Below are positions 1 to 64,000 of a stretch of DNA of 64,000 bases, in pieces; position 1 is the stretch's first letter, and every line of letters starts with the position of its first letter. Under the pieces are notes generated by a model. That model did no database searches. It was not told where the DNA came from and was given only the letters and a program-made list of their open reading frames with translations. The translations under genes were made by a program, and so were the position numbers. The DNA is from Candidatus Bathyarchaeota archaeon (lineage in GTDB: Archaea > Thermoproteota > Bathyarchaeia > Bathyarchaeales > Bathycorpusculaceae). The stretch covers positions 1 to 64,000 of the forward strand of contig JAOZIH010000008.1 of assembly GCA_026014545.1 (NCBI GenBank), given 5' to 3'.

Positions 1-1
1 A

Positions 2-67
2 CGGCCAAGCGGCAAATGCCACAGCGTATGGCGCTGCATGAACATCCACGTAACCCAGGAGGCATAA
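2..67 (+). CDS. C-terminal end of an unknown element gene (partial)
   Basis: One frame is open from the window edge and stops at TAA 65-67, seven bases before the next start, with the next gene's GGAGG (58-62) inside its last codons. Only about 21 residues are visible, with two cysteines (KCHS, WRCM). The spacing fits the packed layout of the following genes. Another frame is open further, to base 191, so the assignment is tentative. Confidence 0.3.
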   Translation, partial: RPSGKCHSVWRCMNIHVTQEA

Positions 68-73
68 GCGCAG

Positions 74-472
74 ATGGCATCCGCGGCCACAGCAGCAACC
101 CTGACCAGCAGCGACGCACTGCAGCAGAGGCTAACAGCGCTGGAAACGCAGCTGCGCGAAATCACCGACATACTCGAACAAGTCGCCCATGACGCCGACC
201 TCCTAAGCTGCAACATCATCCGCGCCCTCAAACATAAACAACAGCAGCAGGAGCAGCGCCAGTGGACCTGGGATCCAACACGAATCCGCTGGGAACGCGA
301 TGAGGGCTTCAAGGGGCCCTACGAGAAAACCGAAGACTACACTTCAGCGGACTACAAGGCCCTGCTCGCCGATCTCCAAGCGCACAAGGGCAAACTCACA
401 CGCGACGGCATCTTCTACTGGACCTTCGAAAACGGCGCCACGATAGGCCGCAAACAGGTGACCCGAAAATGA
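74..472 (+). CDS. Unknown element protein with N-terminal coiled coil
   Basis: This is a 132-residue soluble protein. Residues about 12-60 form a heptad-like leucine/glutamine-rich helix (LQQRLTALETQLREITDIL) likely to be a coiled coil, followed by a QQQQEQRQ stretch and a Trp-rich segment. The C-terminal 30 residues (DGIFYWTFENGATIGRK) look like a small beta domain. GGAGG lies 11 bases before the ATG. The stop overlaps the next start (ATGA), suggesting coupled translation. I do not recognise the family. Confidence 0.65.
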   Translation: MASAATAATLTSSDALQQRLTALETQLREITDILEQVAHDADLLSCNIIRALKHKQQQQEQRQWTWDPTRIRWERDEGFKGPYEKTEDYTSADYKALLADLQAHKGKLTRDGIFYWTFENGATIGRKQVTRK

Positions 473-618
473 CGCGGAAATATATCTGTGACAACTGTGG
501 CAAAGAGTTCCAACATGAAACCGCAGTTTGCAACATTGAGTTCCACATGGACGCCCGCGAACTCAAACGCCTAATCGACGCAGTCATCCGCGCAGAAATC
601 CAACTGGAGGCACTCTAA
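469..618 (+). CDS. 49-residue zinc-ribbon/shared-helix chimera
   Basis: This small gene starts at ATG 469, overlapping the previous stop in an ATGA junction. Residues 1-22 hold a CxxC (YICDNCGKEFQ) and a later Cys, a possible half zinc finger. From residue 24 to the end, EFHMDARELKRLIDAVIRAE and following residues are identical to the C-terminus of the protein at 2073-2444, because both use copies of a perfect 75-bp repeat in the same frame. It therefore looks like a fusion of a zinc-binding head with a borrowed helix, or a truncated paralogue. Function unknown. Confidence 0.55.
   Translation: MTRKYICDNCGKEFQHETAVCNIEFHMDARELKRLIDAVIRAEIQLEAL
538..612 (+). repeat. 75-bp perfect direct repeat, copy 1
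   Basis: It is identical base for base to 2361-2435, in the same orientation and the same reading frame. It encodes the last 25 residues before the final codon(s) of the small gene and ends with GGAGGCA, so it also carries a Shine-Dalgarno sequence for whatever follows. Flanks on both sides differ. The lack of third-position changes means a recent duplication or ongoing gene conversion. Confidence 0.95.
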
Positions 619-619
619 T

Positions 620-739
620 ATGCTTTTTAGAAAAGAGGATAGAGCTGGCGACTTCACATATGCTCACTCATTTACGTTCCATGCAATTTTGACATTTTCA
701 CGCAAATTTTACGTTATTTATTGGAGGAATATTGATTGA
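620..739 (+). CDS. Possible 39-residue peptide
   Basis: ATG 620 follows GGAGG (606-610, inside the 75-bp repeat) by nine bases, and the TGA stop overlaps the TTG start of the next gene. The product is Phe/Tyr-rich with a hydrophobic middle (FHAILTFSRKFYVIYW). Against it, the stretch 655-722 is AT-rich and could instead be a promoter for the gene at 736. I favour a real but small gene only weakly. Confidence 0.33.
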   Translation: MLFRKEDRAGDFTYAHSFTFHAILTFSRKFYVIYWRNID

Positions 740-1056
740 TTAGTGTCATGGAAAAACCGCGTACCCACCTAAAAAAGCGCATATGCAAAGGCAAAGTCCA
801 TACAAAAGCTGACACTCTTGAGAAATATATAATTTCAGACGAGCGAGACCTTCCAATGCTGCACACAGGCGCTGACATTAGTCGCCCGTTGAATGCCATG
901 CGCCTTGCGGAATATCACAAGTGTAAAGATTGCCTAACGCTCCCAGTTCTGTACATTCAATACAAGACTGAGAAAGGTCACAAGCGCCAGGTAGGCTTGT
1001 GTGAGCGTCATTGGGGACGGTTGGCGGATACGGTTATCGGATGGAAAGGAGACTAA
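736..1056 (+). CDS. Unknown element protein with CxxC...CxxxH zinc site
   Basis: 106 residues. TTG 736 is chosen over ATG 748 because GGAGG (723-727) lies 8 bases before the TTG. The N-terminus is very basic (KPRTHLKKRICKGKVHTK). Residues about 62-95 carry CKDC and then CERH, a plausible single zinc site of treble-clef type. Small basic zinc proteins are common DNA-binding proteins in archaeal viruses and plasmids, but no family is recognised. Confidence 0.62.
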   Translation: MISVMEKPRTHLKKRICKGKVHTKADTLEKYIISDERDLPMLHTGADISRPLNAMRLAEYHKCKDCLTLPVLYIQYKTEKGHKRQVGLCERHWGRLADTVIGWKGD

Positions 1057-1059
1057 AAA

Positions 1060-1545
1060 ATGAAGATCTATACGGATGATCCGCATTTGCCCTATAAAAC
1101 TACGCGGTTGAATGCGCTTTATACTAAGGCGGAGATTGACGGCTTATTCGCTAAGTGGGGCATTAAGGACGTGTATTGGCATTGGGACCCTGAGCACAAT
1201 GATGTTTACGTCATGTTCAAGATCCACGAGGAAATCGACGGCATACCTGTGAATGTTTCTGCCCGCGTGGATTGCCCAGTAATTTGGGATCATAAGACGC
1301 GGAACAGGGCGGAAGCGCCTAACTGGAACATCAGCATGCGTGTCATGTACTGGTACATTAAATCGCACTTGGAAGCCGCTTACCTGTTGCAGAGTAGCAA
1401 AGCTGCGGCGTTTCTGCCTGACTTAAGCGGCAAAGACGAGAAGCAAACGCTGAAGGACATTATCATTCCGCACATCAGTGACATCCAAAAGTTGACAGCG
1501 CTGCCAAAGGCGCCTATTGTTGTTGACCAAGCGGAGGAAACTTAA
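1060..1545 (+). CDS. Unknown 161-residue element protein
   Basis: It starts three bases after the previous stop, with AAGGAG upstream. The N-terminal 70 residues are Trp/Tyr/Asp-rich and look like an alpha-beta domain (YWHWDPEHNDVYVMFKIHEE). The middle has NWNISMRVMYWYIKSHLEAAY, probably an amphipathic helix, and the C-terminus is helical and charged. No catalytic motif or membrane segment is evident. Its codon use is more G/T-rich than the A/C-rich genes at 74-472 and 1636-2713, hinting that the element was assembled from different sources. Confidence 0.6.
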   Translation: MKIYTDDPHLPYKTTRLNALYTKAEIDGLFAKWGIKDVYWHWDPEHNDVYVMFKIHEEIDGIPVNVSARVDCPVIWDHKTRNRAEAPNWNISMRVMYWYIKSHLEAAYLLQSSKAAAFLPDLSGKDEKQTLKDIIIPHISDIQKLTALPKAPIVVDQAEET

Positions 1546-1632
1546 TTGAAACGCGCTTTGTTGCCGCTCGTTTTTCCCGCAATATGCCTACTCTGGACCG
1601 TAGCTTGGCTAATGTACGTGGGAGGACGCTGA
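1546..1632 (+). CDS. 28-residue single-pass membrane peptide
   Basis: TTG 1546 follows the previous stop directly and has GGAGGA (1533-1538) 7 bases upstream. The peptide has two basic residues and then one long hydrophobic segment (LLPLVFPAICLLWTVAWLMY), enough to cross a membrane once. Its last codons carry the GGAGG for the gene at 1636. Size, SD and position between two tightly spaced genes support it. Membrane micropeptides of this type occur in archaeal viruses, but no function can be assigned. Confidence 0.5.
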   Translation: MKRALLPLVFPAICLLWTVAWLMYVGGR

Positions 1633-1635
1633 ACT

Positions 1636-1851
1636 ATGCCACGGTACTATCACCTATACACTACGCACGGCCGCATAGACATCCGCGAACTCACACCAAG
1701 AGAATACCTCAGCTTCAGCGCACGCAACTATCTATTAGCGATCGCGCATGAAGACGGCACAATCAACCTGGTTAAGGGCCGCAACATAATCACGCTGAAC
1801 CAGGAGCACCTGGAAAAACTGCTACAACTAACCAAGCCGATGGAGGCGTAG
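1636..1851 (+). CDS. Unknown 71-residue element protein
   Basis: ATG 1636 is preceded by GGAGG at 1620-1624. The predicted fold is a short beta meander (YYHLYTTHGRIDIRELTPRE) followed by strands (TINLVKGRNIITLN) and a C-terminal helix (EHLEKLLQLTK). The overall look is of a small SH3-like or AbrB-like regulator, which is only a guess. Codons are strongly A/C-rich at third positions. Confidence 0.55.
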   Translation: MPRYYHLYTTHGRIDIRELTPREYLSFSARNYLLAIAHEDGTINLVKGRNIITLNQEHLEKLLQLTKPMEA

Positions 1852-1854
1852 GCC

Positions 1855-2067
1855 ATGGGCTTCCCTGGGAAACGGAGCAATCAATCACTAAATTCACCAG
1901 AATCTCTCCCTTCTCCCCTCAATTCAAAGAATGCTCCGCCCAAAAAGGAAGCCAACGGCTACTACAACTTCCGCAGACAATTCGCCAAATGCAAACATTG
2001 CCGCCCAGGAGACCCCTGCAGATGGCACGGCGGAAAATATCGTTACTTCGGCCGAAAGAGAGGATGA
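1855..2067 (+). CDS. Small Cys/His-rich element protein
   Basis: 70 residues, with GGAGG 8 bases before ATG 1855. The first half is low complexity (Ser/Pro/Asn). The second half carries FAKCKHCRPGDPCRWHGGKY, a CxxC-x5-C-x2-H arrangement that could bind one zinc, ending in a basic tail (KYRYFGRKRG). The stop TGA overlaps an ATG (ATGA at 2064-2067). A nucleic-acid-binding role is possible but unproven. Confidence 0.55.
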   Translation: MGFPGKRSNQSLNSPESLPSPLNSKNAPPKKEANGYYNFRRQFAKCKHCRPGDPCRWHGGKYRYFGRKRG

Positions 2068-2072
2068 AAAGC

Positions 2073-2444
2073 ATGCAAAGCCTAAAACGCATACCAAACG
2101 GCACAGTATTCGGCGAGATCCCGCTGGAAGCCGCCAAGGCGTATCCAACACGCATTTGGCAAGGCACCGGCTTAGCGCCGCGTATAGCCTACGCCGACCT
2201 AAACACCCACGGCGAACACAACACGCTTTCGGTGAAGCTGCTACCCGACGGCGGCAAGACAGCGCCGCACCCGCAAATCGCCTTCTACATCAACGGCCCA
2301 TACCACACAGAAACACTTGGCTATGTACGTAGTAACCCATACACATGGACCACGTGGATGGAGTTCCACATGGACGCCCGCGAACTCAAACGCCTAATCG
2401 ACGCAGTCATCCGCGCAGAAATCCAACTGGAGGCAATGCAATGA
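2073..2444 (+). CDS. Unknown element protein ending in the repeat-encoded helix
   Basis: 123 residues from ATG 2073, which has GAGAGG 9 bases upstream. ATG 2064, overlapping the previous stop, is the alternative start. The body looks like a beta-rich domain (NGTVFGEIPLEAA, HNTLSVKLLPDGG, PQIAFYINGPYHTETLGYV). The final 27 residues (EFHMDARELKRLIDAVIRAE and on) form a charged helix encoded by the second copy of the 75-bp repeat and shared with the small gene at 469. Its stop overlaps the next ATG. No known family recognised. Confidence 0.6.
   Translation: MQSLKRIPNGTVFGEIPLEAAKAYPTRIWQGTGLAPRIAYADLNTHGEHNTLSVKLLPDGGKTAPHPQIAFYINGPYHTETLGYVRSNPYTWTTWMEFHMDARELKRLIDAVIRAEIQLEAMQ
2361..2435 (+). 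repeat. 75-bp perfect direct repeat, copy 2
   Basis: Identical to 538-612. Here it encodes the C-terminal helix of the 123-residue protein and again ends with GGAGGCA, which provides the SD for the gene starting at 2441 (10 bases downstream). Recombination between the two copies would excise or invert-free delete 1,823 bp containing seven genes. Confidence 0.95.
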
Positions 2445-2713
2445 GCAAAAAGGTTTTGGTTGAAGCCCAGACACACCACAGACAAGGTGAACCCGACTTG
2501 ACCTCCATCCAGGAGTTCAAGCGGCACCTGACAAGTCTAACACAGCAACTCAGAAACATAGACGAAAAAGCCAAAACCATAGCCAACAGCAAAAATTGCA
2601 TTTATAACGTAAAAGTTATCGAGAAAACCCAGAGTACATTCTGCGCGAAACTCGACCAATGGGTAAGCAGCAGATACTGCAGCATCTGCCACGATTTTTC
2701 CCCAACGAGGTGA
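2441..2713 (+). CDS. Unknown helical element protein with C-terminal CxxC
   Basis: 90 residues from ATG 2441, overlapping the previous stop (ATGA), with GGAGG at 2426-2430. Residues 20-55 are helical and coiled-coil-like (QEFKRHLTSLTQQLRNIDEK). The C-terminus has YCSICHDF and an earlier Cys, perhaps a zinc knuckle. It is the last of the A/C-rich block of coupled genes. Function unknown. Confidence 0.55.
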   Translation: MSKKVLVEAQTHHRQGEPDLTSIQEFKRHLTSLTQQLRNIDEKAKTIANSKNCIYNVKVIEKTQSTFCAKLDQWVSSRYCSICHDFSPTR

Positions 2714-2734
2714 ATTCTGAAGCCATGTAGTACC

Positions 2735-2860
2735 AGGAGAGAATGAATGTATGAATGAATGTAATGCATATGTACGTACGTACTTACGTATCCTCTCTCC
2801 TTACACTATACTCTCTTTTTTTGTCTTCTATCCTCTCTCCCACGTACATTCATAAGGTGA
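2735..2860. repeat. Repeat-rich intergenic region of the element
   Basis: The gap between two genes is made of short iterated motifs: GAATGAATGTATGAATGAATG (2741-2761, direct TGAATG/ATGAATG units), TACGTACGTACTTACGTA around 2773-2790, and TATCCTCTCTCC twice at 2789-2800 and 2829-2840. ATGAATGTA at the left is matched by TACATTCAT (2845-2853) in inverted orientation at the right. Such iterons are typical of replication origins or operator arrays. An origin role is inference. Confidence 0.45.
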
Positions 2861-2865
2861 GTCGC

Positions 2866-3282
2866 ATGGCATTGCCCAATACAAAACAGCACATAATCAG
2901 GTTGTGTTTGGCGCCTGAGCTTAGAAGCGCCTTGATCAAGTACATGGCCAAGCATGACTTGGATAAGGAGTATGCTGCGCTTCACCTGCTTGTTAAAGCG
3001 CTCTATGCTGAGCAGCTGATTTCGAAGGAGGTTTATGAGGTCTTCAGCTACCGTTATAGTCGCCGGCTTGTCCGCAATGATCTTGAGCGGTTGATGACGC
3101 AGGAGCAGCTTCGCGAGAAGCAGCAACTTGAACATAAGGCCAAACTTTTCAGCATGGTGCTGGATCAGTGGCACTTGCACGGCGAGGAATGGCGGAGAAA
3201 ATGGATCGCTGAAGCTGAGAAATGGCGAGACAAGGTTCCAAACGCTCAGCTCATACTAGACTTGGGAAATGGCGGAAAATAA
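2866..3282 (+). CDS. Unknown basic helical element protein
   Basis: 138 residues from ATG 2866, chosen because AGGTGA (2855-2860) lies five bases upstream and the extension to 2755 would run through the repeat-rich gap. The N-terminal 60 residues (IIRLCLAPELRSALIKYMAK) resemble a small helical, possibly ribbon-helix-helix-like, domain. The remainder is a long charged helix rich in Glu/Lys/Arg. Its codon use is G/T-rich like 736-1545. Function unknown. Confidence 0.6.
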   Translation: MALPNTKQHIIRLCLAPELRSALIKYMAKHDLDKEYAALHLLVKALYAEQLISKEVYEVFSYRYSRRLVRNDLERLMTQEQLREKQQLEHKAKLFSMVLDQWHLHGEEWRRKWIAEAEKWRDKVPNAQLILDLGNGGK

Positions 3283-3309
3283 TGAATTTCGGAAAAAAAC
3301 ATTAACCTC

Positions 3310-3337
3310 CATGCGCATATGCGTACACGCACGCATG
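3310..3337. repeat. Inverted repeat before int(N)
   Basis: CATGCG (3310-3315) and CGCATG (3332-3337) are inverted around a centre that itself contains GCATATGC, just upstream of the SD of the int(N) gene. The product has an RHH/CcdA-like head, a class that often autoregulates through such palindromes. An operator role is inference. Confidence 0.3.
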
Positions 3338-3351
3338 GGGAGAAGGTTGGA

Positions 3352-3588
3352 ATGGTGAAGGTAAAAGTGAGCGTAAACATCGACAAAGAAGTCTACGAAA
3401 AAAGCAAGCAGCTTGGCGTAAACGTCAGTCAAGCCTGCACAAACTATCTAAAACTCCTAAACGCCCAAATAGAAGCCACCCTCGCCGAAAACAAAGGCTT
3501 TCTTGGTCAAGCTTCTTTCACGAAAGAAGGTTGGTGCGGTCGCCGGGATTTGAACCCGGGTCGTCAACGTGGCAGGCTGATGTCCTAG
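3352..3588 (+). CDS. Integrase N-terminal fragment, int(N), running into tRNA-Gly
   Basis: The start is ATG 3352, with a purine-rich GGGGAGAAGG 5-14 bases upstream. Residues 1-55 (VKVSVNIDKEVYEKSKQLGV, then NVSQACTNYLKLL) resemble a CcdA/ribbon-helix-helix domain. The last residues, WCGRRDLNPGRQRGRLMS, are the translation of the reverse strand of the tRNA 3' half, a peptide style seen in SSV-type integrases whose gene contains attP. The frame stays open through the T arm and anticodon loop and stops at TAG 3586-3588 in the D arm, where host sequence would have replaced the rest of the gene. A CcdA-like antitoxin that happens to run into the tRNA is the alternative. No tyrosine-recombinase catalytic residue is expected in this half. 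Confidence 0.6.
   Translation: MVKVKVSVNIDKEVYEKSKQLGVNVSQACTNYLKLLNAQIEATLAENKGFLGQASFTKEGWCGRRDLNPGRQRGRLMS
3512..3529. repeat. Perfect 8-bp inverted repeat beside the att site
   Basis: CTTCTTTC and GAAAGAAG are separated by two bases and end three bases before the CCA of the tRNA. In tRNA-sense RNA it would form a hairpin right after the CCA. It could help end the tRNA transcript, mark an integrase arm site, or simply be part of the att region carried by the element. Confidence 0.55.
3535..3575. other. Candidate att core (3' half of tRNA-Gly)
   Basis: The segment covers discriminator base, acceptor 3' strand, T arm and anticodon stem-loop of the tRNA. SSV-type elements normally share this half of the tRNA as the crossover region, and the int(N) frame is open across it. 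The exact borders cannot be set without the second att copy, which lies outside the window. Confidence 0.45.
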
Positions 3589-3609
3589 ACCAGACTAGAC
3601 TACGACCGC
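3535..3609 (-). tRNA. tRNA-Gly (anticodon GCC)
   Basis: Read on the minus strand: acceptor GCGGTCG/CGACCGC, a 4-bp D stem (GTCT/GGAC), anticodon arm TCAGC-CTGCCAC-GTTGA with anticodon GCC, variable CGAC, and T arm CCGGG-TTCAAAT-CCCGG, discriminator A. All stems pair. CCA is genomically encoded at 3534-3532. There is no intron. A TATA-like TTATGTTAAAA lies about 20-32 bases upstream. The 3' half serves as integration target for the element to its left and remains intact. Confidence 0.95.
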
Positions 3610-4104
3610 TACACCTATGCTACGTACATTTTTAACATAAACAGGTGCTTATTTTCTTTTTCGGAACAGCTTACGGCTATCCATGAGAGTAACATACTCG
3701 AAGCTTGCTTACGCCAGTTGCGTAGCCTCATCAAGGGTTTTGGTAACTTTGCATATGTACTCGTTATTCTAGAAGCTTGCCGGTTAAGTGTAAATTAACG
3801 TGTGATCTCCTTAGATCCCAAAAGCTGTTTTACTTCCAGCGTTAGTGGAAAAATACTCTGACTACCGCGTAAGCAAAAATTGAAAAGCGATTGTCGGGAT
3901 AAAGAAAGGATTATTATTCACTCGTCCTTTTTCAATGATATTTCATTCAGGAGAGCTTAATAAAGTGCGTAGACGAAGATGTGAAATGACTCACTGCGTT
4001 AACAATGTTGGCGGATAATGCCATTCAGGTCGAATAAGTAAGTGGCTAGGACTTTGTCGTTTCAAACGAAGATCTGACTAGACTGCAACTGCTTTTTCAG
4101 CATG
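3610..4104. other. Gene-free stretch beside the tRNA
   Basis: About 490 bases without a convincing reading frame on either strand. Apart from the tRNA promoter at its left edge I see only a weak repeated GAAGCTTGC (near 3700 and 3770) and AT-rich sequence. There is no second tRNA, CRISPR or insertion sequence. It could hold a non-coding RNA that I cannot recognise. Confidence 0.5.
3629..3641 (-). promoter_or_regulatory. Probable TATA box of tRNA-Gly
   Basis: The minus-strand sequence TTATGTTAAAA sits 20-32 bases upstream of the mature tRNA 5' end, the usual archaeal box A distance. It is AT-rich within a mixed surrounding. No other candidate is as well placed. Confidence 0.4.
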
Positions 4105-4563
4105 CTATCGTATGCTTTCATTAAAAGGCGATGTTTCCAAGCGTACAGTTTGCATTGTTTTTTGCAGAAAGTGATATTCGGTAATATTGAATAGGTGGCT
4201 TTTGCAGTGGCAATCCGAGCAACCGAAACCTGCAACAGGCGTGCCTTTTTTGCTGATCGCTTGGGCAAGCAAGCATTCCCCGCTTTTGTCTGCTTCCTTG
4301 TAAAAAACTTTGGTTACTTTCGCCGCGCGGTGGTTGAGCAAATAGTCTATGTGCCAAAATAAGCGTTTTTCTCTTCTAAGATGACGTTTTAGCCGATGGG
4401 CCAAATTAGTCTGCGCGGAGCCGATGTATACGTATAATCCCTTTTTGAATGTCAATTTGCCCAAAGTGCCAACGCACAGATTTATATCACTGTCTAATTG
4501 GATGATTAAAGCGTAAATACCCTTCAAAGTGCTCAACTGTTCCTTGATTCTTGGAGCGGACAT
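4105..4563 (-). CDS. DUF123 GIY-YIG-type nuclease-like protein
   Basis: 152 residues of the DUF123 family, an archaeal/thermophile offshoot of the GIY-YIG nuclease fold that is sometimes fused to endonuclease III. Visible signatures are KGIYALIIQL near residue 14, the GLYVYIGSAQTNLAHRLKRH core around 42-61 (the YIG half, with the following Arg/His), HIDYLL near 72, and CLLAQAIS near 98. The C-terminal FGCSDCHCKSHLF is Cys/His-rich and may bind metal. It presumably cuts or binds DNA, but substrate is unknown. It is monocistronic. Confidence 0.82.
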   Translation of the reverse strand: MSAPRIKEQLSTLKGIYALIIQLDSDINLCVGTLGKLTFKKGLYVYIGSAQTNLAHRLKRHLRREKRLFWHIDYLLNHRAAKVTKVFYKEADKSGECLLAQAISKKGTPVAGFGCSDCHCKSHLFNITEYHFLQKTMQTVRLETSPFNESIR

Positions 4564-4638
4564 AGAATTCGTTTACTCACGCTATGTTAAATACGAATTA
4601 CGCGCCTAAGCGTTGTGTATTTAGGCAGTCACAGGAAC

Positions 4639-5337
4639 TTAATTTATTTTGATGATCTGAGGAAGCTTGCCTGCCGTTCCAGTGAATCCCTTGTAGATTA
4701 TGAGCACTCCTTCAACGCCTTGAATTGACAGGGCTTTGTCTATTCCCTGTTGAATGGCAGCTTGGTAGTTCTCGCCTTTCACCACATTGCACACTGCTGT
4801 TGCTGCCGCGTCGGCCAAGCCTGCGTTCTTGCAGAAAACTGTTGCTACGTCTGCATCTCCAAAGCTTAAGGCGTGGCTGAATCGACCAGAACTTGTGGCT
4901 ACGCCTACTGGGAATTCTGTAAGTCTAAAGCCGAATTTTTTAGACAGCGGCGTGTCGCCCGCGGCGACTGCAACGTCAATCGGCGTGTTTGCCATAGCGG
5001 AGACTTCGCCTCCGTTTTCTACAACAGCTACTTTACAGCCAGCGCGAAGCATGGCTTTTACCGCTAAATCGGCTAAAACACCGGCTACAGCGGCCATAGG
5101 CCCCACGTTTGCTTTCTCCGCTGCTTCTGCCATCAGCTTGGCAACCAGCGGCTTACTGGGAATTGGAACAGGCTTGAGAGCATGTAGAAATTTGGGGTTG
5201 GTCTTAATGTAGTCTTCGAGCTTGCGCCTATTTTGTTTAATGGATTCTTTGGCTGCTTGAATGCCTTCCGGCTTGTCGGCTATTATAACGCACTGAGATT
5301 CTTTGAAAATAAAAGATTCCTTGAGCAGGTTCTTCAT
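4639..5337 (-). CDS. UPF0280/COG2122 ApbE-like sulfide-assimilation protein
   Basis: 232 residues of the UPF0280 (COG2122) family, distantly related to the flavin transferase ApbE. The conserved glycine-rich core GPMAAVAGVLADLAVKAML is near residues 79-97 and ENGGEVSAM near 107, with SSGRFSHALSFGDADVATV near 148-166. Family knowledge: the Methanosarcina acetivorans member (MA1715) is needed for efficient sulfide use in homocysteine formation. Here it is the last gene of a three-gene unit with the NIL-ferredoxin and DUF39 genes, with TTGGAG seven bases before its ATG. The biochemical step remains unclear. Confidence 0.85.
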   Translation of the reverse strand: MKNLLKESFIFKESQCVIIADKPEGIQAAKESIKQNRRKLEDYIKTNPKFLHALKPVPIPSKPLVAKLMAEAAEKANVGPMAAVAGVLADLAVKAMLRAGCKVAVVENGGEVSAMANTPIDVAVAAGDTPLSKKFGFRLTEFPVGVATSSGRFSHALSFGDADVATVFCKNAGLADAAATAVCNVVKGENYQAAIQQGIDKALSIQGVEGVLIIYKGFTGTAGKLPQIIKIN

Positions 5338-5356
5338 TGCTTCGCTCCAAGCAGTT

Positions 5357-5785
5357 TTACTGCTTGCTGTTGGTGGTGGCTTCCGCGTTATTTTGCTTCA
5401 CAGATTTGATTGCGCGGGTTGGGCAGGCGTCCACGCATGTGCTGCAGATGCTGCCAATGCATTTTTCCTTGTCGAAAACCACCGTTTTGTCCTCGTCAAT
5501 TTTAATGGCTTCTACAGGACATAGCGTTACGCAGGCGCCGCAGCTAATGCATTTTTCGCTGTCGACTTCTATGAGCTTTGGTATGCTGACTAAGGCGCCT
5601 CTTTGGCGGAAAGCCTTAACAACTTTATCCAGTGCTTCGTTGGGCACTTCCGCTATGACCTCTCCGCCTTTTGAGTTCACATGCGCAGTGATAATGTTGA
5701 TTGGCACTTTCAATTCCAAGATTATCTGTGCGATTATTGGCTCCTCAACGATGCTTTCGGAGAACCTAAGAAGTATTCGCGCCAT
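5357..5785 (-). CDS. NIL-domain ferredoxin of homocysteine biosynthesis
   Basis: 142 residues. Residues 1-72 form a NIL domain (small ACT-like domain) and residues 79-121 hold two Fe-S motifs: C79-C82-C85-C89 and C109-C114-C117-C121. The second has CX4CX2CX3C instead of the usual CX2CX2CX3C. It matches the MA1822-type partner of the DUF39 protein, thought to supply electrons or sulfur for converting aspartate semialdehyde and sulfide to homocysteine. Its ATG lies eight bases after the DUF39 stop, whose GGAAGGTGA acts as SD, so the two are translated from one mRNA. Confidence 0.88.
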   Translation of the reverse strand: MARILLRFSESIVEEPIIAQIILELKVPINIITAHVNSKGGEVIAEVPNEALDKVVKAFRQRGALVSIPKLIEVDSEKCISCGACVTLCPVEAIKIDEDKTVVFDKEKCIGSICSTCVDACPTRAIKSVKQNNAEATTNSKQ

Positions 5786-5793
5786 TTAGTCTT

Positions 5794-7302
5794 TCACCTT
5801 CCCAGCAGTTTAGACACGTCCTCGGCTGTGACGATGCCCAGCACTTTTCTCTCGTTGTCTATAACGGGCAAGGCGGAAATGTTATGCTGCGCCATCCGCT
5901 TCGAGGCTGTCTCTAAGGGCTCATCAGGCTTCGCTGTTATCACTCGGCGGGTGACAACGTCCGCCAGCGCTGTTTTGCCATGTGCCAATGCGCGAGTTAT
6001 GTCCCATGAAGTCACTATGCCAGTTAGCTTGCCGTTATCGTCGACCATTACGATGTGGTTAACTGAGCGCGTGACTATGCGCTCAGCGACTGCTTGCAGC
6101 GTCTCGTTTTCTTTACACGTAATTGCCTTTTGCATTACGTTAGCCACAAAGGATACCTCTTCGGTTTGCCGCATCGGCTTAAACACTGTGTCAAGCGGCA
6201 ATCGCTCAACAGGCGCTGTCAAATAGAATTCGCCTTCTTCGATCCACCGTTTTAGTGTGGCAGCTATTTTGCGTGCAGTTTTCAGGCTGGACAGCGAGCT
6301 AACACGTATTCGTTTGTCGCCTACGGTTATTGAACCTGACTTCAGCTCTTTGTAGCTTACGCGACCCAGCACTGGACGGTTTCTGCGCGGCACACCATAA
6401 TCAACAACGTTCGTGAAGATTTCCTCGTCGCGTATGGCGGTTTTCTTAGCCAAACCCAAATTCAAGATAGGTATGGGTATGCCTATTCCAACGTAAAGTG
6501 TGGTGCCATACCTTGTGAAAGATGCACCTCGCAGGAACTCGGGGTTCATTTTCTTGGCGTCTCCTCGAACCATTATGGTGCCTAAGCGGTTCTGCGGGTC
6601 ATGCTGAGTTCCCTCGCCGATCACGTAGCCTTGCGTTCCGCCCAAGAAAATTCGTGTGCCGATGCCTATGGTTTCGTAGTCAGGATCATTCATCAACGGA
6701 TTTAACTCGCCCGCGCCAGAATAGGTAGCGTTCTTCAACCTTGGCAACAGCTTACCCATGTAAGTGTAAACTGTTTCGTCGCGGCTGTTCACGGCACAAG
6801 CGTAACGTTGATAGCAGTTGCGGAAGTTTAGCAGATAAAACTGGTTCAAATCATCCTTCGTTAAATGCGTTCGAATCTGCGTTCTCGGGTAGCAGTCAGT
6901 GCCGTACGCTGTAGCCCTCAACTCAACTTCTTTGCCGCTTACAAGATCCTCGATAACATGGCCGCCGCCGTACTCGAAGGGCTGCCGCTCGGACATAGCA
7001 GTAGCGCCTATATACAAGTCAACAGCTGCGCCGGGATGGCAGATTGGCACGTCATTTATCCATGCTTTCTCAATTTTTATCGGCGGGTCGGCGTGCCCAA
7101 GATTTATGACCGCGCCTGAAGAGCACATTGCGCCAAAAGTTCCTGTGGTTACAACGTCAACTTCTCGGAAAGCAACTTCAACGCCGCTGCTTTCAACGAG
7201 TCGCTTCATCTCTTCAGCGGTTAAAACTTGGACATCGCCCGTTCTTATTTTCTCGTTTATTTCTTCAATTGTTCGAGTATTCTGCTCGGGTTTGAGTTTC
7301 GT
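5794..7302 (-). CDS. DUF39-CBS homocysteine synthase (aspartate semialdehyde sulfurtransferase)
   Basis: The family (COG1900/DUF39, MA1821-like) forms homocysteine from aspartate semialdehyde and sulfide without activated homoserine. The body has TTGTFGAMCSSGAVINLGH, a conserved Cys region, NCYQRYACAVN, then GTRIFLGGTQGYVIGEGTQH. Two CBS domains occupy the last about 125 residues. The first ATG is at 7209, but the frame is open and family-like for 31 more codons upstream (RTIEEINEKIRTGDVQVLTA). No ATG, GTG or TTG occurs there before the TAA at 7305-7303. An ACG at 7302-7300, three bases after GGAGG (7310-7306), is the only codon in start position, so I give that as the 5' limit with low certainty. 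Confidence 0.85.
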   Translation of the reverse strand, partial: TKLKPEQNTRTIEEINEKIRTGDVQVLTAEEMKRLVESSGVEVAFREVDVVTTGTFGAMCSSGAVINLGHADPPIKIEKAWINDVPICHPGAAVDLYIGATAMSERQPFEYGGGHVIEDLVSGKEVELRATAYGTDCYPRTQIRTHLTKDDLNQFYLLNFRNCYQRYACAVNSRDETVYTYMGKLLPRLKNATYSGAGELNPLMNDPDYETIGIGTRIFLGGTQGYVIGEGTQHDPQNRLGTIMVRGDAKKMNPEFLRGASFTRYGTTLYVGIGIPIPILNLGLAKKTAIRDEEIFTNVVDYGVPRRNRPVLGRVSYKELKSGSITVGDKRIRVSSLSSLKTARKIAATLKRWIEEGEFYLTAPVERLPLDTVFKPMRQTEEVSFVANVMQKAITCKENETLQAVAERIVTRSVNHIVMVDDNGKLTGIVTSWDITRALAHGKTALADVVTRRVITAKPDEPLETASKRMAQHNISALPVIDNERKVLGIVTAEDVSKLLGR

Positions 7303-7340
7303 TTACCTCCAACCAACAACCCAACCGAAATACCAAAACG

Positions 7341-7350
7341 TGTATTAAAG
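7341..7350 (-). promoter_or_regulatory. TATA box of the homocysteine cluster
   Basis: Minus-strand CTTTAATACA lies about 35-45 bases upstream of the GGAGG of the DUF39 gene, giving a predicted start near 7320 and a short leader. It is preceded directly by the palindrome at 7359-7382. Confidence 0.45.
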
Positions 7351-7358
7351 GCTTTTGG

Positions 7359-7382
7359 AAGTTTCTATACGTTTAGAAAGTT
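7359..7382. promoter_or_regulatory. 24-bp palindrome upstream of the homocysteine cluster
   Basis: AAGTTTCTA and TAGAAAGTT are inverted around TACGTT with one mismatch in nine pairs. The site is 9 bases upstream of the TATA box on the gene side. This is the size and position of a dimeric regulator's operator, plausibly responding to sulfur, methionine or homocysteine. The regulator is not identifiable here. Confidence 0.5.
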
Positions 7383-7439
7383 ACACTTTTAATTTCACAG
7401 AAACAGAAGAAACATAAAACATTGACAAAAATCAGCGCT

Positions 7440-10400
7440 TCACCAGAGCTTCCAAGGCAACTCGTCCATATACTCGTTCAAAGAGCGAATTGTAGTGCCG
7501 TTGTTGCCTTGCTGCTGTAAAACCCGTACAAGGGCAGAAGCCAACTCGAGATTCGTGATAACAGGAACATTAAATTCCACTGCTTGCCGACGAATGATAT
7601 AGCCGTCAGTCAAAACATCAGAGTAGCTCTTGTTTTTGCTGCCCATTGGAACGTTTATGACTAAATCGATCTTTTGCTCTCGAAGGTAATCAAGAATATT
7701 CGGGCTCGCACTGGCTTCCTTGACCTTATGCAGAACCGTTACGTTCTTTATACCCTCCGCTTGCAATACCTCAGCCGTGTGCGCCGTAGCGTAAATCTTG
7801 AAGTTCATTTCTTCGAGCGCCTTTGCGATGGGCACGACTCGTCTTTTCGGTTCGTCACCGCCGACCGTTATAAGCACTGAGCCGCCCTTAGGCGGAATTC
7901 GGAACTCAGCTGCCTGTAACGCTTTTGAGAAGGCATCAGCAAAGTTTTCGCCTAAGCACGCTACTTCGCCAGTGCTAAGCATTTCGACGCCTAGTACTGG
8001 ATCTGCACCGCTCAGCCGCATAAAACTGAACTGAGGAACCTTCACGCCCACGTGCATCGTAGGCAGTAGCTTCACAACGTCAATTTTTTTGCCCAGCATT
8101 GCCAGCGTCGCAAGCTCTATTAGGTTTACGCCGCGGGTTTTGCTTACAAAGGGCATTGATCTGGATGCGCGCAAGTTGCATTCGATAACGTGGACCACGC
8201 CGTCTTTCACGAGATACTGTATGTTGTAGGGTCCCTTGATGTTTAGGGCTTTAACAATTTTCTGCGTGCACTCTTCAATTTTCTTTTGAATCTCAGGCGA
8301 AAGCGTGTGGGGCGGAATGCTCATCGTGGCGTCGCCGCTGTGAACACCTGCATTCTCTACGTGCTCCATTATGGCGCCGATTAGAACGGTTTCTCCGTCA
8401 GAAACGCCGTCTACCTCAACTTCCTTTGCTTTTTCTATGAACTTGGAGATTACCACGGGATGCTCGCGAGAAACTTTAGCGGCTAATTTGAGAAAGTTCT
8501 CCAGCGCAGTTTCATCATACGCCACGCGCATGGCGGAGCCTGACAAGACATAGCTGGGTCGCACGATTACTGGGTAACCGATTTTCTCTGCGAAGCGTTT
8601 AGCCTCCTCTATGGACGTGAGTTTGCTCCAGCTTGGTTGTGGAATGCCCAGTTCGTCAAGGAGAGCGCTGAACTTTGATCTGTCTTCGGCTAGATCTATG
8701 TTCTCTGCCGAAGTGCCAAGCAATTTTACTCCGGCATTTGCCAGTTTCAACGCCAAGTTGTTGGGGATTTGGCCGCCGACGCTTGCGATTACGCCCATGG
8801 GCTGTTCTTTCTCGTAAATATCCAGAATTCTCTCAATAGTTAATTCTTCAAAGTACAACTTGTCGGAAATGTCGTAGTCTGTTGAGACCGTTTCGGGGTT
8901 ATAGTTGACCATTATGGCCTCTTTGATGCCGTTTTTCTTAAGCGCCCAAATTGCGTTAACGCCGCACCAGTCGAATTCCACACTTGAACCGATTCTGAAA
9001 ACTCCAGCGCCGAGAACAATGACCTTGCTCTCGAGATGACTGAATTCAATGTCGTCCTCGTCGCCGCCATACGTCATGTAGAGATAGTTAGTTTTAGCCG
9101 GCCATTCCGCGGCTAAAGTGTCAATCTGCTTCACGACAGGGGCGATGCCGGCTTTCTTTCTGAATTCTCTTATTGTGAATTGGTCGGTTTTCAAGCAGAC
9201 GGCAATTTGCTCATCAGAGAAGCCTAGACGCTTGGCTTCTCGTAGAGTTTCCGCTGCATCGCTGTCATTGAGGTTTAATTCGCGGAGTTTTCTTTCCATA
9301 TCAATGATGTTTCGGATTTTATAGAGGAAGAATGGGTCGATGCCGCTTAAGCGGTAGATTTCCTCTATGGATATGCCCATTTTTAGGGCTTTAACTATCT
9401 TGAAGAGTCTTTCATCTGTTGGATTAGCCAAAACATCTTTAATGTTCTCGATTGGTTCCGGTTCATCCTCATCCTCGTTGCAGACAAGCCCTTTCTTGCC
9501 AAGGTCTAGCATCCGCACCGCTTTCTGCAACGCCTCTTCTACGCAGCGCCCAATTGCCATTACTTCGCCTACAGAGCGCATTTGAGGGCCAATGTGGCGG
9601 TCCGCGTTTTTGAATTTCTGCAGGTCCCATCTTGGAATTTTAATCGTAACATAGTCGAGCGCTGGCTCAAAGCAGGCGGTTGTTACGCCGGTGACTTTGT
9701 TTATGAGTTCTGGAAGGAGGTAGCCAATGGACAGTTTTGTGGCGATGTACGCGAGCGGGTAACCGGTTACTTTGCTTGCAAGCGCAGAGCTTCTTGACAT
9801 ACGAGAGTTGACTTCGATAACGCGGAATTCTTCTGACTTCGGATGTAGGGCCCATTGAATGTTGCATTCGCCGATGATACCCAACGCTCTTATAGCATTT
9901 ATCGACGCTGACCGCATAAGGTGATATTCACGGTTAGTAAGTGTTTGCGAAGGCGCAATAACGATGGAGTCGCCTGTGTGAACACCCATTGGATCCAAGT
10001 TTTCCATGTTGCAGATTATTAAGCAGTTGTCCGCGTAGTCGCGCATTACTTCATACTCAAGTTCCTTCCAGTGACCCACGTACTCTTCCACAAGCACTTG
10101 AGTTATGCGGCTCTGCGCTAAGCCCCGTGTAACTATTTCTCTTAGCTCCCAAGCGTTATGGGCGACGCCTGCGCCTTTGCCACCAAGCGTGTAAGCGACC
10201 CGGACTATTACGGGATAGCCGATTTCTTCCGCTGCTGCAATGGCATCCTTAACTGTGGTGGCGGATTTACTTTTCAGCGGGTGCGCATCGGCTTTAGTCA
10301 TAACTTGCTTGAAGAGTTCTCTGTTTGAAGTGCATTCTATTGATTCAACAGGTGTTCCCAGAACCTTCACGTTATACTTCTCGAAAACGCCTCTTTGTGC

Positions 10401-10706
10401 AAGCTCAACGCCACAGTTCAGCGCAGTTTGCCCGCCGAACCCTAAGAGAATTCCATCGGGTCTTTCTTTTTGAATGACCTTTTCCACGTATTCAGGTGTA
10501 ACTGGTAACAAGTACACTTTACCTGACAGACGCGGGTCTGTTTGAATAGTAGCCACGTTCGGGTTTACCAGGACAGTTTCGATGCCTTCTTCCCGTAGAG
10601 CCTTTAAGCACTGGCTACCAGAATAATCGAACTCGGCTGCTTCGCCGATTTTTATGGCGCCGCTTCCCAGCACCAGCACTTTGCGTATCCAATCAAACTT
10701 CGGCAC
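7440..10706 (-). CDS. carB: Carbamoyl-phosphate synthase large subunit
   Basis: 1088 residues, full length for CarB, which makes carbamoyl phosphate from ammonia (delivered by CarA), bicarbonate and two ATP for arginine and pyrimidines. It has the two tandem ATP-grasp halves (N half with VNSRMSRSSALASK near 300, C half with IECNLRASRSMPFVSKTRG near 840), the central oligomerisation region and a C-terminal MGS-like allosteric domain (about 940-1088). Translation starts at GTG 10706, one base after the carA stop, with GGAGG inside the carA end, so the two are coupled. It closes the argG-argH-carA-carB operon. Confidence 0.98.
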   Translation of the reverse strand: MPKFDWIRKVLVLGSGAIKIGEAAEFDYSGSQCLKALREEGIETVLVNPNVATIQTDPRLSGKVYLLPVTPEYVEKVIQKERPDGILLGFGGQTALNCGVELAQRGVFEKYNVKVLGTPVESIECTSNRELFKQVMTKADAHPLKSKSATTVKDAIAAAEEIGYPVIVRVAYTLGGKGAGVAHNAWELREIVTRGLAQSRITQVLVEEYVGHWKELEYEVMRDYADNCLIICNMENLDPMGVHTGDSIVIAPSQTLTNREYHLMRSASINAIRALGIIGECNIQWALHPKSEEFRVIEVNSRMSRSSALASKVTGYPLAYIATKLSIGYLLPELINKVTGVTTACFEPALDYVTIKIPRWDLQKFKNADRHIGPQMRSVGEVMAIGRCVEEALQKAVRMLDLGKKGLVCNEDEDEPEPIENIKDVLANPTDERLFKIVKALKMGISIEEIYRLSGIDPFFLYKIRNIIDMERKLRELNLNDSDAAETLREAKRLGFSDEQIAVCLKTDQFTIREFRKKAGIAPVVKQIDTLAAEWPAKTNYLYMTYGGDEDDIEFSHLESKVIVLGAGVFRIGSSVEFDWCGVNAIWALKKNGIKEAIMVNYNPETVSTDYDISDKLYFEELTIERILDIYEKEQPMGVIASVGGQIPNNLALKLANAGVKLLGTSAENIDLAEDRSKFSALLDELGIPQPSWSKLTSIEEAKRFAEKIGYPVIVRPSYVLSGSAMRVAYDETALENFLKLAAKVSREHPVVISKFIEKAKEVEVDGVSDGETVLIGAIMEHVENAGVHSGDATMSIPPHTLSPEIQKKIEECTQKIVKALNIKGPYNIQYLVKDGVVHVIECNLRASRSMPFVSKTRGVNLIELATLAMLGKKIDVVKLLPTMHVGVKVPQFSFMRLSGADPVLGVEMLSTGEVACLGENFADAFSKALQAAEFRIPPKGGSVLITVGGDEPKRRVVPIAKALEEMNFKIYATAHTAEVLQAEGIKNVTVLHKVKEASASPNILDYLREQKIDLVINVPMGSKNKSYSDVLTDGYIIRRQAVEFNVPVITNLELASALVRVLQQQGNNGTTIRSLNEYMDELPWKLW

Positions 10707-10707
10707 T

Positions 10708-11853
10708 TCAAGCAGCCTCCATTAGCCTTTTGAATTCGTCAAAGAGGAACTCGGTGTCGTATGGTCCCGGCGAGGCTTCGGGATGCCACTGAACAGCAAA
10801 AGCGGGTTTACTCTTGTGCTTTACGCCTTCAATGGTTTTGTCGTTGGCGTTTATGAACCATGGCTCCAACGGTATCCTGCAGAAGCATTCCGTGTCAATG
10901 GCGTAGCCGTGATTCTGCGTGGTTATGTAACAACGGTTAGTCTTTAAATCTAGCGCAGGTTGGTTTTGAGAGCGATGCCCATACTTCAGCTTGTAAGTGT
11001 CACCGCCCACTGCCAGCGCAAGTATTTGAGCGCCCAAGCATATGCCCATCATGGGAACTTTATCAACAAGCTCGCTGACGCATTTAATGGTGCTAACGCA
11101 TCTTTTCGGATCGCCTGGGCCGTTGCTTAGGAAAACCCCATTTGGATGATACTCCAAGATTTCCTTCGCTGAGAAATCGTAGGGCACTCGTATCACATTG
11201 ATGCCGCGCTTCAGCAGGTTCCGCAGAATATTATATTTGACGCCACAGTCAATTAGAACCACGTTGTATTTGCCGTCAACATTATAGTGAATGGGTTCCT
11301 TCACGGTTACTTCCTTGACTAAATCGGTCAAGTTGGGATCTGGAATGCCCCTTTTCGCTTCTTGAAGAAGACTTTCTAAATTGGGCTCTTCACCGACGGC
11401 GCAAACTTGGAGGATACCGAGCATTACGCCGTGTGTTCGCAGCTTCTTAGTAAGACGGCGGGTGTCAACGCCGTAAATGCCCGGCACGCCTTCATCTTGC
11501 AGCCACTTGTCCAGTGTTCTTGTTGACGCCCAATGATGCGGTTCATGGCATAACTCATGGATAACTAAGCCTTGCACTTGGATGCGGTCTGACTCGAAGT
11601 ATATGGGCAGGCCAAATTTGAGATCGTAGGGTGGAACGCCATAATTACCTACAAGAGGGTAGGTTAGGGTTAAGATTTGTCCTTTATATGAAGGGTCTGT
11701 AAGCGATTCGGGATAGCCCACCATTGAGGTGGAGAAAACTACTTCGCCTGAAACTTTCCCGGTTGCGCCGAAGCCTTTGCCGATAAAGACAGTGCCGTCC
11801 TCTAACAGTAGAACCGCTTTCTTGTTTTTGCTGGAAGTTTGTTCGGGTGCCAA
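10708..11853 (-). CDS. carA: Carbamoyl-phosphate synthase small subunit (glutaminase)
   Basis: 381 residues. The N-terminal domain (AVLLLEDGTVFIGKGFGATG) is followed by a class I glutamine amidotransferase domain with nucleophile C272 in GICLGAQ and H357/E359 in WHPEAS, so it should release ammonia from glutamine for CarB. The start is TTG 11853, as no ATG occurs before the conserved N-terminus. It follows argH by 29 bases and lies one base from carB. Confidence 0.97.
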   Translation of the reverse strand: MAPEQTSSKNKKAVLLLEDGTVFIGKGFGATGKVSGEVVFSTSMVGYPESLTDPSYKGQILTLTYPLVGNYGVPPYDLKFGLPIYFESDRIQVQGLVIHELCHEPHHWASTRTLDKWLQDEGVPGIYGVDTRRLTKKLRTHGVMLGILQVCAVGEEPNLESLLQEAKRGIPDPNLTDLVKEVTVKEPIHYNVDGKYNVVLIDCGVKYNILRNLLKRGINVIRVPYDFSAKEILEYHPNGVFLSNGPGDPKRCVSTIKCVSELVDKVPMMGICLGAQILALAVGGDTYKLKYGHRSQNQPALDLKTNRCYITTQNHGYAIDTECFCRIPLEPWFINANDKTIEGVKHKSKPAFAVQWHPEASPGPYDTEFLFDEFKRLMEAA

Positions 11854-11882
11854 AGCCCTATACTACCTACCATTGTGGATTT

Positions 11883-13367
11883 TTAAGTTTTACGTTTTTC
11901 ACTGGAATATGAGGCAACAGCCGCTTCCAAGTCATTTTCGGCTTTTTCAAGCAGCTTATCCAACTGCAATATATGGGATTTGGTGTTAAGCAACTTTTCC
12001 TTCCATGCATCCAACGCTTTTTTAACCACTTCAGGCGCAGGCCCACCCTTGACTTTACAAGCTTCAACCATCGCAAGTGGGTCAGCAAGCGCCTTTAACT
12101 CTTCGGCCTTAACTGTCAACTTGATGTTTGCCGCATTTTCCGCTGCCTTTTGAAGCAGTTCAGGCGTGGCTTCTGCGAAAGTCCGCTGCGTCTCTATCAG
12201 CGCTTTGACGAAGGCGCCGACTATCTTATGCGCTGTTCTGAAGGGAACATCATATTTGCGCACGAGCAAATTGGCAAGCTCGGTTGCCGCCACAAAACTC
12301 GCGTTTGCTTTATCAGCAATATTTTGCGTTACTTTCAGTTTGGGCAGCAGCTTATGAAACATGTCCAGTGAGGCGCGAACAGTTTCTATGGATGCCCACA
12401 GCTTAGGAGTTATTTCCTGGAAGTCAAGATTATACGTGGAAGGCAAACTTTTCACCGTGGCGGCTGCGGCTACAAAATCGCTCAGCACATGGCTGGCTCG
12501 TGCGCGAATTACCTCTAACACTTCTGGGTTTTTCTTCTGCGGCATTATGCTGCTTGTGCTGGCGAACTCGTCTGGCAGCTCCACCACGCCAAAGTCAGGG
12601 GAACTCCAGATTATTAGATCCTCGGCGAAACGACTTAGATTAACGGCGATTAGCGTCAGCACGGCAAGCGTCTCGGTGATGAAGTCTCGGCTGCCCACGG
12701 CGTCAATAGAGTTTTCAGCGATGCCAGCAAAGCCTAAAAGTGCTGCAGTTCTGTCCCGGTTTATTGGGAAGCTTGTTGTAGCCAAAGCACCTGCGCCGAG
12801 TGGGCAGAGGTTAACCCGCGTGTAAACGTTTTGAAGGCGTTCAAGGTCGCGTTCCAAGGCAGCGCAATGCGATAGGAGGTAATGGGCAAAGGTTACTGGC
12901 TGGGCGGGTTGCAGATGTGTGTACTCCAAAATGACTGTTTTTAGGTGATCTTCAGCGACTTCTATTAAGTGCTCTTGCACGTGAGCCACGGCACGCATGA
13001 GCGTAAGCAGCTCTTTCCGCAGTTCCATGCGGATAGCAGTGGCAACCTGGTCATTTCGGCTCTTAGCAAGGTGAAGATTTCCGCCTACTGTTTCGCCTAC
13101 CTCTTTAAGCACTGCTTCCTCCACAGCCATATGAACATCTTCAGCTGAAGTATCCAACTCTGTGCTGGAGCATTTGGCGAGCGCCTGCAGAAGCTTAGCG
13201 CCATCTGATGGCTTGAGGATTTTCTGCTCCATCAACATTATTACGTGAGCCTTGTTGATGGCGATGACGGCTTCTGCAAGCCGCAGGTCATCCTTCATTG
13301 AAGAGGTAAACTTGGCAACATCTTCGCGTACTGCTGATAAGCGGCCGCCGCGCAGCAGCTTTGACAT
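11883..13367 (-). CDS. argH: Argininosuccinate lyase
   Basis: 494 residues of the fumarase/aspartase superfamily. It cleaves argininosuccinate to arginine and fumarate, the last step of arginine synthesis. It shows GNLHLAKSRNDQVATA near residue 95, HLQPAQPVTFAHY near 147-160, and the signature loop SSIMPQKKNPEVLE near 276-290 holding the catalytic Ser. ATG 13367 overlaps the argG stop (TAATG), with GGAGG six bases upstream. It is somewhat longer than usual, with a basic C-terminal tail. Confidence 0.97.
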   Translation of the reverse strand: MSKLLRGGRLSAVREDVAKFTSSMKDDLRLAEAVIAINKAHVIMLMEQKILKPSDGAKLLQALAKCSSTELDTSAEDVHMAVEEAVLKEVGETVGGNLHLAKSRNDQVATAIRMELRKELLTLMRAVAHVQEHLIEVAEDHLKTVILEYTHLQPAQPVTFAHYLLSHCAALERDLERLQNVYTRVNLCPLGAGALATTSFPINRDRTAALLGFAGIAENSIDAVGSRDFITETLAVLTLIAVNLSRFAEDLIIWSSPDFGVVELPDEFASTSSIMPQKKNPEVLEVIRARASHVLSDFVAAAATVKSLPSTYNLDFQEITPKLWASIETVRASLDMFHKLLPKLKVTQNIADKANASFVAATELANLLVRKYDVPFRTAHKIVGAFVKALIETQRTFAEATPELLQKAAENAANIKLTVKAEELKALADPLAMVEACKVKGGPAPEVVKKALDAWKEKLLNTKSHILQLDKLLEKAENDLEAAVASYSSEKRKT

Positions 13368-14590
13368 TACTCGCCTCCCTTGGCGCCTTTTTGTTTTCCA
13401 GCTTTTCTTTTCAGAATGTTAGCCATTCTTGTTTGTAGACCCCAAAGCTCGATAAAGCCCTTGGAGTAAGCAGGGTTAAAGCCAGTTTTTATGTTATAAT
13501 TCACCAGGTTCTTATCGTAAAGCGACATCGGCGACGAGCGCCCAACTACTTGGAGCCCGCCCTTGTAGAGCTTTACGCGCACTTCGCCGTTCACTTTCTC
13601 CTGAGTTTTGTTTATGAATGCTTCAAGATCTTCTTTTAGCGGCTCCACCCATAAGCCTGCATAAGCCAGAAACGTCCATTGCGCGTCGATTTGCTGCTTA
13701 AACAAGACTTCATGCCGCGTCAGCACCATCTTCTCCAAGTCCTTGTGTGCTTCCAAGATGACTGTTGCGGCAGGGCACTCGTAAATCTCCCGTGATTTTA
13801 TGCCTACTAAGCGGTCTTCTATGTGGTCTATGCGGCCGACTCCGTGTTTTCCCGCAGTTTTATTTAATGTTTCAATAAGCGTTAAAGGATCAAGTGTCTT
13901 GCCATTCAAAGCAACAGGTACTCCTGATTCGAAGTGTATGGTTACGTATTCCGGTGTGTCTGGCGCTTTTTCAGGCGAGACTGTCCATTCGAAGGCGTCT
14001 TCCGGAGGCTCTTTGCTGGCGTCTTCTAGAACGCCGCATTCTATGGATCTGCCCCATATGCTTTGGTCTATGCTGTATTTCTTCGCTGCGGTGGAAACCG
14101 GGATGCCCTTTGCTTTGGCATACTCGATTTCTTCTTCTCTTGTCATGTTCCATTCGCGGACCGGCGCGATTATCTTTAAGTCTGGTGCCAACGCGCCAAG
14201 TGTTACGTCAAAGCGTACTTGATCGTTGCCTTTGCCTGTGCATCCGTGTGCTGCGCCTGTTGCACCTTCTTTTTCCGCGATTTCCACCATCTTCTTAGCT
14301 ATGAGCGGCCGTGAGAGGCTGGTGCTTATGGGATATTTACCTTCATAAAGCGCGTTGGCTTTTATGGCTGGGAACACGTAATCTTTGGCGAATTCTTCTT
14401 TGGCGTCTATTGAGTAGTGTTTTAGAACACCAAGTTTCTTGGCTTTCGCCTCGATTTCCTTTAGGTCTTCTGGTTGGCCGACGTTGACTGTTACGCTTAT
14501 TACGTCGGCGTTGTATTTCTCTTGAAGCCACTTAATCATCACGGACGTGTCTAATCCGCCAGAGTAGGCTAGTACGATTTTTTCGATCGT
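13367..14590 (-). CDS. argG: Argininosuccinate synthase, start codon not canonical
   Basis: It joins citrulline and aspartate using ATP. The first ATG (14542) would give 391 residues and remove the ATP-binding PP-loop. The open frame upstream encodes IEKIVLAYSGGLDTSV, the expected N-terminus with SGGLDTS, so translation must begin before it. Between that segment and the in-frame TAA (14608-14606) there is no ATG, GTG or TTG. ACG 14590-14588 and ATC 14587-14585 follow GGGGGAG (14601-14595) by 4 and 7 bases. Either gives about 407-408 residues, normal for ArgG. A TATA box and shared upstream element lie at 14645-14671. First gene of the arginine operon. Confidence 0.95.
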   Translation of the reverse strand, partial: TIEKIVLAYSGGLDTSVMIKWLQEKYNADVISVTVNVGQPEDLKEIEAKAKKLGVLKHYSIDAKEEFAKDYVFPAIKANALYEGKYPISTSLSRPLIAKKMVEIAEKEGATGAAHGCTGKGNDQVRFDVTLGALAPDLKIIAPVREWNMTREEEIEYAKAKGIPVSTAAKKYSIDQSIWGRSIECGVLEDASKEPPEDAFEWTVSPEKAPDTPEYVTIHFESGVPVALNGKTLDPLTLIETLNKTAGKHGVGRIDHIEDRLVGIKSREIYECPAATVILEAHKDLEKMVLTRHEVLFKQQIDAQWTFLAYAGLWVEPLKEDLEAFINKTQEKVNGEVRVKLYKGGLQVVGRSSPMSLYDKNLVNYNIKTGFNPAYSKGFIELWGLQTRMANILKRKAGKQKGAKGGE

Positions 14591-14644
14591 TTTGCTCCCC
14601 CGCTTTTAGAGTGAAATTTATTTCCCTTACCTTGCGGGTGTAGT

Positions 14645-14671
14645 TTTTAAACATTGCGACTTTTTTGTGAC
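14645..14671. promoter_or_regulatory. Shared arg/lys promoter element, argG copy
   Basis: Plus-strand TTTTAAA (the argG TATA box when read on the minus strand) is followed by TTGCGACTTTTTTGTGAC (14654-14671). The whole 27 bp matches 24871-24897 in front of lysW at 23 of 27 positions, with the same spacing to the TATA box. It also lies 9 bases upstream of the TATA box of the divergent ACT-regulator gene, so one protein here could affect both genes. Confidence 0.7.
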
Positions 14672-14680
14672 TTAATAAGC

Positions 14681-14687
14681 TTTAAAT
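14681..14687 (+). promoter_or_regulatory. TATA box of the ACT-regulator gene
   Basis: TTTAAAT lies 26-32 bases before ATG 14713, which would place transcription start at or within a couple of bases of the start codon. The transcript is therefore probably leaderless, consistent with the absence of an SD there. Confidence 0.55.
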
Positions 14688-14712
14688 GTGCCATTTGATA
14701 CATGTATGCACC

Positions 14713-15291
14713 ATGCCAATAGCTAAAACCGTAAGAAATCACCTTCAAAACAAGCCGTATCTGCTCGAGGCACTGGAAAAGGGCATAGTTAACCTCAGCG
14801 AGTTAGCTCGCCAGATTCAGAAAGAATTGAAAATAGAAAACACCAGCGCCATAAAGGCAGCCTTGCGAAGATTTGCAGAAGATTTGCAGAAGCACAAGCA
14901 GAAGAGAGAAGAAAAGGTCCTGCAGGTCTTGAAGCGAAGCGGAATCGCTGTTTACGACAGAAAAGCTGTCATGATAACAAGTAAAGAATTAAACACCAAA
15001 AACGGAATGAAAGTTGACCTACTAGGCAAGTTCGTTTATCTTCTCGACAGAAGCGACATGCCTGAAAGAGTTAACGCGCTTGTTAAGCATGATAACTGCA
15101 CAATGATAGTCATTCACTCGCCTGAAGAGTTGGAAGCAACGCCTGGAGTTGTGGCATTTTTAACGACGTTACTGGCAGAACAAAACGTGAACATCATAGA
15201 GTTCATCTCCTGCTGGACTGAAACAATAATTGTTGTTGAGAAAAAGGACAGCCTCAAAGCTTACGAGGTTCTGTCCAACCTCGTCGGGTGA
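14713..15291 (+). CDS. ACT-domain transcriptional regulator
   Basis: 192 residues from ATG 14713. The N-terminal about 75 residues look like a winged-helix DNA-binding domain (NLSELARQIQKELKIENTSA then IKAALRRFAEDLQ). The last about 75 residues (MIVIHSPEELEATPGVVAFL, then LLAEQNVNIIEFISCWTETI) form an ACT domain that normally senses an amino acid. The gene is divergent from argG across the shared promoter element. I infer a regulator of arginine, aspartate-family or lysine genes. The ligand is unknown. The longer reading from 14686 would overlap its own TATA box. Confidence 0.78.
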   Translation: MPIAKTVRNHLQNKPYLLEALEKGIVNLSELARQIQKELKIENTSAIKAALRRFAEDLQKHKQKREEKVLQVLKRSGIAVYDRKAVMITSKELNTKNGMKVDLLGKFVYLLDRSDMPERVNALVKHDNCTMIVIHSPEELEATPGVVAFLTTLLAEQNVNIIEFISCWTETIIVVEKKDSLKAYEVLSNLVG

Positions 15292-15422
15292 TATGGAAAT
15301 GGCTTTTCAGCAGCAAAGAGCACGAAGCATCAGCAATAGGATTAATACTTACAATTTTATACTGTTTGCCAATCACGTAGAAGCGCTATACGCGAAATAT
15401 TCGGCCTAAAGAGGTGGATGTA

Positions 15423-16673
15423 GTGGCTAATCAAGTTTGCATTAACTGCGGAAGCAAGTATGAGATAGATGAGATTGTGTACTTCTGCAGAAAATGCGGA
15501 GACATACTCGAAATAAAATATGATTACGGCGAATTGAGTAAAGCGCTTAAAAGAAGCGATTGGCGGAATGCTCCGCTTTCAGTGTGGCGCTACAGAGACT
15601 TCATGCCTATAAACGACCCCACAAAAATTGTTTCATTAAACGAGGGGGGCACAGGTCTTCATCCGTGCATGCGCCTAGCGAAGCATTTGGGATTACGCGA
15701 GCTTTACGTGAAAAATGAGGGTGAAAACCCCACAGGCTCCTTCAAGGATAGAGGCATGACTGTCGGCGTCACTAAAGCCGTTGAGCTCGGTGTTAAATCC
15801 GTTATATGTGCTTCTACAGGCAACACTTCTGCGTCGCTGGCTGCTTACGCTGCTAAGGCGGGATTACAATGCGCGGTGCTAATTCCTACGGGCAAAATTG
15901 CATATGGGAAGCTTTCGCAAGCCATGATTTACGGCGCAAAGGTCATTCAGGTGCGCGGCAACTTTGATCAAGCCTTAGACATTGTGCTTAAACTCTCAGA
16001 GAAGCACAGAACCATTTACCTGCTTAATTCGGTTAACCCGTTCAGAATTGAAGGGCAAAAGTCGCTGGGCTACGAAATCTGCGACCAGCTAAACCAGCAA
16101 GCGCCAGACAGAGTAATCGTGCCCGTGGGAAACGCAGGAAACATAAGCGCCATATGGAAAGGCTTCAAAGAGTTCCACGAACTCGGCTTTGTAAAGGGCT
16201 TGCCGAAGATGACGGGTATACAGGCTGCTGGTGCTGCGCCTATAGCGCAGGCGATAAAGACTGGAAGCGACACCATTGTTCCAGTCGCCGCGCCTGAAAC
16301 CGTCGCGACGGCCATACGCATCGGCGCGCCTGTAAGCTGGAAAAAAGCATTAAACGCCATTCGCGAGTCAAAGGGCACAGCAGAAACCGTGACTGACGAG
16401 GAGATTCTCAGCGCGCAGAAGCTGCTAGCGAGAGTTGAAGGCTTGTTTGTTGAGCCGGCAAGCGCTTCGTCAATTGCGGGTTTAATAAAGCTGGTTGAAA
16501 ATGGCTTAATTGACAAAGATGAGCGCATAGTCTGCGTCACCACAGGCCACGGGCTCAAGGATCCAGATACAGCGGTTAAGATGAGCGAGAAGCCTGTGGA
16601 AGTTGATGCGGAAATGGCTGCTATAGAATATGTTTTAGGCTTAAAGAGAGCCATGGAAGTTGTGGCAAGGTGA
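15423..16673 (+). CDS. thrC: Threonine synthase
   Basis: 416 residues. GTG 15423 is chosen because GAGG lies 8 bases upstream. ATG 15414 is too close to it. It makes threonine from O-phosphohomoserine using PLP. An N-terminal zinc ribbon (CINCGSKY, then CRKCG, residues 5-28) precedes a fold-type II PLP domain with the Lys in NPTGSFKDRGM (about 105) and the glycine-rich phosphate loop PVGNAGNIS. The hom start is 8 bases downstream of its stop, and lysC follows, forming an aspartate-pathway operon. Confidence 0.96.
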   Translation: MANQVCINCGSKYEIDEIVYFCRKCGDILEIKYDYGELSKALKRSDWRNAPLSVWRYRDFMPINDPTKIVSLNEGGTGLHPCMRLAKHLGLRELYVKNEGENPTGSFKDRGMTVGVTKAVELGVKSVICASTGNTSASLAAYAAKAGLQCAVLIPTGKIAYGKLSQAMIYGAKVIQVRGNFDQALDIVLKLSEKHRTIYLLNSVNPFRIEGQKSLGYEICDQLNQQAPDRVIVPVGNAGNISAIWKGFKEFHELGFVKGLPKMTGIQAAGAAPIAQAIKTGSDTIVPVAAPETVATAIRIGAPVSWKKALNAIRESKGTAETVTDEEILSAQKLLARVEGLFVEPASASSIAGLIKLVENGLIDKDERIVCVTTGHGLKDPDTAVKMSEKPVEVDAEMAAIEYVLGLKRAMEVVAR

Positions 16674-16680
16674 AGTGGGC

Positions 16681-17712
16681 ATGAGGATTATCCTAATCGG
16701 CTTCGGCGTGGTTGGCAAAAGCGTAACTGCTATAATAGCCCGACGCTACTCGGAGAGAGTAAAAGATTACGGGTTCAATCCGAAAATCGTCGCTATCGTT
16801 GATGTAGACGGCGCGGTCATTAACCCGAGGGGGCTAAGCGCTGAAAAGCTGGAGACGCTCCGGCAGAAGGGCTTTCCAATATCGAAGGATCCAGAGTTTG
16901 GGCATCCTGGAATGTCAGCGTTAGACGTTATTGAGTCAGTGGAAGCAGAAGTCGTTGTTGAAGTCACGCCTGTGAACATCAAAAATGGCGAGCCCGCCAT
17001 GTCGCATATTACCAAGGCGTTCAAAACAGGAAAACATGTTGTAACCACTAATAAGGGCCCTTTAGCTTTGGCTTTGCCAGCGCTGATGGAATTAGCCGAG
17101 TACAACAATGTTTACTTTCGATTCAGCGGCACAGTCGGCGGCGGTACGCCAATGCTGGAGTTTGCCAAGCGATGCCTTGCAGGAGACAAAATCCTCGCCA
17201 TAAAAGGCATACTGAATGGCACAACCAACTATATACTAACTGAAATGGCACAAAAACGCGTGACTTTCCAAGAAGCGCTCTCGAACGCCCAGAAGCTCGG
17301 CTACGCTGAGACAGATCCCACGATGGATGTTGAGGGTTTTGATACGGCATGCAAAATTGTTATTCTAGCGAACTGGGTGATGAACAGGAAGGTAACGCTG
17401 AGAGACGTCGACAGAACAGGCATTCGTGGCGTAACATTGCAGGAGCTTGATGAAGCAGCAAAAAGGGGCAACACTATAAAGCTCATAGGCGCAATAGACG
17501 GTGAAGGCAAACCAACCGTTAAGCCCATGGAGATACCTAAAACGAGCCCCTTATGCGTCAGCGGCGTCTTGAACGCGGTAACCTTCCATACGGAGTTCGC
17601 TGGGGAGCAAACGCTTGTTGGAAAAGGCGCCGGCGGCGTGGAAACCGCCAGTGCAGTTTTAAGGGACTTGCTAGAAATAAGACGTAGACTAGCAAGCAAA
17701 ATGCTCTCATGA
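16681..17712 (+). CDS. hom: Homoserine dehydrogenase
   Basis: 343 residues from ATG 16681, with AAGGTGA seven bases upstream (the thrC stop sits in it). It reduces aspartate semialdehyde to homoserine. The Rossmann motif GFGVVGKS is at residues 7-14, TTNKGPLA near 120, the catalytic region GGGTPML near 145 and LNGTTNYIL near 170. It has no C-terminal ACT domain, so allosteric control may rest on the aspartokinase. Its substrate is also what the DUF39 homocysteine enzyme needs. Confidence 0.96.
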   Translation: MRIILIGFGVVGKSVTAIIARRYSERVKDYGFNPKIVAIVDVDGAVINPRGLSAEKLETLRQKGFPISKDPEFGHPGMSALDVIESVEAEVVVEVTPVNIKNGEPAMSHITKAFKTGKHVVTTNKGPLALALPALMELAEYNNVYFRFSGTVGGGTPMLEFAKRCLAGDKILAIKGILNGTTNYILTEMAQKRVTFQEALSNAQKLGYAETDPTMDVEGFDTACKIVILANWVMNRKVTLRDVDRTGIRGVTLQELDEAAKRGNTIKLIGAIDGEGKPTVKPMEIPKTSPLCVSGVLNAVTFHTEFAGEQTLVGKGAGGVETASAVLRDLLEIRRRLASKMLS

Positions 17713-17729
17713 AACGGGAAGGATGAAGA

Positions 17730-19136
17730 ATGAGGATAGTTATGAAGTTTGGAGGAACATCTGTTGCTACGGGCGAGAACATCCACCGAGTAGCCAGCAT
17801 AGTAGCAGACAGCTTCAAGGAAGGCTACAGCGTCGTGGTTGTGGTTTCCGCTTTAGCCGGGGTTACAAACCAGCTCATGGAGGAAGCGGAGCAGGCGAAA
17901 AGGCAAAGCGAGAAAAAAGTTCAAGAGTTCACGAATCAACTGACTGCGCGGCACTTAGAAGCAGCGGAGAAGGCAATAGAAGACGGCGGCATACGGAAAG
18001 AAGTAAAACAGATAATTAGGAAAACTGTTGATGAACTGGAAAAAGTGCTCCTGGGCATATGCTACGTCGGCGAAGTTACACCTAAATCAAGAGATTACGT
18101 TTTATCCTTCGGTGAAAGACTGTCCACGCCATTAGTTTGGGGCGCACTACGCGACCTCAAGGTGCCCACGCAATATTTCACCGGGAAAGAAGCGGGAATA
18201 GTTACAGATGACAATTTCGGAGAAGCCAGGCCACTAATGAATGTCACCACACATCACGTGAGAGAAAGACTTGAGCCGCTTCTTGAGAAAAAAATTGTGC
18301 CTGTTGTAACGGGATACATCGCTGCAACTCAAGACGGCATAGTCACCACGCTGGGGCGCGGCGGCTCAGATTACACGGCTACGATACTCAGTGTAGCACT
18401 GTCTGCCGATGAAGTCTGGATATGGACAGACGTGAATGGCATTATGACAACTGATCCAAAGATTGTGCCTTTAGCAAAGACGCTGCCGCGGCTATCTTTT
18501 GGAGAAGCAGCAGAAATGGCCATTTTCGGAGCGAAAGCGATGCATCCGAGCGCTTTAGAGCCTGTAGCTGAAGCGCGAATTCCTGTACGAATAAGGAACG
18601 TCTTCAACCCTGAAAACCCCGGTACGCTCATAGCAAACGGGCAAGAGACTGCATCTAAGGACGTTGTGAAGGCTGTAGCGTTAATCAGAGATGTAGCGAT
18701 GATCAACATTAAGGGCGCGGCGATGGTTGGCGCGCCTGGAAGCTACGCTAAAGTTTTGGATGTTCTGGGCAAAAGCAACATCAACATTATGATGATTTCC
18801 GCTGCGGTCTCCGAGGCAAACGTGTCGCTGATAATCCGTCGAAGCCTGTTGGGCAGAGCGCTCAGCGCACTGGAGATAGCGCTTCTCGGCAGAGGCATGG
18901 TCAGCGAAATCACGGCTGAAGATGACGTCTGCGTTATAGCGGCAATGGGCGCGAACATGAAGGGCACGCCCGGCGTAGCGTCAAGGATATTCACGGCTTT
19001 GGCGAAGAAGGGAATAAACATCCGCATGATAGCGCAAGGCTCCTCTGAGCTTAACATCTCGTTCGTGGTCAAAGAGAAAGATGGGGAAGCAGCAGTCCGC
19101 GCCATTCATGAAGAATTCAAGCTTGAAAGCATGTAG
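17730..19136 (+). CDS. lysC: Aspartate kinase
   Basis: 468 residues. It begins the aspartate family by phosphorylating aspartate. The N-terminus MKFGGTSVA, the SFGERLSTP segment near 128 and the GRGGSDYTA loop near 210 define the kinase, and two ACT domains (about 310-385 and 390-468, the second with KGTPGVASRIFTAL and NINIRMIAQGSSELNISF) give feedback control, usually by threonine or lysine. It is 17 bases after hom with AAGGATG upstream. Because lysine here appears to be made by the LysW route, threonine or methionine demand may dominate. Confidence 0.96.
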   Translation: MRIVMKFGGTSVATGENIHRVASIVADSFKEGYSVVVVVSALAGVTNQLMEEAEQAKRQSEKKVQEFTNQLTARHLEAAEKAIEDGGIRKEVKQIIRKTVDELEKVLLGICYVGEVTPKSRDYVLSFGERLSTPLVWGALRDLKVPTQYFTGKEAGIVTDDNFGEARPLMNVTTHHVRERLEPLLEKKIVPVVTGYIAATQDGIVTTLGRGGSDYTATILSVALSADEVWIWTDVNGIMTTDPKIVPLAKTLPRLSFGEAAEMAIFGAKAMHPSALEPVAEARIPVRIRNVFNPENPGTLIANGQETASKDVVKAVALIRDVAMINIKGAAMVGAPGSYAKVLDVLGKSNINIMMISAAVSEANVSLIIRRSLLGRALSALEIALLGRGMVSEITAEDDVCVIAAMGANMKGTPGVASRIFTALAKKGINIRMIAQGSSELNISFVVKEKDGEAAVRAIHEEFKLESM

Positions 19137-19146
19137 CGCGGGCCTG

Positions 19147-20280
19147 TTAAACTCTTTTATTGTGTAGCTCTGACAGTTTTAGAAGGGTTTCCTTGTAAAT
19201 TTGTATGGCATCCAGATACTCGCTTATGGTGATGTGCTCGTCTACTCGGTGGTCCAGATGAGAGTCGCCCGGGCCATAGGTTACTATGGGCAAGTTCATT
19301 GCTTTGCCGAGAATGTTCATGTCGCCTGTCCCAGTTTTCCGCATAAGCGTGGCAGGCTTGTTACGCACTTTTCTGATGGCGGCGGATAACGCGTGAACCA
19401 GCAGAGAGTTCTTGTTCACTTCAAAGGGCTCGACAGTATCATGAACTGTTGCTTTCACCAAGACTTTGGGGTTACTCTGCTGATACTGCGCGATTAGCTT
19501 CTGCGTTTGTTCAATAATCTGGGCTGTAGTAAACTGAGGCGGCACTCGGATGTCGAGGGCCATTTCGCATTCGTAGGGGATTACAGAGTTCGCTCGTCCG
19601 CCAGTTAACTTTGTGAGGCAGGCGGTTACAGCGTAAAATGGGCTTTCTCCATTCTGCTTATCCGTTGGAGCATATGAGTAGGCAGTTTTTATTTGCTGCC
19701 AAAGCTCGTATGCCTTTTCCAGTGCATTCTCGTAAAGCCAAGGCGTAGACGCATGACCAGTATCGGTATTCACAACTATTCTAAGCTGAACTTGGCCTTT
19801 GTAGCCGATGGTTATGTTCTCAACACCGCTGGGCTCGCCGAAAATTGCATAGTCAGCTTTTATTCCCTGCGTTATTAAGTGGCGAATGCCGCGGCTTGTG
19901 GCTTCTTCTTCAACAGCGCCTATAACCAGGATTTTCCCCTTGAAAGCAGGGTCTTTACCAGCTGAGGCGGCGGCCATTATCATGGCGGCAAGAGGTCCCT
20001 TAGCGTCTACTGCGCCCCGCGCGTAGATTTTGCCTTCCTCAACCCGAAGCGGAATATGCCCCGCAACGGTGTCCATGTGTCCGCATAAGAGGATAACGGG
20101 CTCGCCGTCGCCAATTACGCCTATTACGTTTCCCACACTGTCAACGCCGACCTGGAAGCCCAGCTTCATCATTTCTTCGGCGAGAAAGTTGCCTATGGCT
20201 TCCTCCTTGCCTGAAGGGCTGTAAATGCCCAGCAGATTAATTAGAAACTGCACTGCTTTGTCGTTCACTTTCTTCTTCAC
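19147..20280 (-). CDS. lysK: LysW-carrier lysine/ornithine hydrolase
   Basis: 377 residues, M20-type zinc carboxypeptidase that frees lysine or ornithine from the LysW C-terminal Glu. The metal-binding signature HMDTVAGHIP is near 68 and RGAVDAKGPLA near 88, with EEEATSRG near 128 and a late His in GPGDSHLDHRVDE near 345. It starts at GTG 20280, overlapping the lysJ end by 44 bases. It is the last gene of the lys cluster and converges on lysC. Confidence 0.93.
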   Translation of the reverse strand: MKKKVNDKAVQFLINLLGIYSPSGKEEAIGNFLAEEMMKLGFQVGVDSVGNVIGVIGDGEPVILLCGHMDTVAGHIPLRVEEGKIYARGAVDAKGPLAAMIMAAASAGKDPAFKGKILVIGAVEEEATSRGIRHLITQGIKADYAIFGEPSGVENITIGYKGQVQLRIVVNTDTGHASTPWLYENALEKAYELWQQIKTAYSYAPTDKQNGESPFYAVTACLTKLTGGRANSVIPYECEMALDIRVPPQFTTAQIIEQTQKLIAQYQQSNPKVLVKATVHDTVEPFEVNKNSLLVHALSAAIRKVRNKPATLMRKTGTGDMNILGKAMNLPIVTYGPGDSHLDHRVDEHITISEYLDAIQIYKETLLKLSELHNKRV

Positions 20281-21448
20281 CTAACACCTCATCGAGGACA
20301 GCGACGACCCTGTCGATGTGCTCTTTTTCGATGACTAAGGGCGGCAGGAACCGCAGCACATTTCTGCCCGCTTCCAGAATGAGCACGCCCCTCTGTAAGG
20401 TTTTGATTATTACGTTGCGCACGTCGTAGCGGAGCTCCATGCCCAGCATCAAGCCTAAGCCGCGAACTTCCTTCACAATTTTATGCTTAACCTGCAGCTC
20501 CTCCAGCTTGCCCTTAAAGTAGCCGCCAAACTCAGCTGCTCTGTCTACAAGCCGCTCGCTTATCAGCGCGTCGATGGCGGCGCATGCCGCGGCGCAGACC
20601 AGCGGGCTTCCGCTGAAGGTGCTTGTGTGCTCGCCGACGCCAAGAGAAGACATGACAGCCTCTTTAGCCACCGTTATCCCTATGGGCAAGCCACCTGCAA
20701 ATGGCTTAGCTAAGCACATTACGTCGGGGATGACGCCCCAATGCTCGCATGCGAACAGCTTGCCGGTTCTGCCGAAGCTTGTTTGTACCTCGTCTAAAAT
20801 TAGGATGATATTGCGTTCGTCACAGAGTTCTCTAACGCCGGGCAGAAAATCGGCTGGTGGAACGCGGATGCCGCCTTCGCCGCGTATCGGCTCCAGAAGC
20901 ACGGCGGCAGTCCTGTCAGTTATGGCTTCACGCAGCTTCTCGAGATTATCAGGCTGCACATGCTTGAACTCGGGAACCAGAGGCTGAAAGGGCTCACGAT
21001 ATTTTTTATCCCATGTCGCCGACAGCGCACCCATGGTTTTGCCGTGGAAGGCGCCCATCACCGCGATTATCTCAGGTTTGCCGGTGAATTTTCGCGCCAA
21101 CTTTATGGCGCATTCAACAGATTCAGCGCCGCTGTTTGAGAGAAACGCCTTATTCAAGCCCGGTGGCATGATGCCGATAAGTTTTCGCAGAAACTCGGTG
21201 CGCTTATCATTGTAGAGGCTTGCGTGGCATGAAATAAGCGTCTGCGCCTGCTTGCATATGGCCTCTACAACCTTTGGATGCGAGTGCCCCAGCAAGGCGA
21301 CGCCGTAGCTGCCCATGCAGTCGATGTATTCTTTGCCGTTTATGTCCCAGACTAAGGCGCCTTTGCCGCGTGTTATCACCACGGGACGCTTAGAGAAAAC
21401 ATTCGCCATTAACCGGTTTTCGAAGTTGATTATGTCGTACTCATTCAC
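20237..21448 (-). CDS. lysJ: LysW-bound semialdehyde aminotransferase
   Basis: 403 residues, class III PLP aminotransferase. It transfers an amino group to the LysW-linked semialdehyde. ILDEVQTSFGRTGKLFA near 213-229 holds the PLP-contacting Asp, and the PLP Lys lies in CLAKPFAGGLPIG near 245. The start GTG 21448 overlaps the lysZ end by eight bases. Homologues act on both lysine and arginine precursors, and no separate argD is seen in the window. Confidence 0.94.
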   Translation of the reverse strand: MNEYDIINFENRLMANVFSKRPVVITRGKGALVWDINGKEYIDCMGSYGVALLGHSHPKVVEAICKQAQTLISCHASLYNDKRTEFLRKLIGIMPPGLNKAFLSNSGAESVECAIKLARKFTGKPEIIAVMGAFHGKTMGALSATWDKKYREPFQPLVPEFKHVQPDNLEKLREAITDRTAAVLLEPIRGEGGIRVPPADFLPGVRELCDERNIILILDEVQTSFGRTGKLFACEHWGVIPDVMCLAKPFAGGLPIGITVAKEAVMSSLGVGEHTSTFSGSPLVCAAACAAIDALISERLVDRAAEFGGYFKGKLEELQVKHKIVKEVRGLGLMLGMELRYDVRNVIIKTLQRGVLILEAGRNVLRFLPPLVIEKEHIDRVVAVLDEVLGEEESERQSSAVSN

Positions 21449-22250
21449 TTGTCATCACTGTACCTGCTTCATGCTTTAATGCGGAAGAAATGGGCTGCGA
21501 CTTTGCACCCGAGGTTATCAGCACTTCTTTGACGCCTTGCTTAAGCGCTTCCAACGCGGCGTGCACCTTGGTGCTCATGCCCTTGCCGATGCTGGAGAGT
21601 GCTTCTTCCGCTTCCGCCGCTGTTATCTTGGAAACAAGCTTGCCTTTCAGCAGCAAACCCTCCACGTCCGTCAGCAGTACTAGACGGTCTGCCTTGAGAG
21701 CAGCGGCAATCACGGCGGCTGTTCGGTCGCCGTCAACATTTAACGGCTCAAATTCTTCGCTTAGGGCTATAGGCGTTACAACTGGCGTGTAGCCTTTTTC
21801 AAGCAGCAAACTTAGCAGCTCGGTTTTAACCTCGTTTATTTTTCCTGTGTAGCCGCCGTCTATTACTTTTTTCCGTCCGCGTTCATCAACAATTATCAGG
21901 CGTTTTTTCCGTTCAGCCTTCAAAAGCGCAGCATCCAAGCCAGACAAGCCTATGGCTACTATGCCTTGGCTCTGCAGCGCAGCGACTATCTGCTTGTTGA
22001 TTTTCCCAGCCATAACCATGGTGTAGATTTCTATGGTTTCCTTGTCTGTGTAGCGGCTTCTAAAGCCTTCAGGCGAAACAATGAACCGCTGCTCTTTGCC
22101 CAGCTTAGTGGCGGTTTCGGTTACTTCAGCGCCTCCACCGTGAACAAGAACTAGCTTGTGCTCCTGTGCCAGCGCTTTCAAGTCTGCGAGAAGTTCGGAT
22201 GATGTGCCTTCCTTGAGTATGCTTCCACCCATCTTAATTACAAGCAACAT
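21441..22250 (-). CDS. lysZ: LysW-aminoadipate/glutamate kinase
   Basis: 269 residues of the amino-acid kinase family. It phosphorylates the side-chain carboxylate of LysW-bound aminoadipate or glutamate. Features are IKMGGSIL near residue 5, VHGGGAEV near 37, NVDGDRTAAVIAAAL near 170 and the C-terminal STKVHAALEAL. It lies 6 bases after lysY and overlaps lysJ, so it is co-translated. Confidence 0.94.
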   Translation of the reverse strand: MLLVIKMGGSILKEGTSSELLADLKALAQEHKLVLVHGGGAEVTETATKLGKEQRFIVSPEGFRSRYTDKETIEIYTMVMAGKINKQIVAALQSQGIVAIGLSGLDAALLKAERKKRLIIVDERGRKKVIDGGYTGKINEVKTELLSLLLEKGYTPVVTPIALSEEFEPLNVDGDRTAAVIAAALKADRLVLLTDVEGLLLKGKLVSKITAAEAEEALSSIGKGMSTKVHAALEALKQGVKEVLITSGAKSQPISSALKHEAGTVMTSE

Positions 22251-22256
22251 AGGCTA

Positions 22257-23312
22257 TCACATCGGATGGAATCCTGTGCTTTTGAGGCCTGTGGTTTCGT
22301 CTATGCCCATCATGATGTTTAGGCATTGGACACCTTGGCCTGAAGCGCCCTTCACCATGTTATCCATCGCCGAGAAAAGGATAAGCCGGTTTGCATGCTC
22401 GTCGATTTCGAAGCCGACATCGCAGAAGTTCGTGCCTACCGTAACTTTAGGGTCTGGCAACTGATAAAGTCCTTTTTGGTACTTGACTAAGCGAATAAAT
22501 GGCTCGGCGCCGTACATTCCGCGAAGCGCCCGCCAGACATCCTTAGCGGTTAATGGCTGTTTGGGAAAAGTGTGGATTGTAGCAAGTATGCCACGCACCA
22601 TGTTCACGGCATGCGGCGTAAAGGAAATCTTGACCTGCTCGTTTCCCAAAGCGTTTAATTCCTGTTCTACCTCAGCGATGTGTCGGTGTCCGACGACTTT
22701 GTAGGGGCGTACGCCGCCGAAGCGTTCAGGATGATGCGAAGCAGGCGTAGGTTTGCTGCCGCCTCCTGAAGAACCGACCTTTATGTCTACGATGATTTTA
22801 TCTTTATCAATCAAGCCAGCCTTCACGATGGGGGCTAAAGCTAAAATGGCGGCCGTAGCCTCGCAGCCTGGGCATGCCACAAGCTGTGCTTTTTTAATTT
22901 CTTCTCTATGCAGCTCTGGCAGGCCGTACACGGCTTCTTTAAGCATTTCTGGATGCGTATGCTTCCAGCCGTAGTAGGTTTCGTAGTCTGCCGGGTTTTT
23001 CAGTCGGAAGTCCGCGCTCATATCAATGACTCTGAGCCCAGCCTCGAGAAGTTTGGGAACTAGATTTACTGATCCACCGTGAGGCGTAGCAGTGAACACG
23101 AGGTCGCAGTTTTTCTTGAGTTCCGCTATGTCCTGTGGCACGAATTTCAGTTGGGTTAGCCCGCGGAGGTTCGGATGCACATTGAAGAGGTATTCTCCTA
23201 CGCTTTGGCGGGAAGTAACCATTGTGATTTCCACTTCTGGATGAAGCAGCAACAGGCGTAGGAGTTCTCCGCCGACATATCCTGTTCCGCCAATTATGCC
23301 TATTCTCAACAT
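22257..23312 (-). CDS. lysY: LysW-aminoadipyl/glutamyl phosphate reductase
   Basis: 351 residues, an ArgC-type NADPH reductase making the semialdehyde. The Rossmann motif GGTGYVGGELLRLL is at 8-21 and the catalytic Cys is in VACPGCEATAAIL near 150. SSGGGSKP near 185 and the conserved His region HRHIAEVEQEL follow. AAGGTGG lies seven bases before ATG 23312. Its LysW-pathway role is inferred from neighbours, since ArgC and LysY look alike. Confidence 0.93.
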   Translation of the reverse strand: MLRIGIIGGTGYVGGELLRLLLLHPEVEITMVTSRQSVGEYLFNVHPNLRGLTQLKFVPQDIAELKKNCDLVFTATPHGGSVNLVPKLLEAGLRVIDMSADFRLKNPADYETYYGWKHTHPEMLKEAVYGLPELHREEIKKAQLVACPGCEATAAILALAPIVKAGLIDKDKIIVDIKVGSSGGGSKPTPASHHPERFGGVRPYKVVGHRHIAEVEQELNALGNEQVKISFTPHAVNMVRGILATIHTFPKQPLTAKDVWRALRGMYGAEPFIRLVKYQKGLYQLPDPKVTVGTNFCDVGFEIDEHANRLILFSAMDNMVKGASGQGVQCLNIMMGIDETTGLKSTGFHPM

Positions 23313-23336
23313 TTTTCCACCTTCATGTTACCTTGA

Positions 23337-24515
23337 CTAGATTAAGCTTTGCGCGCATTTTAGCAGCGGCACCGCCACGTTCATGCCGGCTATTAGCCGC
23401 GTGTGCTCCCAGAATTCTGGGCAAGAATTAGCCTCATGGAAAACCACGCGGTCCCGGTTTTTCTCGAGGCTTTCTTCGATTATGCTTTTAACTTTCTCGT
23501 ATGGCTCGGTGCTCTTGTAACGTTGGAACGCCTCTTCCAACAATCTGTTCCAGCCTTGGAAGTCTCTAAGCCGAGTTTCATCCTGCTTGACTACGCGCAC
23601 TTTTTCATACTCCTCTTCTGCTTTTTTAAGCTCGGAAATAAGCGCTGCGTCATCTACGGTTTTGTTTTCGCCGACGTTAATCATGGCGTCCAACGCTAAA
23701 ACCCACGCTTCAGCATCCTTCCCAAGAGCTTGACTGCATTTCACGGCTAACTCTCTAATGCTGAAGGGGATTCGGGCATCGAAAACTGTGTTGCCCAAGT
23801 AGGTGTTTGTTCGGAAGTCTCTAAAACCGCCTCTTGCTAAAGCCACTGGATGGCAAACTGGCGCTTTGCCCTTCTCCTTTGAGACTATAATCCGCAAATC
23901 ATAAAACCACTTTTGAATTAGCTCCTGCGCGACTATGCCCACGGGATTTATTATTGAGGGCTTTATTTCTTGGATGCCGGCGAGGAGCTGCTCGCGGTTT
24001 TTGGAGAGCACCATACCTTTTCCGTGTGTTCCAGCATCAGGCTTTATAACGAGGCCCTCGTCGAGGGCAAGCTCGTTCTGCAGCAGGTCGGCGATGTCTT
24101 TTTCATTGTGGATTAAGCTACCGTTTTTTAAAGTGTCAACTGCGTCGCAGGGAACATAAACGGTTTTGGGAATAGGTATGCCAGCAGTCCAGAAATGCAG
24201 CAAAGTACGCAATTTACTGTAACAAACAAATTCGATTCGGCTTGAGTTTATGGTTTTCTTGCCGAGCATCTCCATGAAGTAGCCGGCTTGCAGCCGACGG
24301 TTTTTGCTTTGCGCCCTGTTCAGCACCACAGCCGCGCTTTTGACTGCGTTGGTGTAGTCTTTGCCTTTAGTTTTCGCTGTGAAGCCCGTCTTGCCTATAG
24401 TCAGTGCGATTTTGCGGAACGGCAGGAAAACTACATCTATACCTAAGTCTTGGGCAGTGAGCTTTATGCCCATTTCATCTGTTTCGGAACGTTCATAAAG
24501 AAGCGCGATACTCAT
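23337..24515 (-). CDS. lysX: LysX/ArgX-type ATP-grasp ligase with a 75-residue insert
   Basis: 392 residues from ATG 24515 (ATG 24533 is possible but has no SD). It is a RimK-like ATP-grasp ligase that attaches aminoadipate or glutamate to the LysW C-terminus. Features include KPDAGTHGKGMVLSK near 158-172 (nucleotide binding), YDLRIIVSK near 205, RGGFRDFRTN near 228 and metal-binding D277 in ALDAM. The second metal strand HEANSCPEFWEHT comes only at about 360, after a charged helical insert (281-355) absent from the about 280-residue family norm, and reads EANS rather than the usual EVNH-like motif. A TATA-like TTTTTTAATAACC near 24550-24560 may give an extra internal promoter. Confidence 0.86.
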   Translation of the reverse strand: MSIALLYERSETDEMGIKLTAQDLGIDVVFLPFRKIALTIGKTGFTAKTKGKDYTNAVKSAAVVLNRAQSKNRRLQAGYFMEMLGKKTINSSRIEFVCYSKLRTLLHFWTAGIPIPKTVYVPCDAVDTLKNGSLIHNEKDIADLLQNELALDEGLVIKPDAGTHGKGMVLSKNREQLLAGIQEIKPSIINPVGIVAQELIQKWFYDLRIIVSKEKGKAPVCHPVALARGGFRDFRTNTYLGNTVFDARIPFSIRELAVKCSQALGKDAEAWVLALDAMINVGENKTVDDAALISELKKAEEEYEKVRVVKQDETRLRDFQGWNRLLEEAFQRYKSTEPYEKVKSIIEESLEKNRDRVVFHEANSCPEFWEHTRLIAGMNVAVPLLKCAQSLI

Positions 24516-24592
24516 CGATTGCCGGCATCCCATGAAAAAGTTGGTTATTAAAAAACTTGAGGGATAAGTTCATTTTCAAGCTCAGAGGTGAA

Positions 24593-24775
24593 TTATTCGC
24601 CCCAGTCTTCTCCTTCCATGGTTAGTTCTTGAAGGTCAACGCATCCGCCTTTTATCTGCTTCACTTCAAGCTCAAGCCCGCATCCTGGGCAGCTTAAGAT
24701 TTCGCCCTGCTCAGTGTCAGATGGCACGTCAAGTTCGGCGTCGCAATCGGGGCATCTGGTTTTATACACTGCCAT
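24593..24775 (-). CDS. lysW: LysW amino-group carrier protein
   Basis: 60 residues from ATG 24775, with GAGGTGA upstream. It is the acidic carrier that holds aminoadipate or glutamate on its C-terminal Glu during lysine or ornithine synthesis. A zinc site is formed by CPDC (8-11) and CPGC (29-32), and the C-terminus is the canonical EDWGE. A reading from 24817 would add a poorly conserved N-terminus. It is the first gene of lysW-X-Y-Z-J-K, with about 70 bases of leader. Confidence 0.96.
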   Translation of the reverse strand: MAVYKTRCPDCDAELDVPSDTEQGEILSCPGCGLELEVKQIKGGCVDLQELTMEGEDWGE

Positions 24776-24870
24776 TTTCACCTCTTGTGTTTTTGAATGT
24801 GCGGTTTGTTTAATCATTCTGCTATCACGTTTTATTTATTGGAAATGTCATTTTCATTCACTGGACTTTC

Positions 24871-24897
24871 TTTTAAATGTTGCGACTTATTTGTAAC
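24871..24897. promoter_or_regulatory. Shared arg/lys promoter element, lysW copy
   Basis: TTTTAAA (the lysW TATA box on the minus strand) is followed by TTGCGACTTATTTGTAAC (24880-24897), matching 14645-14671 at 23 of 27 positions. The right part is an imperfect palindrome, GTTGCGACT/ATTTGTAAC. It sits between lysW and the divergent Lrp-family gene. In Sulfolobus the LysM Lrp protein binds the lysW promoter, so this is the natural candidate site. Confidence 0.7.
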
Positions 24898-25073
24898 ATA
24901 TTACGCTGCTAATGTTTCATTTAGAACAAAAATTCCACGGTACCTTTCTCCAATTTTTCCGAAAATAGACACGTAAACTGCACACCACAGCAGAAATCCG
25001 TATTAGCCATACGCAGTTGAGTGCAGAAACCGTTAAATTTCTCAAAGCTCACAAACACGTGAGGGAAAACCGA

Positions 25074-25484
25074 ATGGACGACAAAGACAAACAAATATTA
25101 CAAATTCTCAAAGAAGATGGCCGCGCGGGCTACGCAGATATCGGCAAGCGAGTCGGATTATCAGAGGGTGCGGTTAGAAAAAGAATCAAAGAACTAGTCA
25201 ATTCAGGCGTTATAAGGAAATTCACAATCAAAATTGGCACGGCAGAAGGCGCAGAAGCAATTACACTATTAGCAACAGACCCCGCACTGCCAACGCAGGA
25301 AGTTTCCAAGAGGATACGGGAGATTCCAAACGTGGAAACAGTCTATGAAGTAACTGGCGAATACGACATCGTCGCAGTCATCAGCGGAATGAATGTAGTC
25401 GAAGTCAACGAGTGCGTAGAAAAAATCCGCCGAGTAGAAGGCATAATGAAAACAAACACCATGATAGTACTACGCAGCTGGTAA
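25074..25484 (+). CDS. Lrp/AsnC-family regulator (LysM-like)
   Basis: 136 residues from ATG 25074, with GAGG nine bases upstream. The N-terminal HTH (DKDKQILQILKEDGRAGYAD, then IGKRVGLSEGAVRKRIKELV) and the C-terminal RAM/ACT-like domain (VETVYEVTGEYDIVAVISG, about 80-100) are standard for the family. It is divergent from lysW, as lysM is in Sulfolobales, so I infer that it senses lysine or a related amino acid and acts on the lys (and perhaps arg) promoter. Starting at 25017 would add 19 unlike residues. Confidence 0.87.
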   Translation: MDDKDKQILQILKEDGRAGYADIGKRVGLSEGAVRKRIKELVNSGVIRKFTIKIGTAEGAEAITLLATDPALPTQEVSKRIREIPNVETVYEVTGEYDIVAVISGMNVVEVNECVEKIRRVEGIMKTNTMIVLRSW

Positions 25485-25500
25485 CCAAAAAGCAGAGCGC

Positions 25501-25566
25501 GCCTTCATATTTGGCGGCTATTAGTGGTTCATTGCAGAAACCTATAGAGGGTCTATCCAGCAGCGG
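25501..25566 (-). ncRNA. Two-copy structured RNA element, copy B
   Basis: On the minus strand this begins CCGCTGCTGGATAGACCCTC and ends ATATGAAGGC. Its last 50 bases match the copy at 41062-41111 at 48 of 50 positions, in the opposite genome orientation. CCTCTATA can pair with TATGAAGG (7 of 8 pairs) to close a stem around a small hairpin GGTTT-CTGCAAT-GAACC. The copy lies 44 bases downstream of the sodB stop on the same strand, between convergent genes. It may be a separate small RNA or part of the sodB 3' end. Weak TATA-like sequence lies near 25600. Confidence 0.6.
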
Positions 25567-25610
25567 TGGTTCTGCTTATTTTTACAAAAAAATGAGTGGA
25601 ATATTGTTGC

Positions 25611-26222
25611 CTATTTTACGAGCTTGTATATTTTGTCGACGTAATCCCAGTTGACTATGTTCCAGAAGCTTTCAACGAATTTGGCGCGGTCATTCTTGTA
25701 GTCAACGTAATACGCGTGTTCCCACACATCAAGAACCATGAGCAGACGGAATGCAGGGTACACGTTTACATTGTGCTTTTCTATTTGCATTATCAGCGGT
25801 CTGTCGACGCACTGCTGCACGGCCAGCACAGCCCAGCCTGAGCCTTCAACACTTGTTGCCGCTTGAGTAAACTCTTTCTTGAAACGCTCAAAGCTTCCAA
25901 ACTCTTTCTGTATCGCGTCTGCTATTGCTCCTCCGGGTTTCCCTCCGCCTTTGCCTGGGGGCGCCAGGTTATCCCAGAAAGTGCTGTGCAGCAAGTGGCC
26001 GCCTATGTGGAATGAGAGCTCCTTAAGCGTTGCTTTCATGTCGATGTCCAGATTTTCTTTCCGCGCTTTGTCCAGCTTCTCAAATATGGCGTTGGCGCCG
26101 TTTACGTATGCTTGATGATGCTTATCATGATGCAGCCGCAGTTGCTCCTCAGACATGTACGGGGCAAGCGCTTTGTAGTCATAAGGCAGCTTCGGCAAAC
26201 TAAACATTCTTACGGCAGACAT
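25611..26222 (-). CDS. sodB: Iron/manganese superoxide dismutase
   Basis: 203 residues. It removes superoxide. Metal ligands are visible as His in [14 protein letters not shown] (about 30), His in [13 protein letters not shown] (about 81) and Asp/His in [12 protein letters not shown] (about 165-169), with the second-sphere Gln/Trp regions SGWAVLAV and FWNIVNWD. Whether Fe or Mn is used cannot be told. It stands alone next to the CobO gene, in a window section that also has rubredoxin and rubrerythrin. Confidence 0.96.
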
Positions 26223-26299
26223 TCTATCTCACCAAAAATCACCCATTTCAAAGCACTGCATAGCTAATATACTTTACTTAAGCTCTGGTTAGATTGTGC

Positions 26300-26854
26300 C
26301 TAGTATTGGATGCCCTCAGTTAACTTAAAGGTCTTAGGCATTTTAACTAATTCAACCACATTAACGAAGTCAGCTCTTTCCACCAGTTCTTTCGGCGCCA
26401 ATCTCCCGGTCATGACTACGGTTGTCTCCTCAGGCACATCGTCAAGCAATTTTAGCACATCCTTAACATCCAGCAGCTTCCACTGCACCGCCAAGCCAAT
26501 CTCGTCAAGCACAAGCAAATGCGGCCTTTTCTCCCGAAGCACTTGCGATGCAAAGTCAAGCGCTTCCTTAGCAAGCTCTTTATCGCGGTTTTTGACGCGC
26601 TCCACATGGAATGTTTCTCCAGCAAACTCTGCGGTTTTCTTTTCCTCGCCAAGCCAAGCCTGCCGCCCGAACTGGTAAATCTCGTAATGAGGCGCAAGCT
26701 TGTCCCTGATTAAGTACTCGCCGATATCTTTTCTCCATTTGAGAAACTGAATTATCACAACGCTTTTGCCATGGCCCACTGAGCGTAAGGCTAATCCAAG
26801 CGCGTTCGCGGTTTTGCCGCCACCAGTGCCATAATACAAGTATATGTAACCCAT
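26300..26854 (-). CDS. Cob(I)alamin adenosyltransferase, CobO/BtuR type
   Basis: 184 residues. The P-loop YGTGGGKTANALGLAL lies at 8-23, followed by VVIIQFLKW near 33 and VLDEIGLAV near 116, the CobA/CobO/BtuR pattern. It adenosylates corrinoid to coenzyme B12. It sits 11 bases downstream of the B12-dependent ribonucleotide reductase gene on the same strand, so enzyme and cofactor maker are likely co-transcribed. Confidence 0.93.
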   Translation of the reverse strand: MGYIYLYYGTGGGKTANALGLALRSVGHGKSVVIIQFLKWRKDIGEYLIRDKLAPHYEIYQFGRQAWLGEEKKTAEFAGETFHVERVKNRDKELAKEALDFASQVLREKRPHLLVLDEIGLAVQWKLLDVKDVLKLLDDVPEETTVVMTGRLAPKELVERADFVNVVELVKMPKTFKLTEGIQY

Positions 26855-26865
26855 AATAGCTCACC

Positions 26866-29800
26866 TCAGCTTGGGAAGGGACAGTTGGGTGTCGGGCAAC
26901 CACCTGCGTACTCGGATTGCGCGGAAACAAACTTGCCTTCCTTAGTTTTGACTTCGCCAATGTACAACACTTGCTCAGGCTTGCTGCCATACCTGAAAAC
27001 CGTGATACCCTTACATTTGAGCTGCCAGGCTAAATCGAAAATTTCCCGCACATCCTCAACTTTCGCCTCAAAAGGCATGTTAACAGTTTTCGAAACCGCA
27101 TTATCCGTGAACTTTTGAAAGGCAGCCTGCATCCTAACATGCCAGACAGGCGCGATATCTAAAGCCGTGACAAACACTCGCTTGACGTCATCCGGCACGC
27201 CTACGATTTTCTGAACCGAGCCAGTTTTAGCCACTTCTTCGAGCAGCTTTGCACTGTAAAAGCCTCTTTCCTTGGCAACAGCCTCAAACAACACGTTTGT
27301 CTCGAAAAGTCTCGCACCGCCCAGCACATTTCTGATAAACGAAACAGCAAACAGCGGCTCTATTCCGGAGGAGCAGCCTGCGATGATGCTGATGGTTCCA
27401 GTAGGCGCCACAGTAGTCACAGTTGCATTCCTAAAAGCGCTGTACTTGCCCTTCCAAATGCTCTGCTCAAAATTCGGGAAAGAACCACGCGCCTCACCAA
27501 TTTCCCTAGATTTCTCATGCGCCTCTTTCTGGATAAACTGCATCACCCGCTCAGCAAGCTTCAGCGCTTCCTCGGAATCATAGGGCACCCCAAGCATAAT
27601 CAGCATATCAGCGAAGCCCATAACGCCTAAACCAATTTTACGATTAGCCCTTGTAACCTCGGCTATTTCCTTAAGCGGATAAACATTCGCGTCCACAACA
27701 TTATCGAGAAAATGCACAGCGTTCCGCACGGTCTCCCGCAGCTTATCCCAATTCACCTTGCCCTCCGTCACAATACGCGAGAGATTAATCGACCCCAAAT
27801 TGCACGATTCATAAGGCAACAGCGGCTGTTCACCACAGTTATGAACATAAAAACCATTTGCGTCAAACGCGTTTATTCCCGGAATCATGGCATCATAAAC
27901 TTCTTCCGAGTCTACTGGCATTATTTCGGATACTGCAGCCACAAAGTGCTCTCGGTTCAGCCGTCTCTTGTAAGATTTTAAACAGCGCTCAAGCTTTTGT
28001 TGCTTATTTGAATCTCCAAAACCTATTTTTTCACAAAAAACCAGTATATTCTCCTTAGAGATTACCAGTTCATGTTGCGGTTTGTGTATGTACTCTTTTG
28101 TTCCACCTTTCCCATTTGGCATCCATGAAGGCCCCATGCATCTTCGGTTAACATAAATTGTTGAGAAAACGCCAAACCTCAAAAGAATACGCTGAACAGC
28201 CTTTAAAGTGGAAAGATTACTTTGCGCTAGTCTGATGCTTACACCTTTTAATTGGCTTCCCTGAACAGAACCATCAGCGTCAAATAACCCTCTAAGCAAA
28301 CCTTTACAAAAGGCTGAAGAAGCCTTCTCCATGCTTTCAGTAATATCTTTTGAATCAGGCGTTACACCTAGTTTTTGGGCAATTTTCCTTATGTATCCTA
28401 GAGCCATGCGGTATTCGGATCTATCGCTAACTTTCATCCAACCTTGAAAATCAGACTTGTGTGGTAGAGCCTTTGCGTAAGCATAAGCTAAAGCTCGCAC
28501 CGATTTTGACCCCTCATCCTCACCCCACGAGGAAAGAACAGCTTTGTCCTTCTTCATTGCACCATCTCCCAAAAGCAAACCCATCAAGTAGCCTTCGCCT
28601 TCATTATATTCGCCTACCCAACCAGCAAAACTTCGATGATCATTCAGAACAATTTTGTCGCCAACTTTTATGTCCGCCACGCTTGCCCACTCAGTTGTAA
28701 TAGCATTTCTCGTTAGTTTTTTAACTCTCAGCAGAGGATGATTCAGGGTAAGTTTCAGTTCAAAGCCTTCTTTCGTCTTAAGCTGGTAAACAAGCTTGGT
28801 GCCTGTTAAAAAGAACCCTTCTTTTGAACTACGCCATTTCTCGCCTTTCACAACAGCTACAAACTCCTTGCCAATGAGTTCTTTGACTTTTCTCGGTCCC
28901 TCTTCAGTCATTACCCACGTATCTGAAGTTACACAAGGATTTGTAGATTCGATTAGTCCAACCTGCGGTGTTGGATTATGCCGATTTATCTCATCGATGA
29001 AAACTACGCCGGGGTCTCCGCTTGCCCATGCAGATCGCGCGATTAAATTCCAGACGTCTCTTGCCTTAAGCTGCCGCACTTTCTCCCTATTCCGCGGGTT
29101 AATGAGCCAGTACGCTTCGTCAGCGGCAACTGCTTGCATAAACTCGTCTGTAACAGCAACTGAGACGTTAAAATTCGACAGAAAAGTGGGATTCTGCTTG
29201 GCGGTGATAAATTCCAAAATGTCCGGGTGGTCCACGCGTAGAATGCCCATCATGGCGCCTCTGCGTTTTCCGCCAGCCTTTATCACTTCTGTGGCTACAT
29301 CAAAAATTCGCATGAAGCTTATTGGACCAGAGGCGACGCCTTTCGTTGATCGTACGATGTCGCCTTTGGGTCGTAGCTGTGAGAAGTTGAAGCCTACGCC
29401 GCCGCCTGTTTGCTCAATAAGCGCCATGTTTTTTACGGCGGTGAATATTCCTTCAAGCGAGTCTGGAACTGGAAGGACAAAGCACGCGGACAACTGCCCG
29501 ATGGCGGTTCCCGCGTTGAATAATGTGGGGGAGTTAGGGAGGAATTCGAGCCGCGCCATCATTTCATAAAAGATCCTTGCGCTTGTTTCCGCGTCATCTC
29601 CGTATGTCTTATCAACTTTGGCTATGGCTTTAGCTACTCTTTCAAAAAGCTGAGCAGGTGTTTCTATAATGTTCTCTTTCTCGTCGCGGAGCAAATATCT
29701 TGCCTTTAAAACTTCGAGAGCATTTACAGTCAGCTTGGGCTCTATTCCAAGAGTTTCTCTGAGCGCGCGAAGTTCTTCTTTCTTTCTTCGGTAATCCTCA

Positions 29801-30054
29801 TAGGCCTGTGCGACTGCGCCATAGCCTTTTTTCTTTAAAACCTCTACAACTGTGTCTTGCACGTTCTCAACTGAAGGAATTTCTGTTCTGAATCGCTCCT
29901 TTAACAGCGCAACAACTTCTTCAGTTATGCTCTCAGCTTTTTCGCCGTTTTCAAGTTCAACCGCGAGAAAAGCCCTGTGAACAGCGTTTTTGATTCTTTC
30001 CGGGTCAAAATCAGCAATGCTTCCGTCTCTCTTTTTGATTTTATTTAAAAACAT
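26866..30054 (-). CDS. nrdJ: Adenosylcobalamin-dependent ribonucleotide reductase with intein
   Basis: The 1062-residue precursor consists of 696 extein residues and a 366-residue intein (374-739). It makes deoxyribonucleotides anaerobically. An N-terminal ATP-cone-like region (1-90) precedes the barrel with NSPTLFNAGT (175), LSACFVLPV (188, active-site Cys), TGGGVGFNFS (216), and after the intein CGEQPLLPYESCNLGSINL, then TGTISIIAGCSSGIEP. The C-terminus GGCPTPNCPF holds the redox Cys pair. The intein interrupts NP/CGEQPL at a conserved active-site segment, so splicing is needed for activity. ATG 30054. Confidence 0.96.
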   Translation of the reverse strand: MFLNKIKKRDGSIADFDPERIKNAVHRAFLAVELENGEKAESITEEVVALLKERFRTEIPSVENVQDTVVEVLKKKGYGAVAQAYEDYRRKKEELRALRETLGIEPKLTVNALEVLKARYLLRDEKENIIETPAQLFERVAKAIAKVDKTYGDDAETSARIFYEMMARLEFLPNSPTLFNAGTAIGQLSACFVLPVPDSLEGIFTAVKNMALIEQTGGGVGFNFSQLRPKGDIVRSTKGVASGPISFMRIFDVATEVIKAGGKRRGAMMGILRVDHPDILEFITAKQNPTFLSNFNVSVAVTDEFMQAVAADEAYWLINPRNREKVRQLKARDVWNLIARSAWASGDPGVVFIDEINRHNPTPQVGLIESTNPCVTSDTWVMTEEGPRKVKELIGKEFVAVVKGEKWRSSKEGFFLTGTKLVYQLKTKEGFELKLTLNHPLLRVKKLTRNAITTEWASVADIKVGDKIVLNDHRSFAGWVGEYNEGEGYLMGLLLGDGAMKKDKAVLSSWGEDEGSKSVRALAYAYAKALPHKSDFQGWMKVSDRSEYRMALGYIRKIAQKLGVTPDSKDITESMEKASSAFCKGLLRGLFDADGSVQGSQLKGVSIRLAQSNLSTLKAVQRILLRFGVFSTIYVNRRCMGPSWMPNGKGGTKEYIHKPQHELVISKENILVFCEKIGFGDSNKQQKLERCLKSYKRRLNREHFVAAVSEIMPVDSEEVYDAMIPGINAFDANGFYVHNCGEQPLLPYESCNLGSINLSRIVTEGKVNWDKLRETVRNAVHFLDNVVDANVYPLKEIAEVTRANRKIGLGVMGFADMLIMLGVPYDSEEALKLAERVMQFIQKEAHEKSREIGEARGSFPNFEQSIWKGKYSAFRNATVTTVAPTGTISIIAGCSSGIEPLFAVSFIRNVLGGARLFETNVLFEAVAKERGFYSAKLLEEVAKTGSVQKIVGVPDDVKRVFVTALDIAPVWHVRMQAAFQKFTDNAVSKTVNMPFEAKVEDVREIFDLAWQLKCKGITVFRYGSKPEQVLYIGEVKTKEGKFVSAQSEYAGGCPTPNCPFPS
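27838..28935 (-). mobile_element. LAGLIDADG intein inside nrdJ
   Basis: Residues 374-739 of the precursor. It begins CVTSDTWVMTEEG (block A, nucleophile Cys), has LKLTLNHPLLR (block B His, about 439), two LAGLIDADG-like motifs (YLMGLLLGDGA about 488-498 and LLRGLFDADGS about 586-595), and ends NAFDANGFYVHN followed by extein Cys (blocks F and G, His-Asn/Cys). All splicing residues and both acidic endonuclease residues are present, so it looks active for splicing and homing. Confidence 0.96.
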
Positions 30055-30142
30055 CTATATCCAAAATATTGTGCTTTTAAGGCGGATATAAAGCTTTCAA
30101 AAAATAGTGTGAGCAGCGCGGAAGTATTGAATTACTTCTGTT

Positions 30143-30304
30143 TTAATTGCGCTTTACGAATTGACTTTTAGGCGCTCCGCAAATCGGACAAGCCCAGTTT
30201 TCTGGTAGCTGCTCGAAGGCTGTCCCAGCGGGTATGCCATGTTCTGGGTCGCCTTTTTCTGAATTGTATATGTAGCCGCAGAGTGTGCATTCCCATTTAT
30301 CCAT
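30143..30304 (-). CDS. Rubredoxin
   Basis: 53 residues on the minus strand, ATG 30304 to TAA 30143. The two knuckles [10 protein letters not shown] (6-15) and [12 protein letters not shown] (38-49) bind one iron with four cysteines, with the usual [17 protein letters not shown] between. It carries single electrons, typically to rubrerythrin or superoxide reductase, both relevant to oxygen defence. It lies about 90 bases upstream of nrdJ and near rubrerythrin. Confidence 0.96.
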
Positions 30305-30418
30305 TTTTCAACACTTCATTTTGCAAAATAAAGTGACGCTACCCTTATATAAGATGCGCTATTAGCGAGTACCCTATTGCTTTTTCACAGAAAAAGGGTG
30401 GGCAGGAAGGGCAACAGT

Positions 30419-30637
30419 TTAGACCAAGGCTTTAAGTTTTTCTATAAGTTCCTTTTTCATTTCAGGGCTTTCGTTAATTTCTTTGCGGGCTTTCCGCCAG
30501 TCTGCTGAGCAACGGCCATAGCTAGCTTGCTCACTTACATAATTGTGTATGACTTTTTCAATTGCATCCTTGTTTTGGTCTGTGACCTGCACTCCGGCTT
30601 CTTTTAAAACTCCGTTAAACCATTTCCAGCAACCCAT
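30419..30637 (-). CDS. Small conserved-looking protein near rubrerythrin
   Basis: 72 residues from ATG 30637 (GTG 30646 is an alternative). It has MGCWKWF at the start, a second Cys at about residue 44 (SYGRCSADWRKAR), and is otherwise helical and charged. I do not recognise the family. Its place between rubredoxin and rubrerythrin on the same strand suggests a redox or oxygen-stress role, which is guilt by association only. Confidence 0.6.
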   Translation of the reverse strand: MGCWKWFNGVLKEAGVQVTDQNKDAIEKVIHNYVSEQASYGRCSADWRKARKEINESPEMKKELIEKLKALV

Positions 30638-30712
30638 AGAAAACACCAGAATATACTCTCGCGGAGGAATGATAATAATGTTTTGAAAAGTTTAGAAATA
30701 AAAAAGGCGTTA

Positions 30713-31216
30713 CTATGTTGCTTTAAAGAATTTTTCTTTTGGAGCCCCGCAGATGGGGCACACATCTGGCGGCGAACCTTCAACGATGTTCCCGCACACG
30801 CTGCACACGTAATAGTCTACTTGCTCCATCGACTTTTTATTCTTCAAAGCATCGATTGCTTTTCTGAACATTTTAGCGTGTATCTGCTCTACTTGATTTG
30901 CCACATTAAAGCTCCATGCCGCTTGCTTGTTGCCTTCCTGCTTTGCAGTAGCTATGTACTCGGGATACATTTCTTTAAATTCAGAGGTTTCGCCAGATAC
31001 TGCAGCCTCCAAGTTCTCCAAGGTTGATTTAATTTGCCCAGTTATTCTCAGATGATTCAGCGCGTGAACTGTTTCCGCCTCTGCAGCAGCCTTAAAGAGT
31101 TTCGCAACCTGCGTGTATCCTTCTTCTTCAGCCTTCCTTGCAAAAGCCAAGTAACGCCTGTTAGCCTGAGATTCACCTGCGAAAGCAGCTTTCAAATTCT
31201 CTTCAGTTTTAGCCAT
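30713..31216 (-). CDS. Rubrerythrin
   Basis: 167 residues. The N-terminal four-helix ferritin-like domain has the diiron ligands in AFAGESQANRRY (about 14), EAETVHALNH (about 46) and NVANQVEQIHAKMF (about 104), and the C-terminal rubredoxin-like domain has VCSVCGN and VCPICGAP (about 136-160). It reduces hydrogen peroxide, using electrons from rubredoxin. Monocistronic; it lies just upstream of the small gene and rubredoxin. Confidence 0.95.
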   Translation of the reverse strand: MAKTEENLKAAFAGESQANRRYLAFARKAEEEGYTQVAKLFKAAAEAETVHALNHLRITGQIKSTLENLEAAVSGETSEFKEMYPEYIATAKQEGNKQAAWSFNVANQVEQIHAKMFRKAIDALKNKKSMEQVDYYVCSVCGNIVEGSPPDVCPICGAPKEKFFKAT

Positions 31217-31399
31217 AATAAAACTCCCTTACAAAAATAACCTTGCAGAGAGTTATAAATCATTATGCTTATTATTGCACAAAGTGTAAATTGAAGACAA
31301 CTTCAGCAAAGCCTACGTTGACGATGGAATCTAAGAGGTTTATGTAGGCAGATAAAAAAGGAAAAATCGGAATTGGACAGAAATCTGAGAAATCGTGCA

Positions 31400-31945
31400 T
31401 CATTTTTCTGAGGCAACTTTTAATCCACGCGCCTTCAACGGTGTTATAATGTTAGGTCGACGTAGCATCGAAAGCACCAAGTACCCTATGACCGCTACGG
31501 CAATTAAGCTGCTGGCGGTTATGCTGAGGATCATGCCTGCCCATGCGGGTAAACTGCCTAACACGTCTGGCGGCGGAAAGAAGAGCCAAAGGTAACTACC
31601 AACGATTAAGCCAATGGGCAAAGCGCCGGCAACACATGCCAACAATCGACGTTTTCTTAAGCGCAGCACAAGCCAAGCGGCGACAAAGTTGGCTATCGGC
31701 CCGAGAATAACATCTGGCGCGCCGAGGAAGTAGTAGGAGTTGGTTAGGAAGCAGCCTATTGTTACGCCGCCAATTATTGGCCAGCCGAATAATGCTGCCA
31801 GAGCGATCATGAAGTCTGCTAAGCGTAGTTGTATAGGCCCATAAATTGTAGGGTTACCCACAGTAACAGCCTGCACAATGTTGATTACTACGTACAAAGC
31901 AGCGAAGACAGCGGTTCCAGTCAAATCACGACTATCTATTTTCAC
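31400..31945 (-). CDS. QueT-family membrane transporter (ECF S component)
   Basis: 181 residues with about five or six membrane segments. The family signature IQLRLADFMIALAALFGWP near 37-55 and GCFLTNSYYFLGAPDVILGP near 64-83 match QueT, a substrate-binding component of energy-coupling factor transporters for queuosine precursors. In archaea a 7-deazaguanine precursor for archaeosine is a reasonable substrate, but this is inference. GTG 31945 has GGAGG 8 bases upstream. The leader is unusually structured. Confidence 0.8.
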   Translation of the reverse strand: MKIDSRDLTGTAVFAALYVVINIVQAVTVGNPTIYGPIQLRLADFMIALAALFGWPIIGGVTIGCFLTNSYYFLGAPDVILGPIANFVAAWLVLRLRKRRLLACVAGALPIGLIVGSYLWLFFPPPDVLGSLPAWAGMILSITASSLIAVAVIGYLVLSMLRRPNIITPLKARGLKVASEK

Positions 31946-32040
31946 TATTTACACCTCCTACACCGGGGTTTGTTCGGCGGAACGGGTGGAGGCCCACCTA
32001 CCCGCTCATTAGCTTATGCACAAGCTAACTTTGCCTATTA
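31946..32040 (-). promoter_or_regulatory. Structured leader of the QueT-type gene
   Basis: On the minus strand three hairpins follow each other: TTAGCTT-GTGCAT-AAGCTAA (32028-32009, 7 bp), GGTGG-GCCT-CCACC (31998-31985, 5 bp, competing with CGGGT/ACCCG at 32... 32004-31983) and GTTC-CGCC-GAAC before the SD. The CCTCC inside hairpin 2 (31992-31988) could pair with the SD GGAGG (31958-31954). Bacterial queT genes are often under preQ1 riboswitches. I do not see a known preQ1 class consensus here. Confidence 0.45.
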
Positions 32041-32057
32041 AAACTTGCTGAATCAAG

Positions 32058-32927
32058 TTAACATAATAACTCGGTAAGCACCGCGAAGGAAACGAAAATC
32101 GCTACAAGCAATGCTATTAAAGCCACTACTCTGCGTTCAGTCATCGGCCGCTGATAAGTAACAAGTGTAATTAAACTGCGCCTGTGAGTAGATACAAGCT
32201 TATTCCCGTCAAGCGAAACGTTTGCTTTTTTTCCAAAAAGGAAAACATTCAACAATATCAAAGACGAGTTAAAAACATACGGTATAATCGAAATCAGCAA
32301 ACTCGATTTTAAATCAGTGATTATTGCGAAAGAGGCTACTGTCGTGCCTATGGCGAATGAGCCGCTGTTGCCTACGAAAATCTTGCCTTTAAAGTTGAAA
32401 ACGGCAAGGACAAGCCAGAGGATTAGGGGGCCAAGCATAAGGAGCACATAGGAAAACGGCGACAATACCATTAACCCTATTAGGATTATGGCAGGACAGA
32501 TGGTTTCTAAACCGTTCAAGCCGCCGAGCATGTTCACAACGTTAGTGACCACCATTACTATCAATGGAATTACTAGAAAATAGTACGAGTCTCCAAAGTC
32601 TATTACGCCGATTAGGGGCAGCGAGATTGCAGTGCGTAAGGCATACTCTCGTGCCAAATACACGAGGGGAAGTGCGGCTATTAAGGGCATAAACGCCTTA
32701 TACCGCCATTTCAGATCCATCCAATCGTCCAGCAACCCCATGAAGCCCCCGAATAAGATGCATACGGCCAAAGTTAAGGGTGCAGATACTCCGTTTGAGG
32801 TTTTGACAATTCCAAGAAAGTAGCCCAAGAAAAGATAAACGGTTGTAAATAGAACGTAGATAACGCCTAAGCCGTTGGGAACTAATGGTTTATTTATCTT
32901 ATGCTGATCGGGAACTTTGGGGAACAC
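32058..32927 (-). CDS. GlcNAc-1-phosphate transferase, Alg7/MraY family
   Basis: 289 residues, about nine membrane segments. It should start the lipid-linked glycan by moving a sugar phosphate to dolichyl phosphate. Motifs include LLDDWMDLKWRYK near 65-77, NVVNMLGGLNGLE near 129-141 (the NxxNxxDG-type region, here with GG) and FVGNSGSFAIG near 190. GTG 32927 directly follows an in-frame TAA, leaving no room for the first membrane helix found in most relatives, so the N-terminus is short. It lies 12 bases after stt3 and is likely co-transcribed. Confidence 0.86.
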   Translation of the reverse strand: MFPKVPDQHKINKPLVPNGLGVIYVLFTTVYLFLGYFLGIVKTSNGVSAPLTLAVCILFGGFMGLLDDWMDLKWRYKAFMPLIAALPLVYLAREYALRTAISLPLIGVIDFGDSYYFLVIPLIVMVVTNVVNMLGGLNGLETICPAIILIGLMVLSPFSYVLLMLGPLILWLVLAVFNFKGKIFVGNSGSFAIGTTVASFAIITDLKSSLLISIIPYVFNSSLILLNVFLFGKKANVSLDGNKLVSTHRRSLITLVTYQRPMTERRVVALIALLVAIFVSFAVLTELLC

Positions 32928-32939
32928 AGTTTCGCTTCC

Positions 32940-35198
32940 TTAAGGTTGGCTTGTAGCGTTGTAGTATTTTTGCCAGTCAATCTCGTACAATGCCACAATC
33001 GGTATGAGGCCACCGTATTTGGCGGAAGCGTCAATCGCGCTCAAGTTCTCACCAGCGAAGTATGCTTCCTTGAAGTATGTTGGCTGCACGCCTGCCTCGT
33101 CTGCGGTGATGCCGCTTTGTACACCAGACACGTCAACCCAACGCTGCTTTGCCCAGCTCATTAACTTGTATATCGTAGTATTCTTGCCAACATCAAGCCA
33201 TTCACCGCTGGTTTTGTTGATGAAAGCGGTTTCATCAGTCCATGCAGAGTTCTCATCAAGCAAGCCTTCATCTATAAATCTGTCGCGCGCTTGTCCTGAA
33301 ATCCGCGCCATCCACTGCCATTTCCCTTCATCGCCATATCCCACAAAGCGTACAACGTAGGAGTTGCCGCTGGAAGATTGCGCAATGCCGAGAGTAACGA
33401 AAACAAGTATGTATTTGGCGTTATACCGCTCAAGCATCGCCATTGCTTTTTCTTCTGGCGCCATAAAGATGAAACCGATGTTTTCTATCTGCGTACTATT
33501 AACCGTAGCGTTATCAGCTAATGTCGTCACGTTGCCAAGTATGCTTAGCCAATATCCATAATCCCACCAAGCACACACCACACTTGTTGACTGGAGATTA
33601 TTCCTCGTCCAGCTTAACATGTCTAGCCATTCAGTCGCCGGCTCATTCGGCACTACTGGCAGGCTGGCGGCGGTGATCGTGAGAGGCGAGTAAGCTTGAC
33701 CATAGACGCGCGGTATACCACCAGTTTGAGGTGAAAACGCAAGATTTACCATGAGAAGCATAAAGATAAGAAACACGGCGGCGCCACTGTACTCTTTGCT
33801 TACACGCACTATCCTTCGCTTTGCTTTTACTGCAAGATCTGGCGCTTCACGCAATAAGGCGTAAAACGGCTTCAGTATACCCAAAGTTCCCGTGGCTGCT
33901 AAAAGGCTGAATGCAGGCGCGAAGATGGCGAGCAATCGCACCATGGAAGCGGCGAAGTAAAGGGATGTTGCGCCGAAAAGCAGTAAGAAAATGTTTCTGT
34001 TAGTTGGGTTCCTCAACGTGAAGTACAAACCAGCTAGGAAGAAAAGTATTCCTAACCCTAAGTCGTAGTAGATGCTGCCCCAAGCTGAAATTCTGTGTTC
34101 GGCCACTGACTCCAATAGCGGAACGGCAGAGCGAAGGAATGGATTAACCACCGAAAGGAATTTGCCCGCTATATTTGCCAAGTAACCAAGTTGCGCCAGC
34201 ACAGCGAAGACGCCTACTAAGACGATTAACGTTACTGCAGCAAGCATCGTCTTTGCCTTGGCAGAGATGTCGTGCCGCAAAACTTCTGCGAGACACAGTA
34301 AAAGGAACACGCCGGCGACCAGGATCACTGGCCCGGTGGTTAGGTAATTTAATGAGAGATATGGGAACTTTGTGGCTATGAAGAACGCTAAACCGAAAGT
34401 TATGCTATAAGAAAACAGCAGGCGTGGTGTGTATCTCTTTAGCAAAATTAACGTTAAAACGAAAAGAGCAATTAAACCCAGTATATAGTAGGAGGCTCCC
34501 CAGCCCAAAAGAAAGTAGGCTAATGCTCCGGCGGCGCCAAAAGAGTACAGCAGAGAGGAGCGTGTTGACCTATTTTCGTCGATTGCCCTTAAGAACAATA
34601 GTATGAAGGATAGTAGGCCGAGGATGCCTACGGATTCGGTGTCAAAGAAGCCAAGTGCAGTTCTTGCTAGAAATGAGGGCGCTAGAGCTAGGAAAAGCGC
34701 TGCGAACAGGCCAATTGTTTTTCCGCCTATGTCTTTGCCTATGAAATAGATTATTAGGCACGCGGCCGTCCCGAAGATTGCGGGTAAGAAAGAGCAAAAT
34801 GACATTAGATCTATGTTCACGCCTAAAAATGAGATAATACTGTAAAGTGCTGCCGCCGTCATCGGCAAGGAAGGATATGAGGTAGACATGTCCAGTCCAC
34901 TTGGGTACCATTGCTGCGTGTTTATCCATGGTGTAGGCCAATAAGGCGAGAGCAAACCGTTCTGCACCATATAATTTGTTATGCTATATTGATAGTATGG
35001 GTCAAATTCGTTGAGGCGTAAAGTACCTGAGGGTATTTCCCAGCGTATTGGTAAAAGACGAACTGTAAGCGCAATAAAAAGTATCAGAAACAAGGCGGAA
35101 TAGCATACTATCGACGCGTGGCTTGTTTGGATGCGCAAGCGCCCAAAAGCTTTAAGGGTGTTGAAGAACCGTTCCTTAGCCGTGTCTTCTTCCTCCAA
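32940..35198 (-). CDS. Stt3/AglB oligosaccharyltransferase
   Basis: 752 residues. It transfers the lipid-linked glycan to Asn in N-X-S/T sites outside the cell. The first about 500 residues are a multi-helix membrane domain with the DxD-like loop LNEFDPYYQYSITN (about 63) and a second acidic motif ALGFFDTESVG (about 177), and the C-terminal globular part carries the catalytic WWDYGYW near 555. It pairs with the GlcNAc-1-P transferase that follows. The surface protein at 48415 has several N-X-S/T sites that could be targets. Confidence 0.94.
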   Translation of the reverse strand: MEEEDTAKERFFNTLKAFGRLRIQTSHASIVCYSALFLILFIALTVRLLPIRWEIPSGTLRLNEFDPYYQYSITNYMVQNGLLSPYWPTPWINTQQWYPSGLDMSTSYPSLPMTAAALYSIISFLGVNIDLMSFCSFLPAIFGTAACLIIYFIGKDIGGKTIGLFAALFLALAPSFLARTALGFFDTESVGILGLLSFILLFLRAIDENRSTRSSLLYSFGAAGALAYFLLGWGASYYILGLIALFVLTLILLKRYTPRLLFSYSITFGLAFFIATKFPYLSLNYLTTGPVILVAGVFLLLCLAEVLRHDISAKAKTMLAAVTLIVLVGVFAVLAQLGYLANIAGKFLSVVNPFLRSAVPLLESVAEHRISAWGSIYYDLGLGILFFLAGLYFTLRNPTNRNIFLLLFGATSLYFAASMVRLLAIFAPAFSLLAATGTLGILKPFYALLREAPDLAVKAKRRIVRVSKEYSGAAVFLIFMLLMVNLAFSPQTGGIPRVYGQAYSPLTITAASLPVVPNEPATEWLDMLSWTRNNLQSTSVVCAWWDYGYWLSILGNVTTLADNATVNSTQIENIGFIFMAPEEKAMAMLERYNAKYILVFVTLGIAQSSSGNSYVVRFVGYGDEGKWQWMARISGQARDRFIDEGLLDENSAWTDETAFINKTSGEWLDVGKNTTIYKLMSWAKQRWVDVSGVQSGITADEAGVQPTYFKEAYFAGENLSAIDASAKYGGLIPIVALYEIDWQKYYNATSQP

Positions 35199-35450
35199 TT
35201 TGTAATCTCTTCATACGTCAATGGAACCATTTATTTGTTTTGTGGTTAATAACGGTTATATCACAATACACCGTTTATTTATTGTTTTCTAAGAGTAGAT
35301 TTAAAGGTTCATTCGAAATTCTGCTAAAGTTTACAGTAGTTACCAATAACTCAAGAGGGGATTTCGCATAAATAACCTTAAGAAATATCTAATTGCCCGA
35401 GTCTTGCCGTCTTGTTAGATTATTCCGGTAAATTTTTTGTTCGCTGCAAG

Positions 35451-35615
35451 CTATTTTATGGGTCTTATTTCAACATCGATGGGAAGCAGGGATAGTTTCC
35501 GGCCGCACTTGGGGCATTTTCCATCATAGCTTTGCAGAATTTCATCCGGGGGTTTAAGTTCTACGCCTTCGTATAACACGTGCTTGCAGCCATGGCAAAT
35601 TATGATTTGCGGCAT
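35451..35615 (-). CDS. 54-residue zinc-ribbon protein
   Basis: It runs from ATG 35615 to TAG 35451 on the minus strand. It has an N-terminal CHGC (7-10) and CPKCGRK (34-40), together a four-Cys zinc ribbon of about 27-residue spacing, framed by hydrophobic strands (PQIIICHGC and LSLLPIDVEI). Small ribbons of this kind are common in archaea and often unannotated. Function unknown. Confidence 0.7.
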   Translation of the reverse strand: MPQIIICHGCKHVLYEGVELKPPDEILQSYDGKCPKCGRKLSLLPIDVEIRPIK

Positions 35616-35799
35616 TAAACTTCACTTGACGAAATGTAACATCTGCGGCATATTTATTGATTACTAACTTCAAAATAGGAACTGTGAACCGAGTTTTAAT
35701 TGTGTAGACTACTTAAGTTGTATTTTGCCGCTGAGCCATCTTCTGTTATTTAAAAGCATGTTTTATGCCGATGATGCAGTTGTAGGCTGTTTGTTTGGT

Positions 35800-36777
35800 T
35801 TATAGCGCACCAAAACTAATTGCGATGAATAGGGCGTACATGAAAAGTAAAATTGCTGCCTCTCGCCAGCCCATCTTTTCGCCAGACAAGAAATACCATA
35901 GAAGAAGGTTGGCCATCAGCGAGAAGAGTGCAACATTGGAAAACCCATTGGCATCTACTCCGAAAGATGTCGCTGCTAAGGTAACGCCTAAAATCAAGGT
36001 GATGTTTACAAAGCAGCTTCCAACGATGTTGCCTAAAGCAAGCTCCAAGTGTCCTTTTCTTACAGCGCTGATGCTTGTTGCAAATTCAGGTGTGGTTGTG
36101 CCTAAGGATACAATTGTAGCGCCTATAATAATCGCTGGAAGCCCGATGCTCACTGCGATATTGGATGCTGATTCAACTATAAAAAAGGCGCAGACCACAA
36201 CGCCTAATGCGCCGAGAAATGTGAGGGTTATATACTTTCGAAGTTTGCGTTTTTCTGCTCGTGATGGGGCGCCTGCTTCAGGAGTGCCGCTTTTGGAAAG
36301 TTTGTACATGTAAAACATGAATATTGCTAGAAGTATTATGCCTATAAAACGGCCGACGTGCTGTAGATAGAGCAGGGTCAAAGGAACAATGGACGCTATG
36401 AAAAGACCGAAGTGGAGGCTGCTCAACTCTTCTTTCGCCATCTTTGGCAGGAAAAATGAGCCACGCGGGTTTTTTAATGCTAACAGAAAGAAACATGAGC
36501 CAAGTATGAGACAGATGTTAGAAATATTGGCGCCTAACACATTTCCAATAGATACTCCAACATTTTCAGGGTTTACTGTTGAGAAAATAGCAACAAAGAA
36601 TTCAGGCAGAGAAGTGGAAAAGGCAACAAGGATGAAGCCTACAGTTGTTTTTCCCAGCCGCGTTACGCTGGCCACGTTTAAAGCATGCTTTATTGTCATC
36701 TCACTAGCATTGGCCAGCGTCACCAATGTCACAAGAAGAATTACTGTGTTACCTATTAGGCCTAGTTCTTCAAACAT
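35800..36777 (-). CDS. CaCA-family sodium/calcium exchanger
   Basis: 325 residues with about ten membrane helices in two inverted halves. The alpha repeats are visible as GFILVAFSTSLPEFFVAI (about 46-63) and IIGATIVSLGTTTPEFATSI (about 218-237), the acidic residues of which bind the cation. A cytosolic loop lies near 155-180. It exports calcium or a related ion in exchange for sodium or protons. It stands alone and is divergent from topA. Confidence 0.92.
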   Translation of the reverse strand: MFEELGLIGNTVILLVTLVTLANASEMTIKHALNVASVTRLGKTTVGFILVAFSTSLPEFFVAIFSTVNPENVGVSIGNVLGANISNICLILGSCFFLLALKNPRGSFFLPKMAKEELSSLHFGLFIASIVPLTLLYLQHVGRFIGIILLAIFMFYMYKLSKSGTPEAGAPSRAEKRKLRKYITLTFLGALGVVVCAFFIVESASNIAVSIGLPAIIIGATIVSLGTTTPEFATSISAVRKGHLELALGNIVGSCFVNITLILGVTLAATSFGVDANGFSNVALFSLMANLLLWYFLSGEKMGWREAAILLFMYALFIAISFGAL

Positions 36778-36969
36778 TGCTCTGTTCCTCTTGGCAAGGT
36801 TGTTTCATAGCCGGCTCAAAAAGCCGCGGAGACTAAAGAGACATGCTGGAATTCCACTAATAAACATTTTTTAGCAGTTATCTTAATTGGAAATGTATCA
36901 GCTTTCGATTACCCATAAGGCCTTATTGAGTAAAACCTTTTTGAAGAAGAAAATAATTTTAATGCGCAG

Positions 36970-39060
36970 GTGTGGTTTATCAGCCAACTGGAAAAATACA
37001 CATTAATTATAACGGAAAAGCCTGATGCGGCGAGTCGAATTGCCTCTGCATTAGATTCTAAGGGGAAAGCGGAAAGAATTGTGGAAAATGGTGTTCCTTA
37101 TTACTTGGCGAAAAGAGAAGCAAGCATAGTTGTTGTGCCAGCTTTAGGACACTTATACACTGTTGCGAGCAGGGAAAAGGGCTATCCTATTTTTGATTAT
37201 CAGTGGGTTCCGCGGTATATGGCTGAACGGGGTGCAGCGCGAATTCGCAATTGGCTGAGGGTTATTTCGGATCTAGCTAAACATGCTGACAAGTTCATTG
37301 ACGCATGCGACTACGATATTGAAGGGAGCATAATCGGCTACACCATACTAAAGTACGCTTGCGGCGGCAAGGAGAAACTTGCACAACGCATGAAATACTC
37401 CACGTTAACAAAAGAGGAACTTGAAAAATCCTTTGCTGCAAGGCTTTCCCACTTGGATTTTGCTCTTATCGAAGCGGGACTGACAAGGCACGAGGTGGAT
37501 TGGCTTTATGGCATAAACTTGACCCGCGCTTTGACGGCGGCCGCTAAGAACTATAGCGGAAAGTACGCTACACTCAGCACTGGTAGAGTGCAAGGGCCCA
37601 CACTTCACTTTTTGGTAAGGCGAGAAAAAAGCATAGGATGCTTTGTGCCGGCGCCATACTGGAGCATAAAAGCAGAGGTTGAAATTGACGGTGTGATTTT
37701 TGAAGCATTATATAGGAAGGAAGTGATTGAAACTAAGGCGGAAGCAGAGGCGGTGGTTGACCTTTGCAGAGGCAAAGCTGGAATAGTGGAGAAAATAGAG
37801 AAAGAAGAGGTTAGACAGGCACCTCCTTTACCTTTTGATTTCGGTTCGCTGCAGAGAGAGGCCTACCGTGTTTTTGGGTATACGCCCATGCGCACTTCAC
37901 AGGTTGCTCAACGTTTATACTTGGATGCGTTAATTTCGTATCCCAGAACCAGCAGCCAAAAACTGCCGCCGACAATCGATTACCACACCATATTAAGAGG
38001 TTTGGGCAGAAGCAGTGTGTATGCAAAGCTAGCAGCGGCGCTTCTTGCCAAGCCGTTGCTAAAGCCAGTTGAAGGCGATAAAGAAGATCCAGCGCATCCA
38101 GCAATTTATCCTACGGGAAATATGCCTGAGCGAGCGCTTAACAGTGCTGAAAAGAACATTTGGGATCTTGTAGCCAGAAGGTTTATGGCTGCTTTCGGCG
38201 ACCATGCAATTTGGCAAAGTGGCACAGTTACCTTGAGCATTAATGGTAAGCTGTTTGTATTGCGCGGGAAGAAAGTTTCAGTAGAAGGTTGGATACGGTT
38301 CTACAAGCCTTATGTTCGGTCAGAAGGCAAGCCCTTGCCAAACGTTGAAGAGGGACAAGAAGTAAGCGTTAAAAGAGTGGTTTTAGAGGATAAATTCACT
38401 AATCCGCCGCCAAGGTACAATCCCAGTAGCCTTCTAAGAAAAATGGAAGAGGAAAACATAGGAACTAAAGCAACCCGCGCAGGCATTATTCAAACATTGT
38501 ATGATAGGAAGTATATTCGTGGCGAGAGAATTGTCGTAACCGAATTGGGCTTTGAAGTTGTTAATGCCTTGAAAAAGTACTGTCCAACTGTTATATCAGT
38601 AGAGTTAACACGTGAACTTGAGGAAAGAATGGATAGTATTCAGCAAAACAAAGATACAAAAGAAAACGTCCTGCGACACTCTGTCAAGCTGCTGAAGCCC
38701 ATTCTTGAGCAGCTCAAAGTAAACGAGCAGGCGATAGGCGCACGTTTAACTCAAGCCATACAAAAGGAAATATTAGCAGCCAAAAGCATTGGCACATGCC
38801 CAATTTGTAGAAGCGGGAGGCTTGTAGTTTTACGTTCGAAAAAAACGGGCAAACGATTTGTAGGCTGCACGAACTACTCTGCTGGAGCCTGTAAAACGGC
38901 TTTTCCACTCCCAGAAAAAGGTTTGATAAAACCAACGGGCAACGTTTGCAGCGCCTGCGGCTTGCCAACCGTGCATGTGCGGCTAAAGGGAAAGCGCTCT
39001 TGGAAATTATGCTTTAATCCTAAATGCCCAACAAAAGAAAAAGCGAAGGGAAAAAATTGA
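36970..39060 (+). CDS. topA: DNA topoisomerase I (type IA)
   Basis: 696 residues from GTG 36970, with TATA-like AATAATTTTAATG just upstream and no clear SD. It relaxes negative supercoils. The Toprim part has TEKPDAASRIA (15) and the acidic triad CDYDIEGS (113-120), where the usual REGE reads IEGS. Catalytic Tyr324 is in ALISYPRTSSQ. Two C-terminal zinc ribbons follow (CPICRSGRL about 603 and CSACGLPTVH about 660). The next gene overlaps its end. Confidence 0.95.
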   Translation: MWFISQLEKYTLIITEKPDAASRIASALDSKGKAERIVENGVPYYLAKREASIVVVPALGHLYTVASREKGYPIFDYQWVPRYMAERGAARIRNWLRVISDLAKHADKFIDACDYDIEGSIIGYTILKYACGGKEKLAQRMKYSTLTKEELEKSFAARLSHLDFALIEAGLTRHEVDWLYGINLTRALTAAAKNYSGKYATLSTGRVQGPTLHFLVRREKSIGCFVPAPYWSIKAEVEIDGVIFEALYRKEVIETKAEAEAVVDLCRGKAGIVEKIEKEEVRQAPPLPFDFGSLQREAYRVFGYTPMRTSQVAQRLYLDALISYPRTSSQKLPPTIDYHTILRGLGRSSVYAKLAAALLAKPLLKPVEGDKEDPAHPAIYPTGNMPERALNSAEKNIWDLVARRFMAAFGDHAIWQSGTVTLSINGKLFVLRGKKVSVEGWIRFYKPYVRSEGKPLPNVEEGQEVSVKRVVLEDKFTNPPPRYNPSSLLRKMEEENIGTKATRAGIIQTLYDRKYIRGERIVVTELGFEVVNALKKYCPTVISVELTRELEERMDSIQQNKDTKENVLRHSVKLLKPILEQLKVNEQAIGARLTQAIQKEILAAKSIGTCPICRSGRLVVLRSKKTGKRFVGCTNYSAGACKTAFPLPEKGLIKPTGNVCSACGLPTVHVRLKGKRSWKLCFNPKCPTKEKAKGKN

Positions 39061-39290
39061 AGTGCAAAATATGCCAGAGAGAGGCTGAAGAAGGAGATTT
39101 CTGTTCATTACACGCCACGGCATATGATAACATAGTTAAGAAGTATGAGGTTTGGAGAAGAGCTTTAAAGATTTCTTGGAAAGAATATTTAAGAGAGATT
39201 GCGCAAAACTCTTTAACAGGCGAATGGGCTAGAGAAACAGCAAGATACTTACTTAACAATGAGGAAAAACAAGATGTCAAACAAAGTTAA
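39057..39290 (+). CDS. Small zinc-finger protein overlapping topA
   Basis: 77 residues from TTG 39057, which overlaps the topA stop. ATG 39024 inside topA is the alternative. It has CKICQREAEEGDFCSLH (3-19), a CxxC...CxxH zinc site, then a helical tail (YDNIVKKYEVWRRALKISWK). Coupling to topA suggests a nucleic-acid-related function, but the family is not recognised. Confidence 0.65.
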   Translation: MKCKICQREAEEGDFCSLHATAYDNIVKKYEVWRRALKISWKEYLREIAQNSLTGEWARETARYLLNNEEKQDVKQS

Positions 39291-39708
39291 GAAAACTGCC
39301 TCATCAATGTCCTTTTCACTGAGCAGATGGTTCCGCAAAATTTCAACAGCGCAACCATCATCCGTAATTATTTCCATAATTGTCATAGCTCTTGCAATTT
39401 TCCTTTTCAGCGGCGGATTATTTGCGATTACAACGCAGCCGCCCTACTACGCGTATATAGGTAACAACTTTTACTTTATCTGGAGCCGCGCGCTCCAGGG
39501 CAGCAGCGCACTTGGCGACCAATTCGTGTCAGAAACCATAATTTCAAACGCCCTTTATGCGATGGGATTTGTTGGATTGCTTGCCATTTACCAGAGTACA
39601 AAATACGCTTACAAGCCAAGACAAGCGTATATGATGCTAATTATAGGCGTGACATTGCTGCTTTTAGCCTACATATTCCTTGAGTTTGCAATTGACGCCA
39701 AAGTTTAA
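39274..39708 (+). CDS. Small membrane protein, three predicted helices
   Basis: 144 residues from ATG 39274 (GAGG nine bases upstream), overlapping the end of the previous gene. Membrane helices are expected at about 31-53, 90-110 and 118-139, after a basic Ser-rich head. The loop between helices 1 and 2 (QPPYYAYIGNNFYFIWSRAL) is probably outside. It vaguely recalls small oligosaccharyltransferase accessory subunits of the OST3/6 type, but I cannot support that assignment. Confidence 0.6.
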   Translation: MSNKVKKTASSMSFSLSRWFRKISTAQPSSVIISIIVIALAIFLFSGGLFAITTQPPYYAYIGNNFYFIWSRALQGSSALGDQFVSETIISNALYAMGFVGLLAIYQSTKYAYKPRQAYMMLIIGVTLLLLAYIFLEFAIDAKV

Positions 39709-39715
39709 ACAGTTG

Positions 39716-40225
39716 TTACCACGGATTTTTCTTCATTTTCAACTTGTAGGCTGCAAGATTTGTAAGTAGATGAATAGGCGGCGTAATTATCAAAATTGCA
39801 GCGGCAAGCTCCCATGATATCGAAGTAAACGGAAACGAAAAGAGAAGCGCTCCTACCACGAAGTCTACTTGATCTACAATTGGCAATAAACCTCCAGGAG
39901 CGATTCCTAACCGCCTTTTCAGGAATGCGCCTGCTAAATCCCCGCAGAGAGCGCCCAAAGGCGAAAAAATGCCAAATAGCAGTGGATAATTGAAAACTTT
40001 CCACTCTGCCATACCGACCAGTATGCCGATGGCTAAACCGAAGAAGAAGCCTCGGTAAGTCTTGTTTTTTCCGAAAATGGGTTTTCCGTCAAAAAAGTTT
40101 TTCCCGAAATCTATTGGTTGCCCCCCGCCGGCTATAACGGGCGCGGCGTTTGCACAGTAGGCGGGAAATATGAAAATCAATGCTTCAACTATCACCGTTG
40201 CTATATCCATATAGTCAACCATCAC
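39716..40225 (-). CDS. carS: CDP-archaeol synthase
   Basis: 169 residues with about five membrane segments (DUF46/CarS family). It activates digeranylgeranylglyceryl phosphate with CTP on the way to archaeal phospholipids. Signatures are FPAYCANAAPVIAGG (19-33), DFGKNFFDGKPIFGKNKTYRG (39-59; given as positions with key DG and GKNKTYRG) and GDLAGAFLKRRLG near 95. It starts two bases after the radB stop, so the two share a transcript. Confidence 0.95.
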   Translation of the reverse strand: MMVDYMDIATVIVEALIFIFPAYCANAAPVIAGGGQPIDFGKNFFDGKPIFGKNKTYRGFFFGLAIGILVGMAEWKVFNYPLLFGIFSPLGALCGDLAGAFLKRRLGIAPGGLLPIVDQVDFVVGALLFSFPFTSISWELAAAILIITPPIHLLTNLAAYKLKMKKNPW

Positions 40226-40227
40226 TA

Positions 40228-40923
40228 TTAAAGCGGGTAATCATGAATTCCCATTTCGGTTATTCTTAAATGGCATGCCGCTTCTTGAGCCTTTCCAAAT
40301 GTTTTTTCAATCACTGCTTTAATTATTTGCGGGTTTTCCGTGGGTTTCATGGCGATTATTGCGTCAGCCCAGAATTTTACAACTCGGGTAGCAACAGGAG
40401 CCACGCTGACGTAGGGCTCGTTGAAAACGCTTCTTACCTGACTGGTTATAATGATGGGCATTTTTTGGGTTTTTGCCGTCTGCGCTAGAACAGCCATCTG
40501 TCTGTTCAGTTCACGGTTTAGATCGAATGCTTTCCCAGAGGCTTCAGCAATCTCAGCCCGATACAAAGAGGTCACAGTGTCGATTACCACCAAACCAAAG
40601 TTTTTAGCAGTGTAATCGGGCAAGCGGTCTATGACGGCGGCTTGCTCTCGGAAACTCTCCGGCCTCATCAGAATTACGAGAGCAGCTATTTCCTCAAATT
40701 TTCCTGCAGACACCTGTGAAAGTCTCTCGGCTGAAAAGGTGTTGTCGCAGTCTATGAAGAGGATCTTTAAGCCTTGCTTGGCACAATTCACAGCGCACTG
40801 CATAGCCAGAGTTGTTTTCCCAGTTTCTGGTTCTCCATAAATCAGAATAACGCGTTCAGAGGGTATGCCGCCATTCAAGTGTCGGTCAAGACATCCGCTA
40901 CCTGTTGAGAGTCTCTTCACCAA
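40228..40923 (-). CDS. radB: RadB recombinase paralogue
   Basis: 231 residues, RecA-fold with Walker A GEPETGKTTLA (about 31-41) and Walker B GLVVIDTVTSL (about 130-140). It lacks the N-terminal helix-hairpin-helix domain of RadA, as expected for RadB, which assists strand exchange. It is first in a two-gene unit with carS. Confidence 0.93.
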   Translation of the reverse strand: MVKRLSTGSGCLDRHLNGGIPSERVILIYGEPETGKTTLAMQCAVNCAKQGLKILFIDCDNTFSAERLSQVSAGKFEEIAALVILMRPESFREQAAVIDRLPDYTAKNFGLVVIDTVTSLYRAEIAEASGKAFDLNRELNRQMAVLAQTAKTQKMPIIITSQVRSVFNEPYVSVAPVATRVVKFWADAIIAMKPTENPQIIKAVIEKTFGKAQEAACHLRITEMGIHDYPL

Positions 40924-41014
40924 GTTAACCCACGCACCAGAAGAGTATGACTGGCATAATTAATAATTGTTTAGCGCTTAACCACACTCAAAACTTCGCT
41001 TGGAGCCACCCTTA

Positions 41015-41022
41015 GTTTATAT
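41015..41022 (+). promoter_or_regulatory. Strong TATA box before structured RNA copy A
   Basis: TTTATATG (41015-41022) is nearly the same as the thermosome TATA box in this window. It predicts transcription starting around 41041-41046, which is exactly where the conserved RNA element begins (41044). Confidence 0.6.
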
Positions 41023-41043
41023 GGTTTAACAGCCTAGCGTTTT

Positions 41044-41111
41044 CCGCTACTGGAGTAGCCCCCTCTATAGGTTTCTGCAATGAATCTCTAATAGCCGCCA
41101 AATATGAAGGC
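41044..41111 (+). ncRNA. Two-copy structured RNA element, copy A
   Basis: It begins CCGCTACTGGAGTAGCC, which can form GCTAC-TGGA-GTAGC, and continues with the 50-base core (41062-41111) shared at 48 of 50 positions with 25501-25550 on the opposite strand. CCTCTATA pairs with TATGAAGG as a closing stem, and GGTTT-CTGCAAT-GAATC forms an inner hairpin whose one changed base turns a G-C into a G-U pair. A TATA box is ideally placed. It is either an independent small RNA or the start of a 170-base leader of the gene at 41215. Confidence 0.65.
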
Positions 41112-41214
41112 TATCGTGTCTGAGAAGCTGGAGGGAAATAGCAACACAGCTGGGGGTTATGGCAAGATTAAAAGGGAACTGGCAACACAATAACGTGTGG
41201 GTTGTGAGTAAATT

Positions 41215-41583
41215 ATGAGCAAAAAAGACATTACAATCGAATATGCACCCTTCAAAGAAATCGTTATAATGGAACGCACGTATTTTTCAACTCCAGAAGA
41301 AATGGCTCGTTTTACTTCCGTGATAGCCGGCGGAAAACTGGCTGGATTATATTGGGCTGAAGGCGTGGTTTTTCTTTATTTTCCGCTTCCCGCTTCCACA
41401 ACGGCGGTTGCAAAGGCATTGATAGAGTCGGGCAAAGTTTACTGGACGTTTGTTGGCTACTCATTGATGCCAAGGTATGCGCCAACTATAGAGACAAAAG
41501 AGAAAATTATTGTGCCCGTGATTGACATGTCTTCTGACCATATTCTCAGAAAAGTTGCTCAATGGCTAAAAGAACAAAAATAA
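41215..41583 (+). CDS. Unknown conserved-looking protein before ribK
   Basis: 122 residues. The predicted fold is alpha-beta (DITIEYAPFKEIVIMERTYF, then LAGLYWAEGVVFLYFPLPAS), with no cysteines or obvious catalytic motif, ending in a helix. ATG 41215 lies about 170 bases downstream of a strong TATA box, an unusually long leader. The riboflavin kinase gene starts seven bases after its stop. Function unknown. Confidence 0.7.
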   Translation: MSKKDITIEYAPFKEIVIMERTYFSTPEEMARFTSVIAGGKLAGLYWAEGVVFLYFPLPASTTAVAKALIESGKVYWTFVGYSLMPRYAPTIETKEKIIVPVIDMSSDHILRKVAQWLKEQK

Positions 41584-41590
41584 TGAGGCT

Positions 41591-42025
41591 ATGTATGCAG
41601 CAGAATGCGGCGACTGCAGCGTTAAGAGCGTAGCGCTGATGAAAAAGTTAGAATTCAGCGGCAGAGTGTTCTCCAGCCGAGGCGAAGGCAAAAAATTTCT
41701 CGAGTTACCGTGGGTTAAAAGTCAAATAAAGCGGAAATTGGGCTTCACACCGTACGCTGGCACTTTAAATTTAAGGCTCTCGGAAGAAAATGCAAAACGC
41801 AGAGCGCTGCTTGAAAACACCTGTTCCATGAAGATTATTCCAGCTACAGGTTATTGTAGCGGGAAACTTTTCAAGGCGCGCATAGATGGGATAGCATGTG
41901 GCGTTGTAATTCCCGAAGTCCAAGCCTACCCAAATGATGTTTTAGAAATAATTGCTCCTGTCAACTTGCGTGAGACGCTTAAGCTTAAAGATGAAGATGA
42001 AGTTACAGTTATGGTTATAGTTTAG
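41591..42025 (+). CDS. ribK: CTP-dependent riboflavin kinase
   Basis: 144 residues of the DUF120/RibK family, which makes FMN from riboflavin using CTP and is specific to archaea. Signatures are FSGRVFSSRGEGKKFLELPW (24-43), KLGFTPYAGTLNLRL (about 50-65) and the C-terminal VLEIIAPVNLRETLKLKDED. Some relatives carry an N-terminal HTH domain. This one does not, having only a short Cys-containing head (AAECGDCS). Confidence 0.93.
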   Translation: MYAAECGDCSVKSVALMKKLEFSGRVFSSRGEGKKFLELPWVKSQIKRKLGFTPYAGTLNLRLSEENAKRRALLENTCSMKIIPATGYCSGKLFKARIDGIACGVVIPEVQAYPNDVLEIIAPVNLRETLKLKDEDEVTVMVIV

Positions 42026-42027
42026 GA

Positions 42028-43515
42028 TCAACGTTTCCTCTTCATGAATGCACTTATGTACTCTTCTGCAAGGTTGTTTCTTTTCAGGTATGCACCATAG
42101 CTTACAAGGGCTTTCATGGCCCGTGCAGCATCCTCTGGTGAGGGATAGGCAGGGATTCCCAGCTTGTCAAATCTAAAGCGTGTGTATAAGGCCATTTCCG
42201 TCTCGCCGATATCACACATAACAATCGGTTTGCTGTACTTGCTTGCTACATGAGCTACGCCTTCGATGTATTTTTCCCGCAAAGCTGGCAGATGATGCAG
42301 ACCAAGCAGGATTATGCCGTCTACCTCTGGATCTTGGAACATCAGGTCTGCTGCAACCTCATACATCTCGTCTGTAACTGAACCAGTAAGGTCAACGGGA
42401 TTAGAGGTTGCCGCAAACTTGGGAAGCACACCCTCATCCTTAAGCTTCTGGAACTTCTGCAACGTTTCTTCTGAAAAGCGGTTCACGGATAAACCGTTAC
42501 TTTCACACTCGTCCACCGCCATTATGCCTGGACCACCCGCATCTGTGAGTATACCAATGTTCCTGCCTAAAGCGGGCGGCTGCATAGCTAAAGCTTTTCC
42601 CATGTCAAAGAATTCCTCCATGTCTCTTGCGCGGATTACCCCTGCCTGCTCGAAAGCCGCATCGTAGATTCTATCTGAGCCAGCGATAGCGCCTGTGTGC
42701 GAGGCAGCAGCTCTGGCTCCAGCAGCGCTTCTACCAGCCTTAAGCGCCACGATAGGCTTCTTCAAAGTGACTTCTTTGGCTATATTGAGGAATTGCCGGC
42801 CATATTTTATGTCTTCCACGTAGAGAAGTATGACTCTAGTTTCATTGTCGTAAAGCAGGTAATGCAGCATTTCCGATTCGGTTACGTCACATTTATTGCC
42901 GAAACTTACGAATTTGCTGATTCCAATTTGGCGGCCAGCGAGAAAATCGAGAGCAGCAACTCCGAAGGCTCCGCTTTGTGTGACGATGGCTATATCGCCG
43001 ATCATCGGCCTTGGCGTGGCTATAACTTCGTCTCCTGTTGTTAGAACCTTGGTTTCAGGCAGAAAAAGCGTGTCCACTCCTGTTTTCTGATAGTAGACTC
43101 CTAGGCAGTTTGGGCCTAAAATGCGTATGCCCGCCTTTCTAGCAGTGGCAACTATTTGCTCTTCAAGCTCGCTGTTTCCGATTTCCTTGAAACCAGAGCT
43201 AATGATTATTGCGGCCTTAACTCTTTTAGTAGCTGCTTCCTCCATGATTGATGGAACAATTTTCGCTGGAACAACAACCACTATTAGATCAAGCTCGTCT
43301 GGAATCTCCGTTATAGAAGGATAGCATTTGAACCCAAGAATGGACTCTTCATTTGGATTTACTGGATAAAGTGCTCCTTTGAAAACGCCTCTTGTTTTGT
43401 TATAGGCGAAATTTTTGAAAATTACATGTCCTGCCTTGTCTATTTTTTTAGTAGCGCCGATAACAGCAACTGAGCAAGGATTAAAGAAGGCATCAAGCCG
43501 CTTAGTTTCTTCCAT
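42028..43515 (-). CDS. ADP-forming acyl-CoA synthetase, alpha subunit
   Basis: 495 residues. It makes ATP from acyl-CoA, ADP and phosphate, typically in peptide or sugar fermentation. CoA-binding domain (SVAVIGATKKIDKAGHVIF, about 15-33) is followed by two succinyl-CoA-ligase-like domains (GPNCLGVY near 133, VTQSGAFGVA near 178) and the catalytic His in AASHTGAIAGSD near 270. The ATP-grasp beta subunit is not in this window, so it must be encoded elsewhere. Confidence 0.92.
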   Translation of the reverse strand: MEETKRLDAFFNPCSVAVIGATKKIDKAGHVIFKNFAYNKTRGVFKGALYPVNPNEESILGFKCYPSITEIPDELDLIVVVVPAKIVPSIMEEAATKRVKAAIIISSGFKEIGNSELEEQIVATARKAGIRILGPNCLGVYYQKTGVDTLFLPETKVLTTGDEVIATPRPMIGDIAIVTQSGAFGVAALDFLAGRQIGISKFVSFGNKCDVTESEMLHYLLYDNETRVILLYVEDIKYGRQFLNIAKEVTLKKPIVALKAGRSAAGARAAASHTGAIAGSDRIYDAAFEQAGVIRARDMEEFFDMGKALAMQPPALGRNIGILTDAGGPGIMAVDECESNGLSVNRFSEETLQKFQKLKDEGVLPKFAATSNPVDLTGSVTDEMYEVAADLMFQDPEVDGIILLGLHHLPALREKYIEGVAHVASKYSKPIVMCDIGETEMALYTRFRFDKLGIPAYPSPEDAARAMKALVSYGAYLKRNNLAEEYISAFMKRKR

Positions 43516-43567
43516 ACTTGATCACAACGCTCACTAAAGAAAACAGGGATGTTTATTCTTTACTATT

Positions 43568-44434
43568 TCAAAATGGCAGATCTTGCTTTGCTGCATCGTT
43601 CTTTCTGACGATAACAAGTGGTGTATGCTTCATCTGCGCCAGCATGTCCCAATCTATCTCTGTTACTGATACATGAAACCTTGCAGCCATATCCCACACT
43701 GTTGCGCCTGAACCTGCACCTCTTGCTCTGTCAGCGATGTTGGCAATTTTTAAAGCTTCTTCTGCGTGAAGTCTACATCCAGCCACAGCAAGCGGCGTTG
43801 ACCTTTTTCTAAGCTTGAGGGCTCGGCCAATAACGTAAGCGAAAAAGCCGCCGAAAGAATGAATCCCCTTCATCGTCTTTGGCCGAGGGGAAAAATGAAA
43901 ATTCCTGAAGGAATAAGTTTTATCCGTATCCACAATTACAACGCAAACTTTCTTCTTTAACCTTCGCCAAATCTGCCGGCGAATTGCGTCTGCCACCTCA
44001 TGCGGGTTGCTTAGAGGCAAGCTCACATAGGAAAAAGGCAAATTAGAACCATCGATGCCGCCTTCAGAACCCCATATGAGTGCCTGCAAAAGCCCTGCTT
44101 GCTGCAGAGCAACTTGTTTGTGCCGGCTGCCTGCTTCAAGGGGATACTGCCGCAGTCTTTGTGTTAGCCGCTTTCCAAGATGACATATTACGCTTAGGAA
44201 GTATCCCCAGACTATGCGCATCCAGAAACGGCTAATCATTTTTGCATTAAATCCAGCTTTAACAGTGCTTTCATCCAAGATGTTGCTGAGCGCTGTTGAA
44301 AGAGCCTTTTCAGAGATAACAACAAAATCCGCATCACATACTCTATTCGCTAACTTACCAACAATACTGTTTAAGTAATCATCGCCTGGCTTCCAATACT
44401 CCGTTGCTAACGCTAAAGCGCGATATTTTGTCAT
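43568..44434 (-). CDS. F420-0:glutamate ligase-like protein (CofE family)
   Basis: 288 residues. It has DADFVVISEKALSTALSNI near 34-52, resembling the CofE nucleotide/metal segment, and VCVVIVDTDKTYSF near 162-175 (the D-T-D metal motif), then IHSFGGFFAYVIGRAL. CofE adds glutamate to coenzyme F420-0. This protein is longer and more diverged than typical CofE, with a central basic insert (about 78-105), so it may be a related ligase with another substrate. Confidence 0.75.
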   Translation of the reverse strand: MTKYRALALATEYWKPGDDYLNSIVGKLANRVCDADFVVISEKALSTALSNILDESTVKAGFNAKMISRFWMRIVWGYFLSVICHLGKRLTQRLRQYPLEAGSRHKQVALQQAGLLQALIWGSEGGIDGSNLPFSYVSLPLSNPHEVADAIRRQIWRRLKKKVCVVIVDTDKTYSFRNFHFSPRPKTMKGIHSFGGFFAYVIGRALKLRKRSTPLAVAGCRLHAEEALKIANIADRARGAGSGATVWDMAARFHVSVTEIDWDMLAQMKHTPLVIVRKNDAAKQDLPF

Positions 44435-44553
44435 TTAACCCGCATTCCGAAGAGGCACATCTCTGCATATTCTAATAAAGGCTTCATTTCATTTACGGTT
44501 AAGCCGCAGCAAGACAATCATCTCGGCAAGTGCACTCATGAAGCTATGTGCCT

Positions 44554-45366
44554 TTATGCTGGCAAAACCGCGACTTTGGCGCCAACTCCTACGTTAAATT
44601 CTTTCGCAGCATTGCCTTGGTTTAGGGCTATTTCTAGAAAACCATGGCTTCCGATTAAGGCTAAGGGCTCTTGCAGTCCAGCTTCGCCGTAGGCGTGACA
44701 AAAACGCAGATTCATTTTACAGCCGGCCAAGTCCACGTTTAACGCTGTTTTTACACCGATATGCGTTAACTCGTTCTCGCTTATGTTAGTGATTATGTTT
44801 CCAAAACCGTCCACATGCAAAACTTCGCCTGTGAGCAAGCCATTTTTTTCTGTAACTTCCGCGAATTCAGGATGCACAGCATCGCAAATTTCAAGTCCAA
44901 ACTCTTCTAGCCTCACACCATTCAGCAAATGTGCGGCTGCGGGAGCGAAGATGTCTCTGCCATGGAAAGTGAAGGAAACTTTAGGCAGCATAAACCTTGG
45001 ATTCGTTAGTTCATGTATACGAACTATGCCCTGCTTTGCTGCAGCTAAAATTAAAATACCGTTATCTGGCCCGACAAAGAAACTGTGTTTTGTCTCGATG
45101 ATTATTGGGCGCCTCTTTGTGCCAACCCCAGGGTCGACAACTGCCACATGAACGGTGCCCGCTGGAAAATACGGCGCTGCAGAAGCCAGCATGTAAGCAC
45201 CCATCCGCATATTGAACTTCTCTATTTCATGTGTTATATCGATTATAGCGGCGTTAGGGCATATGTTGAGGATTACGGCTTTCATTTCTGCTACGTAAGG
45301 ATCTTTTAATCCGAAATCTGTTGTTAAAGTTACTATTCTGCTTTGCATAATAGTTGATATGTTCAT
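44554..45366 (-). CDS. S-adenosylmethionine hydrolase (DUF62)
   Basis: 270 residues (probably 264 from ATG 45348). The family splits SAM with water to adenosine and methionine and is related to the SAM fluorinase/chlorinase. Features are VTLTTDFGLKDPYVAEMKAV near 12-31, VVDPGVGTKRRPI near 75, FVGPDNGIL near 93 and FHGRDIFAPAAAHL near 129. The residue ring matches the hydrolase pattern (Asp, Arg, His). It stands alone. Confidence 0.92.
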   Translation of the reverse strand: MNISTIMQSRIVTLTTDFGLKDPYVAEMKAVILNICPNAAIIDITHEIEKFNMRMGAYMLASAAPYFPAGTVHVAVVDPGVGTKRRPIIIETKHSFFVGPDNGILILAAAKQGIVRIHELTNPRFMLPKVSFTFHGRDIFAPAAAHLLNGVRLEEFGLEICDAVHPEFAEVTEKNGLLTGEVLHVDGFGNIITNISENELTHIGVKTALNVDLAGCKMNLRFCHAYGEAGLQEPLALIGSHGFLEIALNQGNAAKEFNVGVGAKVAVLPA

Positions 45367-45631
45367 TGTGCCTCTTGATAGTTTTGCTCTGCTCGTTCTT
45401 GAGAATCCAAATACGCTTGCAAAGTTTTTCTGATAATTTTATTCGCTTTGCTTCGCTTTCTTGCTCTTCATATACACATATTATTAAAACACATGAGAAA
45501 GATAGAGCGCGCAGCTATGACAGGATTGGGCAGCAATGGGCAAAAATTGTAGTCGTGAATGTAACGTGCAATATTAAGCATTAAGTTTTACTATTCAAAG
45601 CTCTCTAAGGTAAACTGCATCGAACCAATCC

Positions 45632-45916
45632 TCAGCCACCATGAACAACGGGAACAAAAACTATTTCATCACCATCCTTCAGCATCGTCTCAAAACCATT
45701 CAAAACACTGATTTCCCTGCCGTTCACGAGTATTAACAGGTTTGACTGCAACTCCTCAAGCCGCTGAAGATCCATGCTTTGCTTGAGAGCAGGGATTTCC
45801 ATAACAAGTTTGCTAATTAACTCCCTTAAAGAAAGCGCGCCGCAGATGCCTAAAGCAAGTTCACTTTTGCCCGAAGCATGACGCAACGTGCCGACGAACT
45901 TGAGGGTTACCGCCAT
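45632..45916 (-). CDS. Ubiquitin-like MoaD/SAMP protein
   Basis: 94 residues from ATG 45916. The beta-grasp fold ends in PVVHGG, with the free diglycine needed for adenylation by an E1-like enzyme. Such proteins carry sulfur for molybdopterin or tRNA thiolation, or are attached to proteins as SAMPs. Which applies here cannot be told, as no MoaE or E1 gene is nearby. Confidence 0.88.
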   Translation of the reverse strand: MAVTLKFVGTLRHASGKSELALGICGALSLRELISKLVMEIPALKQSMDLQRLEELQSNLLILVNGREISVLNGFETMLKDGDEIVFVPVVHGG

Positions 45917-46031
45917 CGCTGTATTCAGCCTGCCCATGGAATTAGAACGTCCAAAACTAATAAAGAATTCCCGCGCTTTTCAGCGTAATTTGAAGTTTAA
46001 AAGCCTAAATTGAATAGTGTGCGGCTGCAGG

Positions 46032-46427
46032 CTAATCTTCTATTTTTTCTTCAGTGAAAGTTTCAACAATGTCCGTGGCTATTTGAATAAGCGTATCAGC
46101 TTGCTTAATAATTGCGTCGCCATTAACCTCCTCTAATTGCGCTAACTGCTGCACAATTCCTTCTATTTCGATGAAAAAACGCAGAGTCTGATCATTGGTG
46201 GGCGGCGTCTTTCCCAGTTCTTCATGTATGAGAAACTCGATGAAAGCTGGCTCGCCTATGCTGTAGTATATGGCATTTCTGGCTTTTCTAATAGCCTCCA
46301 GCACCAGACTAGGTGCCATATAGGGAATCTTCCGTGCTGCTTCCAGCTCAGCTTTTGCTTCGCGTAGATAACGTATTGCCCATCCTTTTCTATATTCATC
46401 CATCAAAAGCATGGTTGCTCCCAGCAA
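46032..46427 (-). CDS. Unknown helical protein after rps17e
   Basis: 131 residues, possibly starting at ATG 46403 (MDEYRKGWAIRYLREAKAEL). It is entirely helical with repeated aromatic/Ala pattern (LEAIRKARNAIYYSIGEPAF), reminiscent of HEPN-type helical bundles, but the RxxxxH nuclease motif is not visible. It begins three bases after the S17e stop, so it is co-transcribed with a ribosomal protein gene. Function unknown. Confidence 0.65.
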   Translation of the reverse strand: MLGATMLLMDEYRKGWAIRYLREAKAELEAARKIPYMAPSLVLEAIRKARNAIYYSIGEPAFIEFLIHEELGKTPPTNDQTLRFFIEIEGIVQQLAQLEEVNGDAIIKQADTLIQIATDIVETFTEEKIED

Positions 46428-46430
46428 TTT

Positions 46431-46676
46431 TTAGGCAGCTATTTCTTCTTCGGTTTCCGTTGACGGTACTGCCCGCTTTAAGATCATAGCATGTGTTATG
46501 TAGCCTGCAATTTGGTTTCTGACTCTTGTAGTTGCACCACGTGTAAGCATGTCAACTGCACGTTTGTTGTCTTCGAAATTAGTGGAAAATTTATCTGGAA
46601 ACCTATTCATGAGTTCTTTGGCTAGCCGTTTGATATGTTCAGTTTTGACTTTTCCCAAGTATGCTGGTTCCTCCAA
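46431..46676 (-). CDS. rps17e: Ribosomal protein S17e
   Basis: 81 residues. LGKVKTEHIKRLAKELMNRF (7-26), then FEDNKRAVDML and VRNQIAGYITHAMI match the archaeal/eukaryal S17e family of the small subunit. The family has no bacterial counterpart. The C-terminal extension (TETEEEIAA) is acidic. Confidence 0.9.
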   Translation of the reverse strand: MEEPAYLGKVKTEHIKRLAKELMNRFPDKFSTNFEDNKRAVDMLTRGATTRVRNQIAGYITHAMILKRAVPSTETEEEIAA

Positions 46677-46971
46677 TTACGCCGTGTTTCTTCTTGCGCT
46701 GCTTCTGAGCGTAAAAGCAACTTTCAATAGTAGAGAGACTTAATTTAAGTTTACGCCTTGCAAATTCTTTTCAGTAAGCCCAAATTATTAACGCAGCATA
46801 TTTGAAGACCAAAAAAGGGATATAAAAACTAAATTAAAAGAGCGAAGACGCATCTCAGGGCTGAAGGAGTGCAAAATGACGCAAAAAGAAGGCTGTATTA
46901 ACAAATAGAAGAGCGAGAGTAGCCATCTTCAAGGAAGCGTACAGCTTCAACAACACATGTCAGCAAAAAAT

Positions 46972-47772
46972 TTAGCTCAGTTTTATGCCGAAGAAAAACT
47001 CGAAATTTCTTGCTATCTGTTCGGCAACATCGGCGACAGCCATATTCTTAATCTCGGCTATGGCTTCAATCACTGTACGTATAAACGAAGGCTTTGTTAA
47101 TTCGCCATTATAGGGTGATTTCCGGTAAATCACTGGACCATCAGTCTCTGTTAACAGGTTAGTCAACGGTACTTTCTTAACGACTTCACGGATGCCCGGC
47201 GAATAAGCTACTGGTGGCCCTTCAGTAATGAAGTAGCCATTCGCTACGGCCTTGTTTAGCGCGCTTAGCGGGTGGCTGAACCAATGTAGCAGAACACGCT
47301 TGAGGTTGTAGGAGGGCAACATATCTACGATTTGGGCGGTTGTTCCGCGTGAGTGGATTATTACGGGTAGACCAGTTTTTTCAGCGGCATGTAGCATTTC
47401 GTCGAAAACCATAAGCTGCTTATTCCATATGGCTTCATACTTGTAGTCTAATCCGATTTCGCCTATGGCGGCTATTGCCTTCTTTTGGTTTTGCTCGAAA
47501 ATTAGTTTTAATGTCTCTGCAAGCTCGTTTTCTTTGAGCATATTTACGTTCCACGGGTGAATGCCTAACGCAGCGTAAATAAGACCATTGTATCTTTGGG
47601 CTAGGGCTACATTTTTGATGCTGGTCTCAAGGTCCATGGAATTTGAAATTAACGCGGCCACACCAGCGTGCTGGGCATCTATCACAAGGTCATCGAGGAC
47701 TTTTGCATATTCATCGTCGGAGAGGTGTATATGCGCGTCAATCAGCTTCATTTTCTGAACCTTAGTCGCCAT
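46972..47772 (-). CDS. TatD-family metal-dependent hydrolase
   Basis: 266 residues, possibly 258 from the internal ATG at MKLIDAHIHL. It is a TIM-barrel hydrolase of the amidohydrolase superfamily with metal ligands in IDAHIHL (11-17), GEIGLDYKY (about 101), IHSRGT (about 141), HWFSHP (about 166) and TETDGP (about 212). The family includes DNases and deacylases. Substrate not predictable. Confidence 0.9.
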   Translation of the reverse strand: MATKVQKMKLIDAHIHLSDDEYAKVLDDLVIDAQHAGVAALISNSMDLETSIKNVALAQRYNGLIYAALGIHPWNVNMLKENELAETLKLIFEQNQKKAIAAIGEIGLDYKYEAIWNKQLMVFDEMLHAAEKTGLPVIIHSRGTTAQIVDMLPSYNLKRVLLHWFSHPLSALNKAVANGYFITEGPPVAYSPGIREVVKKVPLTNLLTETDGPVIYRKSPYNGELTKPSFIRTVIEAIAEIKNMAVADVAEQIARNFEFFFGIKLS

Positions 47773-47863
47773 TTTATCGGTTGCGGCGTTTTTATAATTT
47801 TCTTCTTTATTTGAAGAAATTCAGCTGACAAGCCAAGTTAGGGAAGTAAGAAGACAAAAAAGG

Positions 47864-47872
47864 TTAAATATA
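47864..47872 (+). promoter_or_regulatory. TATA box of the histone gene
   Basis: TTAAATATA lies about 40 bases before the start codon, giving a leader of some 16 bases that includes GGAG (47897-47900) eight bases before ATG 47909. It is well matched to the archaeal consensus. Confidence 0.6.
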
Positions 47873-47908
47873 GCGTTAAAAAGAAAAAGAGGCTATGGAG
47901 TAGTCTTT

Positions 47909-48130
47909 ATGACGGATTTAGAGTTAGCTGTAGCTCCCATGCATAGGCTATGCAAGAAAGCGGGAGCAGACCGAGTAAGCGAAGCAGCAGCGAAAGAGCT
48001 AGCTAAGGCGCTAGAGGAAATCGGCGTAAAAATTGCTAAGGAAGCTTTGGATTTCGCCATGCACGCTGGACGCAAAACCATCAAAGCCGAAGACATAGAA
48101 ATCGCTGCAAAAAAAGTCATGGGAAAATAA
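47909..48130 (+). CDS. Archaeal histone
   Basis: 73 residues, a single histone fold ([20 protein letters not shown], then [20 protein letters not shown] and [20 protein letters not shown]). It wraps DNA as dimers or stacks. The R-x-S of RVSE and the T-x-K-x-E-D DNA/loop residues are present. No tail. The dyad positions and length are normal. Confidence 0.97.
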
Positions 48131-48152
48131 TTTCCCCTCTTTCCTCTTTTTT
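48131..48152 (+). terminator. Pyrimidine-rich terminator of the histone gene
   Basis: Right after the stop comes TTTCCCCTCTTTCCTCTTTT and two more T, an oligo-T/pyrimidine tract of the sort that ends archaeal transcripts without a hairpin. Confidence 0.5.
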
Positions 48153-48377
48153 AGTATAACAAAACTAACACACAAAAAACTCCATAAATATAGCTTAAAG
48201 TGATTAGTCAACCACTACTCTGCTCTACGATCGAAAAGAGGGTTTGCTGGGGCTTTGGGTGCCAAACTAAAGGAGAGATATAGGAGAAGAGAAGAATGGC
48301 AATCTGCTGCTGCAGATAAGCCGTATTCCCAAAGCCCTCTCAGCCCTCCACGCTTGGACAGTCAAATAACCCAAAAA

Positions 48378-48385
48378 GGGGGGGG
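48378..48385. repeat. Run of eight G
   Basis: A homopolymer of eight G lies 30 bases downstream of the surface-protein gene's stop, in the convergent gap after the histone gene. It is outside coding sequence. Such tracts slip during replication, and I see no gene whose expression it would switch. Confidence 0.6.
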
Positions 48386-48414
48386 AATTGAGTTTTTGCG
48401 CATTTTCAGCATGG

Positions 48415-50940
48415 CTACCGTTTCCTGAGTATCAGAAGTCCAACGAGGACTACAGCGGCGATTATGGCAACGGTCGAAAGGGCAAAGTATGTTCCTACGG
48501 GCTCCTGCGGTGTAGGCGTAGCTTCAGGCGTAGCGGGAGGCGCCTCCTCAACGAAAACAGCAGTCTCAGCATGCGAAGGCCAATAGCTCTTAGAGCCAGC
48601 GAACCTAGCCACAACAGTGTACTTCCCAGGCACAGGCGGATCAAACGTGGCGCTGTAAAAGCCGCTGCCATCCGTAGTGGCTCTGGCAACCTCATAATAG
48701 TTGCCGTTCGGATCAAGCACCTCAATAATGACCTCAACACCCTTAACATTCACCGGACACGAGAACTGCATGTAGACGTATTCCATCCAGGCGCTCATGC
48801 TCTCGTCTGCTACTGCGGGAACGCCATTCGGGAACCGCTTCTTAATGGCGTCATCGTCCGTGCCTGGTGAGATGTCGGTGACCATGCCTTTTACGAGGAT
48901 TTTGCTGCCGTGCGTAGCGATTTCAGGTGAAGCCTCAACAGTGGTTTTGCTTGGACCCTTGCCAATGGCGTAGACGCGGGAGTCGTAGGAGTTGAGGCAG
49001 GCTATTATGTTGTCGCCGATGACGGGTTTCCCGCCCCAGACAGTTCCGTAATAATTGAGACGCCATATTTCTTCGCCTGTTTCCGCGTCAATGCAGACCA
49101 TTTGGGAGCCGCGCTCTTTCGGGTCTCCCGGGGAGTGCTCTGCATAGTTGAAGTAGAGTTTTCCATCAGCTATGAATGCGCTGTAAATGAACCAATTGTT
49201 GCCGAATAAGAACTCGTGATAGCGGTCTACAAAGTCATATTGCCAAAGGCGCTTGCCAGTTTTCACATCGTAAACGTACACTGAGCCACCAGTGCCTTGC
49301 GCGTAGTGCTTGCCGTTGTATATGAAGTCCCAAGAGTATCCTGAGGCATAGGACCATGCATCCTTGTAATCTTGCTTCTCTGTCGGGCCCCAAAGCTGCC
49401 TACCCGTATTAATGTCGAAACCCCATTTCTCAGTGGTCTCCAAGCAGACTACGACGAATACTCCATCTTTGACGCTGGCTGCCTCCAGCCTATAGCGTGC
49501 ATCTGGTCTCGGCGGTGTCCAAGTTATGTTGAAAAGCAACTGGCCTTTCGTTTCAGTTTTAGCGCTTATTCCCCAAATAACCATGGTACTCGGCGCAAGC
49601 GAGCCGCTAGCAAAATTGGTGCCCAAAACACGATCTTCCAATGTGGCAACGACGCTTCCAGGTAAGCCTCTCGGTATAGTTGCATTCCATTCGTAGCCAT
49701 TTAATCCAAGCGGAGTAACAGGTGTTACGGGAACAGGGCCGGTTGCGTTTATGACTTTGCCTTGCGGTCTCCAAGAGCCCCAGCTTGGGTCGGCTGGGTT
49801 AGTGCCCCAGTATGCGCTGATCACAGCGGATGAGTTCCACTTTGTCATCCAGCCCTGCGCTAGGTTGACGGTGTATCTGATTATTTCGCCATTTGGCCCG
49901 TATATGTTGGCGCCAGAAGCCGGAACGTTAGTCATTGTGTACACCCAGCGCCCAGTTGCGGCCTCATAAGCGTACCATGTTGTGCCTACGGTTGCCCAGA
50001 GATAAGCGAATACTCCGTGATAGTTGAAGCCATCCCAATAGAAAGTTTGACCGAAAGCTAACCGCGTGTTGTTCCAGTTTCTCACCCAAAGCTCTTCGCC
50101 AGTCCGCAAGTCAACCGCCACGACTTCTTGCTCAACTGCTGTGTCGCCGATGCTCTTGTATCTGTTAAAGTAGAGCACGCCAGCGATTATGACTGGTGGC
50201 AGGAAGAAGCCTTCGTAAGCGTCTCCGTCTTCAAATGCGTGGTCTTCGACGTTTATTCCAACCAAGCCGCCGCCAAGCGCGCCAACGCCGCCCTTAACTA
50301 AGGGTTTAGCCCAAAGTATGTGCGGTGCCTCAGGTGCGTCGTCATTGCCTGGAGTGTCCATGTCAATGAAGTAACCTTTTGAGTATAGCCAGTTTCCAGC
50401 GATGACATTCCATTCTCTGAACTGCGCGTTTATTGGGCGACTCCAGAATTCGGTTGGAAGCGGGACACCCGGCCAGTACTCCAGCGGTTCCTCTTGCACC
50501 GTTATTTGAAGTTTGTCGCTTACAGAGGCTTCTAGTATCGTGCCTGCAGGTAAGCCTAAAACAGATACTTCCAGCGCTTGCTCAGGAAAATGTACCTGTG
50601 CGTAGTATGTGCCGGCGATTGTGGGGATGTAAGTTACGCCTGTGCCGCCTGTTGTGTCCGTGTTGATTGGCCCTAAGGTGTCAACTTTGCCGTCTGGACG
50701 CTCAATCGTTACTCTGAGCCCCTTGTGCCCTGTTTGCGGCCAAGTTGCAGGCAGAGAGATTCCAACGTGAAGCATTATCGGCTTGCCTACTTGAGCGGGA
50801 TTAGGTACCGCACCAATGTATGGATAGGTTTTCACTCTACGCGCTGCTTGTGCTTCAGCGAAGGGTGTTATAGAAAGCGGAGCAATTATAGCAAATATCA
50901 GTGCAATAGTTAAAGCAACAGCTACCTTTTTCTGCTTCAT
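48415..50940 (-). CDS. Large secreted PQQ-type beta-propeller surface protein
   Basis: 841 residues with a signal peptide (1-31, VALTIALIFAIIAPLSITPF) and a C-terminal anchor (about 815-837) after a TPEATPTPQEP linker. An N-terminal Ig-like region (38-150) precedes an eight-bladed-type propeller with repeated DxxTGxxxW motifs (DLRTGEELWVRNW, DINTGRQLWG, DVKTGKRLWQYDF, DAETGEEIWRLNY) and a C-terminal Ig-like domain (about 700-790). There is no obvious enzyme active site, so it may bind ligands or form surface structure. Several N-X-S/T sites could receive glycans from Stt3. Confidence 0.88.
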   Translation of the reverse strand: MKQKKVAVALTIALIFAIIAPLSITPFAEAQAARRVKTYPYIGAVPNPAQVGKPIMLHVGISLPATWPQTGHKGLRVTIERPDGKVDTLGPINTDTTGGTGVTYIPTIAGTYYAQVHFPEQALEVSVLGLPAGTILEASVSDKLQITVQEEPLEYWPGVPLPTEFWSRPINAQFREWNVIAGNWLYSKGYFIDMDTPGNDDAPEAPHILWAKPLVKGGVGALGGGLVGINVEDHAFEDGDAYEGFFLPPVIIAGVLYFNRYKSIGDTAVEQEVVAVDLRTGEELWVRNWNNTRLAFGQTFYWDGFNYHGVFAYLWATVGTTWYAYEAATGRWVYTMTNVPASGANIYGPNGEIIRYTVNLAQGWMTKWNSSAVISAYWGTNPADPSWGSWRPQGKVINATGPVPVTPVTPLGLNGYEWNATIPRGLPGSVVATLEDRVLGTNFASGSLAPSTMVIWGISAKTETKGQLLFNITWTPPRPDARYRLEAASVKDGVFVVVCLETTEKWGFDINTGRQLWGPTEKQDYKDAWSYASGYSWDFIYNGKHYAQGTGGSVYVYDVKTGKRLWQYDFVDRYHEFLFGNNWFIYSAFIADGKLYFNYAEHSPGDPKERGSQMVCIDAETGEEIWRLNYYGTVWGGKPVIGDNIIACLNSYDSRVYAIGKGPSKTTVEASPEIATHGSKILVKGMVTDISPGTDDDAIKKRFPNGVPAVADESMSAWMEYVYMQFSCPVNVKGVEVIIEVLDPNGNYYEVARATTDGSGFYSATFDPPVPGKYTVVARFAGSKSYWPSHAETAVFVEEAPPATPEATPTPQEPVGTYFALSTVAIIAAVVLVGLLILRKR

Positions 50941-51069
50941 TCTTCTATTCTCCTTTAGGCAAACGAAGGTAATAATTAATGGGTATTTATGCTTTAAGCA
51001 ATTTAAGGGAAAATCGATCTGAAGCGAAATTTTTGCTGTAGATAACGGAGTAGTGCATAATTCGCTGCG

Positions 51070-51819
51070 TTAAGCTTTTGCCGAGGAGTCCCATAGAAAC
51101 TGGAAGTATTCCCGTGCGAAACCCACCAAGCCTACATGGTTGCTCCATATGACCAAGCTGGGTTTGTCTTCGCCGAGGAAAAGCATGGCTTCTTTGCCGT
51201 CAGCGATTACCCCGCCGCCAAACATATGATCTCTAACACGTAGCTCGCTTATGCCGACAAACCTCTTTAGGAACAGCCAGTCCTCGGTTTTTCCTGCCAC
51301 CATAAGCTTAACGTTCACAGCTTTTTTAACCATTCCTAACAGCGATTCCGCCGAAGCCAATATTGGTCTTGCGAATTCAGGAGCAGCGACCATGATTTCC
51401 TTTGCGGCTCTCTTGAGAATTTCCTCGAGTTTGGCTAGAACCGCTTGCTGTCCATGCAGCATCAGTAGGTCGGCGCGCTCCACCAGCACCTGCTTTTCAT
51501 ACAGAGGCTGCAACTCCTCGGCTATTGCTCTTTCCCAACTTTGATATTTGTCCTCGAATCTGAGTTTAGTGAATGCCATAGCTTCGACAGGCGAGACAGG
51601 ATAATACTTGAAGGGTCGTTTTTCTGAGCTTTTAATCCATCCTTTCTCTTTAAGCGCATTAAGAACCTCATAAATCTTGGAGTATGGCACAGAGGCTTCT
51701 CGACTTATCTCCAACGCTGTCATCTGCCCGCCCTCCAGCAACGCTGTGTAAGCGTCGATCTCGTAGGCGCTTAAGCCTATTTTCCGCAGAATATCGCGGA
51801 TATCCTCGCTAACGGGCAT
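51070..51819 (-). CDS. TrmB-family transcriptional regulator
   Basis: 249 residues. An N-terminal winged helix (LRKIGLSAYEIDAYTALLEG, then ALEISREASVPYSKIYEVLN) is followed by a coiled-coil dimer helix and a phospholipase-D-like effector domain (about 115-245). TrmB proteins usually sense sugars. The effector ligand here is unknown. It is divergent from the radical SAM gene with only 45 bases between, so it probably controls it or itself. Confidence 0.9.
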   Translation of the reverse strand: MPVSEDIRDILRKIGLSAYEIDAYTALLEGGQMTALEISREASVPYSKIYEVLNALKEKGWIKSSEKRPFKYYPVSPVEAMAFTKLRFEDKYQSWERAIAEELQPLYEKQVLVERADLLMLHGQQAVLAKLEEILKRAAKEIMVAAPEFARPILASAESLLGMVKKAVNVKLMVAGKTEDWLFLKRFVGISELRVRDHMFGGGVIADGKEAMLFLGEDKPSLVIWSNHVGLVGFAREYFQFLWDSSAKA

Positions 51820-51864
51820 GTTAATTCCCCCTAATCACCTTATGAAACGGTTGGAAACGTTATT

Positions 51865-53418
51865 ATGTCTACTTCCGCTCTTAAGCACTTCGAAACTCGC
51901 GTTAACCGAAAAGGCATAGGGAAGATCATGAACGTGATTAAAAACACAAAGAGCGTATGCCCTGAATGCTTGAAAGTTTTAGACGCCACAATCTTTGAGG
52001 ACGGCGGCAAGGTTTTCATCAAAAAGGAATGCCCCGCCCACGGCTTTTTCCAGGAACTTTACTGGTCTGATTATGACCAGTACTTGCGTGCTGAAAAGCT
52101 CAGATACGACGGCGAAGGGTTGAATAATCCACGCACAAAAAAGGAGAAAGGCTGCCCCTATGACTGCGGCATATGCCCGGAACACAAGTCACACACGGCG
52201 CTCGCGATAATCGACGTAACCAACAGATGCAATCTCACGTGTCCAGTCTGCTTTGCTAACGCTGCTGCGGCTGGCTACGTTTACGAGCCAACAAGTGAGG
52301 AGATTGCAGGAATGTTGGAAAACTTGCGTGCAAACGACCCTGTGCCAGCCACGGCGCTCCAGTTCAGCGGCGGCGAACCGACAATCCGCAATGACCTCTT
52401 TGATCTTGTTCGAAAGGCAAAGGAACTGGGGTTCCGCCATGTGGAGGTCAATACGAACGGCCTTCGACTAGCACAGAGCGTTGATTACTGCAAGCAACTG
52501 AAAGCCGCGGGGGTAAGCACCATTTATCTCCAATTTGACGGCTTAACATCGGAAGTTTACAAGTTCATACGCGGCGTCGACCTGCTGGAAACAAAAATGA
52601 AAGCAATCGAAAACTGCCGCCAAGCAGGTTTACACAGCATAGTCCTGGTGGTCACGTTGGTAAAAGGCGTCAATGACGGGCAACTGGGAGACATCATAAA
52701 CTTTGCAGTAAAAAACTTTGACGTGGTGAGATGCGTAAATGTTCAGCCTGTCTCGCTTTGCGGACGTATTCCGCAGAAAGAGCGCGACCGCATGCGCATC
52801 ACAATTACTGATTTCATGCGGCTAGTTGAAGAGCAGACAGGCGGCAAAGTGAAGGTTTCAGACTTTTATCCAGTCCCCACAGTCGTGCCAATTTCAAAGG
52901 CAGTCGGCGCACTAAAAGACAAGCGATACGTAGAGTTCACAGCGCATCCACACTGCGGCATGGCTACATACCTCTTCGTTGAAGACGGCAAAATTATACC
53001 GATCACCCGTTATGCTAATGTGGAAAAGTTCGTTGGAACCATGCGGAAAGTTTATGAGAACGCCTCGGAAGGAAGCAAAAACAAAGCCAAAATGCGCTTG
53101 ATAGGAGCACTTAGACACGTAAAATTCAGTTTTCTCAGAAAATATCTTCTACGAGTCTTAACCGAAGGAAGCTACAAGGCGCTCGGCGACTTGCAGAGGA
53201 AAGCTATTCTGCTTTCAGCCATGCACTTCATGGATCCATACAACTTCGACTTGGAGCGCGTTCAACGGTGCGTCATTCACTATGCGGTGCCAGACGGGCG
53301 GATAATACCATTCTGCACCATGAACTCCATACATAGAGCTGAAGTTGAAAGGAAACTTGGCGTACCACTCAAAGAGTGGAAGAGTAAGCATAAAGTTGAA
53401 ATAAGCCAGATTGCCTAG
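51865..53418 (+). CDS. Radical SAM protein resembling tetraether synthase (Tes)
   Basis: 517 residues (ATG 51928 is an alternative start). It has the radical SAM motif CNLTCPVC (C122, C126, C129) preceded by two further cysteine groups (VCPEC 32-35 and GCPYDCGIC 97-104) that likely bind additional iron centres, and HPHCGMATYLF near 367. This multi-cluster layout and length match MJ0619-like proteins, of which Tes joins two archaeol chains to form membrane-spanning tetraether lipids. Paralogues with other substrates exist, so tetraether synthesis is probable rather than certain. CarS elsewhere in the window provides lipid context. Confidence 0.78.
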   Translation: MSTSALKHFETRVNRKGIGKIMNVIKNTKSVCPECLKVLDATIFEDGGKVFIKKECPAHGFFQELYWSDYDQYLRAEKLRYDGEGLNNPRTKKEKGCPYDCGICPEHKSHTALAIIDVTNRCNLTCPVCFANAAAAGYVYEPTSEEIAGMLENLRANDPVPATALQFSGGEPTIRNDLFDLVRKAKELGFRHVEVNTNGLRLAQSVDYCKQLKAAGVSTIYLQFDGLTSEVYKFIRGVDLLETKMKAIENCRQAGLHSIVLVVTLVKGVNDGQLGDIINFAVKNFDVVRCVNVQPVSLCGRIPQKERDRMRITITDFMRLVEEQTGGKVKVSDFYPVPTVVPISKAVGALKDKRYVEFTAHPHCGMATYLFVEDGKIIPITRYANVEKFVGTMRKVYENASEGSKNKAKMRLIGALRHVKFSFLRKYLLRVLTEGSYKALGDLQRKAILLSAMHFMDPYNFDLERVQRCVIHYAVPDGRIIPFCTMNSIHRAEVERKLGVPLKEWKSKHKVEISQIA

Positions 53419-53442
53419 TGCAGAAAAAGGAGCCGGAAAAGA

Positions 53443-53778
53443 ATGGGTGGAAAAAAGAAGCTTGGCCTAAAACAAATGGAGCGTATGCAAGCCAGAAAAG
53501 ATGAAGAAGAAAAAGCAGCAGCGGAGAAGAAGAAGGAAAAAGCAGGCCCTCCGAAGGAGAAAAAGCCTGCCGGAGTGATACTGCCAGACGCGAAAAACGA
53601 AAAAATCATCAGCGAAATAAAAAAGATGAACGTTCTAACGCCTTATACGGTGGCTTCAAAATTCAACATTCGAATAAGCACTGCCAAAGATTTCCTGGAA
53701 CAGCTGGAACAAAATGGCATAGTGGAATTAGCCTCTGGAAGCCACAGCATCAAAGTATATAAGCCAAAAGCCGCTTAA
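53443..53778 (+). CDS. rps25e: Ribosomal protein S25e
   Basis: 111 residues. The N-terminal half is a basic, Lys/Glu-rich extension and the C-terminal half is a winged helix (ISEIKKMNVLTPYTVASKFN, then IRISTAKDFLEQLEQNGIVE) of the S25e family. It occurs only in archaea of some lineages (notably TACK) and eukaryotes, which supports the organism assignment. It starts 24 bases after the radical SAM gene. Confidence 0.9.
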   Translation: MGGKKKLGLKQMERMQARKDEEEKAAAEKKKEKAGPPKEKKPAGVILPDAKNEKIISEIKKMNVLTPYTVASKFNIRISTAKDFLEQLEQNGIVELASGSHSIKVYKPKAA

Positions 53779-53833
53779 TGGCATCCATCAGATTTAGAAT
53801 AAGTTCTTGCTTTTGAAGAGGAGTTTGCTACGC

Positions 53834-54313
53834 GTGAAGTTCCCAAAAAGAGTCTACACAAAGAAAGAAGTGAAAACCGCAATAGATCTCATAAACAGCG
53901 GCTATAAGCACGAGTTGACTGTTGAAGGAAGCCCGGAATTTAAGGAGAAAGTATGCCAAGCGCTTGAGTTGATAAAAACCGCTGGATACTACGACTTCCT
54001 GCGCACCTATATCAGAGAAATTCTGGAAATTGATGGCTTAACGCAGCTTCGTGAGACAGAAGTTGCGATATGGGCAAACAAGTTTGCAGTTGAAAATCCC
54101 GTTGATGCCGCGAGCCTTTTCATTCAAAAAGCCAGCCAAATGAAAGAGTATTTGGAGGGAGAACTTTATTACGGAGGCAACGCGGAAAAGCGTTCGGTCG
54201 AAAAGCGCATGGAGTTCCTTGAGACTTTAAAACAGAAAACGCAGGATGAAAGTGTGAAAGCAGAGTGCGAACGGTTGCTGCAGATGTGGAAAGACAGCTC
54301 AATAGCTTACTAA
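53834..54313 (+). CDS. Unknown helical protein
   Basis: 159 residues from GTG 53834, with GAGGAG 10-12 bases upstream. TTG 53807 would add nine residues. It is charged and mostly helical (KKEVKTAIDLINSGYKHELT, VEKRMEFLETLKQKTQDES), with no membrane segment, cysteine motif or known active site. It follows S25e on the same strand and overlaps the convergent gene at 54310 by four bases. Family not recognised. Confidence 0.68.
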   Translation: MKFPKRVYTKKEVKTAIDLINSGYKHELTVEGSPEFKEKVCQALELIKTAGYYDFLRTYIREILEIDGLTQLRETEVAIWANKFAVENPVDAASLFIQKASQMKEYLEGELYYGGNAEKRSVEKRMEFLETLKQKTQDESVKAECERLLQMWKDSSIAY

Positions 54314-54693
54314 GCCAGTAACTCAACCTTAATTGTCGTGCCGCTTTTAACCTGTTTAAAGAGCTCCAGATTCTTTGTCACTTTGCCCAAGACGTTTACT
54401 GGGCTATAAGGCTGCGACCGCCCATAAAATATGCAAAGTGCGCTGCCCATTGGCCAAAAGGCTATCGTCCCAGTTTCAACAGTGGGTTTAGCTTTTTCTT
54501 CGCCGATTTTAACTGGAATTTCGAAGTAAACCTCTTCTTTCCATAAAGCAGCTCTCCCCTCAACAGGAAGCTTGCGCACTATTGTGTCGATAGTTCGGGG
54601 CGCCAAAAACCTTACAAGTTCACCTTCTGCTTCGCCTAGTCCTTCTATAACGAATCGTATTTTGACCCGTGAAATATTTTCCTCGCCGCTCAC
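54310..54693 (-). CDS. Cyclophilin-like fold protein (TM1367/DUF369-type)
   Basis: 127 residues. The pattern of strands and the segments KIRFVIEGLGEAEGELVRFL (11-30), VYFEIPVKIGEEK and FWPMGSALCIFYG (about 78-90) resemble the TM1367 family of small cyclophilin-like barrels with no proven activity. Its GTG start shares one base with the stop of the GTPase gene (TAGTG), so it is translationally coupled to it. Confidence 0.72.
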   Translation of the reverse strand: MSGEENISRVKIRFVIEGLGEAEGELVRFLAPRTIDTIVRKLPVEGRAALWKEEVYFEIPVKIGEEKAKPTVETGTIAFWPMGSALCIFYGRSQPYSPVNVLGKVTKNLELFKQVKSGTTIKVELLA

Positions 54694-56024
54694 TATTTCA
54701 TAACACCTTTCAAGAAGTTCTCCAGCACTTCTTCAAGACAAACAGGACTTATTACTTGAAGTTCATATTTAACTCTTACAGTAGGCTTATTAACCTTAAT
54801 AATCCTTCTCAGATCGATGGGTGTCCCGATTAACACAACATCGCATGGTGTAGCGTTAATTGTTTCCTCAAGCTCAGCTATTTGCGTTTCACTGTAGCCT
54901 ACAGCGGGGAGAACCGCGCCTAAATGTGGATATTGCGCGTACGTCGCCCTTATCGAGCCGACAGCATGAGGTTTCGGATCGGCAAGCTCTTTCGCGCCGA
55001 ATTTTCTCGCTGCAATGGTGGCTGCTCCATATGGCATGTCGCCATGAGTTACAGTTGGGCCGTCCTCAATTGCTAACGCTCTTTTTCCCTTGATCAGTTC
55101 AGGTTTATCAACTGTTATGGGTGAAGCTGCCTCTAGTATCAGGGCGTTTGGATTAAGCGACTTTACGTTTTCTTTCACTTGCCTAATTTTGGCGGCGTCG
55201 GCTGTGTCAACCTTGTTCACTATAACCACATTAGCCAGCTGCAGATTAACCACGCTGGGATAATGAGTCAACTCATGCCCCGCTCTGTGGGGATCAGCTA
55301 AGACTATGTGCAGGTTGGGCTTTAGAAAGGGCATGTCGTTGTTGCCGCCATCCCAAATTATTATGTCAGCTTCATTCTGCGCTGCCTCAAGAATTCGCTC
55401 ATAATCCACGCCAGCGTAAACCACTATGCCATTGTCAACATGCGGCTCATACTCTTCCAACTCCTCAATCGTGCAGTCGCATTTGGCTAAATCTTGATGA
55501 GAAGCAAAGCGTTGCATTACTTGCTTTTTCAAGTCGCCGTAGGGCATGGGATGCCGCATAACCACAACCCGCAGGCCCTTACTTTTCAGAAACATTGCAA
55601 TCTGCCGTGAAGTTTGGCTTTTCCCCGCGCCTGTGCGAACAGCGCAAACGGAAATCACGGGAACCTTCGCTTTCAGCATAGTGCTTTTAGCGCTCATCAG
55701 GCAGAAGTCGGCGCCGCTGGCTAAGACTGCTGCGGCTTTATGCATAACATACTCGTGGGAAACGTCGCTGTAAGCAAAAACCACCTCGTCGGCATTGAAT
55801 TCTTTTATCAACTGCGGGAGCTCTTCCTCAGGGTAGATGGGTATGCCATCTGGATAGTCTTCGCCGGCAAGCTCTGGCGGGTATATTCGGCATTGTATGC
55901 CTGGAATCTGCGTTGCTGTGAAGGCCACTACTTGATAGCGGCTGTTATTTCTGAAGTAAACGTTAAAGTTGTGAAAGTCCCGTCCAGCGGCACCCATAAT
56001 TATAATTTTCTTTCGCATACACAA
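54693..56024 (-). CDS. Cyclic 2,3-diphosphoglycerate synthetase-like GTPase
   Basis: 443 residues of the COG2403 family. The N-terminal Rossmann-like domain (KKIIIMGAAGRDFHNFNVYF, 5-24) is followed by a P-loop domain with VRTGAGKSQTSR near 150, DGGNND near 226 and VIVNKVD near 268. Relatives make cyclic 2,3-diphosphoglycerate or act as undefined P-loop NTPases. The thermoprotectant role is thus possible, not proven. It is coupled to the cyclophilin-like gene. Confidence 0.78.
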   Translation of the reverse strand: MCMRKKIIIMGAAGRDFHNFNVYFRNNSRYQVVAFTATQIPGIQCRIYPPELAGEDYPDGIPIYPEEELPQLIKEFNADEVVFAYSDVSHEYVMHKAAAVLASGADFCLMSAKSTMLKAKVPVISVCAVRTGAGKSQTSRQIAMFLKSKGLRVVVMRHPMPYGDLKKQVMQRFASHQDLAKCDCTIEELEEYEPHVDNGIVVYAGVDYERILEAAQNEADIIIWDGGNNDMPFLKPNLHIVLADPHRAGHELTHYPSVVNLQLANVVIVNKVDTADAAKIRQVKENVKSLNPNALILEAASPITVDKPELIKGKRALAIEDGPTVTHGDMPYGAATIAARKFGAKELADPKPHAVGSIRATYAQYPHLGAVLPAVGYSETQIAELEETINATPCDVVLIGTPIDLRRIIKVNKPTVRVKYELQVISPVCLEEVLENFLKGVMK

Positions 56025-56090
56025 ACCCCTTAGAAATTAGCAGTGAAAATTAGGGAAGCGGCTGGTATAAACCTTAGCGCAGAAGTAAGG

Positions 56091-57194
56091 CTACAAAAGG
56101 TTTAGAAGAGTCTCACCGATGTAGTCTATCTGCTCCTGTGTTACGCTTGGGTGTATGGGCAGGGAGAAAACCTGTTTAGCCGCCTTTTCAGTTTCTGGAA
56201 GGCTGCATCTGCCAAAGCGCTCGCGGTAGTAGGGCATCAGGTGCACAGGCGTGCTGTAGTAGGCTTCAGCGCCTATGCCCTTCTTTCGCAGTTCCTCCAA
56301 AATCTTGTTCCGCTCAGCCTCAGCAGCATCTTTCAGCCTTACAGTATAAAGATACCAGCTATGCCGCCTTTTATCTGTTTCTTCTGGAAGCTTTAGTCTA
56401 TCGGTTTTCGCAAGTAGCTTGCTAAGCCTCTTAGCGTTTTCGCGGCGCTTCGCAACAAAACTGGACAGTTTTTCCAGTTGCACTATACCGATGGCAGCTT
56501 GAATCTCAGACATACGATAGTTATAGCCAAGCATTAGCGAAGTGTATTTGGTTTTTTCTCCATGATTCCTTAGTAGCCGCAGCGTTTCCGCAATCTCAGC
56601 GTTGTCAGTGGTTATGACGCCGCCCTCGCCTGTAGTCATGTTCTTGCTGGCATAAAGGCTCCAACAAGCAGCATCCGCGAAAACGCCGGCAGGCCGCCCA
56701 TTATAGGTTGCCCCATGCGCCTGCGCGGCATCCTCAATAACCGCCAAACTATGGGCATCGGCAATTTCTCTGATGGGTTTAATGTCAGCAGAAAAGCCAT
56801 AAAGGTCAACGGGCATTATCGCCTTGGTTTTTTTCGTTATCTTCTTTTCGATTTCAGCAGGCGAGATATTGTAGGTTTCTGGGTCGATGTCGGCGAATAC
56901 AGGTTTTCCGCCAGCCATAACCACCGCCTCGGCGGTAGCAACAAAAGTGAAACTTGGCAGGATTACTTCGTCGCCTTGCTGCACGCCCGCTGCTAAGACA
57001 GCAGCATGTAACGCGGCAGTGCCTGTGTTTACGGCCACGGCATATTTTACGCCAGCGAATTTTGCAAAATTATTCTCGAATTGGGTAACCATTGGGCCAG
57101 CGCCTAATCCATGCGTAAGCACGCCGCTTCGCATGACACGCACGACGGCTTCAATTTCTTCTTCGCCTATTTTTGGGAGGTTTATTGGGATCAA
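56091..57194 (-). CDS. DegT/DnrJ-family sugar aminotransferase
   Basis: 367 residues from TTG 57194, which has GAGG 8 bases upstream. It puts an amino group on nucleotide keto-sugars using PLP. Features are GTAALHAAVLAAGV near 58, EDAAQAHGATYNGRPAG near 155 and the PLP Lys in SLYASKNMTTGEGG near 188. It may supply sugars for surface glycans. No other sugar-nucleotide gene is adjacent. Confidence 0.92.
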   Translation of the reverse strand: MIPINLPKIGEEEIEAVVRVMRSGVLTHGLGAGPMVTQFENNFAKFAGVKYAVAVNTGTAALHAAVLAAGVQQGDEVILPSFTFVATAEAVVMAGGKPVFADIDPETYNISPAEIEKKITKKTKAIMPVDLYGFSADIKPIREIADAHSLAVIEDAAQAHGATYNGRPAGVFADAACWSLYASKNMTTGEGGVITTDNAEIAETLRLLRNHGEKTKYTSLMLGYNYRMSEIQAAIGIVQLEKLSSFVAKRRENAKRLSKLLAKTDRLKLPEETDKRRHSWYLYTVRLKDAAEAERNKILEELRKKGIGAEAYYSTPVHLMPYYRERFGRCSLPETEKAAKQVFSLPIHPSVTQEQIDYIGETLLNLL

Positions 57195-57268
57195 GATTTC
57201 AGCCTCACGTTAACAACAACATGCTACCTTCATAAAAGTCTATGCTCTGATTTAGCATAGAATCGCGG

Positions 57269-58468
57269 TTACTCGATGGGCATTTCATATTCTATTTTGT
57301 AATCGGCTATAACCTTCATTTTGCGCTTCCTCAAGGCAGCGTCTAACTCTTCATCGCCCGTATCCACCCTCAGCGCTTTCAAGCTTCTCAGCTTGCTTTG
57401 AGTAGCAACCACAACTATATTATCCAATCCTACTTGCCGGATGACTTCTGGGCTTATCTGCTGGTTTCCTCTCCCAAAAATGAAACCTTGCCCACCTATT
57501 GGCGTGACAATTATCTGCGCAGCTTTCCCACGTATTGTTTCCAGAATCTGCTTCTCGTTCACGTCGCTTGCCACAAGTTTCTTGCCGCAGAATATGTCTA
57601 TACCTAAAAGCGTTTTCTTCGCGTCTAAGAGGTCAGCAATAGTACGCGTTGTGGTTCCCGGACCTATAATGTAAACCACATCAGGCTTCATGCTTTCAAT
57701 GACGTATATGGCTATGGCTGCTTGGTTGCGCAGTTCACCCTCGGTCATTGGACTCTCCATCTTCGAGCCTTGAATCAAATCAGGCTCATACGGCGTTAGC
57801 AAGTAACCATAAAGGCTTGCAGATACACGGCCAGCCCTAAAGGCGTCTTCATCAATATCCATTACTTCTGCCTCGCGCAGGGGGAGCGCATTCCAAAGGA
57901 AATCAATCGCAATTTTCGCTGCAGCCTTGGGATCCACGGCAAAAACAGAACTATGCATCTTTACGCCTGTCGGCACACCCAGCACGGGTATGCTGAAATC
58001 AACAGCGTCCAGAATGTCCCGTGCGGTTCCGTCTCCTCCACAGAAAACAAGAAGGTCTGCTTTTGCTTCAGCAATTTTTCTTGCGATTTCTCTTGTATCT
58101 TCAGCGGTGGTTTCCGCTTTTTTCTCTCCAAAAATGATGCAGGAAAACCCACAACTCAACGCCTCTTCTTCGCCCATTTCTCCCGCACCTACGAAAAGTC
58201 GTATCTTATCCTTGAGAAATTTCAATTCAGAGAGAAAGGACAGGGCACGTGAGGGCGCTGCCGGTTTTGCACCTAAAGATATGGCTTGTTTTAAGATTCC
58301 TTTGCCATCTGTACCTTTGAGCCCAACTGTTCCACCCATGCCAGCAATTGGATTAACGATTAACCCGAGAGCCTTTGTAGGCGCATTTTCACTTTTAGCG
58401 CTCAACGCTTCTTCCTTCTTTGCCTCTGCATAGTGGCGAGTTGATAAAAAGTTATGGGTCTTTAACAT
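57269..58468 (-). CDS. NAD-kinase-like protein (COG3199/AcoX-type)
   Basis: 399 residues. The diacylglycerol/NAD kinase fold is shown by LIVNPIAGMGGTVGLKGTDG (36-55), LLVFCGGDGTARDILDAVD (about 137-155) and GVPTGVKMHSSVFA. The C-terminal half (GPGTTTRTIADLL) is typical of COG3199 proteins, whose substrate is uncertain. True NAD phosphorylation is plausible because no other NAD kinase appears in the window. Confidence 0.85.
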   Translation of the reverse strand: MLKTHNFLSTRHYAEAKKEEALSAKSENAPTKALGLIVNPIAGMGGTVGLKGTDGKGILKQAISLGAKPAAPSRALSFLSELKFLKDKIRLFVGAGEMGEEEALSCGFSCIIFGEKKAETTAEDTREIARKIAEAKADLLVFCGGDGTARDILDAVDFSIPVLGVPTGVKMHSSVFAVDPKAAAKIAIDFLWNALPLREAEVMDIDEDAFRAGRVSASLYGYLLTPYEPDLIQGSKMESPMTEGELRNQAAIAIYVIESMKPDVVYIIGPGTTTRTIADLLDAKKTLLGIDIFCGKKLVASDVNEKQILETIRGKAAQIIVTPIGGQGFIFGRGNQQISPEVIRQVGLDNIVVVATQSKLRSLKALRVDTGDEELDAALRKRKMKVIADYKIEYEMPIE

Positions 58469-58521
58469 AAAAAGCTGAGAGGTTGCGCGTGACTGCGCAG
58501 CTCTCTATCGTCCAAGTGTTT

Positions 58522-59916
58522 TCAAATAAACTTCTTTTTGACTTCATCCAGCCATGGATAGAGTTGCCGAAGTTTCCGCATTGATTCTGCAACTTTTTCA
58601 GCAGGGTATTCGTATGGTTGAAGTTTGCCATTGAGATAATCGTCGTAGGCTTGCATATCGAAGTAACCGTGACCACAAAGCAGGAAAAGGATCACTTTTT
58701 CCTCTCCTGTTTCTTTGCACCGCAGGGCTTCGTCGATGGCTCCTTTGATGGCGTGGGCGGGTTCTGGAGCTGGAATTATACCCTCAGTTTGAATGAAGAG
58801 TTTGGCAGCTTCAAAGACTTCTAGTTGATTGTAAGCTTTTGTTTCCAGCTGCTTCTCTTGGTAGAGCCGGCTTATAGTGGGCGCTATGCCGTGGTAGCGG
58901 AGGCCGCCAGCGTGAATTGGCGCTGGTATGAAATCGTGTCCGATAGTATGCATTGGAACCAGCGGTGTTAGTCGTGCGGTATCACCGTGGTCATAAGTGT
59001 ACTCGCCCTTTGTAACTTTGGGGCAAGCTGTGGCTTCCGTTGCTACAAAACGCACATCCTTTGGTGCTTTCTTTGAGATTTTGTCGTAGTAGAAGGGCCA
59101 GAAAAGCCCGGAAAAGCTGCTGCCTCCACCTATGCAGCCAAATATCACGTCAGGGTAGTCCCCAGCGACTGCCATCTGCTCTTTCGCTTCCAGCCCAATT
59201 ACGGTTTGATGCGTAAGAACATGGTTGAAAACGCTTCCTATACCGTAGTTAACGGTGTCATGCTCAAGTGCGTCTTCAACTGCTTCGCTTATGGCTATCC
59301 CCAAGCTGCCTGGGCTGTCAGGGTTTTCCTTTAAAATTGCCCTTCCGCTTTTCGTCTGAGTGCTTGGGCTTGCGTAGACATCAGCGCCATACGATTCCAT
59401 CATAATCCTTCGGTAAGGCTTTTGCTGATAGCTTGCTTTAACCATGTAAACCGTGCACTTTAATCCGAACAGCATACAGGCGAAAGCAAGAGACGAACCC
59501 CACTGACCAGCACCTGTCTCAGTGGCTAATCGGCTTACCCCTTCTTTCATGTTGTAGTAGGCTTGGGCCACAGCAGTGTTAGGCTTATGGCTTCCAGGAG
59601 GACTAACCCCTTCATACTTATAATAAATTTTAGCCGGCGTCTTCAAAGCCTTCTCCAAACCAAAAGCTCTATACATCGGCGTGGGGCGCCAGAGCCTGTA
59701 AACCTCTCGCACTTCATCCGGAATACTTATCCACCTTTCGGTGCTCATTTCTTGGGCTAGTATTTGCTTAGGAAATATTTTCTCGACAATACCTGCGCCA
59801 GGTGCTCTCGTCGCCGGGTCTATTGGTGGTGGAAGCGGTTTAGGCAAGTCAGGTAGAATGCAGTACCACTGTTTGGGAATGTAGTCTTCGTCTAAGAATA
59901 TCTTTTTGGAAGGCAC
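58522..59916 (-). CDS. trpB2: Tryptophan synthase beta chain, TrpB2 type
   Basis: 464 residues, longer than TrpB1 (about 400). It condenses indole with serine or phosphoserine using PLP. K111 in [10 protein letters not shown] binds PLP, and [12 protein letters not shown] (about 240) and the C-terminal [10 protein letters not shown] bind phosphate and cofactor. GTG 59916 has GGAG ten bases upstream. No trpA is adjacent, as is usual for TrpB2. It is divergent from a TrpY-like regulator with two TGTACA boxes between. Confidence 0.96.
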
Positions 59917-59965
59917 GCCATATTTTCTCCTTTACACTTTAAGTTGTAAACCGTACGTGACTGTC

Positions 59966-59974
59966 ATATTAAAT
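59966..59974 (-). promoter_or_regulatory. TATA box of trpB2
   Basis: The minus-strand ATTTAATAT motif predicts a start near 59945 and a leader of about 30 bases. The two TGTACA boxes are immediately upstream of it. Confidence 0.5.
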
Positions 59975-59980
59975 CTTTTG

Positions 59981-59996
59981 TGTACATAATTGTACA
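59981..59996. promoter_or_regulatory. Two TGTACA boxes, probable TrpY-type operator
   Basis: TGTACA occurs at 59981-59986 and 59991-59996, ten bases apart, so on the same helical face. TGTACA is the TRP-box core bound by TrpY in Methanothermobacter, which controls trp genes including trpB2. The related sequence GGTACATAAC (60090-60099) near the regulator's own start suggests autoregulation. The adjacent regulator gene is TrpY-like, which strengthens the assignment. Confidence 0.7.
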
Positions 59997-60109
59997 TGAA
60001 ACACGTTGGAGGAACAATTAGCAATAATCATGCAAGGAAAAAGGAAAATTACGGAAATCGGTGAACATATTTATACCCTTGCAAGCTAGGTACATAACGG
60101 AAATAGTTC

Positions 60110-60613
60110 ATGTGGAGCACCATTAAGAAATACTTAGAAGGGTACCCTGAACGGCTAAAAGTTGCGCGCATACTAGTTGAAAACGGCCTAAGCACAAGGG
60201 ATGGGAAAATATACCTTAATCAAATCGAAATTCCACCATTGCGTGTTGCGAGGGCAGCAGGTGTAGACAGGCGGACAGTGAACGAGACATTAAAAGTTAT
60301 AAGAGCTAACCGCGAACTTAAACTAATATTTGAGGAAATACGCCCAGCTGGGCATTCGCTAAAAGAGATAGCGAAATATCTAAACCTAGGAGTATTGGAG
60401 ATAACCCCTGTTGACGCGAAAACGCCTGGCATACTAGCTAATTCAGCTATGATACTATCAAAGGCTGGCTTAAGCATCAGGCAAGCAATTGTGGATGACC
60501 CTGAACTTTCGCCAGAACCAAAGCTTACCTTAATTGCGGAAAAAAAGATCCCTGGTGAACTAATCCCAGAGTTACTGAAGATTAGTGGCGTAGCCAAAGT
60601 TTCCGTGTACTGA
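60110..60613 (+). CDS. TrpY-like ACT-domain regulator (COG2150)
   Basis: 167 residues. The N-terminal HTH (PPLRVARAAGVDRRTVNETL, about 43-62) and the C-terminal ACT domain (VLEITPVDAKTPGILANSAM, then SIRQAIVDDPELSPEPKL) match COG2150, to which TrpY belongs. It should sense tryptophan and repress trpB2 and perhaps itself through TGTACA boxes. TATA-like CATATTTATACC lies around 60065-60076, and the leader is about 15 bases with no strong SD. Confidence 0.86.
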   Translation: MWSTIKKYLEGYPERLKVARILVENGLSTRDGKIYLNQIEIPPLRVARAAGVDRRTVNETLKVIRANRELKLIFEEIRPAGHSLKEIAKYLNLGVLEITPVDAKTPGILANSAMILSKAGLSIRQAIVDDPELSPEPKLTLIAEKKIPGELIPELLKISGVAKVSVY

Positions 60614-60701
60614 TTTTTAACCAAAAGCATAATAAGTTAAAAACTTGCAACAACATTTTTTATAGTAAACTTGAACCAGGTATGCATTATTGCTAGAAAA
60701 A

Positions 60702-60709
60702 TTTATATG
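60702..60709 (+). promoter_or_regulatory. TATA box of the thermosome gene
   Basis: TTTATATG, with a purine-rich GAAAAA upstream as possible BRE, predicts a start near 60730, about 27 bases before TTG 60757. It is nearly identical to the TATA box at 41015. Confidence 0.6.
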
Positions 60710-60756
60710 GCAATTATGTTTTTTTGTTGTGCGCACTAAAAGGGGGTTATCTTGAT

Positions 60757-62412
60757 TTGTCATTACCAGCTCAAGCTGGCGGAATTCCAGTTCTCGTGTT
60801 GAAAGAAGGTTCAAGCAGATCTCGCGGAAGAGAAGCTCAGCATGCGAATATAACTGCCGCGAAAATCGTGGCTGAAAGCGTCCGAAGCGCCTTAGGCCCT
60901 AAGGGCATGGACAAAATGTTAGTTGACAGCTTTGGCGATGTAACAATCACAAGCGATGGGCGCACAATTTTAGATGAAATGGATATTCAGCATCCGGCCG
61001 CTAAAATGCTAGTGGAAGTTGCGAAAACGCAAGATAACGAAGCGGGTGATGGAACAACCTCTGCTGTCATAATAGCAGGTGAACTTCTAAGCAGGGCAGA
61101 GGAGTTGATAGACAAAAACGTGCACCCAACAATAATAATCGACGGCTACAAGAAAGCCGCAGAAAAAGCCTTAGAGACACTTGAGAAAATAGCCATATCC
61201 GTGGATTTAAGCAAGCAGGAACATCTGAAGAAGGCGGCTGTGACTTCTATGGCAAGCAAGATTGTGGCCGAGCATAAGGAGCACCTAGCGGACATAGCGG
61301 TTAAAGCGATGCTGGAGGTTGCAGAGAAAGAAGGTACCAGATACAAGGTTGATGTGGAAGATGTCAAGGTTGAAAAGAAAACCGGCGAATCTCTCCGAGA
61401 TACAAGCCTGATAAAAGGCATAGTTTTAGACAAAGAAATAGCACATTCAGGAATGCCTAAGCGCGTCGAGAAAGCCAAAATTGCTCTGCTTGATACTTCT
61501 TTAGAGATTGAAAAAACCGAGTTTGATTCAAAAATAAACATTGAAAGCCCAGATCAGATTGAAGCGTTTCTCAAACAAGAAGAAGCCATGCTGAAGGACA
61601 TGGTTGATAAAATAACTGCTGCAGGCGCGAATGTTGTCATATGCCAGAAAGGCATTGATGATATGGTTCAGCATTTCTTTGCTAGAAAAGGCATAGCAGC
61701 AGTTCGCAGAACAAAAAAGTCAGATATGGAGAAACTGGCAAAAGCCACAGGTGGAAAGATAGTAACTAAACTAGACGACATAACCTCAGCTGATCTCGGC
61801 TACGCCGATTTGGTTGAAGAACGAAAGATTGGAAACGACAAAATGACTTTTATCGAAGGCTGCAAGCATCCACGTGCAGTTACGATTTTGATTAGAGGCG
61901 GAACTGATCGCATAATCGCAGAGGCAGAGCGCTCAATTCATGATGCACTATGCGTAATCAAAGACATACTTGAAGAGCCGAAAGTCCTTGCAGGTGGCAG
62001 CGCACCAGAGCTTGAAATGGCACGTGCGCTAAAAGCCTACGCAGAAACTTTGCCTGGAAGAGAACAGTTGGCAGTCAGAATCTTCGCAGATGCTCTAGAG
62101 ACAATTGCAGTAACGCTTGCTGAAAACGCTGGCTTAGAGCCAATTGACATACTTTCAGAATTAAGGGCGCGGCATGAAAAGGGCGAAATATGGGCAGGCA
62201 TAGAAGTCTTGTCCGGAAAAGTTCAGGACATGACAAAAGCCGGCGTATTCGAGCCGATTACAGTGAAGAAGCAGATAATCAAGTCAGCAACTGAAGCCGC
62301 TTCAATGATTCTCAAAATCGACGACATAATCGCAGCTGGCAAAATGAAGACGCCGCCAACACCACCAGGCGGAGCCCCTGGTGAATCCTACCCAGGCGCT
62401 GGAGAGTATTAG
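60757..62412 (+). CDS. Thermosome subunit (group II chaperonin)
   Basis: 551 residues from TTG 60757, with AGGGGGT about ten bases upstream. It folds proteins in an ATP-driven double ring. ATP motifs are LGPKGMDKM (about 53), [15 protein letters not shown] (about 100) and the C-terminal [11 protein letters not shown]. The C-terminal tail [19 protein letters not shown] is Gly/Pro-rich rather than the common GGM repeat. A single gene in the window does not exclude other subunits elsewhere. Confidence 0.97.
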
Positions 62413-62439
62413 AACACGTCTGCACAAAAGAAGATATTA

Positions 62440-62673
62440 GTGGGTCCGCCAAAACTGACGCGGTTCGAGAAGGCTAGGATAGTAGGAGCAAGAGCACTTC
62501 AGATTTCTATGGGCGCTCCGATACTCATAGAGGCAAGCGAGAAGTATTCCAGCCCTATTGAAATAGCATTGAAAGAGCTTGAAGTCGGCATACTTCCAAT
62601 AACCATCAGGCGAACCTTGCCCGATGGAACTTTCCAAGATATCCCATTGAAGTGGCTACTTAGCCAAAATTGA
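62440..62673 (+). CDS. rpoK: RNA polymerase subunit K
   Basis: 77 residues of the RpoK/Rpb6/omega family. LTRFEKARIVGARALQISMG (6-25) and IEIALKELEVGILPITIRR (about 41-59) are conserved. It helps assemble RNA polymerase. It has GTG or ATG-like start at 62440 soon after the thermosome stop, and its end overlaps the convergent gene by 18 bases. Confidence 0.95.
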   Translation: MGPPKLTRFEKARIVGARALQISMGAPILIEASEKYSSPIEIALKELEVGILPITIRRTLPDGTFQDIPLKWLLSQN

Positions 62674-63144
62674 GCTTTCTTTAAGCTTTCTCGCTTCTTC
62701 CAGCGTTGCCCTTATTCGACTCCAGTGTGCGCCTTGCCAGTAAACGCTGCCACAGTTAGGGCATTCCCAGAATTCATCATAATGGACAAAAGTGTTCTTT
62801 TCAACCTTGTCTACAAGGCTTTCTTTAGGTACAGGCTGGATTTTGGCATTGCACTTCGGACAGCGAGAGCGCGCCATATTTATCTCTAGGGGAATATCGA
62901 ATCGCTTAGCAAGCTCAGATAGCCTCGCTGCTTCTGTTTGCCCTTCCACATAAAAGGCGTCAAGTCCCTTGGCGATGGCGCGTTGATAAAGCTCCATGTC
63001 CCTTGTGAGGAGCACACGGCGCTCTTTTTTAGCTATGGCGACAAGTTCGTCATCCTCGAAGTGATTGGAGTATTTCACATCTTGTCCGAGCATGCGAAGC
63101 CATCTGGCAAGTTTCCCTAGCATGCCGTCTGCAATGAATTTCAC
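62656..63144 (-). CDS. Mut7-C RNase domain protein
   Basis: 162 residues. The N-terminal PIN-like Mut7-C domain (KFIADGMLGKLARWLRMLGQ 2-21, LLTRDMELYQRA about 44) has acidic residues D6, D27-28 and D47, and the C-terminal zinc ribbon has CPKCNAK and CPNCGSVYW. It probably degrades or processes RNA. GTG 63144 overlaps the dihydroorotase stop (GTGA). Confidence 0.88.
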   Translation of the reverse strand: MKFIADGMLGKLARWLRMLGQDVKYSNHFEDDELVAIAKKERRVLLTRDMELYQRAIAKGLDAFYVEGQTEAARLSELAKRFDIPLEINMARSRCPKCNAKIQPVPKESLVDKVEKNTFVHYDEFWECPNCGSVYWQGAHWSRIRATLEEARKLKESSILAK

Positions 63145-64000
63145 GCGTGTTCTCTCCGGATGACCTCGCCACTTCCAGGCTTGGCTACAATCTCTTGTTC
63201 ATTCATAACTAATAGTCCATTAACAAAGGTTTTCACTGGTTTGCCTTGCACTTCCCAGCCGTCAAAAGGCGAGTATTTTGCTTTAGAGTGGAATCTTGAG
63301 GCATCAATCTTGAATCTCTGTTTAAAGTCTACAACCGTTAAATCCGCTTTTTTACCCTGGCCTAAGCGGCCGCGGTCTTTTAAGTTGAAGATTTCTGCGG
63401 GTTTTTCTGAAAGTAATCGGATAACATGCGCCAGCGAAATTCGGTTTTTCTTGACCATGGTCAACATGAGCGGGAGAGTTGTTTCGAGCCCGGGCAAGCC
63501 GACTTTAACGTCCCAGACGCTACTAGCAGACTTTTCCTCTAAAGTATGAGGCGCATGGTCAGAGCCTAAAATGTCAACCCAGCCATCAACTGTGCCCTGC
63601 CAAAGCGCTTCTATGTGGCTTCTGCTGCGGAGCGGCGGCACCATTATCAGCATCAGACCGTAACGCTCAAAATCAGAGTTAGATAGCAAAAGATGCTGCG
63701 GCGTTACTTCACAAGTTACGTTTCTGCCAGCTTTTTTCGCTTCAATCACTGCGTTTAAGCCTTCTTTAGTTGTCATGTGGCAAAAATGTAGTCGAGTATT
63801 AACTTGCGCGTTTATATTCAGCAAGCGGTTAACTGCCTTAAGCTCAACTTGCTCTGAATGTGCCTTAAGAAAAGCGGCGGCATCGTGACGATTAGCTTGC
63901 TTAAGCTTTTCTTCATTTGCTCTCAACAGCGCCTTATCTTCCGCATGAACAGCGATGGGAACACTTGATTCACCAACTTTGCTAAAGGCTTCTTGCAGCG
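63141..64000 (-). CDS. pyrC: Dihydroorotase, 5' end beyond the window
   Basis: About 286 residues are visible. The frame is open to the window edge upstream of the TTG at 63926 and includes VHAED, the expected metal/active-site segment, so the gene starts outside. It closes or opens the pyrimidine ring. Metal and substrate residues are in LHFCHMTTKEGL, TCEVTPQHLLL and GSDHAPHTLEEK. CarAB in this window supplies carbamoyl phosphate for the same pathway. It is coupled to the Mut7-C gene. Confidence 0.94.
   Translation of the reverse strand, partial: LQEAFSKVGESSVPIAVHAEDKALLRANEEKLKQANRHDAAAFLKAHSEQVELKAVNRLLNINAQVNTRLHFCHMTTKEGLNAVIEAKKAGRNVTCEVTPQHLLLSNSDFERYGLMLIMVPPLRSRSHIEALWQGTVDGWVDILGSDHAPHTLEEKSASSVWDVKVGLPGLETTLPLMLTMVKKNRISLAHVIRLLSEKPAEIFNLKDRGRLGQGKKADLTVVDFKQRFKIDASRFHSKAKYSPFDGWEVQGKPVKTFVNGLLVMNEQEIVAKPGSGEVIRREHA

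Follow-up and report, generated by a model that had tools for sequence, protein, structure and literature searches.

What is an open reading frame with a CcdA-like beginning doing inside a tRNA gene? The question is raised by the window, a stretch of 64,000 nucleotides from a Candidatus Bathyarchaeota archaeon that starts at base 1 of contig C21 of the source genome (G000, a 98% complete MAG of 1.86 Mb in 41 contigs). ARAGORN predicts an intact tRNA-Gly(GCC) on the minus strand at 3532-3609, and a plus-strand frame of 78 aa (3352-3588; 89 aa from an alternative ATG at 3319) runs into it. The first-pass annotation had this frame entering the tRNA at its 3' end and remaining open through the T arm and anticodon loop to a stop in the D arm; coordinates and ARAGORN agree, the stop codon (3586-3588) falling on tRNA nucleotides 22-24. 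Its suggestion of a CcdA/RHH-like N-terminal part was also borne out by Pfam, the first 48 residues matching CcdA with 30.0 bits against a gathering cut-off of 22.4. An RHH fold is predicted from this match together with two helices in the structure model, where they are confident and follow a non-helical N-terminal stretch; a fold search with that model returned nothing useful.

Antisense T arms commonly translate to peptides in the style of GRRDLNPGR. That peptide had been taken as a sign of an attP site within an integrase gene, an argument we set aside because the tRNA T arm simply gives it when read in this frame, so that alone it is no evidence. The evidence for a split integrase is a further copy of this part of the tRNA, from which the missing half of the gene continues in frame.

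Such a copy, of 3535-3575, had been expected to the left of base 1. An exact duplicate does exist; it spans 3532-3575 (44 bp, from the tRNA 3' end to the anticodon loop) and is found on another contig, C16, at 641-684 on the minus strand, because base 1 of the window is where C21 starts. Beyond exactly these 44 bp the two copies are no longer identical on either side, and ARAGORN finds no tRNA at the C16 copy. The frame leading from this copy stays open to the contig end and contains a box I-like Arg (SGLR). When window 3352-3575 is joined to C16:640-1, a single ORF of 288 aa results, still open at the contig end, that is 51% identical over 299 columns to an unsplit 364-aa integrase from another MAG, PFL2. 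The anticipated C-terminal part of a recombinase, starting at the duplicated tRNA 3' segment, is thus present, and we refer to the two fragments as int(N) and int(C). The int(C) of C16 ends about 75 aa short, at the contig end and before the region of the catalytic Tyr (R306 and Y338, in the numbering of the unsplit protein, are nearly invariant across the family), and in its truncated form it has by itself no Pfam match to Phage_integr_3.

The order suggested by these pieces is chromosome, att, int(C), gap, element, int(N), tRNA, and their directions are consistent with it. The chromosomal flank at C16 carries MscS-like and aspartyl-tRNA synthetase-like genes (named by eye). C16 and C21, which are separate MAG contigs, would be joined through the missing middle of the element; overlaps of 21-41 bases sought at the ends of the two contigs were not found. 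Other genes of two related elements (G002 and PFL2) were sought in the remaining sequence of the genome, in which several contigs under 3 kb are given as N, without a match, and the element middle was therefore not recovered. The terminal integrase of C27 was tried as the missing half and rejected; it is XerA-like and overlaps the part already on C16. A search of the genome with PF00589 retrieved four other integrases, the window/C16 integrase not being among them.

The unsplit relative (G032:C158, JALHSQ010000203.1, from Candidatus Bathyarchaeota MAG PFL2; L086/L099) is a single ORF in which the first 60 residues correspond to the RHH part of the window and the remainder to the catalytic part. 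The one protein passes the Pfam cut-offs for both CcdA (22.9, cut-off 22.4) and Phage_integr_3 (27.2, cut-off 27), the latter being the family that a review assigns to suicidal integrases (PMC8371274). Its att, inside the ORF, corresponds to the same part of tRNA-Gly (44/46 bases identical to the window core) in a different codon phase. An intact tRNA-Gly(GCC) with the same two variant bases is also present in the PFL2 MAG, and no RHH int(N) was seen there in any frame. The contig has two further genes in common with the window and no visible circular overlap; from this contig we infer that the PFL2 element is in its free form.

With the int(C) of a second split integrase of our genome (on C24) as query, homologues were found in 50 of 151 relatives, and 14 of 15 family members match Phage_integr_3 (PF16795) at E<=1. 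The structure model of the unsplit protein, in which the N-terminal 80 residues are of low confidence, matches the SSV1 catalytic domains 3uxu/3vcf (TM 0.67-0.70 by target, probability 0.99-1.00) with weak Foldseek E-values, the best being 1.5e-3; a PDB sequence search with the integrase profile gave nothing. Distant homologues of the integrase occur in Nitrosocosmicus. A viral-contig collection queried with int(N), the integrase alignment, the PFL2 ATPase, and the 2085-2441 protein contained no true relatives, the match of int(N) to an unrelated viral contig (L085) being spurious, and tblastn against phage and plasmid collections found no match.

We conclude that window positions 1-3531 are almost certainly the right-hand, tRNA-side part of an integrated Bathyarchaeon element, with its left boundary beyond C21 and its other end on C16, whose tyrosine recombinase has attP inside its own gene (suicidal, SSV-type). 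In the free element the integrase gene would be complete and would contain attP, the 3' part of tRNA-Gly(GCC) in antisense, presumably translated as a linker (GRRDLNPGRQRGR) between the N-terminal RHH (CcdA-like) domain and the core-binding/catalytic part. Recombination between attP and the tRNA gene, probably with strand exchange in or near the anticodon loop, would restore the tRNA, leave int(N) at 3352-3588 running into it with a short read-through, and place int(C) at the distal att copy on C16. The RHH domain may serve in DNA (arm-site) binding or in multimerisation; the N-terminus of the SSV2 integrase controls multimerisation (PMC8371274). Integration would split the integrase and presumably silence it, so that excision would need a complete integrase supplied in trans from another element.

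An uninterrupted attB is seen in a congener (G001, L121), in which a partial mscS, the same tRNA-Gly(GCC), and a homologue of the chromosomal gene to the right of the window tRNA (4105-4563, minus strand; 66% identity over 140 aa) are contiguous. An attB assembled in silico from the C16 flank, the core, and the C21 flank aligned with this locus through the core (77.5%) and was folded by ARAGORN as tRNA-Gly.

The arrangement is repeated within the genome and among its relatives. A second split pair of the same genome consists of a complete int(C) on C24 that starts in a tRNA-Thr core and, at the end of C3, a matching RHH int(N) that terminates within an intact tRNA-Thr(GGT). In relatives, 20 elements of ~2.8-14 kb are bounded by two tRNA-segment repeats, one at int(C) and one in an intact tRNA, which an open frame enters in the phase of int(C). 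Their repeats are mostly 40-75 bp long (some 25-32), the target tRNAs are of Gly, Ala, Glu, Pro, Lys, Met, Thr, Arg, Val, and Phe types, and the N-module is degenerate or short in some, such as G086. Both the 5' and the 3' halves of tRNAs are used as att within this one integrase family. The complete G002 element, 13.2 kb long and located at tRNA-Ala, has two genes in common with the window, one of them beside its int(C). L186 is a further RHH int(N), independent of that in the window, located at tRNA-Gly(GCC).

What the element carries can be described only for the part in the window, which has a GC content of 49.9% vs 46.9% for the rest. The genes described here are all on the plus strand. 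The gene adjoining int(N) (2866-3282; EEWRRKWIAEAEKWRDKVPNAQLILDLG) resembles one whose tail (EWRKKWILKAEEWKDKVPNAKLVLDLG, at the end of C3) occupies the equivalent place in the second split element. The 2064-2444 gene has counterparts in the complete element of G002 (71% over 124 aa) and in that of PFL2 (69% over 119 aa), the 736-1056 gene, with CxxC/CxxxH motifs that are zinc-binding by appearance only, is 73% identical to the gene beside the G002 int(C), and the 74-472 gene has homologues in the PFL2 locus (42% of 118 aa) and the G045 locus. In Pfam and PHROG, no match was found for the ORF at 1060-1545 or for the Cys-containing one at 1855-2067, and no significant match for those at 1636-1851 and 2441-2713. 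None of the nine ORFs tested left of the tRNA other than int(N) has a trustworthy match in either database. No match to a capsid protein (VP1/VP3 or other) was found among the window ORFs or the scanned PFL2 proteins; the middle of the window element is absent from the sequence.

Is the element still able to move? The split halves could be pseudogenes free of selection, left by an old integration that has become immobile, a reading compatible with the origin proposed here. Once a suicidal element has integrated, its int(N) and int(C) are considered inactive (PMC8371274), and copies with frameshifts or stops occur in some relatives (e.g., G020). In the window/C16 copy, however, both halves are open, the core copies are identical over 44 bp, and the neighboring ORFs are intact and common to other elements, so that we consider such decay rather unlikely, if a good deal less so than the readings that dispute the origin itself.

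A stand-alone CcdA-like antitoxin or RHH regulator that ends in the tRNA by chance would account for the Pfam CcdA match of 3352-3588, and the profile built from RHH int(N) does match RHH ORFs elsewhere in many genomes. Over 257 genomes of the class, most of its top matches nevertheless lie against tRNA genes or run into them (the number of genomes with matches, 97, is not an element count, because the lower matches include RHH ORFs without a checked tRNA). With the same profile we also found L176 and L177, again unsplit proteins, each of which starts with an RHH head, continues with a tRNA-like linker, and has a catalytic part of the Phage_integrase type (PF00589); their CcdA scores are 21.5, just below the cut-off, and 24.7, above it. 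Fusion of the domain to unsplit integrases, in these two and in PFL2, and the preference of the best genome-wide matches for tRNA genes are the reasons why the antitoxin reading fails; the frame also continues at the second att copy, and no CcdB-type toxin gene was recognized beside int(N) with Pfam or PHROG, as a CcdAB toxin-antitoxin pair would require. As sole explanation this reading is refuted and in our estimate very improbable; the int(N) fragment may keep a regulatory role after integration. Least probable of all is a classical, non-suicidal element with attP outside the integrase gene and the RHH ORF as a separate gene, for which the four other PF00589 integrases of the genome (among them the terminal one of C27) might speak, but the att copy already contains the start of int(C), in phase with int(N), and the unsplit homologue contains att within its ORF.

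The N-terminal modules of the family are of several types. Seven more int(N) score above the CcdA cut-off and one just below it; the alternatives are a CxxC domain (Zn-finger-like by eye, with nothing significant in Pfam) and a third type. We aligned int(N) and int(C) separately; a joint MAFFT alignment misplaced int(N) rows. Mapped onto a tree of 24 catalytic parts, in which several forks are unsupported, the N-types show at least 6 apparent changes, as a raw count made without shuffled labels. Among the clear cases, the G025 and G069 enzymes, both targeting tRNA-Ala(TGC), have catalytic parts that are 76% identical and int(N) that are only 28% identical, and each int(N) is nearer to that of an otherwise distant enzyme (G025-G013: catalytic 32%, int(N) 45%; G069-G087a: catalytic 34%, int(N) 55%). 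In G053 an RHH head closest to that of G103 occurs within a mostly Zn-headed clade, and G044 is the reverse case.

Exchange of N-modules at att is the simplest reading of these mismatches between N-type and catalytic part, as far as sequence comparison can tell; the same pattern would result from a tandem array that was afterwards shortened by deletion. Since att lies exactly between the modules, N-domains may have been exchanged between elements there. We give about even weight to the broader proposal that in Bathyarchaeia modules are exchanged at the intragenic att of the integrase, where RHH, Zn-finger-like, and third-type N-modules would be swapped across the tRNA-encoded linker, also between SSV-like and XerC/D-like catalytic parts, through tandem integration at one tRNA or inter-element recombination. 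If this is true, a tandem array alone would bring together, in one frame, the int(N) of one element and the int(C) of its neighbor; the resulting chimera would be a complete gene and could drive excision.

How do these elements compare with known systems? Integrase genes that contain attP and are split by integration are well documented from other archaea (PMC8371274, PMC4158269, PMC6563490). With SSV1/SSV2, pTN3, and pT26-2 (SSV-type, type I) the Bathyarchaeia family has in common attP inside int, a tRNA target, the int(N)/int(C) split, a tRNA-derived peptide in the protein, Phage_integr_3 (PF16795), and an SSV1-like catalytic fold (PMC8371274). It differs from them in its RHH/CcdA or Zn-finger-like N-module, in its host class, and in using both 3' and 5' tRNA halves, whereas the review gives the 5' half as a pTN3-like peculiarity (PMC8371274). 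Huangdivirus, a spindle-shaped Bathyarchaeia provirus, is likewise an integrated element with a tyrosine recombinase; compared by description only, it differs in its reported VP1-3 structural genes, none of which were recognized in the window part (PMC10848311). NitEve-E3, a cryptic element of Thaumarchaeota, resembles ours in its SSV1-like split integrase and lack of recognized viral genes, whereas its host lineage is another and the accessible part of its description mentions no RHH-headed integrase (PMC6563490). In ArcVen-P3, an Archaeoglobus provirus, a split SSV-like integrase with int(N) left unannotated is accompanied by RHH genes, but these encode separate small regulators and not an integrase N-terminus (PMC4158269).

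The view that both the element and its gene families were undescribed needs to be narrowed accordingly: split integrases are known from other archaea, and it is the RHH-headed family and such Bathyarchaeia elements for which our literature search, with many subscription papers outside its reach, found no description. What appears new, in the sense of not found described and short of proof for the RHH head, is the RHH/CcdA-type N-terminal module with its alternatives, the use of 5' and 3' tRNA halves in one family, and the signs of N-module exchange at att. Self-splitting integrases, cited for Sulfolobales, Thermococcales, Archaeoglobales, and Thaumarchaeota, are extended to many Bathyarchaeia, with a recognizable DNA-binding-type N-module where the review has only highly divergent N-terminal regions (PMC8371274). 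How integrases can persist and change targets although they destroy their own gene is a question raised in the same review (PMC8371274), and the family offers natural chimeras for directly testing exchange at att. Such exchange fits the chimera model of the review, in which swaps occur by homologous inversion (PMC8371274). For annotation, some caution is advisable, as CcdA-like 'antitoxins' that end in a tRNA gene may be integrase halves.

The window element contains a near-exact (98.7%) 78-bp duplication, 535-612 versus 2358-2435, which corresponds to the 3' part of its gene 2064-2444, and the tail of a small ORF at 469-618 is supplied by this duplicated part. To the right of tRNA-Gly, the spacing to the gene at 4105-4563 is about 495 bp in the window (3610-4104) versus about 43 bp in the congener. 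The 3610-4104 interval is possibly the remnant of another insertion.

Besides tRNA-Gly, tRNA-Thr(GGT) of the same genome (G000) is the target of another split-integrase element. Its N-terminal integrase part, with a ribbon-helix-helix (RHH) head, is located at G000:C3:114768-115162 (L167), and the C-terminal part, at G000:C24:7087-7995 (L016), runs complete to the stop codon. The 8.6-kb contig G000:C27 (L017), with ORFs named by eye as XerA-like integrase, ParB-like, TFB-like, glycosyltransferase and nucleotide-kinase-like, is probably a further mobile element or virus.

Complete split-integrase elements of just 3.7-4.1 kb were found in G045 (L090), G037 (L091) and G093 (L092), and are possibly satellites. 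The G093 element has a P-loop ATPase-like gene, which by eye looks like a gene in the PFL2 contig. Insertions at tRNA-Val(GAC) in G007 (L095) and G053 (L151) use the 5' half of the tRNA; the restored tRNA would have the N-terminal integrase part ahead of it, and its promoter may therefore now be element-derived. The RHH head is also found on a different recombinase lineage, in the unsplit integrases L176:208-1356 and L177:836-2017, where a tRNA-like linker joins it to a catalytic part of the Phage_integrase (PF00589) family.
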